Source of the DNA: Streptomyces inusitatus
GTDB taxonomy: Bacteria > Actinomycetota > Actinomycetes > Streptomycetales > Streptomycetaceae
Direction of reading: 5' to 3'
DNA: 64,000 bases
Assembly: GCF_014651115.1 (NCBI RefSeq)
Contig: NZ_BMWG01000001.1
Span: forward strand, 310,001-374,000
A program made the position numbers and the translations under genes. Every line of letters begins with the position of its first letter. The first letter of the stretch is position 1. The notes under the pieces are model-generated. The model saw only the letters and a program-made list of their open reading frames with translations. It made no database searches and was not told the DNA's origin. Shown piece after piece: positions 1 through 64,000 of this stretch.

Positions 1-15
1 CTGTGTGGGGGAAGC

Positions 16-53
16 GCTTGAGCGATTTGGAACGACGGGGGAATCGCTCAAGC
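16..53. repeat. 12-bp perfect inverted repeat (possible terminator)
   Basis: GCTTGAGCGATT (16-27) and AATCGCTCAAGC (42-53) are perfect inverted arms around a 14-nt loop. The right arm covers the TGA stop of the leftward Rieske-like gene (48-50). It could be a terminator for that transcript or a protein-binding palindrome. There is no U-tract, so the role is uncertain. Confidence 0.55.
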
Positions 54-368
54 ACTGCGGGGGGTGGCGGTGGTGGTATCGGGCTCGACCATCTGGTGGT
101 CGCGCTGGTCCAGGTTGACGAAAATCATTCCGTAGCGGATCGCGCATCGGACGGGCTGCGGCGCGCCACGGGGCCTGCGAAGGCACCGATACGCTCGGAC
201 GTCCTCGTCCTCCTCGCGCGCCACGACGATCGGCTCGCCGAACAGAGTGACCATCAACGAGTCGCCACGGTGGGGGATTGCCGTGACGAGGTCGATGAAG
301 TGCCACCCCGAGCGGTATGCCGTAGCCATCTCACGCCGGAAGACCCGGTCGTCCGGAGGAACGGTCAT
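48..368 (-). CDS. Short degenerate Rieske-like protein
   Basis: This 106-residue protein has the outline of a Rieske domain. An LFGEPIVVAREED strand pair (about 43-55), a CLRRPRGAP segment where CxHRGA ligands normally sit, and YGMIFVNLD (about 79-87) match the N-terminal domain of Rieske oxygenases. The histidine ligands and the second CxxH box are absent, so it probably cannot hold a [2Fe-2S] cluster. The catalytic domain is also missing. Its ATG overlaps the TGA of the upstream peptide gene (ATGA, 365-368), implying translational coupling. It may be a remnant, or a binding or processing partner for the peptide. The Rieske assignment rests on motif resemblance only. Confidence 0.6.
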   Translation of the reverse strand: MTVPPDDRVFRREMATAYRSGWHFIDLVTAIPHRGDSLMVTLFGEPIVVAREEDEDVRAYRCLRRPRGAPQPVRCAIRYGMIFVNLDQRDHQMVEPDTTTATPRSA

Positions 369-637
369 GCTTCTGTGCCGTTGGTCGAAGGGACTCCCCA
401 GGAGGGCTCACCGGTCGTCGTGAAACCCCAGGAGGGCTCACCGTGTCCGACTGCGATCGTCTCCACGGGAGCGGACCCCCACGAAGGTTCACCACTGAGT
501 CCCCATGAAGGCTCACCCTGGGCCCCCGCCACCTTGTCGGCAGGAGAGCTACCCCAGGAGGGCTCACCGGAGGCTCCCACGCCGAGCGCGGCAGCCGCTA
601 TGGCAAGAGCACAAAGAGCACGTAGCGTCCTAGACAT
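365..637 (-). CDS. Secreted repeat peptide with five GEPSWG motifs
   Basis: This 90-residue product starts with a basic n-region and hydrophobic stretch (about 1-22, signal-peptide-like). GEPSWG motifs then begin near residues 24, 41, 49, 66 and 76, separated by variable spacers. The ATG at 635-637 is chosen for the strong GAGGTGG ribosome site 7-8 nt upstream and because the signal sequence begins there; longer in-frame extensions have neither. Repeated identical hexapeptides after a leader recall multi-core RiPP precursors or processed signalling peptides. It overlaps the next gene by 4 nt and diverges from a LuxR-type regulator that may control it. I know of no characterised family for it. 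Confidence 0.8.
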   Translation of the reverse strand: MSRTLRALCALAIAAAALGVGASGEPSWGSSPADKVAGAQGEPSWGLSGEPSWGSAPVETIAVGHGEPSWGFTTTGEPSWGVPSTNGTEA

Positions 638-763
638 GGGTGATCTCCACCTCTTTTGATCAATCCTCCTCCCCCGCGCATAAGACGATGTCTCACTCCG
701 AACGCTTGCACCAGCGACGGCAGGCATCATGTTCCTGTAATGCAGGAGCCTGAGGGGGTGCAT
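638..763. promoter_or_regulatory. Divergent intergenic control region
   Basis: These 126 nt separate the leftward repeat-peptide gene from the rightward LuxR-type regulator and must hold both promoters. A TTGATCAA palindrome (656-663) lies just upstream of the peptide ribosome site, and TAAGAC (681-686) is a possible rightward -10. Neither promoter is clear enough to assign. Confidence 0.35.
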
Positions 764-1747
764 ATGACGTCTAACGAGGGCGAATTCGGACACCCTCATG
801 CAGACGGCGAGCTGTGCGAGGCTGGGAAAAGTCTGTACATCACCGCTCTTCGTACCGGGCGAATCGCCCGGTCGGAGGCGGAACCCATGCCTTGCCTCTT
901 CGATCTCGCCCTGCTGCACCCGGATCCCGACGACGCGCAGTGGCTCCGTCCGGTGCCTCCGACCACGGCACTGACACAGCTGATACACCCCATTGAGCGG
1001 GAGATCCAAGAGCGAAGGCGACGTACTGTCGCTCTGACCGACGCTCTTGAGCCATTCATGGCGTTCACCGCTCAGAATTCCACCGCGCCCCAGGGTGTAA
1101 CCGTCCTGGAAGGTCTCAACCGCATCAACGCGACCCTCGACCAGGTCACCGCGGACTGCACGGAGGAACTGCTCACCGTCCAGCCGGGCAGCGGCCGGCA
1201 GCCGCACATCCTGGAGAAGGCGCTGCGCAGGGTGGAGCCGCTGATCGAGCGGGGCGTACGGATGCGGACGCTCTACCAGCACACCGCCAGGCACCATCCG
1301 GCGACGCTCGCCTATATGGAGCAGGTGGGGCCGTCCGGCGTGGAGGTGCGGACGCTGGAGGAGATAATCGACCGGCTGATCATCGTGGACCGCAGGGTCG
1401 CCTTCATCCCGGCGAGCAGCGACCGGCTGTCGGCGCTGGAGCTGCGGCACAAGGGGATCGTGGAGTATCTCGTCGGGGTCTTCGAGCAGTTCTGGCTGCA
1501 CGGGCTGCCCTGGGAGGAGCCGGTCTCCTACGGGCCGGATCTGGACGGCATCACCGGGGTGCAGCGTTCCATCGCGAAACTGCTGGTGGAGGGGCATGTG
1601 GACGAGGCGATCGCCCGGCGTCTCGGTATGAACGTCCGTACGTGCCGGGCCCATATCGCCAAGCTGGGGTCCTCGCTGGGCAGCGGCAGCCGTACTCAGT
1701 TGGGGTATCTGATCGCGCAGTCGAAGCTTTTGGAGCGCGACTCCTGA
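764..1747 (+). CDS. LuxR-type helix-turn-helix regulator
   Basis: A 327-residue regulator. The C-terminus (about 264-320; LVEGHVDEAIARRLGMNVRT then RAHI) is a LuxR/GerE-type HTH. The N-terminal 250 residues lack a receiver or Walker motif. A central stretch (LIERGVRMRTLYQHTARHHP, then RTLEEIIDRLIIVDRRVAFI) resembles the TrmB-like/PLD-like region of orphan Streptomyces LuxR proteins. The ATG at 764 is chosen because GAGGGGG lies 5-6 nt before it; an in-frame ATG at 740 and a TTG at 656 lack such a site. It diverges from the GEPSWG peptide gene and is a plausible regulator or sensor for it, which is inference from position. Confidence 0.8.
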   Translation: MTSNEGEFGHPHADGELCEAGKSLYITALRTGRIARSEAEPMPCLFDLALLHPDPDDAQWLRPVPPTTALTQLIHPIEREIQERRRRTVALTDALEPFMAFTAQNSTAPQGVTVLEGLNRINATLDQVTADCTEELLTVQPGSGRQPHILEKALRRVEPLIERGVRMRTLYQHTARHHPATLAYMEQVGPSGVEVRTLEEIIDRLIIVDRRVAFIPASSDRLSALELRHKGIVEYLVGVFEQFWLHGLPWEEPVSYGPDLDGITGVQRSIAKLLVEGHVDEAIARRLGMNVRTCRAHIAKLGSSLGSGSRTQLGYLIAQSKLLERDS

Positions 1748-1808
1748 CGCCTTCAAGGGCGTTCATCGCATCAAGAACCGGGCGGCCGTCCGGTAAACGG
1801 CCAAAAAC

Positions 1809-1842
1809 CATCGCCCCCGGCGCAAGCGCGCCGGGGGCGATG
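1809..1842. terminator. Perfect 15-bp stem-loop terminator
   Basis: CATCGCCCCCGGCGC (1809-1823) pairs perfectly with GCGCCGGGGGCGATG (1828-1842) around a 4-nt loop. It lies 60 nt after the regulator stop, with convergent genes further right, and is a strong intrinsic terminator candidate. Confidence 0.85.
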
Positions 1843-2100
1843 TGTAGGCATTGGACCGCCGGAGCCCCTTACGGGCGTCTGACGGTCCGTCCGGCTCCGG
1901 TCCGTCCCGGACCCGCTCGCGGGTGCCGTACGCGCCGGAGCGGGCCGCCTCGCGGCTCACAGCCGGCTCTCAGGAAGGGGCGCGCGGGGCACCTGCGGTC
2001 CGCCCGGGACGCGACCAACCGCGCCACGGAGGCCGATTTCCGGCGCTCAGGCACCTGTCCCTGGGGCTTGGGGGGGCGGGTGCCCGGGGGCCGGGTCGGG
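1843..2100. other. Non-coding stretch between regulator and hspR
   Basis: About 260 nt downstream of both convergent units. Open frames exist on both strands but show low-complexity Arg/Pro/Gly composition typical of shadow frames. No gene is supported. Confidence 0.5.
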
Positions 2101-2544
2101 CTATTCGCCGCGCTTGGGCCGCCACACCACCAGCGCGCTGGCCTGCTGCACATCCTGGTACGGCACGAGATCGCGCCGGTAGGAGGCGTGCACCTGGGCC
2201 TCGCGCTGCTGGATGGCGACCGCCGCGCTCTCGACCGCCGCCGACAGCTCGGCGACCCGGGACTGAAGGGCGGCGACCTGGTGTTCCAGCTCGATGATCC
2301 GCTTGATCCCGGCGAGATTGATGCCTTCGTCCTGCGACAGCTGCTGCACGGTGCGCAGCAGCTCGATGTCACGGGCGGAGTAGCGCCGCCCCCGGCCGGC
2401 GGTGCGGCCGGGGGAGACCAGCCCCAGCCGGTCGTACTGCCGCAAAGTTTGCGGATGCAGACCGGAGAGCTGAGCCGCCACCGAAATCACATATACCGGC
2501 GACTCATCGGTCAGCTCGTAGGGGTTGCGACGCCTTCCGTCCAT
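2101..2544 (-). CDS. hspR: HspR, MerR-family heat-shock repressor
   Basis: This 147-residue MerR-family protein has the winged HTH at the N-terminus (VYVISVAAQLSGLHPQTLRQ, then YDRLGLVSP and the RRYSARDIELL wing), followed by a coiled coil (about 70-120). HspR binds HAIR inverted repeats upstream of the dnaK operon with DnaK as co-repressor and so sets up a feedback loop. It is the last gene of dnaK-grpE-dnaJ-hspR and starts 1 nt after the dnaJ stop, the classic Streptomyces arrangement. Two HAIR-like sites precede dnaK here, consistent with autoregulation. Confidence 0.97.
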   Translation of the reverse strand: MDGRRRNPYELTDESPVYVISVAAQLSGLHPQTLRQYDRLGLVSPGRTAGRGRRYSARDIELLRTVQQLSQDEGINLAGIKRIIELEHQVAALQSRVAELSAAVESAAVAIQQREAQVHASYRRDLVPYQDVQQASALVVWRPKRGE

Positions 2545-2545
2545 G

Positions 2546-3745
2546 TCATGCTCCCTTCGCGGCCTGGAACAGCTCGGCCCGCGGGTCCTCCTCCGCGATG
2601 GCTTCGCGGTAGGCCTCCAGCGCTTCCTTCGCCTTGTCGCTCAGTTCCCTGGGGACCGCGACCTCGACGGTGACGAGCAGATCGCCACGGGTGCCGTCCT
2701 TGCGGACCGCTCCCTTGCCGCGGGCGCGCATCGTCCGGCCGTTGGGGGTGCCGGGGGGCAGCTTGAGGGTGACGGCGGGGCCGCCCAGGGTGGGCACCCG
2801 CACCTCGCCGCCGAGGACCGCCTCGGTGTAGCTGACGGGCACGGTGACGGTGAGATTGTCGCCCTTGCGGCCGAAGACCGGGTGCTCGCCGACATGGACG
2901 ACGACATAGAGGTCGCCGGCCGGTCCGCCGCGCTCGCCCGGCGCGCCCTTGCCGCGCAGCCTGATCCGCTGGCCGTCGGAGACGCCCGGCGGGATCCTGA
3001 CCTGCATGGTGCGCGAGGAGCGGGCGCGCCCGCTGCCCTTGCAGACCTCGCAGGGGTCCTGTGCGATCAGGCCGCGGCCCTTGCACTCCACGCACGGGTC
3101 GGTCAGCGAGAAGGAGCCGCTGCCGCCGCGCGAGACCTGGCCGGTGCCGACGCAGGTCGGGCAGACGCGGGGCGTGCCGTTCTTGTCGCCGGTGCCGGAG
3201 CAGGCCTTGCACGCGGCCGAGCTGGACATCCGCAGCGGGACGGTGGCGCCGTCGACCGCTTCGGTGAAGCTGAGCGTGACCTCGGACTCGACGTCCTGGC
3301 CGCGCCGGGGCTGGGTGCGGGGGCCCGCCGGGCCCGCGCCCCGGTTGAAGAGGCCGCCGAAGACATCGCCGAGCCCGCCGCCGAAGCCGCCGGCTCCGGG
3401 GCCGCCCTGCCCGCCGCCCTGGGGACCGCCGAAGAGGTCGCCCAGGTCGAAGTTGAAGTTGCCGCCGCCGGCCCCGCCGGGACCGGCCCTGAAGCCGCCG
3501 TTGCCGAAGAGGGCACGGGCCTCGTCGTACTCCTTGCGGCGCTTGGGGTCGCCGAGGATGTCATTGGCCTCGGAGATCTCCTTGAAGCGCTCCTCCGCCT
3601 TGGCGTCGCCCTTGTTGGCGTCCGGGTGGAACTCGCGGGCGAGCTTCCGGTACGCCTTTTTGATCTCGGCCTCGGTGGCGTCCTTGGGGACGCCGAGAAC
3701 CTTGTAGTAGTCCTTCTCGACGAAGTCCTTCGTACTCATCGACAT
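2546..3745 (-). CDS. dnaJ: DnaJ, Hsp40 co-chaperone
   Basis: A full-length 399-residue type I DnaJ. The J domain (about 9-75) carries the HPD motif (EFHPDANKG) that stimulates DnaK ATPase. It is followed by a Gly/Phe-rich linker and the zinc domain with four CxxCxGxG repeats (CKACSGTG, CPTCVGTG, CVECKGRG, CEVCKGSG), then the C-terminal substrate-binding domains. It works with DnaK and GrpE in cytosolic folding. A second ATG two codons in is an alternative start. About 105 nt separate it from grpE, and that gap contains a perfect hairpin; hspR follows after 1 nt. Confidence 0.98.
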   Translation of the reverse strand: MSMSTKDFVEKDYYKVLGVPKDATEAEIKKAYRKLAREFHPDANKGDAKAEERFKEISEANDILGDPKRRKEYDEARALFGNGGFRAGPGGAGGGNFNFDLGDLFGGPQGGGQGGPGAGGFGGGLGDVFGGLFNRGAGPAGPRTQPRRGQDVESEVTLSFTEAVDGATVPLRMSSSAACKACSGTGDKNGTPRVCPTCVGTGQVSRGGSGSFSLTDPCVECKGRGLIAQDPCEVCKGSGRARSSRTMQVRIPPGVSDGQRIRLRGKGAPGERGGPAGDLYVVVHVGEHPVFGRKGDNLTVTVPVSYTEAVLGGEVRVPTLGGPAVTLKLPPGTPNGRTMRARGKGAVRKDGTRGDLLVTVEVAVPRELSDKAKEALEAYREAIAEEDPRAELFQAAKGA

Positions 3746-3783
3746 CCCTCCTTCCGGACGGTTTCCGGGGTGGTGCCCCGAAG

Positions 3784-3810
3784 GGCTTCCGGGAGTGTCT
3801 CCCGGAAGCC
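3784..3810. repeat. 12-bp hairpin in the grpE-dnaJ gap
   Basis: GGCTTCCGGGAG (3784-3795) pairs perfectly with CTCCCGGAAGCC (3799-3810) around a 3-nt loop. It lies inside the heat-shock operon, between grpE and dnaJ. A role as mRNA processing, stabilising or attenuation element is plausible but unproven. Confidence 0.65.
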
Positions 3811-3850
3811 CCCCGGGAGACGCTCCCGGCCGTTCCTCGCCTGACTCGCG

Positions 3851-4498
3851 TCAGCCCTCTTCGGGGCCACCGCTCTCCTCGTCGTCCGCGGCCTCGTCCT
3901 TGCCGGGCGTGGCGCCCGGCTGAGGCTCGGCCACCCCGACCCTGGCGGGTCGGATGGTCCGCTCGCCGATGCGATACCCCGGCTGAAGCACCGCGACGCA
4001 TGTGGTCTCGGTGACATCAGGGGCGTAACTGTGCATCAGCGCCTCGTGGATGGTCGGGTCGAAGGGCTCGCCCTCCTTGCCGAACTGCTGGAGGCCCATC
4101 TTGGCGGCCGCGGTCTCCAGGGACTCGGCGACCGACTTGAAGCCGCCCACCAGCTCCCCGTGTTCCCGGGCCCGCCCGATGTCGTCCAGCACGGGCAGCA
4201 GCTCGGCCAGCAGATTCGCCGTGGCGATCTCCTTGACCGTGACCCTGTCCCGCTCCACCCTGCGGCGGTAGTTCTGATACTCGGCCTGGAGGCGCTGGAG
4301 GTCGCCGGTGCGCTCATTGAGCGCCGTACGAGCCTGGTCCAGCTCCGCGGTCAGACCGATGACCTTCGCTTCGTCCCCTGCCGGGGCCGCCTTGCCCTCC
4401 TTCTCGGAGGACTCGGCGGACTCGGCGGCGGCGTCGTCAGATGTGGCGCCGGAAGGGACGTCGGGCTTCTCTTCGAACCCCGGAGTCTCCTCCGTCAC
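3851..4498 (-). CDS. grpE: GrpE, DnaK nucleotide-exchange factor
   Basis: A 215-residue GrpE. An acidic disordered N-terminus (about 1-45) precedes the long dimerisation helix ([20 protein letters not shown], then [13 protein letters not shown]) and the beta domain ending in [20 protein letters not shown]. The extra C-terminal tail is Asp/Glu-rich, common in Streptomyces. It promotes ADP release from DnaK. Its GTG overlaps the dnaK TGA (GTGA, 4495-4498), implying translational coupling. Confidence 0.97.
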
Positions 4499-6345
4499 GC
4501 GGCACCACCCTTGGAGTCCTTCTCGTCGTCGACGATCTCGGCGTCCACGACATCGTCGTCGGCCTTGGCCTGGCCGGCCCCGGCGTCACCCTGGGCGTCG
4601 CCCGCGGGCTGCTGTGCGTCGGCGTACATCGCCTGGCCCAGCTTCTGCGAGACGGCCGCGACCTTCTCGGTGGCCGTGCGGATCTCCGCGACGTCCTCGC
4701 CCTTGAGCTTCTCCTTCAGCTCGGCGATGACGGTCTCGACCTCGGTCTTCACATCGGCCGGAACCTTGTCCTCGTTGTCCTTGAGGAACTTCTCCGTCTG
4801 GTAGACCAGCTGCTCGCCCTGGTTCCGCGTCTCGGCGGCCTCACGGCGGCGGTGGTCCTCCTCCTGGTACTGCTCGGCCTCCTGGCGCATCCGGTCGACC
4901 TCGTCCTTCGGCAGCGAGGAGCCGCCGGTGACGGTCATCTTCTGCTCCTTGCCGGTGCCCAGGTCCTTCGCGGCCACGTGCATGATGCCGTTGGCGTCGA
5001 TGTCGAAGGCGACCTCGATCTGCGGGACCCCGCGCGGGGCCGGCGGCAGACCGGTCAGCTCGAACATGCCGAGCTTCTTGTTGTACGCCGCGATCTCGCG
5101 CTCGCCCTGGTAGACCTGGATCTGCACGGACGGCTGGTTGTCCTCGGCCGTGGTGAAGATCTCCGAGCGCTTGGTCGGGATCGTGGTGTTGCGCTCGATC
5201 AGCTTGGTCATGATGCCGCCCTTGGTCTCGATGCCGAGGGACAGCGGGGTCACGTCGAGGAGCAGGACGTCCTTGACCTCACCCTTGAGGACACCGGCCT
5301 GGAGCGAGGCGCCGATGGCGACGACCTCGTCCGGGTTCACACCCTTGTTGGCCTCCTTGCCGCCGGTCAGCTCCTTGACGAGCTCGGCGACGGCCGGCAT
5401 ACGGGTGGAGCCGCCGACGAGGACGACGTGGTCGATCTCGGCGAGGGCGATGCCCGCGTCCTTGATGACGTTGTGGAACGGCGTCTTGCAGCGGTCCAGC
5501 AGGTCCGCGGTCAGCTGCTGGAACTGGGCGCGGGTGAGCTTCTCGTCCAGGTGCAGCGGGCCCTCGGCGGAGGCCGTGATGTACGGCAGGTTGATCGAGG
5601 TCTCCGTGGAGGAGGACAGCTCGATCTTCGCCTTCTCGGCGGCCTCGCGCAGACGCTGGAGGGCCATCTTGTCCTTGGACAGGTCCACGCCGTGACCGTT
5701 GGCGAACTGCTTCACCAGGTAGTCGACGACACGCTGGTCCCAGTCGTCGCCACCGAGGTGGTTGTCGCCGTTGGTGGCCTTCACCTCGACGACGCCGTCG
5801 CCGATCTCCAGCAGCGAGACGTCGAAAGTGCCGCCGCCGAGGTCGAAGACCAGGATGGTCTGGTCGTCCTTGTCCAGGCCGTAGGCCAGGGCGGCCGCGG
5901 TCGGCTCGTTGACGATGCGCAGGACGTTGAGGCCCGCGATCTCACCGGCCTCCTTGGTGGCCTGCCGCTCGGAGTCGTTGAAGTACGCCGGGACGGTGAT
6001 GACCGCGTCCGCGACCTTCTCGCCCAGGTACGCCTCGGCGTCGCGCTTCAGCTTCTGCAGGATGAAGGCGCTCATCTGCTGCGGGTTGAAGTTCTTGCCG
6101 TCGATCTCGATCTTCCAGTCGGTGCCCATGTGGCGCTTGACCGACCGGATGGTCCTGTCGACGTTGGTGACGGCCTGGCGCTTGGCGACCTCGCCGACCA
6201 GCACCTCGCCGTTCTTCGCGAAGGCGACGACGGACGGCGTGGTCCTGGCGCCCTCGGCGTTGGTGATGACGGTGGGCTCGCCGCCCTCCAGAACGCAGAC
6301 GACCGAGTTGGTCGTGCCCAGGTCGATGCCGACCGCACGTGCCAT
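4495..6345 (-). CDS. dnaK: DnaK, Hsp70 chaperone
   Basis: A 616-residue Hsp70. The N-terminal ATPase has the phosphate-1 motif GIDLGTTNS at the start, [20 protein letters not shown], and the phosphate-2 motif [13 protein letters not shown]. The substrate-binding domain and helical lid follow, ending in a Gly/Ala/Asp-rich tail. It is the first gene of the HspR-controlled operon and is preceded by a -35/-10 pair and two HAIR sites. It acts as a cytosolic ATP-dependent chaperone and as co-repressor for HspR. It overlaps grpE by 4 nt. Confidence 0.98.
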
Positions 6346-6366
6346 GTCAATTCCTCCAGCTGACTA

Positions 6367-6387
6367 CTTGAGTGGATCTGGCTCAAG
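6367..6387. promoter_or_regulatory. HAIR operator 1 (HspR site)
   Basis: CTTGAGT-N7-GCTCAAG at 6367-6387 matches the HAIR consensus CTTGAGT-N7-ACTCAAG with one mismatch. It overlaps the -10 end of the dnaK promoter on the minus strand, which suits direct repression by HspR. Confidence 0.9.
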
Positions 6388-6414
6388 GATGCACGAGACC
6401 CCTCTCGGAGTCAA
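6386..6414 (-). promoter_or_regulatory. dnaK operon promoter
   Basis: On the minus strand TTGACT (revcomp of 6409-6414) is followed after 17 nt by CATCCT (revcomp of 6386-6391), a housekeeping-sigma-like promoter. It sits between the two HAIR-like sites, 40 nt upstream of the dnaK ATG. Confidence 0.65.
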
Positions 6415-6418
6415 CAGA

Positions 6419-6439
6419 GCTGAGTCAACCCCACTCAAC
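6419..6439. promoter_or_regulatory. HAIR-like operator 2
   Basis: GCTGAGT-N7-ACTCAAC at 6419-6439 keeps the TGAGT-N7-ACTCA core and exact spacing of HAIR but differs in the outer bases. It lies upstream of the -35. It is probably a weaker second HspR site. Confidence 0.65.
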
Positions 6440-6623
6440 TTTTATCCCCCGCTTATCCGCACCCCTGGAGCCTCCCGGGCATCCCCGGGCGTTCAGGGCG
6501 TCGTTCAGGGCGTCCGGCGGCCGTCCGCGCGGCGTACCGCCGCCGGGTGCGGTGCTTCTGTAAGAGTGATGCCCGCAATGGCGTGAAACGCACCAGTTCG
6601 ACATTGATTGCGGTCGAGAGCCC

Positions 6624-7193
6624 ATGGCGATGCCCGCCTCCTCCCCCGCCAAGCGGGTCTTCGATCTCGCGGCCTGCGTTCCGCTGCTGCTCCTGCTGGC
6701 CCCGCTGCTGCTGGCCCTCGCGGCGGCGGTCGCCCTCTCCTCCCGGGGGCCCGTCCTCGTCCGCCGGGAGCGGGCCGGGCTCGGCGGACGCCCGTTCTCG
6801 ATGCTCACCTTCCGCGCCGCCCCCGGGACCCGGGTCGGACGGCTGCTGCACCGCCACTTCCTCGACCATCTGCCCCAGCTGATCAATGTCGTCCGGGGTG
6901 AGATGTCCCTGGTCGGCCCGCGCCCGCTCACCCCGGCCAGGGCGGCGGCCGTCACCGGCCCGGCCCGCGCCGGGCGGTCCGTACGCCCCGGGATCACCGG
7001 CCTGTGGCAGACCGGCCGGCGCTCCGGACTGCCCTGGGACGAGATGGCCGTACTCGATCCGCACTATGTGGAGGCCCACTGGCTGGGCCTCGATCTGATG
7101 ATCCTGGCGCGCACCCTCCCGGCGGCGCTCCGGGGGCGCGCCGCCGTGGGGCGGGGGCGTACGCCCGCGCCCCGAGCACGAAGGGTCGCCTGA
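6624..7193 (+). CDS. Bacterial sugar transferase (short form)
   Basis: A 189-residue member of the undecaprenyl-phosphate sugar-1-phosphate transferase family (WbaP/ExoY C-terminal type). One strong hydrophobic segment (about 14-36) precedes the conserved VVRGEMSLVGPRPL block (about 88-101) and PGITGLWQ (about 122-129). It transfers a sugar phosphate to a lipid carrier at the membrane for exopolysaccharide or cell-wall glycan. It is shorter than usual between the membrane segment and the LPQLINV block. A weak GAGAG ribosome site precedes the ATG. No glycosyltransferases are adjacent, so the product is unknown. Confidence 0.85.
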   Translation: MAMPASSPAKRVFDLAACVPLLLLLAPLLLALAAAVALSSRGPVLVRRERAGLGGRPFSMLTFRAAPGTRVGRLLHRHFLDHLPQLINVVRGEMSLVGPRPLTPARAAAVTGPARAGRSVRPGITGLWQTGRRSGLPWDEMAVLDPHYVEAHWLGLDLMILARTLPAALRGRAAVGRGRTPAPRARRVA

Positions 7194-7261
7194 GCGACAC
7201 AGATCACCGGTCGCGTGGCTACAGTGCGGCGAAAAAGGTGGGTAGCCTCAGCACGGACTGA

Positions 7262-7277
7262 TTAAGTTACCGCTTAG
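7262..7277. promoter_or_regulatory. Possible operator upstream of Fe-S oxidoreductase
   Basis: TTAAG-N6-CTTAG (7262-7277) is an imperfect inverted repeat in the promoter region of the Fe-S oxidoreductase gene, in an unusually AT-rich patch. A TetR-type regulator site is possible; no regulator is adjacent. Confidence 0.3.
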
Positions 7278-7319
7278 TAGTGTCGATGGTCCCCACCTCG
7301 CAGGCCTGAGGAGCCAGAA

Positions 7320-9596
7320 ATGCAACTCGCCGCGATCGTCGTGTCGCTGGTCCTGACCGTGGTCGGCGTCGCGCTCATCGCCCGAGCCGTCGCGGAGATC
7401 TACCGGTTCGTCCGGCTCGGCCAACCCGTGCCCGCCGGCAGCCGTACCGACAGCCCGAGGCAGCGAGCGATCACCCTGGCCAAGGAGTTCCTCGGCCACA
7501 CCCGGATGAACCGCTGGGGCATCGTCGGCTTCGCGCACTGGTTCGTCGCGATCGGCTTCCTCACCCTGCCGCCCACCCTGGCCCAGGCGTACGGCCAGCT
7601 CTTCAAGGCCGACTGGACGCTCCCGGTCATCGGCGGCTTCGTCCCCTTCGAGATGTACATCGAGTTCATCGGCCTGATGACCGTGGTGGGCATCCTCGTC
7701 CTGATCGGGATCCGGCTGCTCAACCTGCCCTCCCGGGCTGGCCGCAAATCGCGCTTCGCGGGCTCCAAGGCCTGGCAGGCCTACTTCGTCGAATACATCA
7801 TCCTCACCATCGGCCTCGCCATCCTCGCCCTGCGCGGGCTTGAGGGCGCGATCCACCACATCGACGGCTACCAGGCCGCGTACTTCGTCTCGTACCCCCT
7901 GGTCCTGCTCTTCGACGGGCTGGCCACCAGCACCCTCCAGACCTGGATCTACTTCACCGCCATGGTGAAGATCGGCACCTCCCTGATCTGGATGATCACG
8001 GTCTCGCTCAACACCAACATGGGCGTCGCCTGGCACCGCTTCCTCGGCTTCCCCAACATCTGGTTCAAGCGGAACGCCGACGGCGCCACCGCGCTCGGCG
8101 CGCTCCAGCCGATGACCTCGGGCGGCAAGGAGATCGACTTCGAGACGGTCTTCGACGACGAGGGCGAGGAGGCCGTCTTCGGCGCCTCCCAGGTCGAGCA
8201 CTTCTCCTGGAAGGGCATCCTCGACTTCTCCACCTGCACCGAGTGCGGCCGCTGCCAGTCCCAGTGCCCCGCCTGGAACACCGGCAAGCCCCTCTCCCCC
8301 AAGCTCCTGATCATGTCCCTGCGCGACCATGCGCACGCCAAGGCCCCCTATCTGCTGGCCGGCGGCGGCAAGACCATGGAGGGCGAGGAGAAGGCGTCCG
8401 CCGAGGCCCTGAAGGACGTCCCCGCCGCCGCCCTGGCGGAGGCGGAGCGCCCGCTGATCGGCACCCTGGAGGAGAACGGGGTCATCGACCCCGACGTGCT
8501 GTGGTCCTGCACCACCTGCGGCGCGTGCGTCGAGCAGTGCCCGGTCGACATCGAGCACATCGACCACATCGTCGACATGCGCCGCTACCAGGTGATGATC
8601 GAGTCCGCGTTCCCCTCCGAGGCGGGCACGATGCTCAAGAACCTGGAGAAGAAGGGCAACCCCTGGGGCCTGGCGAAGAAGCAGCGCGTCGAGTGGACCA
8701 AGGAGGTCGACTTCGAGGTCCCGATCGTCGGCCAGGACGTCGAGGACCTCACCGAGGTCGACTACCTCTACTGGGTCGGCTGCGCCGGCGCGCTGGAGGA
8801 CCGGGCCAAGAAGACCACCAAGGCCTTCGCCGAACTGCTGCACATCGCGGGCGTGAAGTTCGCGATCATGGGCGGCGAGGAGAAGTGCACCGGCGACTCA
8901 CCCCGCCGGCTGGGCAATGAGCCGCTCTTCCAGCAGCTCGGCCAGGAGAACGTGGCGATGCTGAACATGGCCTTCGGCGAGGATGACGAGGATCCCGCGA
9001 CCCGCAAGCCCAAGGCCGCCAAGCGGATCGTCGCCACCTGCCCGCACTGCTTCAACACCATCGCCAACGAGTACCCGCAGCTCGGCGGCGAGTTCGAGGT
9101 CATCCACCACACCCAGCTGCTCCAGCATCTGATCGACGAGGGCCGACTGGTCCCGGTGACGCCCGTCGAGGGCCTGATCACCTACCACGACCCGTGCTAC
9201 CTGGGCCGTCACAACAAGGTCTACACCCCGCCGCGCGAGATCATGTCCGCCGTCCCGGGCCTGCGCCAGCAGGAGATGCACCGCCACAAGGAACGCGGCT
9301 TCTGCTGCGGCGCGGGCGGCGCGCGGATGTGGATGGAGGAGCGGATCGGCAAGCGCATCAACACCGAGCGGGTCGACGAGGCGCTCTCCCTCAACCCCGA
9401 CATCGTCTCCACCGCCTGCCCGTTCTGCCTGGTGATGCTCACCGACTCGGTCAACGGCAAGAAGAACGACGGCCAGGCGAAGGAGAGCCTCCAGGTCGTG
9501 GACGTCGCACAACTCCTCCTCGACTCGGTGCGCACCCCTCCGTCCGACCCGGCCCCGGACCCGGCGTCGACCGCCGAACCGGAGCCCGCGCGCTAG
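7320..9596 (+). CDS. Membrane Fe-S oxidoreductase, HdrD/GlpC-like
   Basis: A 758-residue fusion. The first 250 or so residues hold several transmembrane helices, like a nitrate-reductase gamma or HdrE-type quinone-interacting module. Next come two 4Fe-4S ferredoxin motifs, CTECGRCQSQCP (from residue 306) and CTTCGACVEQCP (from residue 397), and then two cysteine-rich CCG-type domains (DPCYLGRHN, GFCCGAGGARMWMEE). This is the layout of actinobacterial heterodisulfide-reductase-related proteins that pass electrons to or from the quinone pool; the partner is unknown. GAGGAG precedes the ATG. The TAG stop takes its last base from the MITE inserted at this position. No operon partner is adjacent. 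Confidence 0.9.
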   Translation: MQLAAIVVSLVLTVVGVALIARAVAEIYRFVRLGQPVPAGSRTDSPRQRAITLAKEFLGHTRMNRWGIVGFAHWFVAIGFLTLPPTLAQAYGQLFKADWTLPVIGGFVPFEMYIEFIGLMTVVGILVLIGIRLLNLPSRAGRKSRFAGSKAWQAYFVEYIILTIGLAILALRGLEGAIHHIDGYQAAYFVSYPLVLLFDGLATSTLQTWIYFTAMVKIGTSLIWMITVSLNTNMGVAWHRFLGFPNIWFKRNADGATALGALQPMTSGGKEIDFETVFDDEGEEAVFGASQVEHFSWKGILDFSTCTECGRCQSQCPAWNTGKPLSPKLLIMSLRDHAHAKAPYLLAGGGKTMEGEEKASAEALKDVPAAALAEAERPLIGTLEENGVIDPDVLWSCTTCGACVEQCPVDIEHIDHIVDMRRYQVMIESAFPSEAGTMLKNLEKKGNPWGLAKKQRVEWTKEVDFEVPIVGQDVEDLTEVDYLYWVGCAGALEDRAKKTTKAFAELLHIAGVKFAIMGGEEKCTGDSPRRLGNEPLFQQLGQENVAMLNMAFGEDDEDPATRKPKAAKRIVATCPHCFNTIANEYPQLGGEFEVIHHTQLLQHLIDEGRLVPVTPVEGLITYHDPCYLGRHNKVYTPPREIMSAVPGLRQQEMHRHKERGFCCGAGGARMWMEERIGKRINTERVDEALSLNPDIVSTACPFCLVMLTDSVNGKKNDGQAKESLQVVDVAQLLLDSVRTPPSDPAPDPASTAEPEPAR

Positions 9597-9854
9597 GGAG
9601 TGTCTTCAAAGTAGCGTCGTCCTCCCGTAGGGAGGGTCTGGCGGGGTCTGGTGCTCCCCCTGGGCCTTCGGCCCGGGAGGTGCCCCCAGATCGCAAGGCG
9701 GAGGAGGGAGTCGACGCGGTGGGGGTACTCCCCCTGGCTCCGCCGGGGGCACCCCCACCCGGGCGAAGCCCAGGGGGCCGTCGGCGACCGACGACAACGC
9801 GGCGAGCGTGCGTGCCAGGGCACGACAGGCAGACGGGACTTTGAAGACACGACC
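9596..9854. mobile_element. IS630/Tc1-mariner-type MITE
   Basis: A 259-bp element without a transposase. Its 17-bp terminal inverted repeats GGGAGTGTCTTCAAAGT (9596-9612) and, reversed, GGTCGTGTCTTCAAAGT (9838-9854) match at 15 of 17 positions. A TA dinucleotide flanks each end (9594-9595 and 9855-9856), the target duplication typical of IS630/Tc1-mariner elements, in a CTAG-like context. The interior is palindromic GC-rich sequence without a credible ORF. It abuts the stop codon of the Fe-S oxidoreductase. The family assignment rests on TIR plus TA duplication and is inference. Confidence 0.75.
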
Positions 9855-10003
9855 TAGGGCCTCTCGTGGGGGAGCCCCCGCCGTCCCTCCTGTACGGGGC
9901 GGGCTCGGGGCTCCCTTAGGGGATGTCACAGCTCTGCGGCAAAGGGCCCTTCCACCCGGGCCCGCCGGTACTGGAACGGGCCCGAGCGGGTACGTTCGAC
10001 AAC

Positions 10004-10966
10004 GTGGCTGGATTCAGGATCGGACGCGGCCGGGACAACCGCACGCAGCAGCAGCAACCGCGGCAGGCACCGCCACCGCACGGTGGCGGCGGCCGTGCGG
10101 CACCTCCGCACACCCAACAGCAGCCGCCCCAGTGGCCCCAGCCGCCGGGCGGCGGCCACCGCGGTGGACCCCACCAGGGCGAACCGGAGTACTTCGGCGA
10201 CCCGTACCAGCAACAGCAGCCCCCGCGGCAACCCCCGTACGGCGGCCCCGCCCCGGCCCACGACCCGTACGCCAACGCCCCGGCCCCCGCTCCCTACGCG
10301 AACAGCCCGCGCCACGACCCGTACGCGAACAACCCCGGCCATACCCAGGCGTTCCGCGTGGACGACCCCTACGGCCAGGGCGCGACCTACCAGGCGGGCG
10401 ACGCCCCCGCCGCGCCGCCCGCCGGTCCCAGGCTGCCCTGGAAACAGCTGCTGAGCGGGATGGTGCTGCGCCCGGCCGTGACATTCGGGCAGATGCGGGA
10501 CTACGCGGTGTGGGGCCCCGCGCTGGCGATCACCTTCGTCTACGGCATGCTCGCGATCTTCGGCTTCGACAAGGCGCGCGAGGAGACCATCAACGCGACG
10601 ATCTCGTCGGCGATCCCCTACGTCCTGACCACCGGCGTCGCCTTCGTCATCGGCGGTCTGATCCTCGGCGCGGTCACCCACACCCTCGCCCGCCAGCTCG
10701 GCGGCACCGGCGCCTGGCAGCCCACGGTCGGCTTCTCCATGCTCCTCATGTCGGTCACCGACGCGCCCCGGCTGCTCTTCGCCATGTTCCTCGGCGGCGA
10801 GAACGCCCTCGTCCAGGTCGTCGGCTGGATGACCTGGCTGGCGGCCGGCGCGCTCTTCACCGTGATGGTCGGCAAGTCCCACGACCTGCCCTGGCCGAAG
10901 GCGCTGGGCGCTTCGGCCATCCAGCTGATCGCCCTGCTCTCGATCATCAAGCTGGGCACGATCTGA
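10004..10966 (+). CDS. Yip1-like integral membrane protein
   Basis: A 320-residue protein with a long disordered Gln/Pro/Gly-rich N-terminus (about 1-145) containing HDPYANN- and DPYG-type repeats. A four- or five-helix membrane domain of Yip1 type follows (about 150-320). It begins LPWKQLLSGMVLRPAVTF, the short amphipathic entry typical of this family. The GTG at 10004 (VAGFRIGRGRDN) is preferred over an upstream in-frame codon because this N-terminus is characteristic of Streptomyces homologues. The function is unknown, perhaps membrane organisation or trafficking. A perfect terminator follows. Confidence 0.8.
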   Translation: MAGFRIGRGRDNRTQQQQPRQAPPPHGGGGRAAPPHTQQQPPQWPQPPGGGHRGGPHQGEPEYFGDPYQQQQPPRQPPYGGPAPAHDPYANAPAPAPYANSPRHDPYANNPGHTQAFRVDDPYGQGATYQAGDAPAAPPAGPRLPWKQLLSGMVLRPAVTFGQMRDYAVWGPALAITFVYGMLAIFGFDKAREETINATISSAIPYVLTTGVAFVIGGLILGAVTHTLARQLGGTGAWQPTVGFSMLLMSVTDAPRLLFAMFLGGENALVQVVGWMTWLAAGALFTVMVGKSHDLPWPKALGASAIQLIALLSIIKLGTI

Positions 10967-10981
10967 CCCCTTTGAGCATGC

Positions 10982-11017
10982 GAAAGGGCCCCGCCGCCTC
11001 GGCAGCGGGGCCCTTTC
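10982..11017. terminator. Bidirectional stem-loop terminator
   Basis: GAAAGGGCCCCGC (10982-10994) pairs perfectly with GCGGGGCCCTTTC (11005-11017), with A- and T-rich stem ends. It lies between the convergent Yip1-like and phosphoribosyltransferase genes and can serve both. Confidence 0.9.
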
Positions 11018-11064
11018 CGCACTCCGTGTCCCGTGTTCCGTGTCCTGTGTTCCGTGCTCCTGGG

Positions 11065-11568
11065 TCAGGCGTCGAGAACCTGTCCGGACCTGCGGACGAC
11101 GGGCTTCTCGACACTCCAGGGGAAATTGATCCACTCGTCGGTGCGCTTCCACACGTACTCGCACTTCACCAGCGAGTGCGACTTCTCGTAGATGACCGCG
11201 GAGCGCACTTCGGCGACATGGTCGACACAGAAGTCGTGGACCAGCTTCAGGGTCTTCCCCGTGTCGGCGACATCGTCGGCGATGAGGACCTTCTTGTCCG
11301 AGAAGTCGATCGCGTTGGGCACCGGCGCCAGCATGACCGGCATCTCCAGCGTGGTCCCCACCCCGGTGTAGAACTCCACATTCACCAGATGGATGTTCTT
11401 GCAGTCCAGCGCGTACGCCAGCCCACCGGCGACAAAGACCCCGCCGCGCGCGATGGAGAGGACGATGTCGGGCTCGTACCCGTCGTCCGCGATCGTCTGC
11501 GCCAGCTCACGGATCGCGCCGCCGAACCTGTCGTACGTCAGGTTCTCTCGTACATCACTCATGCTCAC
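11065..11568 (-). CDS. Phosphoribosyltransferase
   Basis: A 167-residue type I phosphoribosyltransferase. The PRPP-binding signature [13 protein letters not shown] sits at about 94-106. The N-terminus ([18 protein letters not shown]) supplies the first PRPP-loop region. The protein resembles xanthine/hypoxanthine PRTases, but the base specificity cannot be read. Its start overlaps the end of dcd by 4 nt, so the two form a nucleotide-metabolism operon in which salvage is linked to dCTP deamination. Confidence 0.88.
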
Positions 11569-12140
11569 ACCTGCGTCCGGTGGAAATTCATGAACGAGCG
11601 CGAGGCGGTCGGCCCGCGCTGTCCCTGATAACGGGATCCGTACCGCTCACTCCCGTACGGGAATTCCGCGGGCGAGGTCAGCCGGAACATGCACAGCTGG
11701 CCGATCTTCATACCCGGCCAGAGCTTGATCGGCAGCGTCGCGAGGTTCGACAGCTCCAGCGTCACATGCCCGGAGAAACCCGGGTCGATGAAGCCGGCCG
11801 TCGAATGGGTGACCAGCCCGAGCCGCCCGAGGGAACTCTTCCCCTCCAGCCGCGACGCGATGTCGTCGGGCAACCCGATGACCTCGTAGGTCGACGCCAG
11901 GACGAACTCCCCGGGGTGGAGGATGAACGCCTCGTCGCCCTCGGGTTCGACCGTCCGTGTGAGGTCGGCCTGCTCGACCGCTGGGTCGATATGGGGGTAG
12001 CGGTGGTTCTCGAACACCCGAAAATAGCGGTCCAGCCGCACATCGATGCTCGAGGGCTGCACCATGGAATCGTCGAACGGGTCGATGCGCACCCGACCGG
12101 CGTCGATCTCGGCCCGGATGTCCTTGTCTGAGAGAAGCAC
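11565..12140 (-). CDS. dcd: dCTP deaminase
   Basis: A 191-residue trimeric dCTP deaminase/dUTPase-fold enzyme. [14 protein letters not shown] (about 110-123) and [20 protein letters not shown] (about 125-144) are the conserved nucleotide-binding and catalytic blocks, and QPSSIDVRL is near the N-terminus. It converts dCTP to dUTP for dTMP synthesis; some actinobacterial forms are bifunctional and yield dUMP. Length is normal. It is first in a two-gene operon with the phosphoribosyltransferase. Confidence 0.97.
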
Positions 12141-12220
12141 CCCCCGAGGATACGCAGAGCACGCGGACCCGCCCTAACTCGGACAGCCCCGCGCGCCCCA
12201 TCCTCACCCCCGCCAAGCCG

Positions 12221-12403
12221 CTACCGCTTCTCCCGCACCACCGGCACTACCGGCACCACACTCCGCAACCGCGCACACCTCGGACACCGAATCAACCGCC
12301 CGGGCCCAATCCGCCCGGCCCCGAGCTGCTGCATCGGAAACGAAGCGGTAGTGAAAACGTGCCCCTCGGCACAGCGGACGACGGTACTTTCCATCAAGTC
12401 CAT
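12221..12403 (-). CDS. Small zinc-ribbon-like protein
   Basis: A 60-residue protein with RCAEGH near residues 10-15 and CPRC near 40-43, a possible Cys4/Cys3His zinc ribbon. The ATG at 12401-12403 is chosen for a GAAGGGACC ribosome site a few nt upstream; the longer frame starting at 12442 lacks one. Similar tiny proteins are conserved in Streptomyces next to tRNA and dcd genes. The function is unknown, possibly nucleic-acid binding. Confidence 0.7.
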   Translation of the reverse strand: MDLMESTVVRCAEGHVFTTASFPMQQLGAGRIGPGRLIRCPRCARLRSVVPVVPVVREKR

Positions 12404-12580
12404 CTGGTCCCTTCCCCAACAAATGCGGACGAACACCCACATTAGGGGATCCCCACCCCACCCTCACCCCCGGCACTCCGCCCCCACCGTACGCCCCCAA
12501 CTCCCGCCCCTCACCGCCCCATCCGCCCTCCAACGACCCCTCACCGGCGCAGCGTCGTACGCCCGGGGGCGGGGATGGGG

Positions 12581-12586
12581 TAGAGT
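12581..12586 (+). promoter_or_regulatory. Possible -10 of tRNA-Gly
   Basis: TAGAGT lies 36 nt before the mature 5' end of tRNA-Gly and resembles an actinobacterial -10. No convincing -35 is visible upstream. Confidence 0.35.
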
Positions 12587-12622
12587 GAGCGGCGTTGCGG
12601 ATCTGGGAGTCCAGGTCCTCGC

Positions 12623-12696
12623 GCGGGTGTAGTTTAATGGTAGAACATGAGCTTCCCAAGCTCAGAGCGCGAGTTCGATTCTCGTCACCCGCTCCA
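12623..12696 (+). tRNA. tRNA-Gly (anticodon CCC)
   Basis: The acceptor stem GCGGGTG (12623-12629) pairs with CACCCGC (12686-12692). The D arm is AGTTTAATGGTAGAAC. The anticodon loop TTCCCAA gives CCC, the T arm is GAGTTCGATTCTC, and CCA is encoded (12694-12696). Its 3' half plus downstream terminator is duplicated at 19474-19567, so it served as an integration site. Confidence 0.97.
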
Positions 12697-12747
12697 AGCA
12701 GAAGCCCCAGGCCAGCGGCCCGGGGCTTTCGTGTTGTCTAGACCACT
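12653..12747 (+). repeat. attL (tRNA-Gly 3' end)
   Basis: The left copy of the integration repeat spans the tRNA from its anticodon loop, the CCA end, the terminator stem and TCTAGACCACT. It keeps the functional tRNA. Confidence 0.75.
12702..12728 (+). terminator. tRNA-Gly terminator
   Basis: AAGCCCC (12702-12708) pairs with GGGGCTT (12722-12728) immediately after the tRNA, followed by T-rich sequence. The same hairpin is copied in attR (19523-19549). Confidence 0.8.
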
Positions 12748-12923
12748 CGCTGTGATGACGTGCCCTTCGCCTGCCCGATGGGCGGCAATCCGATCTTGAT
12801 GCCACCGGGCTGTGCCCGCCGGCTCTGGCTCGCGGATGCGCCCCGCCTTGTTGCAGGATTCCTGGCGGTCTCGCTTGGCGGGGGCCTACGGTGCTTGTGG
12901 GTTCGAGAGCCGGAGGGGGTTCC

Positions 12924-13319
12924 GTGAGGGGTACGGGGTTGGCGGGGCGGATCGCTGAGCGGCGGGCGGGGGCGGGTGACCCCCGGGAGCTGGTCGGGGA
13001 ACTGCGGCGCTCGCTGGTGTTGGTACCAGTCGATGGCGGTGGCCTGTGGACGGCGGAGTTCGGTGGGGTGCGGTGGGTGTGCGGCTTCACGGACGAGGAG
13101 GCGTTGGCACGGTTCGCGGAGGCGCGCGGGGAGGCGGGGCGGTCGTGGGAGTTCGCCGAGGTGCGTGGGGCGCGATTGCTGGACGAGATGGTTCCGGCGT
13201 TGGGGGTGCCGGCCGGGGTGGCGGTGAATGTCGCGGACGGGGAGGGGGCGATGCTGTTCCCGCCGGTCGCGGGCATCGTGCCGGACGCAGTGGCCGTGGA
13301 CGCGGAGGGCCGGGGCTGA
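12924..13319 (+). CDS. SseB-like protein in toxin cassette
   Basis: A 131-residue protein that matches the SseB N-terminal fold seen beside actinobacterial polymorphic toxins. The segment RRSLVLVPVDGGGLWTAEFG (about 35-54), then VCGFTDEEALARFAEARG, and finally GVAVNVADGEG, is the typical order. The GTG at 12924 follows GGAGGGGG at good spacing. Its TGA overlaps the ATG of the next gene by one base. It is likely an adaptor or chaperone for the RHS toxin or its WXG-like partner; the role is inferred from context. Confidence 0.65.
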   Translation: MRGTGLAGRIAERRAGAGDPRELVGELRRSLVLVPVDGGGLWTAEFGGVRWVCGFTDEEALARFAEARGEAGRSWEFAEVRGARLLDEMVPALGVPAGVAVNVADGEGAMLFPPVAGIVPDAVAVDAEGRG

Positions 13320-13963
13320 TGGGCGGCGGGGCGGAGGATCTCGGAGTCGGCCGGGAGAGTGTTCAGCAGATCACCTCGGGGCTGCGGGCCGCGATCGCCG
13401 AGCTCGGCGAGTTCGGTACCAACACCGGGTCGCTGATGGGCAAGGGGCTCTCGGATCTGTCGATGACGGGGATGGAAGCCGGACACCACGGACTATCGAC
13501 GGACTTCGAGGACTTCTGCGAACGCTGGGAGTGGGGGATGCGGGCGCTGGTCCAGGACGCGAACACGATCGCGGCGAAGCTGGGGCTGGCGGCGGGGCTG
13601 GTCTGGGAGGAGGACCGGTACGTCGAGGGCACGATGAAGGTCGCGGTGAACGCCGCCGTCGGCAATCCGCACGCCTCCGAGGACGAGATCGTCAAGCAGG
13701 AGTGGGGCGAGGTCCTCAGGCCCGACTATCTGGACCCGGACTACAGCCGGGAGTCGTTCGACCGGGCGAAGGCCGAGGCCGGTCAGACCTGGAAGGACAC
13801 GGGGCGGGCGGTGCTGACCGAGGGCATGGGCGGGCAGCGGGTCAGCGCGATCAACGACCTGATCGGCGTCGACCAGGAGCAGTTCGAACGGGCCGTCGAC
13901 AGCGCCTACGGGCCCTCGCCCGAGGAACGGGCCGCACAGCAGCAGGGCAGTGGGGGGAGCTGA
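13319..13963 (+). CDS. WXG100/ESX-like partner protein
   Basis: A 214-residue, mainly helical protein. The N-terminal half (VQQITSGLRAAIAELGEFG through ALVQDANTIAAKLGLAAGLV) looks like the ESX/WXG100 helical hairpin of type VII-secreted toxins and includes a CERWEWG Trp motif. The C-terminus is acidic and Gln-rich. It starts at the ATG overlapping the previous stop and ends 3 nt before the RHS gene. It is probably co-secreted with, or targets, the toxin. Confidence 0.65.
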   Translation: MGGGAEDLGVGRESVQQITSGLRAAIAELGEFGTNTGSLMGKGLSDLSMTGMEAGHHGLSTDFEDFCERWEWGMRALVQDANTIAAKLGLAAGLVWEEDRYVEGTMKVAVNAAVGNPHASEDEIVKQEWGEVLRPDYLDPDYSRESFDRAKAEAGQTWKDTGRAVLTEGMGGQRVSAINDLIGVDQEQFERAVDSAYGPSPEERAAQQQGSGGS

Positions 13964-13966
13964 GCC

Positions 13967-16900
13967 ATGGGCATCGGGGACATCGTCAGTGATCTCACTC
14001 CGGATTCGGTGGAGAACGCGGTCGAGAAGGGGACCGAGTGGGTGGGGAACCGGGTCGAGGACGCCGGGGACTGGACCGCCGACCGGCTCGACGACGTCGG
14101 CTGGGAGTCCGGATCCGACTGGGTCCGGGACAAGTCGCGCTCCCTCGCCAACCGCATGGGCGCGGAAGTCGACGAGCTCGATCTCGGACAGAGCGAGGAC
14201 AAAACCAAACTGGTCTACGGGTCACCGTCGAAGCTGCGTTCCACGGCCGCCCATCTGAAGGATCTCCAGAAGGCCTTCGACAGCGTCGGCAAAGGGCTCG
14301 GAGGGCTGGACTCCTCGGCGCTCAAGGGACAGGCCGCGGACGCGTTCCGCGCGACGGTGAAAATCGAGCCGCCGAAGTGGTTCAAGGGCGCGGACGCTTT
14401 CGGGAAGGCAGCTGGAGCGCTGGAGTCCTTCGCATCGACGGTGGAGTGGGCACAGGGCCAGGCGCAGACCGCGATCGACAAGTGGAAGGCCGGGACGAAG
14501 GCCTCCGAGGACGCCCTGGACGCGCACAAGGCAAGCGTCGACACCTACAACAGAGCCACTGACCAGTACAACGCGAAGCCCGCCGACCAGCGGGACCCGT
14601 CATCTCTGCCGCCGAAGCCGGGCGCGTTCTCCGACCCGGGGAAAGCACGGATGGAGGAGGCCCAGGAACTCCTCGCCGAGGCCCGCAAGCAGCGGAACAG
14701 CGCTGCCGAGACCGCCCGCGGCGCGGTGGCGGCGGCACGCGACGCGGCCCCGCCGAAGCCCTCGTACGCCGCCCAGATGGCGGACGGCCTGGCCGAGTAC
14801 GAGGTGCTGCGGACCCACTTCGGCGCGGGGATAGTCAAAGGCACAGCAGGGCTGGTCACCTTCGCCCGCAGCCTCAATCCCCTCGACCCGTACAACATCA
14901 CGCACCCCGCCGAGTACGCCCTCGCGCTCAACAACACCGCCGCCGGACTGGTCATGGTCGCCAACGACCCCGCGGGCGCGGGCAAGCAGATGATCACCGG
15001 CTTCATGAAGGACCCCGCCGAGGGCTTCGGCCGACTCGTCCCCGACCTCCTGCTGACCGCCGCTACCGGCGGCGCCGGAGCCGGCGTCAAAGGCGCCCGG
15101 GTCGCGAAGGAAATGGCCGACCTCGCCACCGACACCAACCGGGCGCGCAACGCCGTCGACGACGCACCAGCGGGCACCCACAACCGTACCGACGGCGAGA
15201 AGACCACCAAGGGCACCGACCCCGTCGACCTCGCCACCGGCCGGATGTTCCTGCCCCAGACCGATGTAGTCCTTCCCGGCACCCTGCCTCTTGTCTTCAC
15301 ACGCCGTGTCGAGTCCGGCTACTCTCTCGGCCGATTCTTTGGCCCCTCCTGGGCCTCCACCGTCGACGAACGCCTGGAGATCGACGCGACCGGTGTCGTC
15401 CATGTGACCGACGACGGCAGGCTGATCACCTACCCCCACCCCGTCCCCGGACTGCCCACCCGGAGCGAGTCCGGGACCTCCCGCACCACACTCGTTCGCC
15501 TGAACGACGGCGACTACACGATCACCGACCCCGACACCGGCCGCACACACCACTTCGCGGCACCACCAGGAAACCCCGGCGACGACGGCGACGCCTGGGC
15601 CGTCCAGATCAGCGACCGCAACCACAACACCATCACCATCGACCGCGCCGACGACGGCACACCCCTGGCACTCGTCCACTCCGGCGGCTACCACCTCAGA
15701 CTCACCAGCGAAGACGGCCGAATGACGGCCCTGGCCCTCGCTGACGGCGAGGAGATCCATCCGATACGGCGTTACGGATACACGGCTGGCGACCTCACCA
15801 CCGTCACCAAACCCTCCGGTGCCACACTCACCTTCGAGTACGACCACCATCACCGAGTCATCGCCTGGATCGACTCCAACAACAGCCGTTACGAATACGC
15901 CTACGACCACCGGCACCGCGTGATCGCCGAAGGCGGCGAAGCCGGCCACTTCCGACTCACCCTCGCCTACGGTGACCCCGCCCCCGAAAGCGGCCACCGC
16001 ACCACCACCCTCACCACCGCCGAAGGACACACCACCCGCCACCTCATCAGCAGCGAAAGCCGCGTTCTGGCCACCACGGATCCGATCGGACACACCACCA
16101 GCCACACATACGACACCTGCGGCAACCGACTCACCCGTACAGACCCCCTCGGCCGGACAACAGCCTTCGCGTACGACGAAGACGGACGGCTCACCACCGT
16201 CACGCGCGCGGACGGTGCCGAACTACGCTCGACACACAACGAACTGGGGCTCCCAGCGGAGTTCATCGACCCCGACGGTGGCAGTCGCCGTCAGGCATAC
16301 GACGAACGCGGCAACCTCACAGCAGCCATCGACCAGGCAGGCCACACCACGCACTTTGCGTACAACAGCCATGGCCACCGTCTCTCGATCACCGACGCGC
16401 TGGGCGCGGTCACAACAATCCGCTGCGAACCCACTGGGCTGCCGGGGGAGGTGACCGATCCGCTCGGCGCCACCACCCGGTACGAACGCGACGCCTTCGG
16501 ACGCCCCGTGCGCATCACGGATCCGCTCGGCGCAATCACTCATCTCGAATGGGACGTCGACGGCAGGCTGTCACGCCGTACCGAACCGGACGGCTCGGTG
16601 GAATCCTGGGCATACGACGGCGAGGGCAACCGCACCAGCCACACCGACCGCCTTGGCCGAACCACCCGCTTCGAATTCACCCACTTCGACCTGCTGGCGG
16701 CCCGCGTCGGCCCCAACGGGGTACGCCACGAGTTCCGGCACGATTCCGAGCTGCGGCTTACTGAGGTTACCGGCCCATACGGACAAAAATGGGCTTACTC
16801 TTTCGATCCCGCCGGTCGGCTGGTCTCCGAGACGGACTTCGACGGACGCACCCTTCTCTACGCCCTCGACGCAGCCGGGCAGATCTCCCGTCGCACCGAC

Positions 16901-18709
16901 GCACTCGGCGAAGAGATCTCTTTCGAACGCGATCCGAGCGGCCGCGTAATCAGCAAGAACGCGGCAGGCCGCACGACGACCTACACCTACGACCCGGCCG
17001 GGCGACTGATCCATGCAGTCGGCCCGGACAGCGAACTCATCCACCAGTACGATCGTCGCGGGCTGCTCAAGACAGAGATGGCCGAGGGCCGGGTCACCGT
17101 CTACGGATACGACGCCCTCGGCCGCCGGACTCATCGGACGACCCCCACTGGTCACCACACCGTCTACCGCTACAATGCGGCCGGACGACGGAGCCACCTT
17201 GCCACCGGCGACCGCGGTATTGCCTTCGCCCACGACGCCGCCGGGCGGGAACACGAACGGATCTACGGAGACACTCTCACCGTCGCCTCCGCGTGGAACT
17301 CCACGGGCCGCCTCACCGAGCAGCGCTTCATCACGGGCAACCGCACCCTCAACCACCGCGAATACACCTACCGTGCCGACGGCCACCTCACCGCCGTCGA
17401 CGACACGCTCCGCGGCCTCTCCCGCTTCGATCTCGACATCACCGGTCGGGTCACCAACGTCTCCACCACCGACTGGACCGAGTCTTACGCCTACGACGAG
17501 AGCGGAAACCAGACCTCGGCGGCCTGGCCCCCCACTCACTCGGGCCACGAGGCCACCGGCCAACGCTCCTACACAGGAACCGCCCTCGCCCAGGCCGGGA
17601 GCGTCCACTTTGAACACGACGCCCTCGGCCGCGTCACCCTGCGTCGGAAGACCCGCCTCTCCCGTAAACCTGATATCTGGCACTACGAGTGGAATGCCGA
17701 GGACCGCCTCACCGCCGTCACCACCCCCGACGGCACCCGCTGGCGCTACCGCTACGACCCTCTCGGTCGCCGCACGGCCAAACAGCACCTGGGACCCGAC
17801 GGTGAAACCGTGGTCGAGGAAACCCTCTTCGCCTGGGACGGCACCACCCTCTGCGAACAAGTCACCACCTCGGCCAGTCTGCCCAACCCAGTCGCCCTGA
17901 CCTGGGACCACCAAGGGCTGCGCCCTCTCGCCCAGACCGAACGCATCCTCAGCTCCCAGGCACCTCAGCATGTCGTCGACGAGCGCTTCTTCGCTATCGC
18001 CACCGACCTCGTCGGAACCCCCACCGACCTCATCGACGAGACGGGCGAACTGGCCTGGCACACCCGCACCACTCTCTGGGGCGTCACCACCTGGAATCGA
18101 GACGCCGATACCTACACGCCCCTCCGCTTCCCAGGTCAGTATCACGATCCAGAAACCGGACTGCACTACAATCATTTCCGGCATTACGACCCCGAAACCG
18201 CCCGGTACTTGACCTCGGACCCCCTTGGCCTCGCACCCGCGCCCAACCCGCTGGCGTATGTGCTCAATCCCCACGTCTGGGCCGACCCGTTGGGGCTCGC
18301 CCCCGACTACCACGAATTCCACACGGTTCAGGACCGATCGAACGCGACGCGACTGCGCGGTGATGGCACCCCTTGGCCGTCGGAGGACACACGAGGGCAG
18401 TATGGTGAAGGGGTTTACTCTTGGGGTTCCGCAGAGGAGGCGGCTCGCTATGCCGAGCGGTTGCGCAACCGTGGCGTGGACGTCGAGATTCTGCGGTTCA
18501 AAATATCTGACTCCGATTTCTCATCACTCAACAAGGCAGATGTCGTAGAAATGTCACCCGCTGATGCCGAGGCATTCATGGATCGCTACAGTCGTTTGTA
18601 CGGCGATGGCACTCCACACGACTTCGACTACATTCGCGGCCATACAGGAATGGGCGACGAACACTTCTTCCACAAGAGGATATTCGATCTCTTGAATTTC
18701 ACGAACTGA
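13967..18709 (+). CDS. RHS/YD-repeat polymorphic toxin, ART-like tip
   Basis: A 1580-residue toxin. Residues 1-300 are helical, WXG/ESX-like, with paired coiled coils. A DUF6531-type start (DPVDLATGRMFLPQTDVVLPG, around 418-438) leads into more than twenty YD/RHS repeats. The conserved core ends at RFPGQYHDPETGLHYNHFRH, YDPETARYLTSDPLGL and WADPLGL. The variable tip is about the last 140 residues, with HTVQD, a GEGVYSWGSAEEAARYAE block and later acidic residues, resembling the H-Y-E layout of ADP-ribosyltransferase folds; that is inference. The 3' end is visibly less GC-rich than the rest. An immunity candidate follows after 8 nt. It is probably secreted by a type VII-like route. Confidence 0.85.
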   Translation: MGIGDIVSDLTPDSVENAVEKGTEWVGNRVEDAGDWTADRLDDVGWESGSDWVRDKSRSLANRMGAEVDELDLGQSEDKTKLVYGSPSKLRSTAAHLKDLQKAFDSVGKGLGGLDSSALKGQAADAFRATVKIEPPKWFKGADAFGKAAGALESFASTVEWAQGQAQTAIDKWKAGTKASEDALDAHKASVDTYNRATDQYNAKPADQRDPSSLPPKPGAFSDPGKARMEEAQELLAEARKQRNSAAETARGAVAAARDAAPPKPSYAAQMADGLAEYEVLRTHFGAGIVKGTAGLVTFARSLNPLDPYNITHPAEYALALNNTAAGLVMVANDPAGAGKQMITGFMKDPAEGFGRLVPDLLLTAATGGAGAGVKGARVAKEMADLATDTNRARNAVDDAPAGTHNRTDGEKTTKGTDPVDLATGRMFLPQTDVVLPGTLPLVFTRRVESGYSLGRFFGPSWASTVDERLEIDATGVVHVTDDGRLITYPHPVPGLPTRSESGTSRTTLVRLNDGDYTITDPDTGRTHHFAAPPGNPGDDGDAWAVQISDRNHNTITIDRADDGTPLALVHSGGYHLRLTSEDGRMTALALADGEEIHPIRRYGYTAGDLTTVTKPSGATLTFEYDHHHRVIAWIDSNNSRYEYAYDHRHRVIAEGGEAGHFRLTLAYGDPAPESGHRTTTLTTAEGHTTRHLISSESRVLATTDPIGHTTSHTYDTCGNRLTRTDPLGRTTAFAYDEDGRLTTVTRADGAELRSTHNELGLPAEFIDPDGGSRRQAYDERGNLTAAIDQAGHTTHFAYNSHGHRLSITDALGAVTTIRCEPTGLPGEVTDPLGATTRYERDAFGRPVRITDPLGAITHLEWDVDGRLSRRTEPDGSVESWAYDGEGNRTSHTDRLGRTTRFEFTHFDLLAARVGPNGVRHEFRHDSELRLTEVTGPYGQKWAYSFDPAGRLVSETDFDGRTLLYALDAAGQISRRTDALGEEISFERDPSGRVISKNAAGRTTTYTYDPAGRLIHAVGPDSELIHQYDRRGLLKTEMAEGRVTVYGYDALGRRTHRTTPTGHHTVYRYNAAGRRSHLATGDRGIAFAHDAAGREHERIYGDTLTVASAWNSTGRLTEQRFITGNRTLNHREYTYRADGHLTAVDDTLRGLSRFDLDITGRVTNVSTTDWTESYAYDESGNQTSAAWPPTHSGHEATGQRSYTGTALAQAGSVHFEHDALGRVTLRRKTRLSRKPDIWHYEWNAEDRLTAVTTPDGTRWRYRYDPLGRRTAKQHLGPDGETVVEETLFAWDGTTLCEQVTTSASLPNPVALTWDHQGLRPLAQTERILSSQAPQHVVDERFFAIATDLVGTPTDLIDETGELAWHTRTTLWGVTTWNRDADTYTPLRFPGQYHDPETGLHYNHFRHYDPETARYLTSDPLGLAPAPNPLAYVLNPHVWADPLGLAPDYHEFHTVQDRSNATRLRGDGTPWPSEDTRGQYGEGVYSWGSAEEAARYAERLRNRGVDVEILRFKISDSDFSSLNKADVVEMSPADAEAFMDRYSRLYGDGTPHDFDYIRGHTGMGDEHFFHKRIFDLLNFTN

Positions 18710-18717
18710 GGATCGAC

Positions 18718-19149
18718 ATGACCGAGGAGTTCAAGTTCCGTTTCCGTCGGGGATCACACGGACTCGCAGCGAATCTCCGAGCCGGAACACATCCGCTCCG
18801 AGAAGCTCCGGCACAGGGCATTCAGATCTACAGGAACATCTGGCTCGCTCTGCCGGAACCCGGGCTGCACTGGAAGGACACGGCCTGGCTCGCGTTCGGC
18901 GTCTCGCTGAACGCACCAACGCTGAGCAGGCTCCAGCCAGAAGGGTCGCTCATCCGCGTCGCAGCACTCGACTACCCCTTGAGCGACTACCGAGCCGAGG
19001 TGGCAGCACTGGCCATGGACGGATGGCTGCGCGCGCGATTCGCCATCGAGACGCCGGGCGCTTCGGTCGACTACGACGCCATACAAGATCAGTACACCTT
19101 CACCTGGGGCGATGTCACTGATCCTTTCTCGGACGCACCCATGAGGTGA
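18718..19149 (+). CDS. Candidate immunity protein for the RHS toxin
   Basis: A 143-residue cytosolic protein that I do not recognise. It contains EFKFRFRRGSHGLAANLR, a Trp-rich middle (IYRNIWLALPEPGLHW) and a C-terminal YTFTWGDV strand. It begins 8 nt after the toxin stop in the same direction, with a GAGGATCGAC ribosome site, exactly where polymorphic toxin loci place the immunity gene. It has no signal or membrane segment, consistent with neutralising a cytosolic effector. Confidence 0.65.
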   Translation: MTEEFKFRFRRGSHGLAANLRAGTHPLREAPAQGIQIYRNIWLALPEPGLHWKDTAWLAFGVSLNAPTLSRLQPEGSLIRVAALDYPLSDYRAEVAALAMDGWLRARFAIETPGASVDYDAIQDQYTFTWGDVTDPFSDAPMR

Positions 19150-19473
19150 GGTGAGCGTGCCCGCCTTGTCGCGTGCCCATCCCCGATCTTCCCTCCGCTC
19201 GGCGTAAGGACCGACCGATCAAGGCCCTTTGCCCAGGACGCCGCGGCTGAACAGGCCCCTCCCCGCCGCACATCGCCGGCGCGGCGAATGCCGCCCTGGA
19301 GCCGGCGACCGATCCGGCAGAGTTTCGGGATCAGAAGGTCGTCGTGCCAGACCCGTGCCAGACCGGCCGGTGAATCACTGTCAAACGACAGATGCCGGAG
19401 AAGACTCGATTGCCTTCCCTGGCGCACTCGTTCCCGCTGTTCAGCACCCCTATCGGACCGCAAGAATCGCTGA
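19150..19473. other. Non-coding right end of the island
   Basis: About 320 nt between the immunity gene and attR. It shows no convincing gene. A perfect tandem 11-bp repeat (CGTGCCAGACC twice, 19345-19366) sits about 110 nt before attR and may be an integrase arm-type site. Confidence 0.5.
19345..19366. repeat. Tandem 11-bp repeat near attR
   Basis: CGTGCCAGACC occurs twice head to tail without a gap. Short direct repeats flanking a core site are typical arm-type binding sites of tyrosine recombinases, but no integrase remains. Confidence 0.55.
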
Positions 19474-19567
19474 TTCCCAAGCTCAGAGCGCGAGTTCGAT
19501 TCTTGTCACCCGCTCCAAGCGGAAGCCCCAGGCCAGCGCCCCGGGGCTTCGTATTATCTAGACCACT
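19474..19567 (+). repeat. attR (tRNA-Gly partial copy)
   Basis: The right copy carries TTCCCAAGCTCAGAGCGCGA and the T arm with one C-to-T change, then CCA, the terminator stem and TCTAGACCACT. It begins at the anticodon loop and lacks the 5' half, so it is not a tRNA gene. Confidence 0.75.
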
Positions 19568-19890
19568 TGAGGGTGGTGTGCGACCTCCAAGTGACCCGTT
19601 CCGGGACACATCCCGCGTTTGACCACGTCAGACGCCTTGCCAATACGATGGGCAGCCAGAGGCGGGCAACAGCCGTGACAACACACCCTGCCCTCAGGAA
19701 TGGTGAACAGCGGAAGGACGGCTCGGCACCCCCTTCCGCAGCCACGATCGCCTGAAGGCTGTGGAATCCAGTCCGCACACGCGGAACGCTCGGCTGGGGG
19801 ACTCCAGCCGAGCGTCTGGTCGAGTTGCTGACAACAGCCGCTTGACCAGGGGGCCGATGTCTCCGGCATGGCCCCCGGGCGCCCGTCGGG
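19568..19890. other. Non-coding stretch
   Basis: About 320 nt to the right of attR. The frames found here are short and lack ribosome sites, and nothing is supported. Confidence 0.45.
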
Positions 19891-20490
19891 TCAGATCGTC
19901 GGGGTGTCGTCGACGATCTCCTTGTGGGGTTCGACGACGAACTTCCAGCCTTCGCTGGGCTCCAGGAACCGGACTCGGGTCGGATAGATGTCCAGGGCGC
20001 GGCGGTCGCGGTTCTGACTGTTCGTGTTCTTCCTCGCCCGGGCCGGCTCCTCGTACAGGTCGACCTTGACGTCCGGGACCGCGACGACTTCCTCGCTCCA
20101 GCGTTGGACGACCCCCGCGCCGAATGCGTCCCGCGCGGCGGAGTAGAGCGAATCCAGGGAATCCTTGTTCCCGTTGGGCACGAAGAGGGCGAGATTCATG
20201 AGGACGCCGGCACTCTGGAGAACCTCGATTTCCTGCCCCGCCTTGTCGCCGATCCAGACCCCGCTGCCTTCGGAATCGTCCGGGAGGACATGGATTTCCT
20301 CGCCGAAGACTGTCCTCGCGACGAAGGACCCTCCCTCAAAATTCTTACCCGGCTCCGCAAGGGAAGCCGGGGCATAGCAGTTGAGAGGAAGGCCATCCAT
20401 CTCCGCCGAGACGAAAATACTGTCCTGGAGGCCCAGACCTGAGATCTCCTCGACAGTAAGACGTCGAGCCGTAACCTTCTCGGTATTCAC
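19891..20490 (-). CDS. Hypothetical protein, 199 residues
   Basis: An unrecognised soluble protein without signal or membrane segment. It is acidic in the middle and ends in a beta-rich region (RVRFLEPSEGWKFVVEPHKE). The ATG at 20490 follows AAGGGG at about 10 nt. It stands alone, next to the RHS island and upstream of the defence region, so an accessory origin is likely. No function is proposed. Confidence 0.6.
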   Translation of the reverse strand: MNTEKVTARRLTVEEISGLGLQDSIFVSAEMDGLPLNCYAPASLAEPGKNFEGGSFVARTVFGEEIHVLPDDSEGSGVWIGDKAGQEIEVLQSAGVLMNLALFVPNGNKDSLDSLYSAARDAFGAGVVQRWSEEVVAVPDVKVDLYEEPARARKNTNSQNRDRRALDIYPTRVRFLEPSEGWKFVVEPHKEIVDDTPTI

Positions 20491-20882
20491 ACTATTCCCC
20501 TTTTGATAGCGGCACCCCGTGAATTCATCAAGACCCTACCATGAAAAGGATCAACCACTCTCCATTGCAAATACCTTCGCACTCGCGATGGCATCGGCGG
20601 CCCTTTCAGCCATTCCCCTCCGAGAGAGTGGCGGGCAAATCTTCCCGCATTACCGAAAAAACCGGCACTCGTAGAGAAATGCGACAGCGATCAAGAGGGG
20701 CCACCCCCTTCGGCACTGCTTCAGTAACGCGAGGACCGTGTGAGGCAGCGGCAGCAGAGCGCACATTCGCAGCGCCCCGTCTTCGTACCACGGCAGAACG
20801 GCGACAGGTCAGCGCGCCGCGTTCGGCCGACTGGCCGGGCCCGGTGCCGTCGAACGTCGTCGGTACGGCCTGAACGGCGGGC
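20491..20882. other. Non-coding, relatively AT-rich stretch
   Basis: About 390 nt that are lower in GC than the surroundings. It must contain the promoter of the 199-residue gene. The only rightward frame (20541-20873) starts without a ribosome site and has no recognisable protein character. Confidence 0.45.
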
Positions 20883-21551
20883 TCAGACGAAGAGGAACGC
20901 GGCGGAGGTGGCCGCGCCGAGGGACGCTCCGGCGGCCGTCTGAGCCACCGTGTGGTAGGTCAGAGCGACTCGGGACCAGCACACGGCGGCCGTGAGGGAG
21001 TAGGCGATCAGCCACCACGGCGAGTGTGCTGCGGCCAGCAGGGCCACCACTGCCGAGGCTACGGCGGAGTCCACCGAGATCTTCCAGACGGTGTTGACCG
21101 CGAGCAGCCCGATGGTCATGGCCCATAGGCCCAGCATCGCGACCAGAATGGGCGTGGGCGCGCCGCCGAGGAGCATGAGTACTGAGCCGGTGCCGATGGA
21201 GCCGAGGATGACGAAGAAGATCGGTGCTCGCTGGGTGCGATCGACGACATGGCGGTCGCCCCAGGTGCCTCGCTTGCGTTCCCATTCGATGTAGCCGGCG
21301 GGTATCAGCCCGGCGCACAGGGTGCCGAGCAGGCCCCACAGCAGGCCGGTCCAGTGGCCGGCGGCGGCCAGGCCGATTCCGGGCATGCCCGCGAGCAGGA
21401 CATTGCGCGGCTGGAGGACGTCGGTCACGACGCGGGCCACAGCAGTGCCGGCCGAACCGGCCGCACGACGGCTCTCGGGCGGGCGTTCAAGGAGTCGTTG
21501 CCCTGCTTCCACACAGGCGACTCTACAATCTCGCATTCCGGCCGACAGCAT
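20883..21551 (-). CDS. Degenerate PAP2-like membrane protein
   Basis: About 222 residues with five or six hydrophobic helices. The end resembles a PAP2 acid-phosphatase core: WKISVDSAVAS occupies the place of the usual K-x-SGH motif, and CWSRVALTYHTVAQTAAG keeps the Arg-x5-His of motif 3 (R194, H200) but with Gln for Asp. The motif-2 His is therefore missing and activity is doubtful. The N-terminus is uncertain: 21551 is the first plausible ATG, 21536 is possible, and neither has a good ribosome site. The frame is open far upstream, but that sequence is not protein-like. Confidence 0.6.
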   Translation of the reverse strand: MLSAGMRDCRVACVEAGQRLLERPPESRRAAGSAGTAVARVVTDVLQPRNVLLAGMPGIGLAAAGHWTGLLWGLLGTLCAGLIPAGYIEWERKRGTWGDRHVVDRTQRAPIFFVILGSIGTGSVLMLLGGAPTPILVAMLGLWAMTIGLLAVNTVWKISVDSAVASAVVALLAAAHSPWWLIAYSLTAAVCWSRVALTYHTVAQTAAGASLGAATSAAFLFV

Positions 21552-22038
21552 CGATGCCCCGGACCACGACGGCGGAAGCCCTTGAGTTTCTGACCTCTGA
21601 CTGAAATCGGATCGGTTCAACGCTAAACCGGGGGTGGCAGAGAGATCTTTCAGTCGGCCGCCTCGGCGGCCAAGCGCAGCACACAGAGACCGATTTGCAC
21701 TGTGTGTGTTCATGTGGTTACAGTCCCGCCGAGCGACCCGCTCGGTGTCCGACATCATGGCAGCGCGACCTGCTCGGTCAGAAGAATCCGGGTCGCCGTG
21801 TTGTCTCGCCGCGCTCCTCGGGAATGAGGCTTTCACCGCCTTCTCTCCAGGGCCGGATGGTGTACGGCCCGCGCGGCACCAGAGGTCCGCGGAAATCCTT
21901 TCCCTCCGCCGGCCGACACGGGTGGAGTCGGCGGTCGGGTACGCCCGCGTTCTCTCGCTCTGCCCGACGCACCCGCGGCCGGGCAAGCCAGGTGCCATCG
22001 CCGATGAGCCATCGGCCGACGCAGCGGAGCGCGATCCC
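21552..22038. other. Intergenic region before the ParB-like operon
   Basis: About 490 nt between divergent genes, expected to hold the promoter for the 134-residue and ParB-like genes. The in-frame extension to 21634 upstream of that pair has no ribosome site and an atypical composition. I see no RNA gene or strong hairpin. Confidence 0.4.
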
Positions 22039-22443
22039 GTGACGGAGACGATCGACAACTTCTTCATCCCCCTCGACCAGGAGCAAGTCAGCCTCGTGGC
22101 CGCGGTACTGCACCGGGCAGCCCAGGACTGCCGGGCCCTGGACGCGCCCGAGATTCCGGCGGGCGACCGCTCGGTGGTGACCCTCGGCCGCATGGCGGCG
22201 CGGTGGGCAGCCATCGCGGAGCGCGAGGAGCACTGCGATGTCGTCAACGTCCACGGCGAGCGGTTGTACAACGTCTCGCTCAGCCTGGAGGAGTGGTACC
22301 AGGTGCGAGCGGCACTCAGCGAGTACGCCGCACGGCTCACGCGTGCCCTGCGCAATCCGCCGTCGGCACGAGAAGACCGAAGGCGGGCGAGGCAGGCGCT
22401 GCTCCTCGTGGACCGCATCACGGAGGCCATTGCCAGTGATTGA
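22039..22443 (+). CDS. Small helical protein before ParB-like gene
   Basis: A 134-residue hypothetical protein, largely helical and charged. The GTG at 22039 is chosen because GGAGCG precedes it and the earlier in-frame sequence is not protein-like. It overlaps the next gene by 8 nt (22436-22443), indicating translational coupling. I do not recognise the fold. By position it is a partner of the ParB-like protein. Confidence 0.6.
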   Translation: MTETIDNFFIPLDQEQVSLVAAVLHRAAQDCRALDAPEIPAGDRSVVTLGRMAARWAAIAEREEHCDVVNVHGERLYNVSLSLEEWYQVRAALSEYAARLTRALRNPPSAREDRRRARQALLLVDRITEAIASD

Positions 22444-24406
22444 CGATTCTTCGGATGTGAGCGGATCGACGGAAGGGGAAAGGGCACCGGGATGGGAGCC
22501 CCCTTTTTGGGCGTTGCCCCGCGCGGCGGCGGTCGACAACCTTGCCAAGGCGCTGCGAGGGTACGGTCTTTCGGAGGGTGGAGTACGGACAATGGCACAG
22601 GCCGCCGTTCGCCCGGACGATATGCGGCGGAAACTCGCGGACCCCGCCGAGCTGCGGGTGCAGGGCGGCACCCTGCTGATCGCGGAGACACGGCTGTGGT
22701 CGGCGACAGTGCTCCCCCATCCCGCCAACCCTCGCGAGTACGGGTACCGCCAGTACGCGCTGGCGGCTTCAGGGACACAGCGGTCGATGATGACCGAACC
22801 GGGTTCGTCCCCTTACGGCACGGCGGAGTTGGAGATACGTGTAGACACACCGAACACGATCGCGCAACGTCTGGAGGACGCGAAGAGCCGACTGATCAGG
22901 GACAACCCTCTGGCCGAGGACATCGCTGTCGAAGGCGTTCTCCAGCCGCTGACCGTAGTTCCCCTGATCGTGGTCCACGGGAACGGCCACCCCGGCTGCG
23001 CCCTGCTCATCGCGGCTGACGGGTCGAGTCGGATCAGCGCGGTCCACGAGCTACTCGGCTACGCTCCGTCGAAGGTCGTGTACGAGTGGGGGAGCGATGG
23101 TCGAAGACTCCGCAACGAGATCGGCCGTTGGAGCCGCCTGGTGCGGAGTCAGGGCTGGCAAGGGCTGACCGAGGACGAGCGCCGCAGGGTCCGCGCACTC
23201 AGTGTGCCCGCCCGCGTAGTTGTCGGGTTCCGGCCCAACAACCGGTCCGGCCAGGCGTTCCACACGGCGGTGCGCAACTTCATCGGGCTCACCCACATCC
23301 GTCCGCCGCGCCCCTACGGAGCATCCGTGGAGAACGAGGCGAAGGCGGACGCCGTCCTCGACAGCCTCGCCGAGCCGGGGAGCTCCGAAGCGCCCCACAT
23401 CACGGAGCTGGAGAAGCGATGGTTCGCCGGAACCATCTCCCAAGAGGAGGTGGAGGCGGCCGGACTGAGCGGCCGACCGGACGTCCGCGCTGGAGAGATC
23501 GTCCGTTCGCTGCTGGGCGGCGGATTCAGGACCTCGCAGCGTGTCAATGAGGGGATCCGGTCCCTCACCGCGAAACAGCGGCCCAGACGGGAGGAGCGGG
23601 TCGACGTCGCCGTGGAGCTGATCCTGCGGCCGGTGCGCACCGGGCTGAGCGACGGCGCCAAGTTCGTCCGTCCGCGACGTGCGGTCCTTCAGCGGGTGTA
23701 CCGGCTGCCGGAGATCGAGGACCTGTCGGCCGAGGTCCGGATGGAAGGCACTGGTGCGGACAGCCGTTCTCCTGAGGAGTTGCGCGATGCGGCCTTGGCC
23801 GAGGCGGACCAGGGCATGGGCAACAACGGACGGCTCGGCCCGGCGCAGACCGAACTCGCGGTGAAAGCCGCGTACTACATGGCGATGGCCTCACCGATGG
23901 CCCTGCAGCGTGAGGTCTTCGGCGGCGGCGAGGACGACCGGGGTGCCGCGTCGGTGCTGCGGGCCATGCTGTCCCGGCCACGGGGCATCCTCCAGGCGTA
24001 CGAGGTCATCAGGGCGGGGCGAGCGGGCGAGCGGCTCCATGAGGTGGATGAGAACGGCAAACCCCTGGTCACGGCCGAGGGCCGCCCCCGGGGTCTCACG
24101 GATGCTCTGGTGCGTCACGCGTACAGTGGCGGGCCGGCACCGCTTGAGACTGCCCGGGTGGGCCCCAAAGCCGCCGCTATGGGCTGGGCGTGTGTGCGGG
24201 AGTCCGTCGAGAGGCTGTACAGGGACGTGGACGGGATGGCGAGCGTGCCGCTGGAGGAAGGCGGCCCGAGCTTTGTCTCCGAGGAAGGATGGGACCCCTC
24301 TCGGGTGAGGGAGGTGCGGGAGACCCTCGACCGAGTCAGTCGCAGAGTCGCGGACTGGGCCGATCGGTTCGAGGAACGGGAGCGAGCAGTGGCGGCGGAG
24401 CAGTGA
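22436..24406 (+). CDS. ParB-like nuclease-domain protein
   Basis: A 656-residue protein starting at a GTG that overlaps the previous gene. The stretch from GVLQPLTVVPLIVV (167-180) to LLIAADGSSRISAVHELLGY (190-209) has the ParB/Srx layout, in which a GxxxPLxV strand is followed by a DGxxR-x-xA motif; DGSSR stands for the usual DGERR or DGQHR. The remaining 440 residues are helical with no recognised domain. It may be a DndB-like or ParB-like DNA-binding regulator or nuclease. It converges on the kinase gene with a 13-nt gap and probably belongs to the adjacent defence island. The domain call rests on motif pattern only. Confidence 0.6.
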   Translation: MIDDSSDVSGSTEGERAPGWEPPFWALPRAAAVDNLAKALRGYGLSEGGVRTMAQAAVRPDDMRRKLADPAELRVQGGTLLIAETRLWSATVLPHPANPREYGYRQYALAASGTQRSMMTEPGSSPYGTAELEIRVDTPNTIAQRLEDAKSRLIRDNPLAEDIAVEGVLQPLTVVPLIVVHGNGHPGCALLIAADGSSRISAVHELLGYAPSKVVYEWGSDGRRLRNEIGRWSRLVRSQGWQGLTEDERRRVRALSVPARVVVGFRPNNRSGQAFHTAVRNFIGLTHIRPPRPYGASVENEAKADAVLDSLAEPGSSEAPHITELEKRWFAGTISQEEVEAAGLSGRPDVRAGEIVRSLLGGGFRTSQRVNEGIRSLTAKQRPRREERVDVAVELILRPVRTGLSDGAKFVRPRRAVLQRVYRLPEIEDLSAEVRMEGTGADSRSPEELRDAALAEADQGMGNNGRLGPAQTELAVKAAYYMAMASPMALQREVFGGGEDDRGAASVLRAMLSRPRGILQAYEVIRAGRAGERLHEVDENGKPLVTAEGRPRGLTDALVRHAYSGGPAPLETARVGPKAAAMGWACVRESVERLYRDVDGMASVPLEEGGPSFVSEEGWDPSRVREVRETLDRVSRRVADWADRFEERERAVAAEQ

Positions 24407-24419
24407 CCGCCCGGTCGCC

Positions 24420-25706
24420 TCAGTCGCACTGGGCGAGGCCCTCCTCCGCCCGCATCCGGTCCACCTCCAGTCCGGGTACGCCGACGGTGTCCCGCTGGAT
24501 CTCCGTGTAGGCCTGCGAGGCCGACTCGCGGTCGGCCTGGGCGAGCAGCGCCTCGGCCAGGTCGAAGCGGAGGTCGAGCACTTCACGGGCCCGGAGGCCG
24601 TACTGCTCCCCGAGGGTCGGCAGGTGTTCGGTGAGCAGGTCGACCGCCTTGGCCGGTTCCGTCGTGAGCAGACGCCGCACCTCGTGGTGGAGATCCTTGG
24701 CGTCGGCGCGCGGCCGGTACGTCGGCGAGGCGGCGGCGGGCAGCTCCACGCGAGGGCCGGTCAGCGGCGTGTCCTCGGGCGCGAAGGGCACCCTGAAGGG
24801 CCGTGTGGGGTCGGGCGAGATGTAGTCGAGCGGCGGGCCGTCGCCACTGACCGGCAGATAGCGACGGAGGATACGGTTCACCTCGTCCGCGGTGGCGGGC
24901 CGCTCCGCGGGGTCCTTGGCGAGCAGTCGGTGGACGAGGTCCAGCACCTCGTCGGGAAGTCCTTCCCGGAGCGCTCCCAGTGAGTCGGGCGGGACGGTGG
25001 TGTGCAGGTGCCGGAGTGCGAACTCGTCTTTCTGGGGGAAGACCGGACGGCCCGCGAGCATCTCGTACAGCAGACAGCCCAAGGAGTAGAGGTCGGACCG
25101 CCCAGTGACCTCCTCGCCCCTGTACTGCTCGGGTGACATGTAGCCGGGGGTTCCCGGGTTCCTGCCCAGGCTGGTGAGTCTGGTGTCCTCGGCGGCCCCC
25201 GACACCCGGGCGATGCCGAAGTCCAGGACCTTGGTGTGCCCCCGCTCGGAAACCATCACGTTGGAGGGCTTCAGATCACGGTGCACGATACCGACGCGAT
25301 GGGCTGCCGCGAGGACGTCGCAAATGGGTAAGGCGATACTGGCCGTCACGGAGAGTTCGAGCGTCTCGCCCTCATCCATCTCGTCCAGCAGTGTCTTCAG
25401 GGTGTGTCCCTGGATCAACTCCATGACGAGGTAGAACTGTCCGTGTTCCTCGCCCAGGTCGTACACGGCGGGCACCCCGCTGTTCGTGAACCGCGCGGTC
25501 ACCCCGGCCTCCTGCTCGAAGCGCTTGAGCATCTCATTGCGTTCTCCGATCGTCGAGGCCGCCGCGGGGTTCGCGAACTTCACGGCGACCACACGGCCGA
25601 ACGCCAGGTCGTACGCCTGCCAGATCATCCCCATGCCGCCGGAATCGAGGGGCCCGTCCAGCCGGTAGCGGGAGCGCAGTACGCGACCCGCCTGGATGTC
25701 GAACAT
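24420..25706 (-). CDS. Soluble Ser/Thr protein kinase
   Basis: A 428-residue Hanks-type kinase. It has a Gly loop DSGGMGMIW (21-29), the VAVK lysine (K43), HRDLKPSNV (142-150), DFG (162-164) and the GTPGYMSPEQ activation segment. The last 130 residues are helical, repeat-like and lack a transmembrane segment or PASTA domains, so it is cytosolic. The ATG at 25706 has GGGGAGAGG 8 nt upstream; an in-frame ATG at 25730, 1 nt past the methylase stop, lacks one. It is co-transcribed after the methylase. An in-frame TTA codon (25329-25331) suggests bldA dependence. It is possibly a sensor or signalling arm of the defence island. Confidence 0.88.
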   Translation of the reverse strand: MFDIQAGRVLRSRYRLDGPLDSGGMGMIWQAYDLAFGRVVAVKFANPAAASTIGERNEMLKRFEQEAGVTARFTNSGVPAVYDLGEEHGQFYLVMELIQGHTLKTLLDEMDEGETLELSVTASIALPICDVLAAAHRVGIVHRDLKPSNVMVSERGHTKVLDFGIARVSGAAEDTRLTSLGRNPGTPGYMSPEQYRGEEVTGRSDLYSLGCLLYEMLAGRPVFPQKDEFALRHLHTTVPPDSLGALREGLPDEVLDLVHRLLAKDPAERPATADEVNRILRRYLPVSGDGPPLDYISPDPTRPFRVPFAPEDTPLTGPRVELPAAASPTYRPRADAKDLHHEVRRLLTTEPAKAVDLLTEHLPTLGEQYGLRAREVLDLRFDLAEALLAQADRESASQAYTEIQRDTVGVPGLEVDRMRAEEGLAQCD

Positions 25707-25731
25707 GCTCCCGGCCTCTCCCCAGAACATC

Positions 25732-27714
25732 TCAGCCCTGCCTGTCGTCGTCGATCGGGTCGGCCGCCCCGGTGGCCAGCGCGTCCGCCAGGTGGCGGGC
25801 GACTCGGCGGCCGTGGTCGGCGACCCGGTCCAAGGTTTTGTGAAAGCGTGCGATGTCCCGGAAGGCCCGGCCGATCCGGCGCTGCTCGTCCGGCTGACGG
25901 ACCGGGAGGAAGAGGCGTGCCGGATCGAGACGGCTCGGCCGTCCGCCAGTCCCCGTCCCGGTGGCGGAACGTCCGGCGCCGGGGCCGCCCGTCAGGGCCC
26001 CGGCCAGGAACCAGGGGTCCAGGGAGTCCTGCTCGGGACGCAGGACAGTGATTCCCGGACCGGCCGCGGCACCGTGCTCCCCCGGATCGGCGGGGCGGGC
26101 GCCCTGCAGTGATCCGGCGAACACCAGAACGTCTCCTTCTCTGATGCGTTCGGCGTCGGCGGCGTACGTCAGATCCTCCGACCGCATACGGGGAAGTCCG
26201 TCGTGCAGGCTGATGAACGGGACCTGGACCGCCGTCCCGTCGGGCATCTCCCGTCCGGAGGAACCGCGCCACATCCGCAGGGAGCCGGAGCGGATGAGGT
26301 CGTCCAGGGGAACGAGTGCCCGCGAGTGGGCCGGGGAGGCGCTCGGCGGTGCTTCCCTCACAGCGGGGAGGGCTTCCGCAAGCCCTGCCAGCGTCCGGCT
26401 CCAGTGGATCCGGTCCTTCTCCAGTCCCGCCAGGTCGACGGTCTCGCCAGGGTCCGCGCGGACATGGCGTGCGGGGGTGATGTCCACCTCCTCGTCGAGG
26501 AGTTCGGCGACAGGGACCGCATTCGAGACACCGGGATCAAGTTCCGCTCCCGCTTGGAAATCCCGCCACGCATCGGAGACGGTGGTGTGCACGGCTGCCC
26601 AGTCCGGGCCGGCGGTGCGACTCTCCAGAGGCTCCGTGTCCACGAAGAGCACACGGTGCGAAGCCGGGCCGTCGGACCGCCGGGCCACCCAGAGATGGGT
26701 CCCCAGGCTGTGGGTGGAGGCAGACCCGGCCGGCAGCGCCACGACCGCGCGCAGCGTGCCGCGCCGCACCAGCTCGGCCCGGATGCGACGGCCCGAGGGT
26801 CTCGCGGCGGCTGCCGCGGGCATCAGGAGGACCGCGCTGCCCCCATCGTCCAGATGGGCCAGAGCATGCTGGACCCAGGCGAGTTCGGATTCTCCCTTCG
26901 GCGGTAGGCCATGGGTCCACCGTGTGTCGTATCCCAGCTCCGATCGGCCCCATTCCCGCTGGCCGAACGGAAGGTTGCAGACGACGCCCCGCACCCGTGC
27001 GGCCGGGTGGGCGTCGCCGAGGAGTGAGTCGCCCGCGGCGACATCGACCTCGTGATGCCCGTGGAGCCGCAGCCGAACAGCCGTGATCCCGGCGAGGTCG
27101 GGGTGTGTCTCCTGGCCGAGCAGGCAGACGGTGCCGCTCTTCGCGGCTTGGAGGAGGAGGCTGCCCGTGCCGCACGCGGGGTCCAGCACGGAGTCGGGGG
27201 GCGTGCCGTCACCGGAACCGGCCAGCGCGCACATCAGTGCCGCGACCGGGGTGGGGGTCACCTCCACCTGACGGGCATGCGCCTCCACCCAGCGGCTGAG
27301 GAGCGCCTCGAACGCCTCGGCCGCGCCCAGTCGGTCACTCAGTCCGTCGACATGGGCGCCCAGTTCCACGGGCAGGTCGATGATGCCCGCCCTCGTCCGG
27401 TCCAGGTGCGGGGGCGGCTCCTCGCCGAGCAGGCGGAATCCGACCGTGGCCAGCATTCCGCCAGGCAGTGCCGGGTCCCGCAGAGCCTCCATGGCCCGCC
27501 ACACCTTGTCGACCGGCGAAATGTGCACCGGTCTGCCATGGGCTTCTAGCCATTCCACGACCTCCGGCAGAGAGAACTGCGGACTGGCCGCCGTGCCGCC
27601 CACCGGGATGGGAAACTCCGCGTACCTCCGACGCCAGTTGCTCACCGCCGCCGGCCCCACTCCGGCGATACGGGCGATCTCGGCTGCCGTGACCGTGGCT
27701 TCGCTCGTCATCAT
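25732..27714 (-). CDS. HTH-N6-adenine methylase with TRD-like C-terminus
   Basis: A 660-residue protein. Residues 8-60 form a MerR/phage-type HTH (AAEIARIAGVGPAAVSNWRR). An HsdM-type methylase follows, with AdoMet motif I LDPACGTGSLL (177-187) and motif IV NLPF (247-250), in place of NPPF/NPPY. The C-terminal 200 residues, ending RLDPARLFLPVRQPDEQRRI, resemble an HsdS target-recognition half. It may thus be a self-contained M.S enzyme. The ATG at 27714 has GAGGAGAGG upstream, preferable to 27735. There is no HsdR gene. It diverges from the pPIWI_RE operon and could mark self DNA or act as regulator. Confidence 0.85.
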   Translation of the reverse strand: MMTSEATVTAAEIARIAGVGPAAVSNWRRRYAEFPIPVGGTAASPQFSLPEVVEWLEAHGRPVHISPVDKVWRAMEALRDPALPGGMLATVGFRLLGEEPPPHLDRTRAGIIDLPVELGAHVDGLSDRLGAAEAFEALLSRWVEAHARQVEVTPTPVAALMCALAGSGDGTPPDSVLDPACGTGSLLLQAAKSGTVCLLGQETHPDLAGITAVRLRLHGHHEVDVAAGDSLLGDAHPAARVRGVVCNLPFGQREWGRSELGYDTRWTHGLPPKGESELAWVQHALAHLDDGGSAVLLMPAAAAARPSGRRIRAELVRRGTLRAVVALPAGSASTHSLGTHLWVARRSDGPASHRVLFVDTEPLESRTAGPDWAAVHTTVSDAWRDFQAGAELDPGVSNAVPVAELLDEEVDITPARHVRADPGETVDLAGLEKDRIHWSRTLAGLAEALPAVREAPPSASPAHSRALVPLDDLIRSGSLRMWRGSSGREMPDGTAVQVPFISLHDGLPRMRSEDLTYAADAERIREGDVLVFAGSLQGARPADPGEHGAAAGPGITVLRPEQDSLDPWFLAGALTGGPGAGRSATGTGTGGRPSRLDPARLFLPVRQPDEQRRIGRAFRDIARFHKTLDRVADHGRRVARHLADALATGAADPIDDDRQG

Positions 27715-27856
27715 GCCTCTCCTCACGCGCAACACATTCGGAGGATCATAGACCCTGGGGATAGTTGATGACAGTCACTCGAAAGAGCTGGTTGACCCAT
27801 TTAACAAGACGTGCTGCCATGGTGAACCCCATCGAGGTCGATGCCATGGAGATCGC
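27715..27856. promoter_or_regulatory. Divergent promoter region of the defence island
   Basis: The 142 nt between the methylase and the nuclease operon. Leftward, TATGAT (revcomp of 27745-27750) is a good -10 about 30 nt before the methylase start, with a weak -35. Rightward, TTGACC (27792-27797) with a poor -10 17 nt later is the best candidate. The HTH at the methylase N-terminus could bind here. Confidence 0.45.
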
Positions 27857-29563
27857 ATGCCCGTGTGGACACCACCAGATGAGAGCACCTGGACCAGCGG
27901 ACTGATCCGTGTGTTCGCGGGGTCCTTCCTCCGCCCGGACCGGCGGGGCGGTTGCGCCTACAAAGGCGCGCTCAAGGCCCGGGCCGGCATCAGGCTGGCC
28001 CCGGGGCCGCTTCCCTCGTACAAGGCCGATCCCCGGACGGGCTTCAACCTCGGGCCGCTCGGAGACACGCTCGACCTGATCGAGTACGAGGGGATCGAGC
28101 CCGAGGAAGCACTCCGACGCTCCATGGCGGCCACCCGTGAGCGGCCGGAGGCCGACCCGGGACTCGCCGCATGGACCCGCTTCGCGCTGGAGCGCTATCT
28201 GGAGGGCGGCACCCCGGGCCTTCTGCCGGTCTCCCACTCCTGGGTGCTCGTCACCCGGCTCGGCAAGCCCGACAACCGCGGTGCCAGACGCTACGAGCAG
28301 TGTGTCTGGGGACGCCCGTACGCCTCGGCCGACGGCCGGGTGCGTGAGCTGCGCGTACCGGTCGCCAGAGAGCTGCTCGGGGCGGCGGCGCAGGCCGATC
28401 GGGCCGACCTGGCGGCGGCGGCGCAGGTCGTGGCCTTCGGTGAACCGCATCGATTACCGGACCGCTTCCACTGGCACGAGAATGCCCGGCCCGTGCCGGA
28501 TGCTGGCGAGGCGGCCCGGCGGCAGCCCGAGGAAGTGAGGATCACAGAGGTCAGCTGCCTCGACGGACAGCGTCACGAGTTACTCCGCGAAAGCCCGGAA
28601 GAGGTGCGGCGGCGCTACGCGGCCCATGGCCTCCCCGCACTGGCCGCCGCCGTCTCCGCAAGTGCCTTCACCCCTGGCCATGACTGCGAGGACTGCAAGT
28701 ACACCCCCCGCTGCCCCGCGCTGAAACGCCTCGGCGGCGTTCTGGGCATCGAGGACCTGACCCGCCCGCGCCGCACCTGGTCGGTCACCAACGGGCGCTC
28801 CTACGTCGGCCGGCCGGGCCGTGACGAGGGCTGCCCTGCCCGGGAGCGCCTGCGGCGGCTCCGGCTGCCGGACCGCGAGGCACGTGCGCTGACCCCGCAG
28901 GTCATCCGCGGCCACGCCGTGCACACCTGGATCCAGGAGCGCCACGAAGCCCGTCCGGGAATCGCCTGCCGCCCCGACGACGCCCCCGACGGCCGGTCCT
29001 CCTGGTCGGCAGGACGCTGGACGGTCCCGCGTGAGCAGGCGGACCTCGGCGCACGCATGGTCGCCGCACACGCGCGTCACTGTCCATACAAGCTGTCCAC
29101 GGTCGCCGAGACGGCACACGAGCAGACCCTCGTGGTGCACGACACGGCCGCCGACGTCGTGGTGGTGGCCAAGACGGACATGATCTACCGGGACGGCTCC
29201 TCCTGGGTCTACCGGGAGACGAAGACGGACGCCCGGCGGAATCCGCCCCAGGAGGACGACATCCTCCGCGAACGGCCCCAACTCGCACTCGCGGTCCTGC
29301 TGCTCGGCACCAGCACCGCGATCGGCGAGGATATCTCCACCGCACGGGTGGAGCTGGAGGTTCTCAGACCGCACGGCGCCCGGCTCACCGTCATCGACCC
29401 TCTGGACCCCGAGGTCCGCGCCTCCGCACGCCAGGTCGTCCTGGACCTGTCCGCCGACTGGCACGCGGACACCACCGCCCTCGCCCGGCCCGGTCCGCAC
29501 TGTCAAAGCTGCGAGATGGCCGTCTGGTGCCGCCCCGCCTCGCCCGACGCCACGGAAGGCTGA
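27857..29563 (+). CDS. RecB/Cas4-like nuclease with duplicated Cys motif
   Basis: A 568-residue PD-(D/E)xK nuclease of the RecB type, similar to TM0106-like or Cas4 proteins. Residues 352-356 (GHAVH), D441 (TDMIY), E454-T-K456 and Q475 form the expected H-D-ExK-Q series. C549-x2-C552-x5-C558 is a C-terminal Fe-S-type Cys set. An identical C-x2-C-x5-C pattern (277, 280, 286) ends the N-terminal half, suggesting an ancient duplication with a degenerate first copy. GGAG precedes the ATG. Two TTA codons (28454, 28580) are in frame. It is the first gene of the pPIWI_RE operon, and the REase gene follows after 6 nt. It probably processes or degrades invader DNA. Confidence 0.8.
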   Translation: MPVWTPPDESTWTSGLIRVFAGSFLRPDRRGGCAYKGALKARAGIRLAPGPLPSYKADPRTGFNLGPLGDTLDLIEYEGIEPEEALRRSMAATRERPEADPGLAAWTRFALERYLEGGTPGLLPVSHSWVLVTRLGKPDNRGARRYEQCVWGRPYASADGRVRELRVPVARELLGAAAQADRADLAAAAQVVAFGEPHRLPDRFHWHENARPVPDAGEAARRQPEEVRITEVSCLDGQRHELLRESPEEVRRRYAAHGLPALAAAVSASAFTPGHDCEDCKYTPRCPALKRLGGVLGIEDLTRPRRTWSVTNGRSYVGRPGRDEGCPARERLRRLRLPDREARALTPQVIRGHAVHTWIQERHEARPGIACRPDDAPDGRSSWSAGRWTVPREQADLGARMVAAHARHCPYKLSTVAETAHEQTLVVHDTAADVVVVAKTDMIYRDGSSWVYRETKTDARRNPPQEDDILRERPQLALAVLLLGTSTAIGEDISTARVELEVLRPHGARLTVIDPLDPEVRASARQVVLDLSADWHADTTALARPGPHCQSCEMAVWCRPASPDATEG

Positions 29564-29569
29564 GCCGGG

Positions 29570-30769
29570 ATGAGCCAAGACCGGACAATGCTCACGACCC
29601 TGTGGTCCGAGACTGACGGCGTCCTTCTCCTCCGGAGCGTCGCCACCGCCATGGTCCGCCTCAGCGAGGTCGGTGATCCGGGGGCGTACACCCTGCCGTA
29701 CCCCGACGAAGCCCAACGCGCCCTGAACACCACCGTCCTCACCTGCCTCCTGCTCAAGGCGAAGCCCCCGGAAAGCCTGCCCGAACTGGTCGAGTGGGCG
29801 GCGAAACGCCCACTCGACCAATGGCCCGGCACACTGCCGCCGGACGTGGTACCACCGGAGTCCCGGTTCCTGGACGAGGCCACCCGCCAGCCGACCGCAC
29901 TCTGCTACGAATGGGCCGTGGACGCGGAGGACTCCGCAGCCCGCCACTCCGAACAGCGCTACATGGCCATCGCCTCCCAGCGCTGCTGGGAGGAGAACTA
30001 TCCGGAGGCGTATCGGGCCTTCCGCCTGCTACTGACACGGCGTCCCGTGCTGACCCATCGCGAACTGGCCACCCTTCCCGCGGCAGCGGACGGCGAGCTG
30101 GGACCGCTCGGCGATCTGCTATACGACGTCTACCGGCCAGCACCGTCCGGTCATCTCGACCGGGAACGGCGAAGCCACATCTCCTGTGCGCGCTGTCACA
30201 CACTGCTGCACCTCACAGTCGGCGGCGACCTGTGGTGCGAACGTCGGCGCTGCCGGGAGCTGGGCACCGCCCGCCGCGGACGCGAGTACCCGGTTGACGA
30301 CGGCGGCGGTGCCCAACTGTTGATCCGGCCGCTGCGCCAGTGGGTTTCGGCGACCGGCGCCCTGGAGGAACGGCTGGCCCAGCGGCTGGCGGCGGCAGGA
30401 GCGGACGTCGAGCTGTGGCCCGGCTTCGGCGCGTACGGCATACGGGTGCGGTTCCCCGGCGGTACGACCCTGGCCGTCGACCACAAGGACTGGGAGAGCC
30501 CCGCCCTGCTGGGACGCCGGGCCGTTCCGCCGCAGCCCGACCCGCCGTACGACCGCTGCGTATGGGTGGTACCAGCCGCCCGGCTCCGCAAGAACCCGGA
30601 CTTCCGGACGACCTTCGAGGCCTATAGGCCGTCCGCGTCACCGGAACTCATGACCGACAGGGAGCTGCTGCGCACCGCCCGGCGGCTCATCGGGACCACC
30701 GCGCCGGGCCTACGGGACACGGCCCCGGATCCGGGCCCGGACGGTGAAGCGACGGAAGGACTGTTCTGA
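29570..30769 (+). CDS. pPIWI_RE-associated REase
   Basis: A 399-residue protein matching the restriction-endonuclease component of pPIWI_RE three-gene islands. The N-terminal 190 residues are a helical 'Y'-type module. A zinc-binding C206-x2-C209...C223-x4-C228 insert follows, then an REase fold with E281 and VDHKD (303-307) as catalytic D/K positions. It overlaps the helicase gene by 1 nt (TGATG). In published comparative genomics this REase pairs with a DinG helicase and a PIWI protein, predicted to cleave invader nucleic acid. No biochemical role can be read directly. Confidence 0.75.
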   Translation: MSQDRTMLTTLWSETDGVLLLRSVATAMVRLSEVGDPGAYTLPYPDEAQRALNTTVLTCLLLKAKPPESLPELVEWAAKRPLDQWPGTLPPDVVPPESRFLDEATRQPTALCYEWAVDAEDSAARHSEQRYMAIASQRCWEENYPEAYRAFRLLLTRRPVLTHRELATLPAAADGELGPLGDLLYDVYRPAPSGHLDRERRSHISCARCHTLLHLTVGGDLWCERRRCRELGTARRGREYPVDDGGGAQLLIRPLRQWVSATGALEERLAQRLAAAGADVELWPGFGAYGIRVRFPGGTTLAVDHKDWESPALLGRRAVPPQPDPPYDRCVWVVPAARLRKNPDFRTTFEAYRPSASPELMTDRELLRTARRLIGTTAPGLRDTAPDPGPDGEATEGLF

Positions 30770-33700
30770 TGCGCGACCGCGACTCCTGGCTCGCCAGGAC
30801 CGCCACCGGAATCAGGGCCGCCTGGCCCAGCGAGAGCGGCACGCCCCGCCCCGCCCGGCTGTGCCGTGTGGAGCTGGGGCTCTATCTGCTGGAGCGCCTT
30901 CGCCCGGGAGAACCGGCCATCGCGGCGTGGACCTTGCTCAGTGGCTATCCCTTCGCACTGGTCGCGGACCGAACACCGGAACGGGAGAGGATGCTCCGAG
31001 TGGCCCGGCATCTGCTGTGGACGCTCCGCCGCCGCCGCACCTGGGAACGCGCGCTGCGGCAGTACGCGTCCTTCCCCGCCGAGGTGCGCGGCTACCGGAT
31101 CACCGACCTCGACGCACCCGCCCGGCGGGAGGACGTGTCCATCGCCTCCGACCGCTGGATGGTGTATGAACGGACCCTCACCTCCGTGCCCCCCTTCCAC
31201 CGCAGGCAGCGGCTGGCCATCGCCGAACCCGGCAGGTCCTACCGCTTCCCGCAGGACAAACTGCTCACCTCCGTCCGGCTGCCCGAACACCTCCCGGTCT
31301 CCGCCGCCCGGCCGCACACTCTCCAGCCTCCTCCCAAGGTGGGTCTTCCGGTCGAGACGACCTGGGACGAGCTGCTGGCCACGGCCGAGTGGATGGACAA
31401 GAAGCTGGGGATCACCGACCGCCGGAAGACCTGGCGCGGCCGGGTACTGCGGATCGAACTCGACCTGCTCGCCCCCGGGGGGACGGCCTACCGGCCGAGC
31501 CGGAAACTGTCGATCACCGGTCTTTTCCACCTCGTGGGCATGGTCGGCGCCGGCAAGAGCACACTGCGGGACGTCCTGACCGTCCAGGCCGTAAAACAGG
31601 GCCGGAAGGTGACCATCATCGTGGGAGACGTCGCCGAGCAACTGACGCTGGTGAACCTTTTCCGCGCGCTGGAGCTGAAGGCGGCCCCCGTGCTGGGCGC
31701 CTCCACCCGAGCCCGGAACGCTCAACGCATGCACCGCAGGCTCGCGGGCTCGGGATCGGTGTCACTGCTCAGCCACGCCGCCAAACACTTCACCCACCTG
31801 AGCACGGCCTGCCCGCTCGACGCTCTGCGCGGCACCGAGGCGGCCGGGCCTCTCGGCATCCTCGAATCGCCCTGCACCCGTCTGTATCCGATAGAACCGC
31901 GAACAGCCGAAAGGGAACCGGGAGGGACGGGCACGCTGTTCGCGGACCCCCTGGCCGAGCCGTCCGCCGGGGAATCCGATGCCACCGATACCGACCGTTC
32001 CGGCCTTGGGCACGGCTGCCCCCTATGGTCCAAGTGCCCCCGGCACCAAGGCGCCCACGACCTGGTGACAGCGGACATCTGGGTGGCCAACCCCGCGAGC
32101 CTGGTCTACGGGCTGACGCCTCGGCACCAGAACCGGGAACGGGCCCGGTTCCTGGAGGTCGCGTGCGTCCGCAGCGACCTGATCATCGTGGACGAGGCAG
32201 ACCGGGTACAGATGCAGCTCGACTCGATGTTCGTGCCCTCCGCCACCCTCGTCGGACGCGCCTCGGACTCCTGGCTCGACGAACTCCAAACCCACACGAC
32301 CGGCGAATTCACCCGGAGGGGCCGCCTTCAGCTGTCGAAAGCGGAGGTGGACCGCTGGTCCTCCTCCCTGACCGCGTCGATCGCCGCGACCAACCGGCTG
32401 TACTCGATGTTGATGCGCCACCCCGGACTCCTCTCCTGGGTACAGGCGGACTACTTCAGCACATGGACCCTCCAGCAGAAGCTGGTCGAGGACTGGTTCC
32501 GGGACCGGTCCGCCCCGGACGGCCCCGACGAGGACGACGAACCCGACGACGAGTTCGAGGAGGACGACTCGGAGAGCCAGGACCACGCCCCCGACGCCCG
32601 CGAGCACGAGGAGGACGGGGAGCCGGCGGACCCGCGCACCGCACGGCGAACCGCGGTCATGAACCTGCTGGACGTCTTCCGCGACGACCCTCTCGGAGGA
32701 GAGCATTCCGACAATCCCGAACTGGCGGAGCTGGTGAGCCTCACCCACGATCTGCTGCACACACTGGACGAGGGCCGTACCCGCGACAGGGCCTCGGCCG
32801 TGCTGCGACGGCTGTCCGGAATCACCCCCGGGTCCGCGGAGGAACTCCTCGACAAGACCATGCGCTTTGAATTCATGCTGCTGCTCGGGGTGCTCCAGCA
32901 GCGCCTCGACGTCCTCACCGAGCTGTGGCCGACGGTCGAAGCGGCGCTCAACCTGGAGTCGACGGACAATCAGCTGTCCCGTCGCCCTCCGCTCGACTAC
33001 AGCCCCCTTCTGCCTGAGTCGCCGATGGGCAATATTCTCGGATTCCAGTTCCTCACCGAGGAACCGGACACCGATTCGGGCTCCGGCAGCACCGTACTCC
33101 GCTTCTTCCGCTGCACCGGAGTGGGCCGCTCACTGGTGACCGGGCTGCACGAAGTGACCTCGCTGGACGGCGGCCCGACGGCCCATGTCCTTCTGATGTC
33201 GGGCACCAGCTGGGCGGGTACCGCAGCGGGCGCACACGTACTGGCACCGGTCCGGGCGATCCTGAAGTCCTCCCCCAAAGAGCGCGCCGCACTGAGCAAG
33301 ACCTCCTTCCGCAAGATTTTCGTTCCCGGCCCCGACGGAAAACCGCTTCATCTGTCCGGCATGCGGCCGGACCGGCGGCCGAAGGTTCTGGAGCTGATGC
33401 TCGACGGTCTCGCCAGACCACGGGACGGTCAGCTCCAGAGCGACTTCGAGCAGGAGCTGAACCTGATCGGCAACGCCGGGCGGAAACGTCTGCTGGTCCT
33501 CGTCGGTTCGTACGAGGAGGCCCGCCGGGCCTTTCAATTCCTCAATGCCATACCCCGCTGGAAGGGGAAAGCGTGCCGGCTGATCGCGGACGACGCGGAA
33601 CTGGAGATCTCCTTCGGCGGTGCCACGCCGGGAGACCCGCTGGCGGCCGCCGAGTCCGGAACCCTGCGGCGCGGTGATGTGGCCGCTTTCGGGGTCATGG

Positions 33701-34341
33701 ACGCCGAGATCCTCATCGCTCCGCTCATGTCGGTGGAACGCGGGCACAACATCCTGAACGACGCAGGCAAGGCGGCGATCGGCTCGGTCTTCTTCCTGGC
33801 CCGGCCCCACCCGCGTCCGCACGACATCGGCCTGGCGGTCCAGAGCATCAACAGCTGGGTGACACGGCTGATGGACGACGGAGGATTCGACGAACTGGTC
33901 TCCTCATCCCCCGACCTCAACTCAGCCGGCCGTGCCTTCCGGCAGGCCGCGCGCGCCCGATGGCGGCACCTGCTCACCCGGAGAATGGCCTGGCGGCATC
34001 TGAACGACGAGGACAAGGCGACCTTCACCTGGGACCGGCTGGTCGTGATGTGGCAGGTGATCGGGCGCCTGGTACGGGGCGGGGTCCCGGCCCGGGTGGT
34101 CTTCGTGGACTCCCGGTTCGCCGAACGCGAAGCCGCCGGCCGAGGGCCCGACACCTTCCGCACCGGCCTGCTCGCCAGCATGGTCCATGTCCTCGCTCCC
34201 TACTTCGACGACGACGGACCGATTCCCCCGGCCCAGCGGCAGCTGGTGCAGACCCTCTATGAGCCCCTCTATCTGGCGCTGAAGACCATTCCCCCGCACC
34301 GGCCGGACGCGCAGCGCCGCTCGGCCCGAGGAGTCGCGTGA
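30769..34341 (+). CDS. DinG/XPD-type helicase of the pPIWI_RE system
   Basis: A 1190-residue superfamily 2 helicase. The N-terminal 240 residues are a helical domain typical of the pPIWI_RE helicase ('Z' type). Walker A GMVGAGKS is at 257-264 and the DEAD box at 475-478. Between them C348, C369, C417 and C423 sit where DinG/XPD enzymes hold a 4Fe-4S cluster. A very acidic insert lies near 585-625, and the second RecA-like domain includes VERGHNIL. It likely unwinds DNA or DNA-RNA duplexes for the PIWI and REase partners. Both ends overlap neighbouring genes. Confidence 0.85.
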   Translation: MRDRDSWLARTATGIRAAWPSESGTPRPARLCRVELGLYLLERLRPGEPAIAAWTLLSGYPFALVADRTPERERMLRVARHLLWTLRRRRTWERALRQYASFPAEVRGYRITDLDAPARREDVSIASDRWMVYERTLTSVPPFHRRQRLAIAEPGRSYRFPQDKLLTSVRLPEHLPVSAARPHTLQPPPKVGLPVETTWDELLATAEWMDKKLGITDRRKTWRGRVLRIELDLLAPGGTAYRPSRKLSITGLFHLVGMVGAGKSTLRDVLTVQAVKQGRKVTIIVGDVAEQLTLVNLFRALELKAAPVLGASTRARNAQRMHRRLAGSGSVSLLSHAAKHFTHLSTACPLDALRGTEAAGPLGILESPCTRLYPIEPRTAEREPGGTGTLFADPLAEPSAGESDATDTDRSGLGHGCPLWSKCPRHQGAHDLVTADIWVANPASLVYGLTPRHQNRERARFLEVACVRSDLIIVDEADRVQMQLDSMFVPSATLVGRASDSWLDELQTHTTGEFTRRGRLQLSKAEVDRWSSSLTASIAATNRLYSMLMRHPGLLSWVQADYFSTWTLQQKLVEDWFRDRSAPDGPDEDDEPDDEFEEDDSESQDHAPDAREHEEDGEPADPRTARRTAVMNLLDVFRDDPLGGEHSDNPELAELVSLTHDLLHTLDEGRTRDRASAVLRRLSGITPGSAEELLDKTMRFEFMLLLGVLQQRLDVLTELWPTVEAALNLESTDNQLSRRPPLDYSPLLPESPMGNILGFQFLTEEPDTDSGSGSTVLRFFRCTGVGRSLVTGLHEVTSLDGGPTAHVLLMSGTSWAGTAAGAHVLAPVRAILKSSPKERAALSKTSFRKIFVPGPDGKPLHLSGMRPDRRPKVLELMLDGLARPRDGQLQSDFEQELNLIGNAGRKRLLVLVGSYEEARRAFQFLNAIPRWKGKACRLIADDAELEISFGGATPGDPLAAAESGTLRRGDVAAFGVMDAEILIAPLMSVERGHNILNDAGKAAIGSVFFLARPHPRPHDIGLAVQSINSWVTRLMDDGGFDELVSSSPDLNSAGRAFRQAARARWRHLLTRRMAWRHLNDEDKATFTWDRLVVMWQVIGRLVRGGVPARVVFVDSRFAEREAAGRGPDTFRTGLLASMVHVLAPYFDDDGPIPPAQRQLVQTLYEPLYLALKTIPPHRPDAQRRSARGVA

Positions 34342-37232
34342 TCCGCTATGACGCCATCAGGCTCGCCGGCTACACACCCGCGCCGGACGCCGACTGGACT
34401 GTTTCCTACTACACGTTGGTCTTCCCGCAGCCCCATCGGGAACGCCTCCTCGACCTGTACCGCAGGGGACTGAAACGGCCGGACGACTGCCTCGGCGTTC
34501 CGGTCGGACGCCTCAACTCGCTCATCCAGGCTCTGGCTCCCGAGGTGGTCTCGGTGGCGAAATGGCTCGACGTCTCCCGTGACGAGCCGTGGCTGTACGC
34601 CCGCAGACCAGTGCCTGAGGATGTCTTCTCGACGCTGATCCACACATGGGTGCGCGATCTGCGCCCCGAGCCGGAACACCGGGAGGCCGTCCGCGAGGCG
34701 CTCCGGGAACTGCGCCTCGGTGAACTCCGCTGGGAGCAGCGCGACATCCCCATGCTGTCCCGGACATCGACACCGGGTGGTACGGCGGAACCGGACGGGC
34801 GGCTCTACCAGCTGCTCCCCGATGCTCTCGCCGACCTGGTGCTGGGGCTGGAACCATTCTCCTACGCCGGCGGGACTCTGAGGTTCCGCGGTGTAGCCCG
34901 TCGTCCCTCCGACCGGGGTGCCGAGCTGCTCTCCTGGCCGCCCGACCGCCACGAGGACCGAGACGGACGGACGTGGTGGTTCTCGGCGCTGCTGACAGTG
35001 ACCCTCCAGTCCGTCCCGTTCTCCTCGGAGCCCCGGGTCCATCTGCGCTGCGGCGTCCGGCGGTGGGCCACCCGGACCGGACCGAGCGGCCTGTATCTCC
35101 CGCACCGCCGTGCCGCCTCCGTCTACCTGCTGGCGGACGCGCCATGGATCGCGGACTCCCCGGAGAGCTGGGCCTCCCCCCGCTTCTCCGTGGGGCGTCT
35201 CAGGTACGACCGCGAGCTCCGCGCCCGGCGCTGGGAGGCGGGCGGCCCCGACGGAATGCTCTCCCGGCTGCGGCTCCGCCAGTCTCTCCCCCTGCCGCAC
35301 GACCTCATCAGCAGGCCGGCCGACTGGCTCACTGGTACGGGCGGGGTCACCGCCGCCGTGGTGCACAGCGCCCCGATGGGCTCACACGGTGTGAAGGCCG
35401 GGCTGATGCCCGGCGATCGGGTGCCGCTCACGGAGTGGTTCGAGGGCGCGCTGCCCGAAGGACTGACACGGGCCCCGGACCCGATACGCGCCGACCGCTA
35501 CCTGAAGCGGCGGCCGGGCGGGCGACGCGAAAGCGGCGGGGAAACCCTCGCCCCGGAGTTGCGGAAAGCCATCGCGCAACGCCAGGAGATGGCTGAACTA
35601 CTGGAAGGCGAAGCTTTACGGGTGGAGTTCCTCTGGCTCACCGAGCCCATCCGGGACGCGGGCATACAGGCGCTCGCCACCTTGCTCGGGCTCACCGGGG
35701 AGCCCGAGCGGAAACCGGCTGGAGAAGCCACCGCGCCGGGTGGGGAAACGCTCTCGTGGTGGACACCCGAGCTGGCGGTGGAACTGCGCCTGACACGGAT
35801 CGGGGGCCTCGCCGACAGCCTCGCTCTCTCCACCGAGAACATCTGGAGAACGAGCGCCCTGCACACCGCCATCGCAGGCCGCCGTGAGCAGGTCGTAAAG
35901 CAGCTGCCCGACGCTGCGGCGAACGGGCGTGTCTCGCTCGCCCTGGTGGAGATCCACCACCAGGGCGCCTATGTCCCGCGCTCCGCCGACCCCAAGTTCT
36001 CCCTGCGGCTGGGTTTCCGGGACGCGGGCCGGGTGACCCAGTTCGTGGTGAAGCCCCGCAGGGTGACCGGTAAACCCTCGGACGTCGAAAAAGCCAGGGC
36101 CAGAAAACTCGAAGCGTGCTGGACGGACGGCTTCCGCCAGCTCGGCCACCGCCCCGTGCCCGACCACGGCCTCGGCCCGGCAATCCCCGCGGACATCCAG
36201 TACACCGGCCTGTGGCTGGTGAAACGGCGTCGGGACGGTCCGACCCGTCAGGCGGACCTCGTACCGATCGCCATTCGCGTCCGCCCCGGCGAGCCTGTTC
36301 CGGAGCGGATCACCGGTTGGGACATCAGGACCGGTGAGTGGGTTCCCTATCCGGCGCTCCTGATACGCCTGGCCGAATCGGCCGAGCTGCCCACGGCGGA
36401 AGACCTCGAGGGCGATTCCCTCGAAGAGGACACGGAGCACACGGAGGGCGCGGAGGGGACGGACGGTCCCGAACCGGGCCGGAGCTGGGACAGCCGTACC
36501 GAACAGCACAGGAGGGTCGTGGCGGACGCCGTCCAGGAGATCCTGTTCAACCTGCGTGACCGTCCGACCCTGCTGCTGGTCCACGCGCAAAACGCCCGCC
36601 GACTGTGGCCATGGCTACAGAACGGCCACATCCGGCCGGACATGATCCAGCTCCACGGCCGACAAGCCCAGCGGCTCGTCATTCAAGGCCCCGGGCTCCG
36701 ACTGGTCCGAGTCCGCGACCACACCGGCACCGAAACCCCCCAGTGGTGGGGCCGTGCGGAGCGGCCCGCCGACGACAGCGGAGAGAAGGAGAGGTTCGGC
36801 ATCGCCACCGGTCTGTGGAAACCTCCCGGCACCAATCAGCGGAACCGGGTGTTCAGCAGCACCAGTGAGAAGGCGGGGCCGGGCACGAGCCTGTCCGTCA
36901 TGGCATCACGCTGGGCCTTCCGCCCCTACACCAAGGACGGGAAGACGGGCTTCACCATCGACACCGACAAGCCCGCGTGGAACCCCGGACTGCTGGAGAT
37001 CACCGTCGCGGGGTGCCGTCCGGACGACGACCCCGAGCTGTGGGCCGCCCTCACCCACCGACTGCGGCAGTCCCCCGGCAGAGCGCCCCTGCTCGCCCTG
37101 CCGCTCCCGCTCCACCTGGCTCGCAAAGCCGCCGAGTACGTCCTGCCCACCACACAGGACCAGCTGGCAGAGCCGGATGAAGACGACGGAGCCGTACAGC
37201 TCTGCTTCGACCTAGGAGTAATCGATCCATGA
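34338..37232 (+). CDS. pPIWI_RE prokaryotic PIWI-family protein
   Basis: A 964-residue pPIWI_RE protein. The first 680 or so residues correspond to the DUF3962/'X' region and have no catalytic motif that I recognise. After an acidic linker (about 693-712) the RNase H-fold PIWI domain covers about 715-950, with PTLLLVHAQNARRLWPWL (from about 743), the GIATGLWKPP region, TSLSVMASRWAF and LALPLPLHLARKA (about 917-929). The family is predicted to bind guide or R-loop nucleic acid. The GTG overlaps the helicase stop (GTGA). A TTA codon occurs at residue 427 (35616). Family identity is confident; catalytic competence is not readable. Confidence 0.8.
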   Translation: MIRYDAIRLAGYTPAPDADWTVSYYTLVFPQPHRERLLDLYRRGLKRPDDCLGVPVGRLNSLIQALAPEVVSVAKWLDVSRDEPWLYARRPVPEDVFSTLIHTWVRDLRPEPEHREAVREALRELRLGELRWEQRDIPMLSRTSTPGGTAEPDGRLYQLLPDALADLVLGLEPFSYAGGTLRFRGVARRPSDRGAELLSWPPDRHEDRDGRTWWFSALLTVTLQSVPFSSEPRVHLRCGVRRWATRTGPSGLYLPHRRAASVYLLADAPWIADSPESWASPRFSVGRLRYDRELRARRWEAGGPDGMLSRLRLRQSLPLPHDLISRPADWLTGTGGVTAAVVHSAPMGSHGVKAGLMPGDRVPLTEWFEGALPEGLTRAPDPIRADRYLKRRPGGRRESGGETLAPELRKAIAQRQEMAELLEGEALRVEFLWLTEPIRDAGIQALATLLGLTGEPERKPAGEATAPGGETLSWWTPELAVELRLTRIGGLADSLALSTENIWRTSALHTAIAGRREQVVKQLPDAAANGRVSLALVEIHHQGAYVPRSADPKFSLRLGFRDAGRVTQFVVKPRRVTGKPSDVEKARARKLEACWTDGFRQLGHRPVPDHGLGPAIPADIQYTGLWLVKRRRDGPTRQADLVPIAIRVRPGEPVPERITGWDIRTGEWVPYPALLIRLAESAELPTAEDLEGDSLEEDTEHTEGAEGTDGPEPGRSWDSRTEQHRRVVADAVQEILFNLRDRPTLLLVHAQNARRLWPWLQNGHIRPDMIQLHGRQAQRLVIQGPGLRLVRVRDHTGTETPQWWGRAERPADDSGEKERFGIATGLWKPPGTNQRNRVFSSTSEKAGPGTSLSVMASRWAFRPYTKDGKTGFTIDTDKPAWNPGLLEITVAGCRPDDDPELWAALTHRLRQSPGRAPLLALPLPLHLARKAAEYVLPTTQDQLAEPDEDDGAVQLCFDLGVIDP

Positions 37233-38653
37233 GCAATCCCGACCCCCACGAGATGTGGGCCGACGCACATGTCTCCTACTCGTTGCCCGCAGGGCCGGGA
37301 AGCACCCGCCGCTCCGACCCGCTCTCCGAACAGACGGCGGCGTGGAACACCCGGCTGACCGAAACGGCCCCCCATGGGGGGCTGCTCGCGGACAACGCCA
37401 TGTTCCAATCGCTGCGCGACGGGAACACCCTGCACCTGCTCCACGTCACCCAGTCCTTCGACCGCATCGCGCGGCACGGCTCCCTCCGGCCGTCGGGCGG
37501 CTGCCTGGTGGGGAGCCTCTACTGCGCACCGCTCACCCCCACCTCGGGCGGCCTGCGCATGCACAACCTCGCCGAGTACGTACTCACGAGAGAAGCGCCC
37601 GCGGCCGCGACCCGCTCCCCGCTTCCCGGCCGGGTCACGACCCCGCTGGTCCTGGAGGTGGCCATGCCGCGCCACGGCTACCGCGGTCTGACCGGCATCG
37701 ACTACCTGAGGCTGGGATCGATCCATCTGCGGAACTACCGTGAGCGGGAGAACCTCCTGGGCCCCAAGGAGCGGTGCGAACTCCAAGAGACCGTGGTCAG
37801 CCGTGTGAGGAACTCCATGGACTTTCTCAGTCTGGCGGCCGCCATCGCCCACAGCCCGGAACCGGCGGAGCACAAAGCATTCCCCCGGCTGCTGTCCGAG
37901 ACGATCCCCCGGCTCCCGATCCTGGGCTACGTCTATTTCGAGGCCCTCTCGGAGTACCTCATGCTGTACTCCCGCTCACGCCACACTCAGCGACTGGCGG
38001 ACCTCGGTGAGTTCAACAACTGGCTCTACAAGAAATTCCTCTTCCAAGGCTTCTCTGACACCGCGGGCCATTTCGACCTGGCTGGGTTCCGACCCGGCTT
38101 CGCTCGTCTGGAACAGCTCCTCAACCAAGTGGACCCCAGTATCGAGGCGACGCACGCCCGAGCCCACCTGACGGCGCGCATCAGCTACCTGGCAACCGTG
38201 CGGTTCCTCGAACCGGAACAGATCACGGGTCAGTGGCATCACATCCGATGGGACTTCAACCATGTCGCGGAGTCCTTCGGCCCACTCCTGGGACATCTCA
38301 TCCACCGCGAGCTGCGCCGCTTCCACCGGTACCCGGACTTCTACCACTTCTTCGACGCTCACAAGGCCGCCCAGGCATGGAACTACTGGAACCACATGGG
38401 CATCGCGCTGCCCTTCAACGGGACCATCCCCAAGGGGGAGATCGGCGTCAATCCCGCCTACTCCGAGCTGGAATACCGCGTCTGGAGGGCAGAACTCGGC
38501 GACGACGGCCTTCTTCACCCTGCGGAGGAGGTCGCCCTGCGGCTAACGCCCCGTCTGGTCGACACACGACACACGGTGATGCGCGACAGACAGGCGCGGG
38601 GCAGGAACGATACCCCGATGGGAGACCGGCGACTCGCCGACACTCTACTCTGA
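37229..38653 (+). CDS. Unrecognised 474-residue protein, last gene of operon
   Basis: The ATG overlaps the pPIWI_RE stop (ATGA), so it is coupled to it. The N-terminal half has LHLLHVTQSFDRIARHGSLR, then PSGGCLVGSLYCAPL and HNLAEYVLTRE, faintly like the LYHVT...G-L...Y start of ADP-ribosyltransferase folds (H72, Y98 and a later Glu such as E186). The C-terminal half is helical and rich in His, Trp and Tyr (HHIRWDFNHVAESFG; DFYHFFDAHKAAQAWNYW). There is no signal, membrane segment or P-loop. I do not recognise a family; it is a candidate effector or regulator specific to this operon. Confidence 0.75.
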   Translation: MSNPDPHEMWADAHVSYSLPAGPGSTRRSDPLSEQTAAWNTRLTETAPHGGLLADNAMFQSLRDGNTLHLLHVTQSFDRIARHGSLRPSGGCLVGSLYCAPLTPTSGGLRMHNLAEYVLTREAPAAATRSPLPGRVTTPLVLEVAMPRHGYRGLTGIDYLRLGSIHLRNYRERENLLGPKERCELQETVVSRVRNSMDFLSLAAAIAHSPEPAEHKAFPRLLSETIPRLPILGYVYFEALSEYLMLYSRSRHTQRLADLGEFNNWLYKKFLFQGFSDTAGHFDLAGFRPGFARLEQLLNQVDPSIEATHARAHLTARISYLATVRFLEPEQITGQWHHIRWDFNHVAESFGPLLGHLIHRELRRFHRYPDFYHFFDAHKAAQAWNYWNHMGIALPFNGTIPKGEIGVNPAYSELEYRVWRAELGDDGLLHPAEEVALRLTPRLVDTRHTVMRDRQARGRNDTPMGDRRLADTLL

Positions 38654-38693
38654 CGACAGAGCACCATGGCAGGTCCCGGATCGGAGTGCCGTC

Positions 38694-39599
38694 TCAGGCG
38701 CGCTGGGCCCGGTCGTAGACCTTCTTGGCCGTGGTGCCCAGGATCTCGCCGTACATCTTGGTCGGGGGCAGGGTGTCGAGCGCGGAGTTGACCGAGATCA
38801 GGGTGCCTTTGCCGGTGGTGGTGTTGAGGCCGGCGAGCCAGGGGCCGCCGCTGGCGCCGCCGCTCAGGCTGCAGGGGATGACCTGGGTGCCGTGTTCTTT
38901 CTTGGCGGTGCCGGAGCAGAGGAGGAGTTCTTCGCCGCGTTGGGGGTTGGTGGCGGGGTAGCCGAGGGCGGTGACGGGGCCGCCGACGGGGCGGTTGAAG
39001 GCGATGTCCTGGGAGCCGACGACGTCGGTGAGTTCGCGGCTCTTCTTGTCGAGGTCGACGGTCAGGGCGGCGATGTCGTTGACGGAGTCGTTCTGCCAGG
39101 TGCGCGGGGTGGCGGCGGCGCGGACGGCGAAGGTGCCGTGGGGCTGCTTGCCCTTGTGGTAGCCGGGGACGAAGACCATGTCGGTGTTGGTGTTGTAAGG
39201 GGAGGAGCCGCGGCGCACGCAGTGGGCGGCGGTCATCACGGCGGATTTGTTGGCGCTCTTCACGGCGGTGGCGGAGCACCAGGTGTCGGCGCCGTTGGCG
39301 TTGACGAAGAAGAGACGTCCCACGGTCTTGAGGGGGGTGCCCCGGTACGGCTTGGCCTTCGGTCCGGTCGGGCCGAGGTCGACGGACTTGCCGACAGCCT
39401 TGATACGGGCGGGTGTCCAGTAGGCGAGGGCGGCCTTGCGCTCCTTGGCGGTGTACTTCAGGACGGAGACCGGATCGGGCGCGGCGTGAGCGGGCGTGGC
39501 CATGACCGGGGCGGCGAGGGCGAGGACCGTACCTGCGGCGAAGAGTCCCGCGGTCCGGCCACGGAGACGCCGGGTCAGGGAGGTTGAGGTCTCGGGCAT
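38694..39599 (-). CDS. Secreted trypsin-like serine protease
   Basis: A 301-residue exported protease. The twin-Arg-containing signal peptide ends about residue 40 (ATPAHAA). The S1/V8-like domain carries the triad H126 (TAAHC), D175 (VNDIAAL) and S250 (SGGASGGPW). The cysteines at 108 and 127 and at 228 and 243 can form disulfides. The ATG is set by GAGGAG 9 nt upstream; the much longer open frame above it has no protein character. It is single and convergent with the defence operon, whose end lies 40 nt away, so this marks the island edge. Confidence 0.9.
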   Translation of the reverse strand: MPETSTSLTRRLRGRTAGLFAAGTVLALAAPVMATPAHAAPDPVSVLKYTAKERKAALAYWTPARIKAVGKSVDLGPTGPKAKPYRGTPLKTVGRLFFVNANGADTWCSATAVKSANKSAVMTAAHCVRRGSSPYNTNTDMVFVPGYHKGKQPHGTFAVRAAATPRTWQNDSVNDIAALTVDLDKKSRELTDVVGSQDIAFNRPVGGPVTALGYPATNPQRGEELLLCSGTAKKEHGTQVIPCSLSGGASGGPWLAGLNTTTGKGTLISVNSALDTLPPTKMYGEILGTTAKKVYDRAQRA

Positions 39600-39786
39600 G
39601 GCAGGTGGCTCCTCGGGCGGCGCGGGCATCGGACGGGCTGTCCGTGTCGTACCGCAGGAGCGGGGAAACCGCCTGTTCGGTTGTCGCTGTCGATGTCCTG
39701 TGACACGCGCGTGCGGATACGCGAACACGCGCCCGGTCGACTCGCTACAAGGCGAGAGGCTCGAAAATGCACCATATGATGATGAA

Positions 39787-40875
39787 ATGACGCGATTGAT
39801 CGTGGCAGCCGGCGGAGGTGGCGACGCTGTCGCCGCCGTGATGGTCGATGGGGCCCTGTACGGGGACGAGGGGCCGGGGGTGGTGCTGACGTATGCGTGG
39901 GATCGGCTGGTGGTTGATCCGGTGGCGGGGCCTCGGGGGGCGGGGGGTTTCAGGGGGCTGGGGGTGGTGACGCCGCATGTGTATGAGGTGGGGGCGGGGA
40001 GTGAGGTGGTGGGGGCGGGTGGGTCGGTTCTGCCGCGGTTGGCGGGGGAGGTGGGGCAGATGTTGGTGTTGATGGACCCTGGGCAGGGGGTGTTGGGGAT
40101 GACGCGGCAGCTTGAGGAGTTGGTGGAGCGTCTGGGGCCCGAATCCGTGGATCTGCTGGATGTGGGGGGTGATGTGCTGGCGCGGGGGGACGAGCCGGGG
40201 CTTCGGAGTCCGTTGGGGGACGCGCTCGCGTTGGCCGCGTGTCGGCGGGTGAACGCGGAGGTGCGGCTTCTGGTCGCGGGGCCGGGGCTGGACGGGGAGT
40301 TGTCGGCGGGGGAGCTTCGGGGGGTGCTGGGGCGGAATGTGGTCACGTTGACGGAGGAGGATGTGGGGAGGGTCGGCGGGGTGCTGGAGTGGCATCCGTC
40401 GGAGGCGACGGGGATGCTGGCGGCCACGGCGCGGGGGATCCGGGGGCTCTGTGAGATCAGGGACGCCGGGTTGGCGGTGCCGCTCACGGATGAGGGGCCC
40501 ACGGTGCACGAGGTGGATCTGGAGGAGGCGTTCGCGCGTAATCAGCTCGCGCGGGCGGTGGCGGAGACCGCGACGCTCGCCGAGGCGGAGGAGCGGAGCA
40601 GGGAGGTCTGCGGGTTCTCCGAGATCGACTACGAGCGGGCCAAGGCGGCGCGGCTCGGGGCCGAACCCCTGGTGGGTTTCGACCCCGAGGACGTGCTGCG
40701 GCGGGTCGCCCGCTTCGAGCGGCGGGCCCGGGAGCGCCGGATCAGCTACACCACCTTTCGGCATCTGGCCGAGGTGGTGGGTGTCCGTGGTGGACGGCGG
40801 GAAGAGTTCAGGGCGTTGTTGCTGGAGAGGCATCCGGAGCAGTACGCGGCACCGCTCTGGCGGATCCCCTTGTGA
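39787..40875 (+). CDS. DUF1152 family protein
   Basis: A 362-residue cytosolic protein of the DUF1152 family. The N-terminus TRLIVAAGGGGDAVAAVMV looks like a nucleotide-binding loop, and PESVDLLDVGGDVLARGDEP is the family block. Function is unknown. The ATG at 39787 has no good ribosome site but is the family start. The coding strand is strikingly G-rich through about 40550, unlike its neighbours. The last 68 nt overlap the end of the leftward gene. Confidence 0.8.
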   Translation: MTRLIVAAGGGGDAVAAVMVDGALYGDEGPGVVLTYAWDRLVVDPVAGPRGAGGFRGLGVVTPHVYEVGAGSEVVGAGGSVLPRLAGEVGQMLVLMDPGQGVLGMTRQLEELVERLGPESVDLLDVGGDVLARGDEPGLRSPLGDALALAACRRVNAEVRLLVAGPGLDGELSAGELRGVLGRNVVTLTEEDVGRVGGVLEWHPSEATGMLAATARGIRGLCEIRDAGLAVPLTDEGPTVHEVDLEEAFARNQLARAVAETATLAEAEERSREVCGFSEIDYERAKAARLGAEPLVGFDPEDVLRRVARFERRARERRISYTTFRHLAEVVGVRGGRREEFRALLLERHPEQYAAPLWRIPL

Positions 40876-41257
40876 CGGGGGCGATGTCCGCGGGGAGGGC
40901 TTCGGCGACGAGCGCGAACGCTTTCTCCAGGGTGCGGGTCTCGGCGATATGGCCTCCGCCCGGGGCGCCCATGGCGAGGAAGGTGCCGCCGCGCTGGCGG
41001 TAGACGGTGCCGCCGACGCGGGTGTGGGGCAGCTCGGTGGTGGTGCTGAAGAAGAGCGTGCCGTGGCTGACCGCGGGGAAGAGGGTCCTCAGGCGTTTCT
41101 GGGCGTGGGCGGCGCGGACCACATCGGGGTGGATCAGCGCGGTGCCGGTGTCGAGGCCGGTGTCGAGGCCGGTGCCGGTGCCCAGGCTGGTGTCGAGGAG
41201 ATGATTCCACTGCGCCGTCACGATCTCCTCGACGGTGCGGTTGTCGTCGTCGGTCAT
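40808..41257 (-). CDS. DUF6193-like hypothetical protein
   Basis: A 149-residue protein with NHLLDTSLGTG repeats near the start, DVVRAAHAQKRLRTLFPAVS, THGTLFFSTTTELPH-like strands and RVGGTVYRQRGG. It resembles a small Streptomyces family (DUF6193), function unknown. The ATG at 41257 follows AGGTGAT. The C-terminus overlaps the convergent DUF1152 gene, and the Ala/Pro/Thr tail there may be an extension past an ancestral stop. The GTGLDTG repeats come from a short DNA repeat near 41145-41200. Confidence 0.6.
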   Translation of the reverse strand: MTDDDNRTVEEIVTAQWNHLLDTSLGTGTGLDTGLDTGTALIHPDVVRAAHAQKRLRTLFPAVSHGTLFFSTTTELPHTRVGGTVYRQRGGTFLAMGAPGGGHIAETRTLEKAFALVAEALPADIAPVTRGSARAVPRTAPDASPATTP

Positions 41258-41306
41258 GGTGATCACCTGTTTCTGCTCGCGGGCGGGTCGGGGAGGCAGT
41301 GGTGGG

Positions 41307-42386
41307 TCACAGGCGCTTCGCGCTGCGCAGCGTCTTGGCGTAATAGCCGTTGCCGTCGAGACGGGAGACGCCGCCGATGTCGCCGATGGTGGGGCCGTTG
41401 ATCTCTTCGCGGCTGGAGATGAAGATGAGATGGCCCTCGGTGTCGTGGCCGAGGACGATGCCGACGTGGTCGAGGCGCTGATCGGTGCGCTGGTCGAGTT
41501 TGAAGAAGACGAGGTCGCCCGGCTGGAGCTGGTCGATGGCGGAGGGGCGGTCCTGGGCCGAGACGCCGGTCAGGGGCAGGATGTCGGCGCCCCGGGGGGA
41601 GCGGGCCATGCCGTTGGCGGTACGGGGGAGGCCGTCGCCGGACTTGTCGGAGGACATGAGGGGGTAGCGGGCGCGGTACCCCAGGACTATGCGGATGTAG
41701 CCGGAGCAGTCCAGGGAGCGGGCGCGCATGGATTCCGGGGTGCCGGTGGTGCCGTCCCGGAAGGGGTAGGGGGTGCCGAGGTAGTCGTAGAAGTCGGACT
41801 GTTCGAGGCGGAGATCGCCGTTCTTGTCACCGGCGGTGTTCAGGGGGCCGAAGTTCGCGTCGCCCGCGTAGGCGAGGCCGTTCGCGTCCTTGCGCTGGGG
41901 AGCGCCGGCCACGTACTCGAAGGCGAAGGCGAAGAGGTCGGCCTCTTTGCTGCCCGCGTGTTTCGCGTACCACTCCTTGAACCATTTCTTCTTCTCCGCG
42001 CCCTCCGTCCAGGGCTGCGGCATGATCCGTACCCAGTCCGTGGTGGAGACCTTGGAGGCCGTCGAGGCGGGTTCGGCGAAGGTGCGGGCGGGGCCGGTGA
42101 GTTTGGCGGTCTGCGCGCCGTCGGTGAGGACCGCCTCGACGCGGCCGTCGGAGCCGCGGAGGACGCTGCGGGCGGGGTTCTCCAGCCGGGACCACTTTCC
42201 CCCGGTCTTGTCCGAGGCGGGGTCGGCGGAGGCCCGGCCGCCGCTCAGTATGCCGACGTCGCGTATCTCGGTGACTCCCCGGTCCTCCCGCTCGCGCAGT
42301 TCCAGGGTCAGATAGCCGGACGTGGCGACGAGCCCGAGGACCACGAGGCCCGACAGGGCACGGCGGGACTTCTTCTTGGACGCCAA
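41307..42386 (-). CDS. NlpC/P60 hydrolase of the poly-gamma-glutamate cluster
   Basis: A 359-residue exported protein with an N-terminal membrane anchor (RALSGLVVLGLVATSGYL). The NlpC/P60 peptidase has catalytic C227 (SLDCSGY) and H307 (LDHVGIV). The TTG start is chosen for GAGGAAG upstream. It follows pgsC by about 25 nt, so it probably releases, edits or anchors poly-gamma-glutamate, as DL-endopeptidases of this family cleave gamma-glutamyl bonds. A peptidoglycan role is the alternative. Confidence 0.85.
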   Translation of the reverse strand: MASKKKSRRALSGLVVLGLVATSGYLTLELREREDRGVTEIRDVGILSGGRASADPASDKTGGKWSRLENPARSVLRGSDGRVEAVLTDGAQTAKLTGPARTFAEPASTASKVSTTDWVRIMPQPWTEGAEKKKWFKEWYAKHAGSKEADLFAFAFEYVAGAPQRKDANGLAYAGDANFGPLNTAGDKNGDLRLEQSDFYDYLGTPYPFRDGTTGTPESMRARSLDCSGYIRIVLGYRARYPLMSSDKSGDGLPRTANGMARSPRGADILPLTGVSAQDRPSAIDQLQPGDLVFFKLDQRTDQRLDHVGIVLGHDTEGHLIFISSREEINGPTIGDIGGVSRLDGNGYYAKTLRSAKRL

Positions 42387-42411
42387 GGCTCTTCCTCGAT
42401 TCTCGGAGATT

Positions 42412-42894
42412 TCAGACGGTGGGCATGACGCCGAGCAGCAGGCCCGCGGCGACGACGATGTAGGCCATGAGGGAGACGGAGGCCGTCGCCAGCAGGGTGG
42501 GGCCCTTGGGCTGGCGCACCAGCTGGTAGGCGATGAGGCCGGGGACGATGAATCCGAGGGTCTCGTTGCCGTACAGCAGGGGGAATTCGATGGAGAGGAC
42601 GATCATCACGGTGGCCTGGAGCAGCACCCCCAGAAGGACGACGGCGGCGAAGAGCCGCTTGCCGTAAAGGATCATCAGCCGCTGCATGATCCTGGTGCCC
42701 GCGTAGGTCAGGGCGGTGACGCCGACGACCATGGCCGCCCGCTGGAGATCCTCGATGAGGGTCAGGGCGAGCCAGCCCGGCGTGATCATCCCGCCGGGGG
42801 AGAGATTGGTGGTGAGGTAGCACAGCAGGGAGAAGAACAGGCCTATGGCGATGCCCAGGGCTGCCATCTCGGGGGTCAGGGCGGCGGTCGTCAA
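42412..42894 (-). CDS. pgsC: PgsC/CapC poly-gamma-glutamate subunit
   Basis: A 160-residue membrane protein with four or five helices, the usual size of CapC/PgsC. The segment TNLSPGGMITPGWLAL near the first helix is the family signature. It forms the membrane synthase complex with PgsB and PgsA, joining glutamate through gamma-amide bonds. A TTG start overlaps the pgsB stop (TTGA), with GGAGAG upstream. Confidence 0.92.
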   Translation of the reverse strand: MTTAALTPEMAALGIAIGLFFSLLCYLTTNLSPGGMITPGWLALTLIEDLQRAAMVVGVTALTYAGTRIMQRLMILYGKRLFAAVVLLGVLLQATVMIVLSIEFPLLYGNETLGFIVPGLIAYQLVRQPKGPTLLATASVSLMAYIVVAAGLLLGVMPTV

Positions 42895-44402
42895 CGGGGG
42901 CTCTCCGGGCGGTAGTACGAGTGCGGAGGCGGCTGATCGCCCTCATGAACCTCGTGGACCTCATGAACCTCATGGACCTCGTAGGCCTGGTGAACCTCGT
43001 AGGCCTGGTGAACCTCGTAGGTCTCATGGGTCCGTCGGTGATCGGGCCCGGGCCACGGGTCCCCCGGCGGGAGCCGCACCACCCGGAGCTCCTGGGTCTG
43101 GGAGGCCTGGTAGCGCTCCTCGTACGCCTGGGGGTACGAGGCGTACGGGTCCAGCCGGACCGGCTGGGCGGGTACGGGAGGCATCTCCGGGCCAGGGCCC
43201 GGGCCCGGGCCCGGGGCGCTCTCGTCGGCGGGCAGTTCGGCGAGGTGTTCCAGCAGCTCCTCGCCCTGGCCGTGGATATTGCCGATGGCGACGAGCGAGG
43301 AGCCGTCGGGCATCCGGCCGAGCACCTCCGGCATGAAATCCTCGGCGGGACGCCGGTCGCCGCCCAGGTCCACGGCCCGGTCCCGCCACTCGGCGGGGAT
43401 GGCGTCGATGGCGCTCCTGGCGGGGTGGCCGATGACGAAGACGTTGTCCGGCCGGAGATCGGGGACGATCTCGCCCATCTGGCCGTTCCGTTCGACGCGG
43501 TCCGGCCGGCAGTTGATCACCACGTTCAGCGGGCGGCTGATGGCTCCCAGGTCGAGGAGCTGGTTGACGTTCATCAGCGTCGACTCTGGGTCGTTCGCCG
43601 CGAAGACGTTGGCGAAGGCGAGGCGCTTGCCCTCGGGCGTCACATAGCGCTCCACGGAGAGGACGCCCGGGTCCGGCGGGGCGTCGTACATGCCGCGCAG
43701 GGCGACCTCCCGTTCGACGCCGAGCAGCTCGGCGACGGTGAGGGCGATCGCGACGTTCTCCTTGAAGGTGAACCAGCTGAAGCCGCGCAGCTCCGCGTCG
43801 GTGACGGTCTCGGGGTCGGCATAGACGAGCCGGCAGCCGCGGGCGTCCGCCTCCTCCTGGAGGATGTGGAAACGCTCCTGCTCGGCGGTGACGCAGACGC
43901 CGTTCTCCGGCATCGAGCGGCACAGCGACCGGGCCACGTCGTCCAGGGTGGGGCCCATCTCGGCGAGGTGGTCCTCGCGCACATTGCACAGGACTCCGAT
44001 GGTGGAGCGGATCAGCTTGCTCTGGTTCACCTCCTGGAGGGCGGGCATGACGGCCATGCACTCGATGACCAGGGCGTGGGGGCGGTAGGCGGCGGCCCGG
44101 CGGACGATGCCGATCTGTTCCACCACATTGGCGATGCCGAACTTGCGGTAGACCGGCTCCTCGGTCGCGTCGGGGTGGATGAAGCGCGCGGCCGTCCCGG
44201 TCGTCTTGGCCACGGTGACGAGATCACCGCCGCGCAGGGCTCCCGCGCAGAGCCGGGTGATGGAGGACTTGCCCCGGATGCCGTTGACGAGCACCCGGGC
44301 GGGGATGGTGTGCAGGGCGGCGTAGTGCCTGCGCTGCTCCACGATGCCCGCGATCAGCAGGAACACCGATCCGGTCAGCAGGACGAGATAGAGGTAGAGC
44401 AC
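42891..44402 (-). CDS. pgsB: PgsB/CapB poly-gamma-glutamate synthase
   Basis: A 503-residue ligase of the Mur-like ADP-forming family. A short N-terminal membrane helix precedes the P-loop LVNGIRGKSSITRL (about 38-51) and CNVREDHLAEMGP. It catalyses ATP-dependent gamma-linked polymerisation of glutamate at the membrane. A C-terminal extension of about 100 residues, absent in usual CapB, is Pro/Gly-rich and ends in tandem EVHQAY / EVH repeats. The GTG start has AAGGTGA upstream. It overlaps pgsC by 4 nt. Confidence 0.92.
   Translation of the reverse strand: MLYLYLVLLTGSVFLLIAGIVEQRRHYAALHTIPARVLVNGIRGKSSITRLCAGALRGGDLVTVAKTTGTAARFIHPDATEEPVYRKFGIANVVEQIGIVRRAAAYRPHALVIECMAVMPALQEVNQSKLIRSTIGVLCNVREDHLAEMGPTLDDVARSLCRSMPENGVCVTAEQERFHILQEEADARGCRLVYADPETVTDAELRGFSWFTFKENVAIALTVAELLGVEREVALRGMYDAPPDPGVLSVERYVTPEGKRLAFANVFAANDPESTLMNVNQLLDLGAISRPLNVVINCRPDRVERNGQMGEIVPDLRPDNVFVIGHPARSAIDAIPAEWRDRAVDLGGDRRPAEDFMPEVLGRMPDGSSLVAIGNIHGQGEELLEHLAELPADESAPGPGPGPGPEMPPVPAQPVRLDPYASYPQAYEERYQASQTQELRVVRLPPGDPWPGPDHRRTHETYEVHQAYEVHQAYEVHEVHEVHEVHEGDQPPPHSYYRPESPR
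42940..43026. repeat. Coding tandem repeat in pgsB 3' end
   Basis: Repeats built on AACCTCGTAGGCCTGGTG and AACCTCATGGACCTC encode the EVHQAY/EVH tail of PgsB. The number of units is likely variable between strains. Confidence 0.8.
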
Positions 44403-44408
44403 GGCCTG

Positions 44409-46829
44409 TCACCTTCCGTCGGTGTCGGTGTCGGTGTTGATGTCGGTGTTGATGCCGAAGTCGAAGTCGCCGATGAACCCCGGATCCGGATCCGGATCCA
44501 GATCTGGTTCCGGATCCGAGATCCGGCGCGCACGGCCCTGTCTGTGGGCCTGCGCCTGCTGCCGCAGCAGTTCGAGGCTGCGTACGACAGCGCCCACCTC
44601 GTCCTGATAGCGCGGATAGAGCACGGACTTGAGGTCGCCGTCCACGAGCTTCTCGGCGCCGGCGGCCAGCGCCCTCAGGGGGCGTACGACCACCAGATGG
44701 ATCCAGCCGAGGCAGAGGATGATCGCGGCCAGTCCCAGCATCCCGGCGAGGACGCTCCGGTCCTCACGCTCGTACGGGGTGATCTGGAAGCGCTCGGCGT
44801 TCTGCCGGCTGACGACGGTCCAGCCGATGTCGGCGGTGACGCCGCCGCCGGAGAAGGGGGCCGCGGCGGCGACGGTGACGCCGTCCCCCTTCCGGATGAG
44901 CAGGCCGTTGGCGACCGGGCCCGCGCCGGTGCGGACGGCGGCCGCGCGGGCGAGGTCGTTCAGGGCCTGGCCGGGCAGTTTCTCGAACGCCAGGTATCCG
45001 CCGTTGGCGGAGATGGTCAGACCGTCGGGGCCGACCACCCGGATCTCGCCGAGGCCGGGCCGGGCCAGGAGTGAGTTGAGGAACTCCACCCGGATCTCGC
45101 CGACGAGGGTGGCGCCCTCGCGGCCCGGTACGGGGGCTCCGGCCTGGATCACCGGCTTCCTGTCCCCCTTGCCGGAGACCCGGACCGGCGGCAGGGCCTT
45201 GTCGCGGTCCCAGGCGTGGGGGGAGCCGCCGGCCCGGGCGGCGGGGTCGCCGTCGCCGTCGCCGTCGACGAGGTACAGGGCCTGATAGCGCGGGTGCGTC
45301 CGCAGGGTCTCCTTGAGCAGACGGCCGGTGGCGTCCCCGCCGTCCGCGCCGCCCCCGCCCCGGCCGCCGTCCGCGCCGATCAGCCGGGCGGTGGAGACGA
45401 GGTCGGCGTGCGCCTCGTTGAGCGCTCTGCGGAGCCGGTCGGCGATCAGATCCGTACGGTCGCGCTGGTCGTTGACCATGGTCGTCGGCACGCTGACCGA
45501 GCCGTCCGTACGGTTCAGCAGCAGGCCGACGGGCAGGCACCACAGCAGGAGCAGGGCGGCCGTCAGCGCGAGCGATCCGCGTCCGCCGACCCGGCTTCTG
45601 CGGCGGGAGACGGGGCCGCGCCCCTCCCCGCCGAGCTGCTGGCGCAGCCGCTCCAGGGCGGAGCCGATCCGGGCGGCCTCTCCCCTGCGGGGCACCGAGA
45701 CCGGCCGGGTCAGATTGCCCCGGGCGATTCTGCGGGACTCCAGGAACAGCCGCAGCAGGGGCCGCTGGACGGTCGCCCAGAGCACGGCCACCGCCAGCAG
45801 CCCGAGCAGGACGAGGACGCCGGAGACCGCCAGTCCGTACAGCCCCCGTCCACGGTCCTGCTCCCCGTCGCTCTGCTGGACCACGGGCAGCAGGGCCACG
45901 ACCGTGAGCCCGAGACCGGCGGCGGCGCTCTTCTTCTCCTCGGGGTTCGCGGAGGCGAGCGAGGCGTATCCGGCGAGGGCCGTACGGCCGTTGTACTCGC
46001 CGCCGACGAGGGTGCCGCTGACGCCGGGGTAGCCCCGGGAACCGGGCTCCTTGGTACGGACGGGGTGGCGCTCGGCCCGCGCCGCCGCCTGGCCGGACAG
46101 CCGGCTCATCTGCTTCTGGAGGAAGGCGAGTTCCTTGCGCTCCTGGTCGGAGTTGAGCCCCTCGGCCCGCTCGAAACCGGCGGTGGCGAGGATCTCGCCG
46201 TCCTTGGCGGCGACCGCCATGGTGCGGAACGGGCCGAGGCTGATGGCGGGCACGGAGAGACCGCTGGAGGCGATCAGCAGCTGCTGCGGGCGGTCGTCCC
46301 AGTCCAGGACGGCCATGGTCATCAGGCGTACGTCGCCCGTCTCCAGCCGCACCATGCGGGGGGTCAGCGCCCGGTCGCCGGTGAGGACGCCCTTGTCCAG
46401 CCAGCCGAGAGGGATCGATTCGCCTCGTGCGGCGAGCACGTCCCCGCTCTTCAGGTCGACCACGGTGGTGCCGGTCCACTTCTGGTACGCCCGTCCCAGG
46501 TCCGCCAGGACGCGTTCGGGCTTCACCGGGGAGCCCTCGCTCAGCGCCCTGGCGGTGCGGTTCAGATCGGTGACCCGCTCGTCGATCGAGGCGCGCATGG
46601 CTATGGCGCCGTCCTCGGCGAAATACTGCTGCGAGGAGAGCACCGCCCGCGGGGCGGCCGTCTCCTTCCCGGGGCCGAGCACCTTCGCGGTCAGGGCGGC
46701 CAGGGCGAGGATCAGCACGCACAGCAGCGCGATCGGCGGTCGTATCCCGCCGAGGAGGGGCATGTCCGCGCGTCTGCGGCTCCGCCGCCGCCCCCCGCGT
46801 ACGGCGTACGCGCCCTTGCTTGATTTCAC
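44409..46829 (-). CDS. Double Cache/HAMP membrane protein without output domain
   Basis: An 806-residue protein with two sensor-like modules. In module 1 a membrane helix near the N-terminus (ALLCVLILALAALTAK) precedes an extracytoplasmic Cache-like region, a second helix ([20 protein letters not shown]) and a HAMP-like segment. Module 2 repeats the plan: helix LALTAALLLLWCLPVGLLLN, Cache-like region, helix, HAMP. No kinase, cyclase or chemotaxis domain follows; the tail is Asp/Asn/Thr repeats (NTDINTDTDTDG). The GTG at 46829 has AGGAAAGAG upstream; the ATG at 46985 reads through a simple repeat. It lies inside the PGA cluster and probably senses or assists polymer export. Confidence 0.75.
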   Translation of the reverse strand: MKSSKGAYAVRGGRRRSRRRADMPLLGGIRPPIALLCVLILALAALTAKVLGPGKETAAPRAVLSSQQYFAEDGAIAMRASIDERVTDLNRTARALSEGSPVKPERVLADLGRAYQKWTGTTVVDLKSGDVLAARGESIPLGWLDKGVLTGDRALTPRMVRLETGDVRLMTMAVLDWDDRPQQLLIASSGLSVPAISLGPFRTMAVAAKDGEILATAGFERAEGLNSDQERKELAFLQKQMSRLSGQAAARAERHPVRTKEPGSRGYPGVSGTLVGGEYNGRTALAGYASLASANPEEKKSAAAGLGLTVVALLPVVQQSDGEQDRGRGLYGLAVSGVLVLLGLLAVAVLWATVQRPLLRLFLESRRIARGNLTRPVSVPRRGEAARIGSALERLRQQLGGEGRGPVSRRRSRVGGRGSLALTAALLLLWCLPVGLLLNRTDGSVSVPTTMVNDQRDRTDLIADRLRRALNEAHADLVSTARLIGADGGRGGGGADGGDATGRLLKETLRTHPRYQALYLVDGDGDGDPAARAGGSPHAWDRDKALPPVRVSGKGDRKPVIQAGAPVPGREGATLVGEIRVEFLNSLLARPGLGEIRVVGPDGLTISANGGYLAFEKLPGQALNDLARAAAVRTGAGPVANGLLIRKGDGVTVAAAAPFSGGGVTADIGWTVVSRQNAERFQITPYEREDRSVLAGMLGLAAIILCLGWIHLVVVRPLRALAAGAEKLVDGDLKSVLYPRYQDEVGAVVRSLELLRQQAQAHRQGRARRISDPEPDLDPDPDPGFIGDFDFGINTDINTDTDTDGR

Positions 46830-46878
46830 TGGTGCTCTTTCCTGGTTCCCCCGGCCACGGCACCGCACGGGCAGGACC

Positions 46879-46964
46879 TCCCCGTACTCCCCGTGCTCCC
46901 CCGTACTCCCCGCGCTCCCCCGCGCGGGCCTCGCGCTCCTCCCGCGCTCCCCGCACTCCCCGTG
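46879..46964. repeat. Simple repeat CCCCGTACTCC / CCCCGCGCTCC
   Basis: Imperfect short tandem repeats between capA and the sensor-like gene. They are read as GEHGEYGEV-type low complexity if the upstream ATG is used, which argues for the internal GTG start. Confidence 0.7.
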
Positions 46965-46985
46965 TAGGACGCGCGGCGCCATCAC

Positions 46986-48218
46986 TCAGTTCTTCAGGGC
47001 CAGTTCGGCCAGACCGTCGCCTCCCGGGGCCCCTCGGTTGTACAGAAAGCCATGGGTACGGTCGAGGGCGAGGCGGTAGCGGGCGAGGCGGGCCTCGGGC
47101 AGGTCGCCCGGGTTGTCGAGCACCTGCCGGACGTCGACGAGCCGGTGGTCGCCCACGGCGCCCTCGGGGGGCTTCTCCCCCACCTCCACCTCGGGCGGGA
47201 TGTCCACCAGCGTGGTGCGGTGACGGGCGGCGACGTCCCACCCGGAGTCCGTCTCGCGGAACTCGAACCAGCCGATCACCCCCTCCTCGGTGAGCCCCGT
47301 GGGCGAGGAGTGCCGGGCCACCTGATTGCCGAGGCCGTAGGCGACCCAGGTGCCGTTCAGCTTCTGGATCGGCTGCACCACATGCGCGTGGTGGCCGACC
47401 ACCAGATCGATCCCGGTCTCGCCGGTGATCCGCTCGGCCAGCTCCAGCTGGGGGACGCTCGGCTCGTTGTAGTGCTCCAGACCCCAGTGGAGCGAGAGGA
47501 TCACGACCTCGGCACCCTGTTTCCGGGCCCGCTCCTCGGACTCCTTGATCTTCTCCGTGCTCATTCGGTTGAACGCCCAACGCTCCTTCTCAGGGGTCGG
47601 GTTGAGGAAGGATTCCCACGAGTAGGAGAGATGGGCGACCTTGACGCCCCTGACCTCGCGGATGTTGATCTTCTTCGCTTCCTCGCGGGTGCGCGCCGAG
47701 CCGCTGTGGCCGAGGCCGATCCCGTCCATGGTGTTCAGGGTGCGCCGGAGGGCCTTCAGACCGTGGTCGTACGTGTGGTTCGAGGCGGTCGAGCACGTGT
47801 CGTACCCCACCTCCTTCAGAGCCGTCAGGATCTGCGGCGGCACCAGGAACTCCGGGTACCCCTCGAAGGGGCCCGTGGGCTTTCCGACGGGGGTCTCCAT
47901 GTGGCAGATGGCCAGATCGGCCTTGCTGATGACGGGCTTCACCCCGGCGAGCAGCGGGCCGAAGTCCAGCCCCGCCGCGCCTTCTCCGGACTTCTCGGCG
48001 TCCTTGGCCGCCTGCTCCACCAGCTCGGGATGGATGAGGACATCGCCCGCGGCGGCGACGGTGAACGCGCGCCCTCCCGGCTTGCTCCGCACCTCCGACG
48101 AGGACGAGGAAGACGACGAGGACGAGGAAGACGGCGACGCGCACCCGGCCGTGAGCACGGCGGCCGCCGCCGTCAGTGCCAGCGCGCGACCCGGGGGGAG
48201 ACAATCCCAGAATGTCAC
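46986..48218 (-). CDS. capA: CapA/PgsA-type lipoprotein
   Basis: A 410-residue CapA-family protein with a metallophosphatase-like fold. The signal peptide ends in a lipobox (VLTAGC), followed by a poly-Ser run. AAAGDVLIHPELV is the first metal-binding block. CSTASNHTYDHGLKAL and GIDLVVGHHAHVVQP carry the others. It is required for PGA transport and anchoring in characterised systems. The GTG at 48218 gives a clean signal peptide but lacks a clear ribosome site. It heads the leftward PGA gene cluster. Confidence 0.88.
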   Translation of the reverse strand: MTFWDCLPPGRALALTAAAAVLTAGCASPSSSSSSSSSSSSEVRSKPGGRAFTVAAAGDVLIHPELVEQAAKDAEKSGEGAAGLDFGPLLAGVKPVISKADLAICHMETPVGKPTGPFEGYPEFLVPPQILTALKEVGYDTCSTASNHTYDHGLKALRRTLNTMDGIGLGHSGSARTREEAKKINIREVRGVKVAHLSYSWESFLNPTPEKERWAFNRMSTEKIKESEERARKQGAEVVILSLHWGLEHYNEPSVPQLELAERITGETGIDLVVGHHAHVVQPIQKLNGTWVAYGLGNQVARHSSPTGLTEEGVIGWFEFRETDSGWDVAARHRTTLVDIPPEVEVGEKPPEGAVGDHRLVDVRQVLDNPGDLPEARLARYRLALDRTHGFLYNRGAPGGDGLAELALKN

Positions 48219-48232
48219 CGGCCGATTTTCGC

Positions 48233-49207
48233 ATGAGCCCAAAGATTCGACACTCGCGCGACATCACAAGGTCATCACTCTCCCTTCATGTTTTCATCAC
48301 CTTTGGCCTGATAGTGGCGCTGCTCGGCTGCGGACCGGGCCCGCGCGGCGACGGAGAGTACGAGGCCACCCGGGCAAGGGAGTTGGTGAATCTCGGCGAC
48401 CGGATCACCGAGTACGCGAAGCGGCCCGGAGCGCGGGAGCCCTACCGACCGCCCGGCGAAGCGCGGCGGGAACGTCTCGCCCGTGGCACGGGACTTCTCC
48501 TGGACGGCGACACGAAGGCGGCCGAACAGCTCCTGAAAAGCGCCGGGTTCAGGATCACCAGGCTCACCGACACCGCGTCCGGCAGGCGTTACGACGAGAT
48601 CGCGGCGCTCGACCCCGGAAGAGGGGCGCGGTGGGGGCGGCTGTATCTCAGCGCCGGCTCCGGGATCCGCTGGAATGTGCAGGTGCCCCATCCGGTCTCC
48701 GACCGCGACACCGAATCCCTCGGCGCGCGGCTGCTGGAGAGCGCGCCCGGCGGGGCGCTCGTCCTCGCCGGGGCTCACCGCGACGCGGGCCGAAACGGTT
48801 CGGCGGATGTGGCGCACCGTACGGACAGCGTCTTTCACACAATCGTCGCCGAACTCCAGAAACGCGGTGTCCCCGGAGTGCAGTTGCACGGCTTCGCGGA
48901 GAGGTCGACCCGCCCCTACGAGGCCGTGATCTCCACCGGGGCGGTGCGGACGGCCCCCGAGGAGGCCGCCGCGCTCGCCGATCGCCTGGAGAGCCGGGGG
49001 CTCCGGGTCTGCCGGGGCTGGTCCGGCCGGTGCCCGCTGGAGGGCATCGCGAATGTGCAGGGGGAGGCCGCCGAGCGCCACCGGGCGACCTTCGTGCATG
49101 TCGAACTCGCCCCGGCGGCGCGGGGGGACGGCCGTGAGGCGGCCACTGCGCTGGCGGCGCTGACGCGGCTCCTCACGACCTGGTCCCGTCACCCGGTCAG
49201 CGGATGA
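48233..49207 (+). CDS. Lipoprotein divergent from capA, possible hydrolase
   Basis: About 324 residues. The signal helix LHVFITFGLIVALLGC ends in a lipobox. The body has VPHPVSDRDTE, VLAGAHRDAG and ADVAHRTDSVFHTIV, a set of His/Asp-rich motifs suggesting a metal-dependent hydrolase. I do not recognise a named family. It starts only about 14 nt from the capA start, so the two promoters must overlap the coding ends. Upstream ATGs at 48176 and 48212 are possible. By location it could trim or release poly-gamma-glutamate. The last 11 nt overlap the convergent FN3 gene. Confidence 0.6.
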   Translation: MSPKIRHSRDITRSSLSLHVFITFGLIVALLGCGPGPRGDGEYEATRARELVNLGDRITEYAKRPGAREPYRPPGEARRERLARGTGLLLDGDTKAAEQLLKSAGFRITRLTDTASGRRYDEIAALDPGRGARWGRLYLSAGSGIRWNVQVPHPVSDRDTESLGARLLESAPGGALVLAGAHRDAGRNGSADVAHRTDSVFHTIVAELQKRGVPGVQLHGFAERSTRPYEAVISTGAVRTAPEEAAALADRLESRGLRVCRGWSGRCPLEGIANVQGEAAERHRATFVHVELAPAARGDGREAATALAALTRLLTTWSRHPVSG

Positions 49208-50882
49208 CCATGAACTCCAGCGTGGCCGCCTGCTCGCCCGTCCTCCCGTAGGCGTCGGCGGCGAACACGGTGGCCATGCAGGGGCCGTTGTAGGGCGGGG
49301 TCCACGAGATGACGGCGTCCTTCGTACGGACCACTCCGCTGGCGCCGCACGCCCCGGAGATGTCCCAGACGTAGCCGCTCAGCAGCCTTCCCTCGTCGCC
49401 CGCTCCGGGCTTCATCCCGATAGTGATGGGAGACCGGGTGGTCCCCGCCGAGACCAGCGTCAGCCTCGGCGGGAGCGGTCCGGTGGCGGTGGCCGGTGTG
49501 CGGCGGTCGACGGTCGACTGCGCCGAGGGGACCGACTCGGCTGCGTCGGGGGCGAGCGCCGCGACGTAGTAGTACGCCTTGCCCTTCGGGGCGGTGCGGT
49601 CCTCGTACGACGTCTCCGCCGCGCCGACGGCGCCCACCGGGGCCCAGGCGCCGGTGGGCGCGGTACGGCGGTAGACACGGAACCCGGTGGCCGCCGTTTC
49701 GGGGCCGTCCGCCCGGGTCCAGGTGAGACGGGTGAAGGCGTCGGCGGGCTCGCCCCGGAGCGCCGCCGGGGCGGGCGCGGTGGAGGCGGTGGGGCGGGTG
49801 ACCGTGGTGGGCGAGGACACCGGGGAGATGTTCCCGGCGGTGTCGACCGCGTGCAGGGTGTACGCGTAGGGCCTGCCCGCGTCCGCGAAGGGGTCCGTGT
49901 ACGAGGTGCCGAAGACGGTCGCGGGACCGTCCTGGTCCTTCCCGCCCACGGGCGCGGCCCACACCTCGTAGTGGTGGACGTCCTTCGAGGACGCCCGCCA
50001 GGTGAGGGCGTTGCCCGCCGTGGTGCCCAGCCCGGTCACCCCGGCGACCCGGTCCGGGGCCGTACGGTCGGCGGTGGTGACGCCCTTGTCGGCCGAGCCC
50101 GCCGACTTGTTGCCCGCCTTGTCGTGGGCGCGCACCTCGTAGTAGTAGACGTCCCCGGTCTTCGGGAGGGTGGCGTCCGTGTACGAGGTGGTGGCGGCGG
50201 CGGTCGTCGCGAGCGGCTTGGCCCCGAACTCCGCTCCCTTGAGGCGGCGGAAGACTCCGTACCCCGCGAGGTCCATCTCCTTGTTCTTCGCCCAGGTCAG
50301 CTTGGCCTTGCCGGTCGTGGCGGTGTACGAGAGCGCCACCCCCGCGGGTACGAGGGGTTTGACCTTGTCGACCGAGGCCGAGGTGCGGGGCTGGTAGGCG
50401 AACTTCACGTCCGCCTTCCCGGTCCAGTTGACGTAGTCGATCCGGAGGGTGTGCTTCCCGGAGGGGATGCTGATGTTGACGGTCTTCTTCCGGGTCGCGG
50501 AGACATTCTTCCAGAGGTCGACCTCGCGCTTTTTGTCCAGATAGACGCGGATACCGTCCTGCGCGGCGACGTCCAGGGCGAACTGTCCACCCGATCCGAA
50601 GTCGCGGGTGACGGTCCAGCGGACCCCGAAATCGTCCTTCGGCAGACCGGTGGCGGGAGCGCCCGCACCCCAGTTGTGGCTGATCCTGTCGGCGCAGTCC
50701 TTCTTCTTGGGCTTGCCCGAGAAGGATGTGTTCGCGAAGAACTGCCGCTCGAAGGAGGGGGACACACAGGGCTTGGCCGCGGCCGCGGCCCCGTGGGGGG
50801 AAACGGCGAGCAGGCCGCCCGCCGTGGCGAGGACCACGGTGGTGGCCAGCGCGGGCGGCGCGAAGCGCCGGACAGGTCTCAT
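49197..50882 (-). CDS. Secreted PA14-like / fibronectin type III protein
   Basis: A 561-residue exported protein. The signal peptide (about 1-34) is followed by a PA14-like beta domain (about 40-165, with QDGIRVYLD and HTLRIDYVNWTGKADVKF). Then come four fibronectin type III domains (repeated YTDAT.., YYYEVRAHDKAGN, AYTLHAVDTAGN and YYYVAALAPD cores). No catalytic motif is visible. It is likely carbohydrate- or surface-binding. The ATG at 50882 has AAGGGGA upstream, better than the 50936 frame start. Confidence 0.85.
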   Translation of the reverse strand: MRPVRRFAPPALATTVVLATAGGLLAVSPHGAAAAAKPCVSPSFERQFFANTSFSGKPKKKDCADRISHNWGAGAPATGLPKDDFGVRWTVTRDFGSGGQFALDVAAQDGIRVYLDKKREVDLWKNVSATRKKTVNISIPSGKHTLRIDYVNWTGKADVKFAYQPRTSASVDKVKPLVPAGVALSYTATTGKAKLTWAKNKEMDLAGYGVFRRLKGAEFGAKPLATTAAATTSYTDATLPKTGDVYYYEVRAHDKAGNKSAGSADKGVTTADRTAPDRVAGVTGLGTTAGNALTWRASSKDVHHYEVWAAPVGGKDQDGPATVFGTSYTDPFADAGRPYAYTLHAVDTAGNISPVSSPTTVTRPTASTAPAPAALRGEPADAFTRLTWTRADGPETAATGFRVYRRTAPTGAWAPVGAVGAAETSYEDRTAPKGKAYYYVAALAPDAAESVPSAQSTVDRRTPATATGPLPPRLTLVSAGTTRSPITIGMKPGAGDEGRLLSGYVWDISGACGASGVVRTKDAVISWTPPYNGPCMATVFAADAYGRTGEQAATLEFMVIR

Positions 50883-51004
50883 ACGGTCCCCTTGGTGCCG
50901 ATCGTGGACGCCTTGACAGCGGGCGTTGGAGATCAAGACACCTGACGGCGGGGGTTGGTTGTACGGAACGACCCGCCCCGAGCGCCGGGGCCCCGGAGCC
51001 GTCC

Positions 51005-51415
51005 CTACCGGCCGCCGCCGTCGTCGTCGTCCGGCTGCGGGAACTGCTCGTCGAGCGTCGCGTCCAGCAGTGCCTTCACATCCTCCCGCTCCAGGCCCGC
51101 CGCGCGCGCCCCGGTCATCCAGGTGACCAGTTCGGCCGTCAGCCGCTCGCTGTCCTGGGACGGCGGACGGTCGAAGGACCGGCTGACGAAGGTGCCGACG
51201 CCGGGGCGGGGCACGACCAGCCCCTCGCGTTCCAGCTCGCGATAGGCCTTGAGGGTGGTGTTGGGGTTCACCCGGGTGGAGGCCGCCACCTGGGCCGCGG
51301 TCGGCAGACGGTCGCCCTCGACCAGGATGCCGAGGCGCAGCGCCTGTTTGACCTGCTGCACGATCTGGAGGTACGTGGCCATACCGCTGCGCCGGTCGAT
51401 CCGGAACTCGACCAC
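51005..51415 (-). CDS. GntR-family regulator, YtrA type
   Basis: A 136-residue short GntR regulator. The N-terminal winged HTH (QIVQQVKQALRLGILVEGDR, PTAAQVAASTRVNPNTTLKA, GTFVSRS) is followed by a short helical tail, the YtrA pattern. Such regulators control ABC transporters next to them. It is the last gene after the ATPase and permease. GGGGAGAT precedes the GTG. A CACTA-N6-TAGTG inverted repeat before the ATPase gene is its likely operator. Confidence 0.88.
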   Translation of the reverse strand: MVEFRIDRRSGMATYLQIVQQVKQALRLGILVEGDRLPTAAQVAASTRVNPNTTLKAYRELEREGLVVPRPGVGTFVSRSFDRPPSQDSERLTAELVTWMTGARAAGLEREDVKALLDATLDEQFPQPDDDDGGGR

Positions 51416-51450
51416 GTTCTATCTCCCCGTCCTTACCGCTCCGCGGTGCC

Positions 51451-52434
51451 TCACAGCGACCTGCGGTGTGTCCACCACACCGTACTGACGATCGCGACGG
51501 CCGCCATCACCAGCAGGATCCCGGAGATCGTCCACTGAAGCCCGGGCATCTGGGCAAGCGTCACATAGTCGATGGCGTCGTTCACGATCCCCAGCTCCGC
51601 CCTGCACTCCTCGGACTTCTTCTCCGAGAACTTCACACAGGTCCCCCACCCGTGCACCTGGCCGTCGGCGGTGGCGACCCAGTTGTCGATCTGGACCTCG
51701 CCCGGCTTCAGCTCCGGAGAGTCGGCGCCCGCCGGATAGAGGAGCCGGTGCGGTTCGGCGAGCCAGGTGCGCAGGCGCTCCAGCGCCACCACGCCCGTCC
51801 CGGCCGGGCCGACGAAGGTGATCGCCATGGCGGCGACCGACCGGCGCAGGACCGCTCCCGCGAGGATGCCGGCGGAGACGGTGAAGACACTGAACGCCAC
51901 CGGCAGCGGGCCGGTCGCGAAGAAGATCCCGCTGTCCCACCAGTTTCCGCGGTTGTAGACGCCCCGGGCCGGATGCCACAGCGAGGTGAGGGCCGCCGAG
52001 AGCACACTGGTGCAGAGCACCACCACGACCAGCGGCACGGCCACGGAGGTCATGACGACCCGCAGCCGGCCGACGGACTGGGTCGACGTGAGCCTGAGCG
52101 TGCGGTTCTCGTACTCGGAGGCCAGGAGCGGCGCGCCGATGAAGACCCCCAGGGCGGCCGGCAGGAACTGGACCACAGGGATCAGCTTGCTGATCGTCTC
52201 CTCGTCGGCGTGGCGCAGACCGCCCAGCTCGGCGAGTCTCGGGGAGTTCAGGAACTCCACCACCCCGAAGCGGTGGTAGACGCAGTACGCGGTGACCCCG
52301 GCGGTGAAGGCGATCAGCAGCAGCAGCGCGGTGCGGTTGCCGCGCCAGGCCACCCAGCTCATTCCGCGCAGGCTCAGGAAGGCGCGGGGTGCGGGGGTCT
52401 CGATCTTTTTGGTCGTGGCGGTGGCGGCGTTCAC
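51451..52434 (-). CDS. ABC transporter permease
   Basis: A 327-residue membrane protein of the ABC-2 type with about six helices (for example TALLLLIAFTAGVTAYCVY, and VVMTSVAVPLVVVVLCTSVL). A large loop between helices 1 and 2 contains conserved polar residues. It overlaps the ATPase gene by 4 nt and precedes the GntR gene. The substrate is unknown; YtrA-linked exporters often respond to cell-wall stress or antibiotics. Confidence 0.85.
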   Translation of the reverse strand: MNAATATTKKIETPAPRAFLSLRGMSWVAWRGNRTALLLLIAFTAGVTAYCVYHRFGVVEFLNSPRLAELGGLRHADEETISKLIPVVQFLPAALGVFIGAPLLASEYENRTLRLTSTQSVGRLRVVMTSVAVPLVVVVLCTSVLSAALTSLWHPARGVYNRGNWWDSGIFFATGPLPVAFSVFTVSAGILAGAVLRRSVAAMAITFVGPAGTGVVALERLRTWLAEPHRLLYPAGADSPELKPGEVQIDNWVATADGQVHGWGTCVKFSEKKSEECRAELGIVNDAIDYVTLAQMPGLQWTISGILLVMAAVAIVSTVWWTHRRSL

Positions 52435-53402
52435 GCGGCCTTCCCTTCTGCGTGCGGGGCGGCGGCGGTAGCCTCGGCGGAGAGCCGCGAAGCGGGACTG
52501 ATCAGCGGAGGCGCCTCGGCGGAGCGCAGATAGGCGAGCAGCACCTCTTCCAGGGACGGCTCCACGCTCTCGTACGCGCCACCGGGATCCCTGTCCGTAC
52601 GGAGCAGAGCGGTGAACTGACGTCCGCTGAACCGGGACTCGATCACCGTGTGGTGCCCCGCGACCCCGGCCGGCAGCACTCCGGCCCCCTCCCCGGGCCC
52701 CGGGTCCGCGAGCCCGGTCACCAGCCGGTGCGCGGGGACCAGCTCATCGACCTGCCCGATCATGCGCAGCCGCGCCCCGGCCAGAACGACCAGGTGATCG
52801 CACATCTCCTCCAGCTCGGAGAGAAGGTGCGAGGACATGAGAACGGTCAGCCCCCGCTCGACCGCCTCGGAGAGCAGCAGCGAGGACAGCTCATGCCTGG
52901 CCAGCGGATCCAGATCGGCCATCGGCTCGTCCAGCAAGAGCAGTTCCGCCCGCTTGGCGAATGCCAGCGCCAGCGCCACCCGCGTCCGCTGCCCCGACGA
53001 GAGGCTCCCCACCCTCGCCCCGAACGGCACCTTCCCCGCCTCCACGATCCGCTCCGCGGCGGCCTGGTCCCACCTCGGGTTCAGCTCCCGGCCCATCCGC
53101 AGCGTCTCGGCGACCGTGAACCGCTTGTACAGCGGCCTCTCCTGATCCACGAACGCGACATGCCGCATCGCCTCCGGGTCGCCCACCTCCTTCCCGAACA
53201 GCCGGAGACTGCCGGTCGTCGGCCTCAGCAGCCGCGCGGCGATGCTCAACAGCGTCGACTTCCCCGCGCCGTTGGGCCCCACGAGCGCACTGACACAGCC
53301 GGTGGGCAGCCGGAAGGAGCACTCGCGCAGCGCCCAGCCGCGCAGATACTTCCGGCCGAGATCCTCCGCCTCGATGGCGTAGGGGTGGGAGGTGCCACTC
53401 AT
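52431..53402 (-). CDS. ABC transporter ATP-binding protein
   Basis: A 323-residue ATPase with Walker A GPNGAGKST (about 43-51), signature LSSGQRTRVALALA, Walker B LLLLDEPMADLDP and the switch His in SSHLLSEL. It ends in a C-terminal extension of about 90 residues. With the permease it forms a single exporter. The start lies 14 nt downstream of a palindrome that the GntR regulator probably binds. Confidence 0.92.
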   Translation of the reverse strand: MSGTSHPYAIEAEDLGRKYLRGWALRECSFRLPTGCVSALVGPNGAGKSTLLSIAARLLRPTTGSLRLFGKEVGDPEAMRHVAFVDQERPLYKRFTVAETLRMGRELNPRWDQAAAERIVEAGKVPFGARVGSLSSGQRTRVALALAFAKRAELLLLDEPMADLDPLARHELSSLLLSEAVERGLTVLMSSHLLSELEEMCDHLVVLAGARLRMIGQVDELVPAHRLVTGLADPGPGEGAGVLPAGVAGHHTVIESRFSGRQFTALLRTDRDPGGAYESVEPSLEEVLLAYLRSAEAPPLISPASRLSAEATAAAPHAEGKAA

Positions 53403-53415
53403 TCAGATCCCCCGA

Positions 53416-53436
53416 TTCACTAGTTAGTTAGTGGAA
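53416..53436. promoter_or_regulatory. Probable GntR/YtrA operator
   Basis: The inverted repeat CACTA-N6-TAGTG (53418-53422, 53429-53433) lies just upstream of the ATPase start, in an AT-rich patch with AGTTAGTTAG. Autoregulation through a spaced palindrome is usual for YtrA-type operons. Confidence 0.6.
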
Positions 53437-53665
53437 TGGTGTGGACGTGAGTATGCGCAACGGCCCGCGCGGAAGTCAAAGAACCCACCCACCGGGCGCG
53501 CCAGGGCAAGGGGCTGAATCCGGCCAGGGTTTATGGAGGTGGTGAGGGTGAAGCCGGTGTTAATGTCACCGGTCATACGCGCGTGGGGGCGCGGTCGGGG
53601 GCCAGGAGAGATGCCAGGGCGCTGGCGTGTGCCTGCCATGTCTTCTCTTGCCTTCAGGAGGAACG

Positions 53666-56600
53666 GTGGCCAGATCCGGCCGACGCCGACACATGCTCGC
53701 CCCTGCTTCGGGATCGTCGATTCCCAGCCTGAGGGCCGTGCGCACCACGGCCGTGCTGGTGGCGGCGGTGAGTCTGAGTCTCCCGCTGCTGGGCACGCCG
53801 GCCGTCGCGGTGCCGGGGTCGGCCGGGACGGCGGTGAGGGGCGGGGAGCTGGTGCTGCCGGCCGGGGCAAGGGCGGTACCGAGGGCGACGCAGATCCTGA
53901 ACGCGGGGACGACGGGGTTTCTGTGGGCGCAGGAGGGGGATTTCCGGCTGCTGTGGACGGATTACGCCACCGGGACCGCGACCGCGCTGTCGGAGGAACT
54001 GCCCGGCCTGGTCGAGTACAACCCCGACGAGGGCTTCTTCCGCAACGCCGCCCATGACGAGCCGGGCTGGTACGGCGACGGCTCCGACACCGTCGCGCTC
54101 CACTCCAGCCCGTCCCACGTCACCCTTCTGAAGGGCTCGGGAGCGGACGGGACCAGCACCGTGGTGCCGCTGCCTGAGGCGCACTCGTACCGGGGCACCT
54201 TCGGCGACACCGTCATCACCCGCAGCGACAGATACGACCGCCCGACCGCGTACCACCTGTGGCGCGCCGGGACCGGAAGCGTCACCGAGACGCCGGTGAC
54301 CGGGCTCCCGGAGCGGGCGTACGGCGTCGTGATCGAGGACGGCGACGCGCGGTCCGTCGTGCTCCGTTACCGGGTCGATTCCTCGGAGGAACCGGAACCC
54401 TCCTGGCACTGGAGCATCCTCGATCTCGCCACCGGCGCGGCCACTCCGCTGCCCGACCGGGTTCCCCAGGGGGGCAACCGGGAGGTGACCGGCTTCCGGC
54501 TCGGCGAGGGCTCGGTGCTGCGGCTGCGTTCCGAACGCGGCGAGGTGGATGTGTTCGACCGGGGCGACCTGGCGGCTCCGCACCGTACGCTCGACACGGG
54601 CGGGCTCGGCGGCGAGGCCGCGTACGGCATCGTCGGCTCCGCACTCCTCGGTGTCGATCCGGTGCGGGAGGGCGGCGGCGAGTACCGTGGCCGACCGCTG
54701 CTGGCGCTGGTGTCCAACGGCGGGAGAACGGCCCGGAGCACGGTCATGGAGCCGGCCGGACAGCAGATCGTCCAGGCCCCGGACGGCTCGGTGCTGGTGG
54801 CGGGCGCGGAGCGGTACATCGAGCGGGGTGACCTCGACTGGGGAGTCCACCGGATTACCCAGACCGACGACAAGTCGATCGTCCGCAGCCGGCTGACCAC
54901 GGTTCAGCCGGTGCCCGCGCAGATCCACGGGCTCTCCCTCGGCAGCGGGGTGCTCACCGTGGCGGACAACAGCACGATGTACGAGACGGGCAGGGTCCTG
55001 GGCGCGTACCGCAGCCGCTGGCTCGGCACACCCGCCGCGGGCGGTGCCCCGAGCGTCACGAAGACCACCGTGGACGGGCCGCTCAGCGAATGGGACGGGT
55101 ACTGCCACAGGAGCGCGCCCCGCTGCGTCCGGATGCTCGACGACGGCGCCGGCAGACACGGCCGGCGTGAAGACACCGAGTCCGGCCTGACCATGCTGCG
55201 CGTCAACGGCGTGACCGGCTGGGGTCCGGCCCTCGACACACGCGCCGGCACCACCCAGCTGGCCGGGCTCTCCGGACGGTACGCGATCATCGACATCCCC
55301 TACTCCCGCAGGCAGTTCATCGCCGAGTTCCCCGCCGAGGGCCCGGCGAAGGTGCTGCACAGGCGCGACCGGGTCGCCTCGGCGGTCTGGGGCTCCACCC
55401 TGTGGAGCGGCGCGGCCAAGGGCGGCAAGGTCACCGCCACCAGGCTCCCCGGCACCGGCGCGGTGGAGAGCTTCACCACGAGGAACGGCTGCACCCCGTC
55501 CGACCTCCAGGCCGTGGGCCGCTGGGTGTACTGGGACTGCGGGAGCCCTCAGGGCGGGTCGCTGGGCTCGGGCGTCTACGACCGCGCCACCAAGCGCACC
55601 GTCACCGCCCCGGCGGGCAGAAGCGTCCTTCTCGGCGACGGCTACCTCGCCCATCGGATCGCCGAAGCCCAAGGGGACGTCGAACTCAGCCTCATCGATC
55701 TGCACGGCGGACTGCCGTCCAGCGGCTTGTACACCGATCTGCCGAGCCGCGAGCTCGCCGACTGGACCGACAGCGACTTCGAGAACACCGACGCGGGCAC
55801 GAGCTGGACCGTGGACCGCTTCGGCGGCGGTGTCGCGTACGCCGACGACGAGCAGCGGATCCGGATCGTGCCGACCGGGGTGCCGGCCTCCGCGCTGAGC
55901 GCGATCGACTCCACGGTGACCGCGGGGGCGGCGAGCTGGTCCGGGGCCTGGTGGCTGTCGAAGCCCGCAGCGGAGTGGAAGGTCACCGTCCGGCACAAGG
56001 CGTCCGGTGCCACGGTCCGTACGCTGTCCGGCTCCGCCGCCCGGGGTGTGCTGAAGGCCGCGTGGAACGGCAAGGACTCGGCGGGCCGTCCCGTCGTCAA
56101 CGGCCAGTACACCTGGACGCTGAGCGCCCGGCCCGCCGACGGGAAGGGGGCCGCCCTGGCTCTCTCCGGCACGGTCGGGGTCACCGCCGGAACGGCCGCC
56201 CCGCGCGACCATGCGGGCGACGACGGCGTCGGCGACGTCCTCACCCTCGACTCCTCCGGCACCCTCGCCGTCCACCGGGGCACCGGCAAGGGCACGCTCG
56301 GCGGCAAGGTCTCCGGCTCCGGCTGGCCCGCCGGCTCGCTGGTCGTGCCCTTCGGCGACCTCGGCGACGGCAGGTGCAACGACGTGCTGGTGCGGACGAA
56401 GGCGGGCGCGCTCCGCGCCCACCACCCGGCCTGCGGCAAGGCGGCGACGCCCAAGACGCCGTACACCTCGCTCGGGACCTCCGGCTGGAACCAGTACGAC
56501 ATCCTGACCTCCCCGGGCGACGTCAACGGCGACCGCAGGCCCGATCTGGTGGGCCGCCACTCCCCCACCGGGGACGTCTACCTCTTCAAGGGCACGAGCG

Positions 56601-56974
56601 CCGGAAAGCTCTCGGCCCGTACGAAGATCGCCTCCCGCTGGACCGGCCACAAGAAGATCGTCGGGGCCGGTGACCTCAACGGCGACGGCCGGGGCGATCT
56701 CCTCGTCCAGGACAAGTCCGACAAGCTCTGGCGCCACGAGGCCGACGGCACGAGCACGGGCGGCCTCAAGCCCCGGGTCAAGGTCTTCGACGGCTGGGGG
56801 ACCTCGTACAACGCGACGGTCGGCGTGGGCGACTTCACCGGCGACGGCCGCGCGGACCTCGTGTCCCGGGACACCTCCGGGAATGTGTGGCGCGAGAACG
56901 GGAACGGCAAGGGCTCCTTCGGCAAGCGCGTGAAGATCGCCTCGGGCTGGAAGAGCTACAAGTCCGTCTCGTAG
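53666..56974 (+). CDS. Large secreted FG-GAP/VCBS protein
   Basis: About 1102 residues. The signal peptide spans roughly 15-50. A beta-propeller-like region of about 650 residues with no catalytic motif follows. A FlgD-type Ig domain (KVTVRHKASGATVRTL to GRPVVNGQYTWTL) and a string of FG-GAP/VCBS repeats (DVNGDRRPDL, DLNGDGRGDL, DFTGDGRADL) complete the protein. The repeats have calcium-binding loops. It is probably a surface or extracellular binding protein, as in many Streptomyces. The GTG has AGGAGGAAC directly upstream. Confidence 0.85.
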   Translation: MARSGRRRHMLAPASGSSIPSLRAVRTTAVLVAAVSLSLPLLGTPAVAVPGSAGTAVRGGELVLPAGARAVPRATQILNAGTTGFLWAQEGDFRLLWTDYATGTATALSEELPGLVEYNPDEGFFRNAAHDEPGWYGDGSDTVALHSSPSHVTLLKGSGADGTSTVVPLPEAHSYRGTFGDTVITRSDRYDRPTAYHLWRAGTGSVTETPVTGLPERAYGVVIEDGDARSVVLRYRVDSSEEPEPSWHWSILDLATGAATPLPDRVPQGGNREVTGFRLGEGSVLRLRSERGEVDVFDRGDLAAPHRTLDTGGLGGEAAYGIVGSALLGVDPVREGGGEYRGRPLLALVSNGGRTARSTVMEPAGQQIVQAPDGSVLVAGAERYIERGDLDWGVHRITQTDDKSIVRSRLTTVQPVPAQIHGLSLGSGVLTVADNSTMYETGRVLGAYRSRWLGTPAAGGAPSVTKTTVDGPLSEWDGYCHRSAPRCVRMLDDGAGRHGRREDTESGLTMLRVNGVTGWGPALDTRAGTTQLAGLSGRYAIIDIPYSRRQFIAEFPAEGPAKVLHRRDRVASAVWGSTLWSGAAKGGKVTATRLPGTGAVESFTTRNGCTPSDLQAVGRWVYWDCGSPQGGSLGSGVYDRATKRTVTAPAGRSVLLGDGYLAHRIAEAQGDVELSLIDLHGGLPSSGLYTDLPSRELADWTDSDFENTDAGTSWTVDRFGGGVAYADDEQRIRIVPTGVPASALSAIDSTVTAGAASWSGAWWLSKPAAEWKVTVRHKASGATVRTLSGSAARGVLKAAWNGKDSAGRPVVNGQYTWTLSARPADGKGAALALSGTVGVTAGTAAPRDHAGDDGVGDVLTLDSSGTLAVHRGTGKGTLGGKVSGSGWPAGSLVVPFGDLGDGRCNDVLVRTKAGALRAHHPACGKAATPKTPYTSLGTSGWNQYDILTSPGDVNGDRRPDLVGRHSPTGDVYLFKGTSAGKLSARTKIASRWTGHKKIVGAGDLNGDGRGDLLVQDKSDKLWRHEADGTSTGGLKPRVKVFDGWGTSYNATVGVGDFTGDGRADLVSRDTSGNVWRENGNGKGSFGKRVKIASGWKSYKSVS

Positions 56975-57011
56975 CGGTATGGATCGGCGGGACCTGCGGG
57001 AGGGGCGCGGC

Positions 57012-57941
57012 ATGGGCATCTCGGTGTACGACGCGATCGTGCTGAAGAGACGGAACAAGGAGCGGTACGAGCGGCTGCACGCCCGGGGGAAACGGCTCAA
57101 CCGGCACAGCGGGTGGGAGGGCGCGGCCCAGGAGGAGCGCCGGCGGGCCGTCTACGACCGTGCGCTGGTGCCGTTCCGGGAGCACTTCGGGCGGCTCAGA
57201 CACATCGATCTGGCGGCGCTGGCCCCGACCGGCCCGGCCCGCCGGCACGCCGTACCCGACATCGAGCTGCGGGAGCTGCGGGAGCTGGCGGTGGGCGGCG
57301 TCGGCTCGCTGCTCGGCGGGGCGGCGGCCGGGACGGCGGTCTCCACCGCCGCGTACATGGCCGTCGGCGCTTTCGCCACGGCGTCCACGGGAACGGCGAT
57401 CTCCACCCTGTCCGGCGCGGCCGCGAGCAGCGCCACCCTCGCCTGGCTGGGCGGCGGTTCGCTCGCCGCCGGGGGCGGCGGGGTGGCCGCCGGGACGACC
57501 GTGCTGATGGCCGCGTTCGCGCTGCCCGCGCTGCTGGTCGCCGGAGGTCTCATCGAGTGGCGGGGCCGCGCGGCCAGGCGCGGCCAGCAGGAGCAGGCCG
57601 AGGAGCTGACCGCGAAGGAGGCGCACATGGACGAGGAGCGGCGCGCCTTCTCTGAGGTGCTCCGGCGCAGCCGCGAGATCCGGCTGGTGCTGCTGGATCT
57701 CGGTCTGGCCATGGAGAAGCGGCTGCCCGCCCTCGCCGCGCTCGTCGACGCGAACGACGACTACGCGGCCTGCACCGCGCCCCAGCGGGCCCTGGTCAAA
57801 GAGGTCTTCGACGTGGCCTGCACAATCGTCACCGTGATGGCCGCCCCGCCCGCCGACGGGAACGGCCGGGTCACCGAGGTCTCCGGCCGGGTCCTGGCGG
57901 ACGCTCGGGCGCGGCTGCGCGAGTGGACGATCACCCCGTAA
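57012..57941 (+). CDS. Membrane protein with Ala/Gly-rich hydrophobic core
   Basis: A 309-residue protein with a basic N-terminal helix (YDAIVLKRRNKERYERLHAR), two or three hydrophobic Ala/Gly-rich segments in the middle (AVGGVGSLLGGAAAGTAVST, then VLMAAFALPALLVAGGLIEW), then a charged coiled coil. It resembles glycine-zipper membrane proteins of unknown role. The ATG at 57012 is chosen for GAGGGG upstream, 38 nt after the FG-GAP stop; the frame start at 56979 is possible. Confidence 0.65.
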   Translation: MGISVYDAIVLKRRNKERYERLHARGKRLNRHSGWEGAAQEERRRAVYDRALVPFREHFGRLRHIDLAALAPTGPARRHAVPDIELRELRELAVGGVGSLLGGAAAGTAVSTAAYMAVGAFATASTGTAISTLSGAAASSATLAWLGGGSLAAGGGGVAAGTTVLMAAFALPALLVAGGLIEWRGRAARRGQQEQAEELTAKEAHMDEERRAFSEVLRRSREIRLVLLDLGLAMEKRLPALAALVDANDDYAACTAPQRALVKEVFDVACTIVTVMAAPPADGNGRVTEVSGRVLADARARLREWTITP

Positions 57942-57949
57942 TCCACCGG

Positions 57950-58225
57950 CGGAGGGAGTTCGGGCCCGTCGTTCGGGCAGTGGCGGACGGCCGGGCCCGT
58001 GATCTGTCCGGGCTGGCGCCCGCCCATATCGTCACCGCCGAGTACGACCCGCTGCGGGACGAGGGCATCGGCTACGGCCTGCGGCTGCTGCGGGCCGGGG
58101 TGCCCGCCGGGATCAACCAGTGGGCGGGCACGTTCCATGTCTTCGACTCCTTCGGCACCCCGCTGTGGGACCGCGTGATGGTGGACCTCGTCGAGGCGCT
58201 GCGCGACGCGATGGAATGGAGGTGA
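57950..58225 (+). pseudogene. C-terminal remnant of an alpha/beta hydrolase
   Basis: The encoded DLSGLAPAHIVTAEYDPLRD, then EGIGYGLRLLRAGVPAGI and GTFHVFDSF, is the last quarter of an HSL/esterase-type alpha/beta hydrolase (the Asp of YDP and a terminal His are present). The N-terminal nucleophile domain is absent; the sequence upstream is the neighbouring membrane gene. It is probably a truncated, non-functional fragment. Confidence 0.75.
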
Positions 58226-58485
58226 CGGCCACGGCACTCGCGCGCCGCGCGCGACGGTTCCGTCCCTCCCCAGGAACAAAGCGGAATGTGCGTTCTCAGG
58301 GATGCCGACCCGGCGTACTGAGCACCCACAGAACGGACTTGACCTTCTCGGCCACTCCCCGGCACCGACCCCCGCCCGCGATTACCTGGGCTGCGGTAAT
58401 CCGCGCGGCGGACGGCCCGCGCGGCCCCAAGGTCGAGGGGACCGGGAAACCGGGAACGGAATCGGCGCGATGAGGGAGAGAAACC
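58226..58485. other. Non-coding stretch
   Basis: About 260 nt before the M20 peptidase, with the GC palindrome CGCGCGCCGCGCGCG near 58230-58250. It is expected to contain the promoter of the peptidase operon. No gene is supported. Confidence 0.4.
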
Positions 58486-59703
58486 GTGGTGGGTGGAGTG
58501 TGCTCGCTGGAGGAGCTGGTCGGGGCGGTCGCCGGGGTGCGGGGGCGGCTGGAGGAGGTGAGCCGGGCGATTCACGTCAGGCCGGAGCTGAAGTTCGCGG
58601 AGGTGTACGCGCGGGATGTGCTCACCGGGTGGCTGGTGGACGAGGGGTTCGCGGTGGGCAGGCGGGCCGGGGGGCTGGAGACGGCGTTCGTGGCGGTGCA
58701 CCGGGGGCGGGAGCCGGGGCCGTGTGTGGCGGTGCTCGCGGAGTACGACGCGCTGCCGGGGATCGGGCACGGCTGCGGGCACAATCTGATCGCGGCGGGG
58801 GCGGTGGCGGCGGCGGTCGCCGCCGTGCGGGCGGTGCCGGGACACCCGGGGACGATCGCGGTGATCGGCACGCCCGGTGAGGAGATGGGCGGCGCGGGAA
58901 AGGTCCGACTGGCGGACGCGGGGGTCTTCGACGGGGTGGACGCGGCGGTGATGTTCCATCCGGCGGACCGCTCGGTGACCGCGCAGCACGGACTGGCGGC
59001 GGCCCATCTGCGGGCGCGTTTCACCGGGGTGAGCGCGCACGCCGCGAAGTCCCCGTGGGAGGGGCGCAGCGCGCTGGCGGCGGCGCAGCTCTTCCTCAAC
59101 GCGCTGGATTCCATGCGGCAGTTCATGCCGCCGACGGCCCGGGTGCACGGCATCGTCTCCAACGGCGGCCAGGCCCCGAACGTGGTGCCGGCCGTCGCCG
59201 CCGTGGACTTCTATGTACGGGACCGTACGACGGCGTCGGTGCGGGAGCTGGTGGAGCGGGTGCGCAGGGCGGCGCTGGGCGCGGCGCTGGCCACGGAGAC
59301 GGAGGCGGAGGTGTCGGAGACGGGGCCGCTGTACGCGGAGCGGCGCAACAACATGGTGCTGGCGGCCCGGTTCGGGGCGGTGGTGCGTGCGCTGGGGCTG
59401 GAGATCGGGCCCGGTGACGCGGATGAACCGGCGGGCTCGTCGGACATCGGCAATCTCTCGCAGCTGCTGCCGGTCATCCATCCGTACATCCAGACGGCCG
59501 CGCCGGGCACGCCGAGCCACTCGGACGCCATGCGGGAGGCGTCGGCGACCGCGTTCGCGCACGACCGGACCGAGATCGCGGCGACCGGGCTGGCCCGGGT
59601 GGTGCTGGATCTGGTGACCGATCCGGAGCTGATGGCGGCGGCGCGGGCGGAGTTCACGGCCGGGAGGGAGCCGGCGGGCACCGCTCGTACACTCCGGCCA
59701 TGA
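58486..59703 (+). CDS. M20 family metallopeptidase/amidohydrolase
   Basis: A 405-residue zinc-dependent hydrolase of the M20D/AbgB-like type. Metal-ligand regions AEYDALPGIGHGCGHN (about 85-100) and GTPGEEMGGAGK, and the dimerisation-domain histidine region (GVSAHAAKSPWEGRSAL), are present. It probably cleaves N-acyl or p-aminobenzoyl-amino-acid conjugates. The GTG has GGGAGAG upstream. Its stop overlaps the ArsR regulator by 4 nt, so the two are co-expressed. Confidence 0.9.
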   Translation: MVGGVCSLEELVGAVAGVRGRLEEVSRAIHVRPELKFAEVYARDVLTGWLVDEGFAVGRRAGGLETAFVAVHRGREPGPCVAVLAEYDALPGIGHGCGHNLIAAGAVAAAVAAVRAVPGHPGTIAVIGTPGEEMGGAGKVRLADAGVFDGVDAAVMFHPADRSVTAQHGLAAAHLRARFTGVSAHAAKSPWEGRSALAAAQLFLNALDSMRQFMPPTARVHGIVSNGGQAPNVVPAVAAVDFYVRDRTTASVRELVERVRRAALGAALATETEAEVSETGPLYAERRNNMVLAARFGAVVRALGLEIGPGDADEPAGSSDIGNLSQLLPVIHPYIQTAAPGTPSHSDAMREASATAFAHDRTEIAATGLARVVLDLVTDPELMAAARAEFTAGREPAGTARTLRP

Positions 59704-60803
59704 CGGTGGTGATAGTGCTGGAGGGGGCGCTGCCCAGCCACTTCACGGTGGCGGTGTCCCCGCTGGCGGAACTCGCCGCGAGTCTGCACGTACTGACCGA
59801 GTACGGGCATCACGCGGATCGCGCGCCGTGGGCGGAGGCGGTCGTCCGGGACGCGCCGGAGGCCTTCCGGGACGGGCTGCGGCGGTTCTCGCCGCTGTGG
59901 GCGGCGCTGCGGTGGCGGGGTTTCTACGCCGGGCTCGACCCGGCGGTCCCGGGCGGCGCCACGGCCGCGCCGGGGACGGCCGCCGCGCGGACGCCCGCCC
60001 CGGCACGGCTCTCGCTGGACGCGTTCGCCGAGCTGACCGCGTACTCCTGCGCCAGCGGCTATCTCGGCTTCGCCTTCGACCGGCTCCTCCACGAGCCCCG
60101 GCAGGCCGCCGCGCTCCGGCGCGCGGCCTCCGGGCTGCCGGAACCCCATCTGGCGCTGGCGGAGGATCTGTTACGGGACGCCCGGCGGCTGCGCTCGGAG
60201 GTGCTGGGCTTCCTCGATCTGTGCCGGCCGGTCTTCTTCGGCGCGCTGTGGGCCGAGACGGGTCCGCTGCTCGCGGGGGCCGCGCACCGCATCCGGCAGC
60301 GGCTCGCCGACGAGGGCCCGGCCCTCGCGCTGGGCGCGCTCAGCCCCTCGGGCCCGCCCGGCGGGGGCGGCCCGCCGCGCGTCGTCTTCGACAAGGTCCA
60401 TCACGCGGTGATCACTCCGGTCCGGACGCCGGTGCTGCTCATCCCCACGCTGTACGGGGCTCCGCATCTGATCGTGAAGAACGAGCCGGGGCTGCCGCCG
60501 GTGGTGCACTTCCCGGTCGGCGCGCCGGTGGTGGGCGTCACCCTGGCGCGCCGCCGCATGCTGGCGCTCACCGATCCGCGCCGGGTGCGGCTGTGCCGGC
60601 TGATCGCCCGGCAGTCGATGACCACCGCCGACCTGGCGCACCGGCTGTCGATGACCCGTCCGCAGGTCTCCCGCCATCTGCGGGCGCTGCGCGATCTGGG
60701 GCTGGTGCGCACCGAGCGCCAGGGGCGCTATGTGCTCTACGGGCTCGATGTGCACGCCGTGGAGCGCATCGGCCAGGACGTGGCGACCGCGCTCCAGTTC
60801 TGA
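59700..60803 (+). CDS. ArsR-family regulator with DUF5937-type N-terminus
   Basis: A 367-residue protein. The N-terminal 280 residues match the DUF5937 helical domain. The C-terminal winged HTH (TTADLAHRLSMTRPQVSRHL, RALRDLGLVRTERQGRYVLY) is ArsR type without Cys metal sites. It probably senses a small molecule. It is coupled to the M20 peptidase gene. An in-frame TTA codon (60171, residue 158) makes it a bldA-dependent candidate. Confidence 0.8.
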   Translation: MTVVIVLEGALPSHFTVAVSPLAELAASLHVLTEYGHHADRAPWAEAVVRDAPEAFRDGLRRFSPLWAALRWRGFYAGLDPAVPGGATAAPGTAAARTPAPARLSLDAFAELTAYSCASGYLGFAFDRLLHEPRQAAALRRAASGLPEPHLALAEDLLRDARRLRSEVLGFLDLCRPVFFGALWAETGPLLAGAAHRIRQRLADEGPALALGALSPSGPPGGGGPPRVVFDKVHHAVITPVRTPVLLIPTLYGAPHLIVKNEPGLPPVVHFPVGAPVVGVTLARRRMLALTDPRRVRLCRLIARQSMTTADLAHRLSMTRPQVSRHLRALRDLGLVRTERQGRYVLYGLDVHAVERIGQDVATALQF

Positions 60804-60838
60804 TCAGGGCCCCTCCTCATGGGATACCGTCCTGCGGC

Positions 60839-61285
60839 ATGGCGATACGGAAGACGAGAAACCCTCTGACGATTCTGCTGGTCCTGGCGGCGCTGGTGGT
60901 GGTGGCCGCACCGGCGGGGTATTTCGTCCTCGTCTACGGCTGCGGGGAGCGCGAGGACCGGCTCGCCGCCGCGCTGGCGGAGGATCCGGCGCTGAACGCC
61001 GCGCCGGACGGGGCGAGGAAGGGCGAGTCGTACCGGGAGTGCGACGACGACGATCTGTTCGTCTCCGTCGGTGCGGAGTTCTCGCACGAAGGCTCCTCGA
61101 AGGATCCGCTGGCCCGCCACCGGGAGGCCGCGCGCGCCGGGGGCTGGCGGCCGTCGGGCGGCGATCCCGACTGCTACACCAAGCGGCTGGACGGCACGAC
61201 CGCCTATCTCAGCGTGGACGCCCCGAGCGCCGCCAAGGTCGAGCTGTCGATCACCGCTGACCGGCAGGGCAGTGAGTGGTGCTGA
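60839..61285 (+). CDS. Membrane-anchored hypothetical protein
   Basis: A 148-residue protein with a single N-terminal hydrophobic segment (LTILLVLAALVVVAAPAGYF) and an extracytoplasmic domain with four Cys (such as YGCGERED, RECDDDD, PDCYTK, EWC-end). I see no catalytic motif. It begins 36 nt after the ArsR regulator in the same direction. Function unknown; small secreted domains of this sort are common in Streptomyces. Confidence 0.7.
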   Translation: MAIRKTRNPLTILLVLAALVVVAAPAGYFVLVYGCGEREDRLAAALAEDPALNAAPDGARKGESYRECDDDDLFVSVGAEFSHEGSSKDPLARHREAARAGGWRPSGGDPDCYTKRLDGTTAYLSVDAPSAAKVELSITADRQGSEWC

Positions 61286-61350
61286 CACACGGCACCAACC
61301 CCCTTTGAGACGTTGGCAGTTGACTCGTGGGCCGCCGTACGCTCGAAGGC

Positions 61351-61845
61351 ATGATCAAGACCGACCGGCTGATCCTGCGCCCGCTGACGACCTCGTACCT
61401 CGATGCCTTCGTCGATCTCCACGCCGACCCCCGGGTGAACCGGTTCGTCGGCGCGTACTCCCGCGAGCGGGCAGCCGAGCGGCTGACCGCCGTGGAGCTC
61501 CAGTGGGAGACCCGGGGGCACGGGCTCTGCGCCGTGGAGCTGAGATCCACGGGTGAGTTCATCGGCCGGAGCGGGCTTCAGTACTGGGAGCGGTACGACG
61601 AGGTCGAGCTGGGCTGGACGCTGCGGGCCCGGGCATGGGGGCAGGGGTACGCGACCGAGGCCGGGCGGGCCTGTCTCGACTGGGGTTTCGCGAATCTGGA
61701 CGCGGAGTACTTCACCGCCCTGATGCGCCCCGGCAACGACGCGTCGATCCGGGTCGCCGAACGCCTCGGATTCGCCCCGCGCCGGCAGGACACGCTGTCC
61801 GGCGATCCGGTCACGGTCTACGCGATCGACCGGCCGACGGGCTGA
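61351..61845 (+). CDS. GNAT N-acetyltransferase (RimJ/RimL type)
   Basis: A 164-residue acetyltransferase of the GNAT_3/RimJ type. The start TDRLILRPLTTSYLDAF is typical. WTLRARAWGQGYATEAGRA is the acetyl-CoA-binding motif A (Q/R-x-x-G-x-G/A), and NDASIRVAERLGFAPR is motif B. The substrate is unknown. The ATG at 61351 fits family starts; 61327 is possible. Confidence 0.85.
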   Translation: MIKTDRLILRPLTTSYLDAFVDLHADPRVNRFVGAYSRERAAERLTAVELQWETRGHGLCAVELRSTGEFIGRSGLQYWERYDEVELGWTLRARAWGQGYATEAGRACLDWGFANLDAEYFTALMRPGNDASIRVAERLGFAPRRQDTLSGDPVTVYAIDRPTG

Positions 61846-61985
61846 CCGGGCCCCTCCCGCTCCTCCAGCCCCTCCGACCCGGAAGCCGGTGATCACGCCG
61901 TACCGGGGAACTTCTCCGTATCGCGCCGCGACCAACTCAGCACAACGCGGCTCGCGTTGTTCCACCGACGACGGAGGTCCCCGCC

Positions 61986-62726
61986 ATGACATCGATCAAT
62001 CGCAGAAGCGCCCTGGTGACGGCGGCCGGAGCCGGGGCGGCGGTCACCCTCGGCGCGGGCGCGGGCACGGCAGCCGCCGATCCGGCCGGCCGCCGCCACC
62101 GGAGCCGGTGGAGCAAGGAACGCCCCCTGCGGGTGGACATCGTGGTCTTCGACGGCGTGGAGGAACTCGACCTCTTCGGGCCGCTCGAAGTCTTCGGCCT
62201 GGCCGCCGCCCTCGGCCACCCCATCGCCGTGCGGCTGGTCACCAGCGGTCAGCCGGGCACCGCCAAGCTCTCCTTCGGCACGGAGGTGACGGTGCCCGGG
62301 GCCTGGGACGCGCGGTCGGCGGATGTGATCGTGGTGCCCGGCGGCGCTTTCCGCCGGAAGGACAAGCCCGGGATCTGGACCGAGATCGAGAAGGGCGTGC
62401 TCACCCGTGAGCTGCGCCGCGCGGTCCGGCCTTCGCTGACCCTGATGGGAGTCTGCACCGGAGTGGTGGTGCTGCACGCCGCCGGGGTGATCGGCAACCG
62501 GCCCTGCACCACCCATGAGGGCGCGAAGAAGTATCTGCGGGACGCGGGGGCGGACGTCCGCGACGCCCGGGTGGTCGACGACGGGAATCTGGTCTGCGCG
62601 GGCGGCATCAGCTCGGGCATCGACGGGGCGCTGTGGGTCGTGGAGCGGGAGCTGGGCTCGCAGGCGGCCGTGACCGTCGAGTCCGTGATGGAGTACGACC
62701 GCCGGGGCACGGTCCTGCGCACCTGA
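61986..62726 (+). CDS. Tat-exported DJ-1/PfpI family protein
   Basis: A 246-residue protein. A twin-Arg signal (NRRSALVTAAGAGA) ends in AAA near residue 32. The DJ-1/PfpI domain follows (VDIVVFDGVEELDLFGPLEV; VIVVPGG; GVCTGVVVLHAAG). The Cys of GVCTG is the usual nucleophile, and FGPLEVF suggests the GATase1-like AraC/isonitrile-hydratase branch. Its location outside the cell is unusual for this family. Enzymatic role unknown. Confidence 0.85.
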   Translation: MTSINRRSALVTAAGAGAAVTLGAGAGTAAADPAGRRHRSRWSKERPLRVDIVVFDGVEELDLFGPLEVFGLAAALGHPIAVRLVTSGQPGTAKLSFGTEVTVPGAWDARSADVIVVPGGAFRRKDKPGIWTEIEKGVLTRELRRAVRPSLTLMGVCTGVVVLHAAGVIGNRPCTTHEGAKKYLRDAGADVRDARVVDDGNLVCAGGISSGIDGALWVVERELGSQAAVTVESVMEYDRRGTVLRT

Positions 62727-62760
62727 GAGCGGGCCGGGCCCGGACCCGGCAGAGGCAGGG

Positions 62761-63180
62761 TCAGACCCGCCGGGCCATGCCCACCGAGGCGGGCGCGGTC
62801 TCGGTGAAGCCGAACTTCGCGTAGAGGTGGCGGGCGTCGCCGTCGGCGATGAGGGAGACATACGCGCCGGCGGGGGCCCTGCGCTCCAGCTCGCCCACCA
62901 GCTCGGCCATGATCAGCTTCCCCAGGCCCTGCCCCTGGTGCTCGGGGAGCACACAGATGTCGACGATCTGGAAGAAGCAGCCGCCGTCGCCGACGATCCG
63001 GCCCATGCCGACGGTCTCCCCGCCGTGGTGGACGAGGACTCCGTGCCAGGTGTTCGGCAGTCCGGCCTCGGCGGCGGCGAGCGGCCACACGGTGAGGCCG
63101 GTGGCGCCCCGCAGTCGGCGGTAGGTCTCGACGGAGGGCACACCGGCCCGGACTTCGTAATGACCGCTGAGCGTATTCAT
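62761..63180 (-). CDS. GNAT N-acetyltransferase
   Basis: A 139-residue GNAT protein. VDICVLPEHQGQGLGKLIMA is the acetyl-CoA motif A, and ARHLYAKFGFTETAPAS is motif B. It is a single gene, convergent with the DJ-1-like gene. The substrate is unknown; similar proteins acetylate small amines. Confidence 0.88.
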   Translation of the reverse strand: MNTLSGHYEVRAGVPSVETYRRLRGATGLTVWPLAAAEAGLPNTWHGVLVHHGGETVGMGRIVGDGGCFFQIVDICVLPEHQGQGLGKLIMAELVGELERRAPAGAYVSLIADGDARHLYAKFGFTETAPASVGMARRV

Positions 63181-63271
63181 GTGTTACACACTAGAACACT
63201 GTCCGGTCCGAGCAGCTCGGGGGCGCTCGGAGCGGATCGGGGCCTTACGGGTCCGGGTCGGGTGCGCCGGT

Positions 63272-63304
63272 GTGCCGGGTGTATCGGCGTGCCGGGTGTA
63301 TCGG
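63272..63304. repeat. Tandem 17-bp direct repeat
   Basis: GTGCCGGGTGTATCGG occurs at 63272-63287 and again at 63289-63304, separated by one base, just outside the end of the istB gene. It may be part of the IS21-like element's end region. Confidence 0.7.
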
Positions 63305-63310
63305 GTGGGC

Positions 63311-64000
63311 TCAGTGGCTGTCGCCCGCTGCGGCGAGCGCGCGGTCGACGCCCTGGCCGCGCAGGCGGTAACTGTCGCCCTTGAGCGTGATGATGTCGGC
63401 GTGGTGCGCGAGCCGGTCGATCATGGCGTAGGTGACCGGGCTGTCGCCGAACACATCGCTCCAGCGGGCGAAGGGCTTGTCGCTGGTGACGACGACGGAG
63501 GCCCGCTCGTAGCGGTGGGAGACGAGCCGGAAGAGCAGATTGGTCTCCTCCGGCCCGAAGGAGAGATAGCCGATCTCGTCCACGATGATCAGCGCGTACC
63601 GGTCGAGCGCGGCCAGCTCCTCGGTCAGCCGCCCGGCGGCCTGGGCGGCGGTGAGCCGGGAGACCCACTCGGAGCCGGTGGCGAAGAGCACCTCGTGACC
63701 GGCCCGGCAGGCCCGCATCCCGAGCGCGATGGCCAGATGCGTCTTACCGGTGCCGGGCGGGCCGAGGAAGACCGCGTTCTCGTGCGCGTCCACGAAGTCC
63801 AGCGTGCCGAGCCGGGTGATGGTCTCCCAGTCCAGGAAGCGCTGATGGTCGTCGTCGAACTCCTCCAGCAGCTTGCGCGCGGGGAACCCGGCGGCGCGGA
63901 TCCTCGATTCGGCGCCGCCCGCGTCCTTGAGCTCCCGGGGGCCGCTCTTGCCCTGGGCGGGGATGTACTCCCGCAGGACGACGGGGGCGGCGGGGTCCCG
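63311..64000 (-). CDS. istB: IstB-like ATPase of an IS21-family element (partial)
   Basis: The leftward frame runs open off the right edge, leaving at least 229 residues. Walker A GPPGTGKTH, Walker B LIIVDEIGYL and the sensor region VVTSDKPFARW are those of IstB/DnaC-like AAA+ proteins that assist the IstA transposase. The N-terminal segment RAAGFPARKLLEEFDDDHQR is the usual IstB helix bundle. The istA partner would lie beyond the window. Confidence 0.88.
   Translation of the reverse strand, partial: RDPAAPVVLREYIPAQGKSGPRELKDAGGAESRIRAAGFPARKLLEEFDDDHQRFLDWETITRLGTLDFVDAHENAVFLGPPGTGKTHLAIALGMRACRAGHEVLFATGSEWVSRLTAAQAAGRLTEELAALDRYALIIVDEIGYLSFGPEETNLLFRLVSHRYERASVVVTSDKPFARWSDVFGDSPVTYAMIDRLAHHADIITLKGDSYRLRGQGVDRALAAAGDSH

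Follow-up and report, generated by a model that had tools for sequence, protein, structure and literature searches.

We identified in Streptomyces inusitatus a three-gene locus that probably encodes a dedicated peptide-pheromone circuit (we put the probability at roughly 0.78), made up of an exported species-specific pentapeptide, a cytoplasmic receptor and a Rieske-like protein as the output. The assignment rests on sequence comparison: a conserved gene triad, a pentapeptide that is homogeneous within a precursor, selection on this pentapeptide, a residue-level pairing between peptide and regulator, and an invariant intergenic element. In the proposed circuit, the signal peptide would export the precursor, which would then be cut into pentapeptide copies (EPSWG in this strain, [D/E/N]-x-x-W-x generally). 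The pentapeptide would re-enter the cell, probably via an oligopeptide permease, and bind the divergent LuxR-type regulator in its sensor domain of TrmB/PLD fold; the predicted contacts are peptide position 2 with regulator residue 137, position 3 with residue 154 and residue 146, and W+1 with residue 150. The regulator would act at the invariant intergenic element, in the simplest version as an activator of the precursor/Rieske-like operon, which would give positive feedback, and as a brake on its own gene. The conserved output would be the Rieske-like protein, a dioxygenase domain minus the iron-sulphur site.

Locus organization and distribution in Streptomyces

The triad is located at the left end of the window (the whole 64,000-nt stretch of S. 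inusitatus DNA analyzed here), with the precursor and Rieske-like genes on the minus strand and the divergent regulator on the plus strand (Table 1). The earlier note on this DNA had read a signal-bearing 90-residue peptide with five GEPSWG motifs, coupled by ATGA to a Rieske-like ORF without cluster ligands and divergent to a LuxR-type regulator, and all three readings were confirmed; the precursor stop overlaps the Rieske-like start as ATGA. The triad lies between clpB (left of the window) and hspR, dnaJ, grpE and dnaK (right of the regulator), each of which scored above an NCBIfam cut-off; none of the three triad proteins reached the cut-off of a curated family. Between clpB and hspR of this strain we found the precursor, the cluster-less Rieske-like gene and the regulator only, and no modifying enzyme or transporter was seen there.

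Table 1. Features of the locus. Positions are those of the window; regulator residues are counted from the codon that precedes the ATG (761-763), so that residue 137 is residue 136 from the ATG.
Feature	Position	Strand	Remarks
Rieske-like gene, without cluster ligands; candidate output of the switch	48..368	-	106 aa; overlaps precursor by ATGA
Precursor gene (putative pheromone precursor)	365..637	-	90 aa; signal-peptide-like N-terminus, then five GEPSWG units; equivalent ORF at 257/257 loci
Repeat unit 1, GEPSWG (predicted mature signal EPSWG)	551..568	-	
Repeat unit 2, GEPSWG	500..517	-	
Repeat unit 3, GEPSWG	476..493	-	
Repeat unit 4, GEPSWG	425..442	-	
Repeat unit 5, GEPSWG	395..412	-	
Putative operator 5'-CAGGAACATGATGC-3'	724..737	-	contains the 11-bp GAACATGATGC
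Dyad TCCTG-N5-CAGGA	733..747	.	overlaps operator; 16 bp before regulator ATG, ~95 bp upstream of precursor ATG
Regulator gene (putative receptor)	764..1747	+	327 aa from ATG; TrmB-like N-terminal part, PLD/TrmB-fold sensor domain, C-terminal LuxR/GerE HTH; covaries with peptide
Regulator residue 137 (Leu)	1169..1171	+	specificity residue in sensor domain; tracks peptide position 2
Regulator residue 146 (Arg)	1196..1198	+	weak covariation with peptide position 3
Regulator residue 150 (Ile)	1208..1210	+	covaries with the residue after Trp
Regulator residue 154 (Ala)	1220..1222	+	covaries with peptide position 3

A total of 257 loci were extracted on the basis of peptide similarity (relatives of the precursor were detected by sequence similarity in 27 of 295 Streptomyces genomes), similarity to the Rieske-like protein of this strain (80 named loci) and the better-scoring of the listed Rieske genome matches. 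Because some genomes occur twice, these loci reduce to 229 non-redundant sets, 226 distinct precursors (a count that leaves out locus L308) and 218 distinct complete regulators, on which the trees are based. The divergent regulator was present at 257/257 loci. A short ORF with [D/E/N]-x-x-W and a stop no more than 8 bases from the Rieske-like start was also found at all 257, 256 of them by script; the ORF picker overlooked the remaining one, at L308, in which manual reading gave nine cores. In the ORFs as picked, precursor and Rieske-like gene share a four-base overlap (ATGA or GTGA) at 158/257 loci. Because a basic, hydrophobic N-terminus was a requirement of the ORF picker, which also gave preference to Trp, the signal-like N-terminus and the Trp do not count as independent evidence; the other precursor traits do. 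clpB adjoins the triad at 107/107 loci with long flanks, and hspR was found at 88 of these, the flank perhaps being too short in the other 19. Conservation of the peptide-regulator pair, which the earlier note had set as a test of its reading, is thus kept across Streptomyces.

Matches to the Rieske-like protein were detected in 254 of the 295 Streptomyces genomes, six of them weak (E 5e-6 to 6e-4) and perhaps ordinary Rieske proteins; the gene is absent from the other 41. For 20 of these 41 genomes, the ones listed, a reading by eye of the regulator matches found none better than 1e-54, so that the genes appear to be gained and lost jointly. The Rieske-like profile at E <= 1e-12 matched one genus out of 137 in the class (31/394 genomes) and one out of 17 in the family (51/200 genomes), in both cases Streptomyces.

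The pentapeptide core and the Rieske-like partner

The precursor protein consists of MSRTLRALCALAIAAAALGVGAS, then the five GEPSWG units and a C-terminal ...STNGTEA*; its N-terminus is basic and hydrophobic. The five 17-base GEPSWG units are written in three different synonymous spellings, and a degenerate GEPSWG DNA pattern matched the genome seven times, five of them at this locus (at the two remaining places it would encode GEPCWG and GEPWWG). Taken with the triad and its divergent repeat at 257/257 loci, this indicates that the repeat is not due to chance. The GEPSWG motif of the earlier note is real in this strain, but it is only the version of one clade plus the distant strain L038, and as a stand-alone motif it was rejected in favor of the general unit [D/E/N]-x-x-W-x. 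The cores are, for example, EPSWG in S. jumonjinensis, EPSWE in S. zaomyceticus, DPGWH in S. noursei, DLGWD in S. bungoensis, and both DPIWQ and DPIWE in S. filamentosus. The predicted signal is a PENTAPEPTIDE, pentapeptide [D/E/N]-x-x-W-x, with 1-12 copies per precursor.

Across the loci, 38 different majority tetrapeptides were found and the two middle residues differ between species, while 182 of 198 multi-copy precursors carry a single tetrapeptide. The identity of units inside one precursor is 0.99 at W-3, 0.98 at W-2, 0.96 at W-1, 1.0 at W and 0.80 at W+1, and elsewhere 0.50 or less; between precursors the agreement is only 0.23 at W-2, 0.25 at W-1 and 0.11 at W+1. Codon differences within precursors (synonymous:nonsynonymous) amount to 187:9 at W-3, 469:7 at W-2 and 525:27 at W-1; at W+1 both kinds are common (244:378), and in the flanks nonsynonymous differences prevail (e.g., 148:872 at W-8). 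Since the codon differences at W-3 to W-1 are nearly all synonymous, the units are kept alike by protein-level selection and not by DNA copying, and gene conversion at the DNA level was rejected as the source of the homogeneity. An AxA-like site stands directly before the first core in 41/226 distinct precursors; the precursor ends exactly at W+1 in 33/226 and at W in 0/226.

These features bear on whether the peptide leaves the cell. In an intracellular allostery without export, the precursor would stay in the cell or its membrane and the regulator would read the repeats as a sign of precursor synthesis or secretion stress. The regulator is taken as cytoplasmic because it carries a DNA-binding domain, the locus sits in a heat-shock region (between clpB and hspR) with no transporter gene seen in this strain, and the precursor N-termini are hydrophobic enough for membrane retention, all of which would suit such a mechanism. 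However, the two middle residues diversify from species to species, as those of signals exchanged between cells do, and the signal-peptidase-like sites right before the first core and the precursor ends at the core also speak against retention. We consider intracellular allostery unlikely and favor export and cleavage of the precursor to a pheromone.

The overlapping partner ORF is related to ring-hydroxylating dioxygenase alpha subunits and aligns with their N-terminal part; among PDB sequences, a profile built from 29 relatives matched phthalate and naphthalene dioxygenases with E values of 7e-5 to 4e-4. The two Cys and two His [2Fe-2S] ligands of Rieske proteins were not found in it: the Cys-x-His pair is replaced and the second pair (Cys-x2-His) is missing, this region being identical in the 29 aligned members, and a function as Rieske enzyme was rejected for lack of the cluster ligands. 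The N-terminal half of the protein aligns with the alpha subunits (naphthalene dioxygenase 1eg9, E 4e-4); unlike them, the protein is only ~105 aa long, has lost the cluster pocket and contains no catalytic domain. Conservation is high, with 59 invariant columns among 29 sequences and a C-terminal TPRSA in 29/29 relatives and at 252/257 loci. The AlphaFold2 model was poor (pLDDT 58.6), and a fold search with it gave no E below 0.001. No Rieske-like column covaried with the peptide below p = 0.025, and the protein was rejected as peptide specificity determinant.

The lack of ligands also counts against the RiPP precursor that the earlier note had proposed as one option. Under this explanation the peptide would be a RiPP or another secreted bioactive product (antibiotic or surfactant) and the regulator would sense it for feedback or immunity; the multi-core leader-core layout, the nearly invariant acidic residue and Trp, and the overlapping gene with an oxygenase-derived fold are what one might expect of it. 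The claim found no support, as the locus has no visible modifying enzyme or transporter and the partner protein neither carries cluster ligands nor covaries with the core. The locus also occupies one genus-wide conserved place instead of occurring sporadically, and the peptide is paired residue by residue with a transcription factor (see below). A bioactive product is in our view very improbable.

Residue pairing between peptide and regulator

The AlphaFold2 model of the regulator was fair (pLDDT 81.9, pTM 0.50). In Foldseek it matched TrmBL2 (E 2e-13), the PLD-family nuclease Nuc (1byr, 4e-8) and the TrmB sugar-binding domain (2f5t, 3e-6), and by model and Foldseek it contains the PLD-like sensor domain of TrmB-like regulators. 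As to a putative N-terminal winged HTH, the fold search gave a long alignment to TrmBL2, and Pfam gave no TrmB match. The C-terminal LuxR/GerE HTH was recognized by Pfam GerE at E <= 0.01 in 74 of 77 regulator relatives (best 8.5e-7), the window regulator itself scoring 17.5 bits, under the curated 23.5. No autoinducer-binding domain was detected in the Pfam scan of the 77 relatives, and TPR was absent among the Pfam families listed for them.

Residue 137 changes on 23 branches of the 218-regulator tree, and the 26 branches with a change at peptide position 2 include 22 of these (2.1 expected, p = 2e-22, matched by 0/200 rate-matched permutations; the parsimony and binomial p-values of these coevolution tests are rough). 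Pro at position 2 is paired with Leu at residue 137 in 69/69 cases, Ser with Met in 62/62 and Thr with Val in 32/33, the sole exception (L276) being a Thr motif with Leu. Ile is paired with Val in 28/28 cases, Val with Val in 10/10, and Leu with Val in 14/16 and with Ala in 2/16 (Ile/Val/Leu with Val/Ala, 54/54). Broadly, the size of the peptide residue seems to be inverse to that of the predicted pocket residue, small with large and large with small. Each of the 18 Ser/Thr switches on the regulator tree is accompanied by a Met/Val switch. For regulator pairs with an identity of 80% or more, residue 137 differs in 345/345 pairs in which the position-2 class differs and is the same in 1004/1004 pairs in which the class is the same; at 70-80% identity the figures are 1742/2058 (Thr and Ile/Leu/Val share Val) and 3124/3216, respectively. 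When the tree was built without the sensor domain and with the Rieske-like protein added, the coincidence with peptide changes was 16/23 for residue 137 (p = 4e-10) and 17/21 for residue 154 (p = 2e-9); the other 7/23 residue-137 changes fell on branches without a peptide change, and 13/17 Ser/Thr switches had the Met/Val switch on the same branch.

Residue 154 covaries with peptide position 3 (p = 2e-5; peptide Thr with Gly 34/35, His with Gly 6/6), residue 146 does so more weakly (p = 0.003; peptide His with Phe/Tyr 6/6), and the partner of W+1 is residue 150 (p = 1e-4). The covarying residues all lie within one strand-loop-helix (model strand 136-141, helix 148-163). For offsets outside W-2 to W+1, the best p over 272 columns was 0.001 (W-3, weak, with six changes only), 0.003 (W+2), 0.005 (W-4), 0.007 (W-5) and 0.016 (W+3), all about what chance gives for 272 columns. 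Leu at residue 137, as predicted by the code, was also found at two loci from outside the main set whose precursors end in DPAWD* and DPTWG*. The suggestion of the earlier note that this is a multi-copy signalling peptide with a dedicated regulator is strongly supported by such single-residue coevolution. A decoy or structural secreted repeat protein, its pairing with the regulator a by-product of vertical inheritance, deserves hardly any credence: both genes are inherited together and the motif is clade-structured (60 changes vs. ~175 in shuffles), but the one-residue pairing recurs in those 18 Ser/Thr switches and beats 200/200 permutations that keep branch-rate classes, and the best other regulator column for position 2 reaches only p = 0.003.

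The predicted pheromone-receptor pairing does not extend to the 85 neighbouring regulator paralogues (Ser-Met 1/34, Pro-Leu 1/7, Thr-Val 3/17), which were rejected as receptors of the same peptide. Of 14 more distant TrmB-LuxR paralogues (38-50% identity), 8 are divergent to a short signal-bearing ORF that carries a near-terminal [D/E/N]xxW core, with endings such as ...GDPAWG* and ...GDSAWG*; when windows were sampled at random from the stretch analyzed here and from these loci, the frequency was 137/4000 (binomial 5e-9). Other genera of the family contributed 12 of these 14 paralogues and 7 of the 8 with such an ORF. Six distant paralogues have a Pro, Ser or Thr motif; three of them obey the residue-137 code and three violate it, so pockets differ in this group. 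Beside the distant paralogues of the window genome itself no small peptide was accepted (two paralogues were without usable match and one without residue-137 alignment).

In the region between the divergent genes, GAACATGATGC is invariant in 218/218 sequences, and in 162 of them it lies within TCCTG-N5/6-CAGGAACATGATG (47 N5, 115 N6). The 14-mer CAGGAACATGATGC was found once each in 42/61 genomes and never twice, and the reversed control gave no match. With one exact copy per genome, a wider regulon was not seen in this search for exact copies, and a regulon defined by such copies was rejected. The element fits local autoregulation, in which the regulator would bind here and the precursor/Rieske-like operon would be its main target.

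Implications and comparison with known systems

We found no description of this peptide-regulator system in our searches of an open-access library, in line with the earlier note, which knew of no described system with the motif. In a wider view, to which we would give slightly less than even odds, the loci may form a combinatorial pentapeptide language of Streptomyces (and, via paralogues, of other Streptomycetaceae), with a new TrmB/PLD-LuxR HTH receptor class and a near one-to-one residue code, that would gate antibiotic production; its S. coelicolor locus would span genes lying from SCO3661 to hspR, SCO3664 among them, and perhaps supply the BldK peptide. We know of no established gene for the peptide imported by BldK, and we take hspR to be SCO3668. 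In S. coelicolor, clpB is SCO3661 (PMC2687793), and a published list of LuxR regulators contains SCO3665 (327 aa) and SCO3666 (394 aa) (PMC3282765). SCO3664 ("regulator") is named in a transposon study among the insertion targets in mutants with >50-fold actinorhodin; 12 of 16 mutants in that study were complemented, the SCO3664 mutant not necessarily being among them (PMC6585502). By gene order SCO3664 is the candidate receptor, with SCO3665 still to be considered as the alternative. The BldK oligopeptide permease of S. coelicolor imports a 655-Da peptide which is presumed to signal for aerial growth (PMC9640686); it is tempting to guess that the locus is the source of this peptide. Streptomyces are major antibiotic producers. 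The locus offers a genus-wide peptide-signal candidate whose mature form is predicted species by species, together with a one-residue code of specificity. In individual strains, development or silent antibiotic clusters could be switched with synthetic pentapeptides.

The best-known self-made signals of Streptomyces are small lactones, and gamma-butyrolactone signalling is widespread in the genus, with species-specific autoregulators. The system described here is likewise genus-wide and species-specific, but with a peptide signal and another receptor family. Like the regulators of LuxR/LuxI acyl-homoserine-lactone quorum sensing, the regulator has a C-terminal GerE-type HTH; unlike them, it has no autoinducer-binding domain, and the predicted signal is ribosomal. 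The match of the regulator model to TrmBL2 and to the TrmB sugar-binding domain 2f5t links it to archaeal TrmB/TrmBL regulators; TrmB binds sugar (according to the title of 2f5t), whereas the regulator is paired with a peptide and has a LuxR HTH at its C-terminus. The RRNPP/Rgg proteins of Firmicutes are cytoplasmic peptide receptors of pheromones such as Phr, PapR, SHP and XIP, whose core is sometimes repeated or C-terminal. The small signal-bearing precursor, the short core, the cognate regulator next door and the species-specific pairs, here at the sequence level, are shared with those systems; the differences are a receptor of TrmB/PLD fold plus LuxR HTH instead of TPR, the actinobacterial host, the [D/E/N]xxWx core and the overlapping Rieske-like partner. 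We concluded that the predicted circuit works like import-type peptide quorum sensing, yet is no member of RRNPP, as its receptor fold differs.

Precursor copy number and the divergent lineage

The precursor with the most repeats seen carries GEPSWG twelve times (locus L038); the regulator there is distant (61% identical), yet leucine is kept at residue 137. The precursors of L245 and L248 each have a lone DTHW core immediately after a signal-peptidase-like site, and no further DTHW core was found in either of them. A single pentapeptide, placed C-terminally (DPAWD and DPTWG), is also present in L331 and L341, which form a divergent lineage.

C-terminus of the Rieske-like protein

The Rieske-like protein encoded at 48-368 of the window ends in TPRSA, as the protein does at 252 of the 257 loci, and this end could be a recognition tail. 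The corresponding proteins of L331 and L341 are only 41-43% identical to that of the window and terminate in TPHCA, not TPRSA.

TrmB-LuxR paralogues

The cognate regulator can have next to it a row of up to four TrmB-LuxR paralogues (L153, L154, L165, L058; G794, G292), one of which is oppositely oriented. We also inspected 14 distant paralogues (L377-L390), most of which belong to other genera of the family. Eight of them are accompanied by a divergent ORF that carries a signal sequence and contains a [D/E/N]xxW core, which suggests that the putative pheromone-receptor family is larger.

Example positions in the loci of the distant TrmB-LuxR paralogues
Locus	Coordinates
L378	3446-3700
L390	2241-2080
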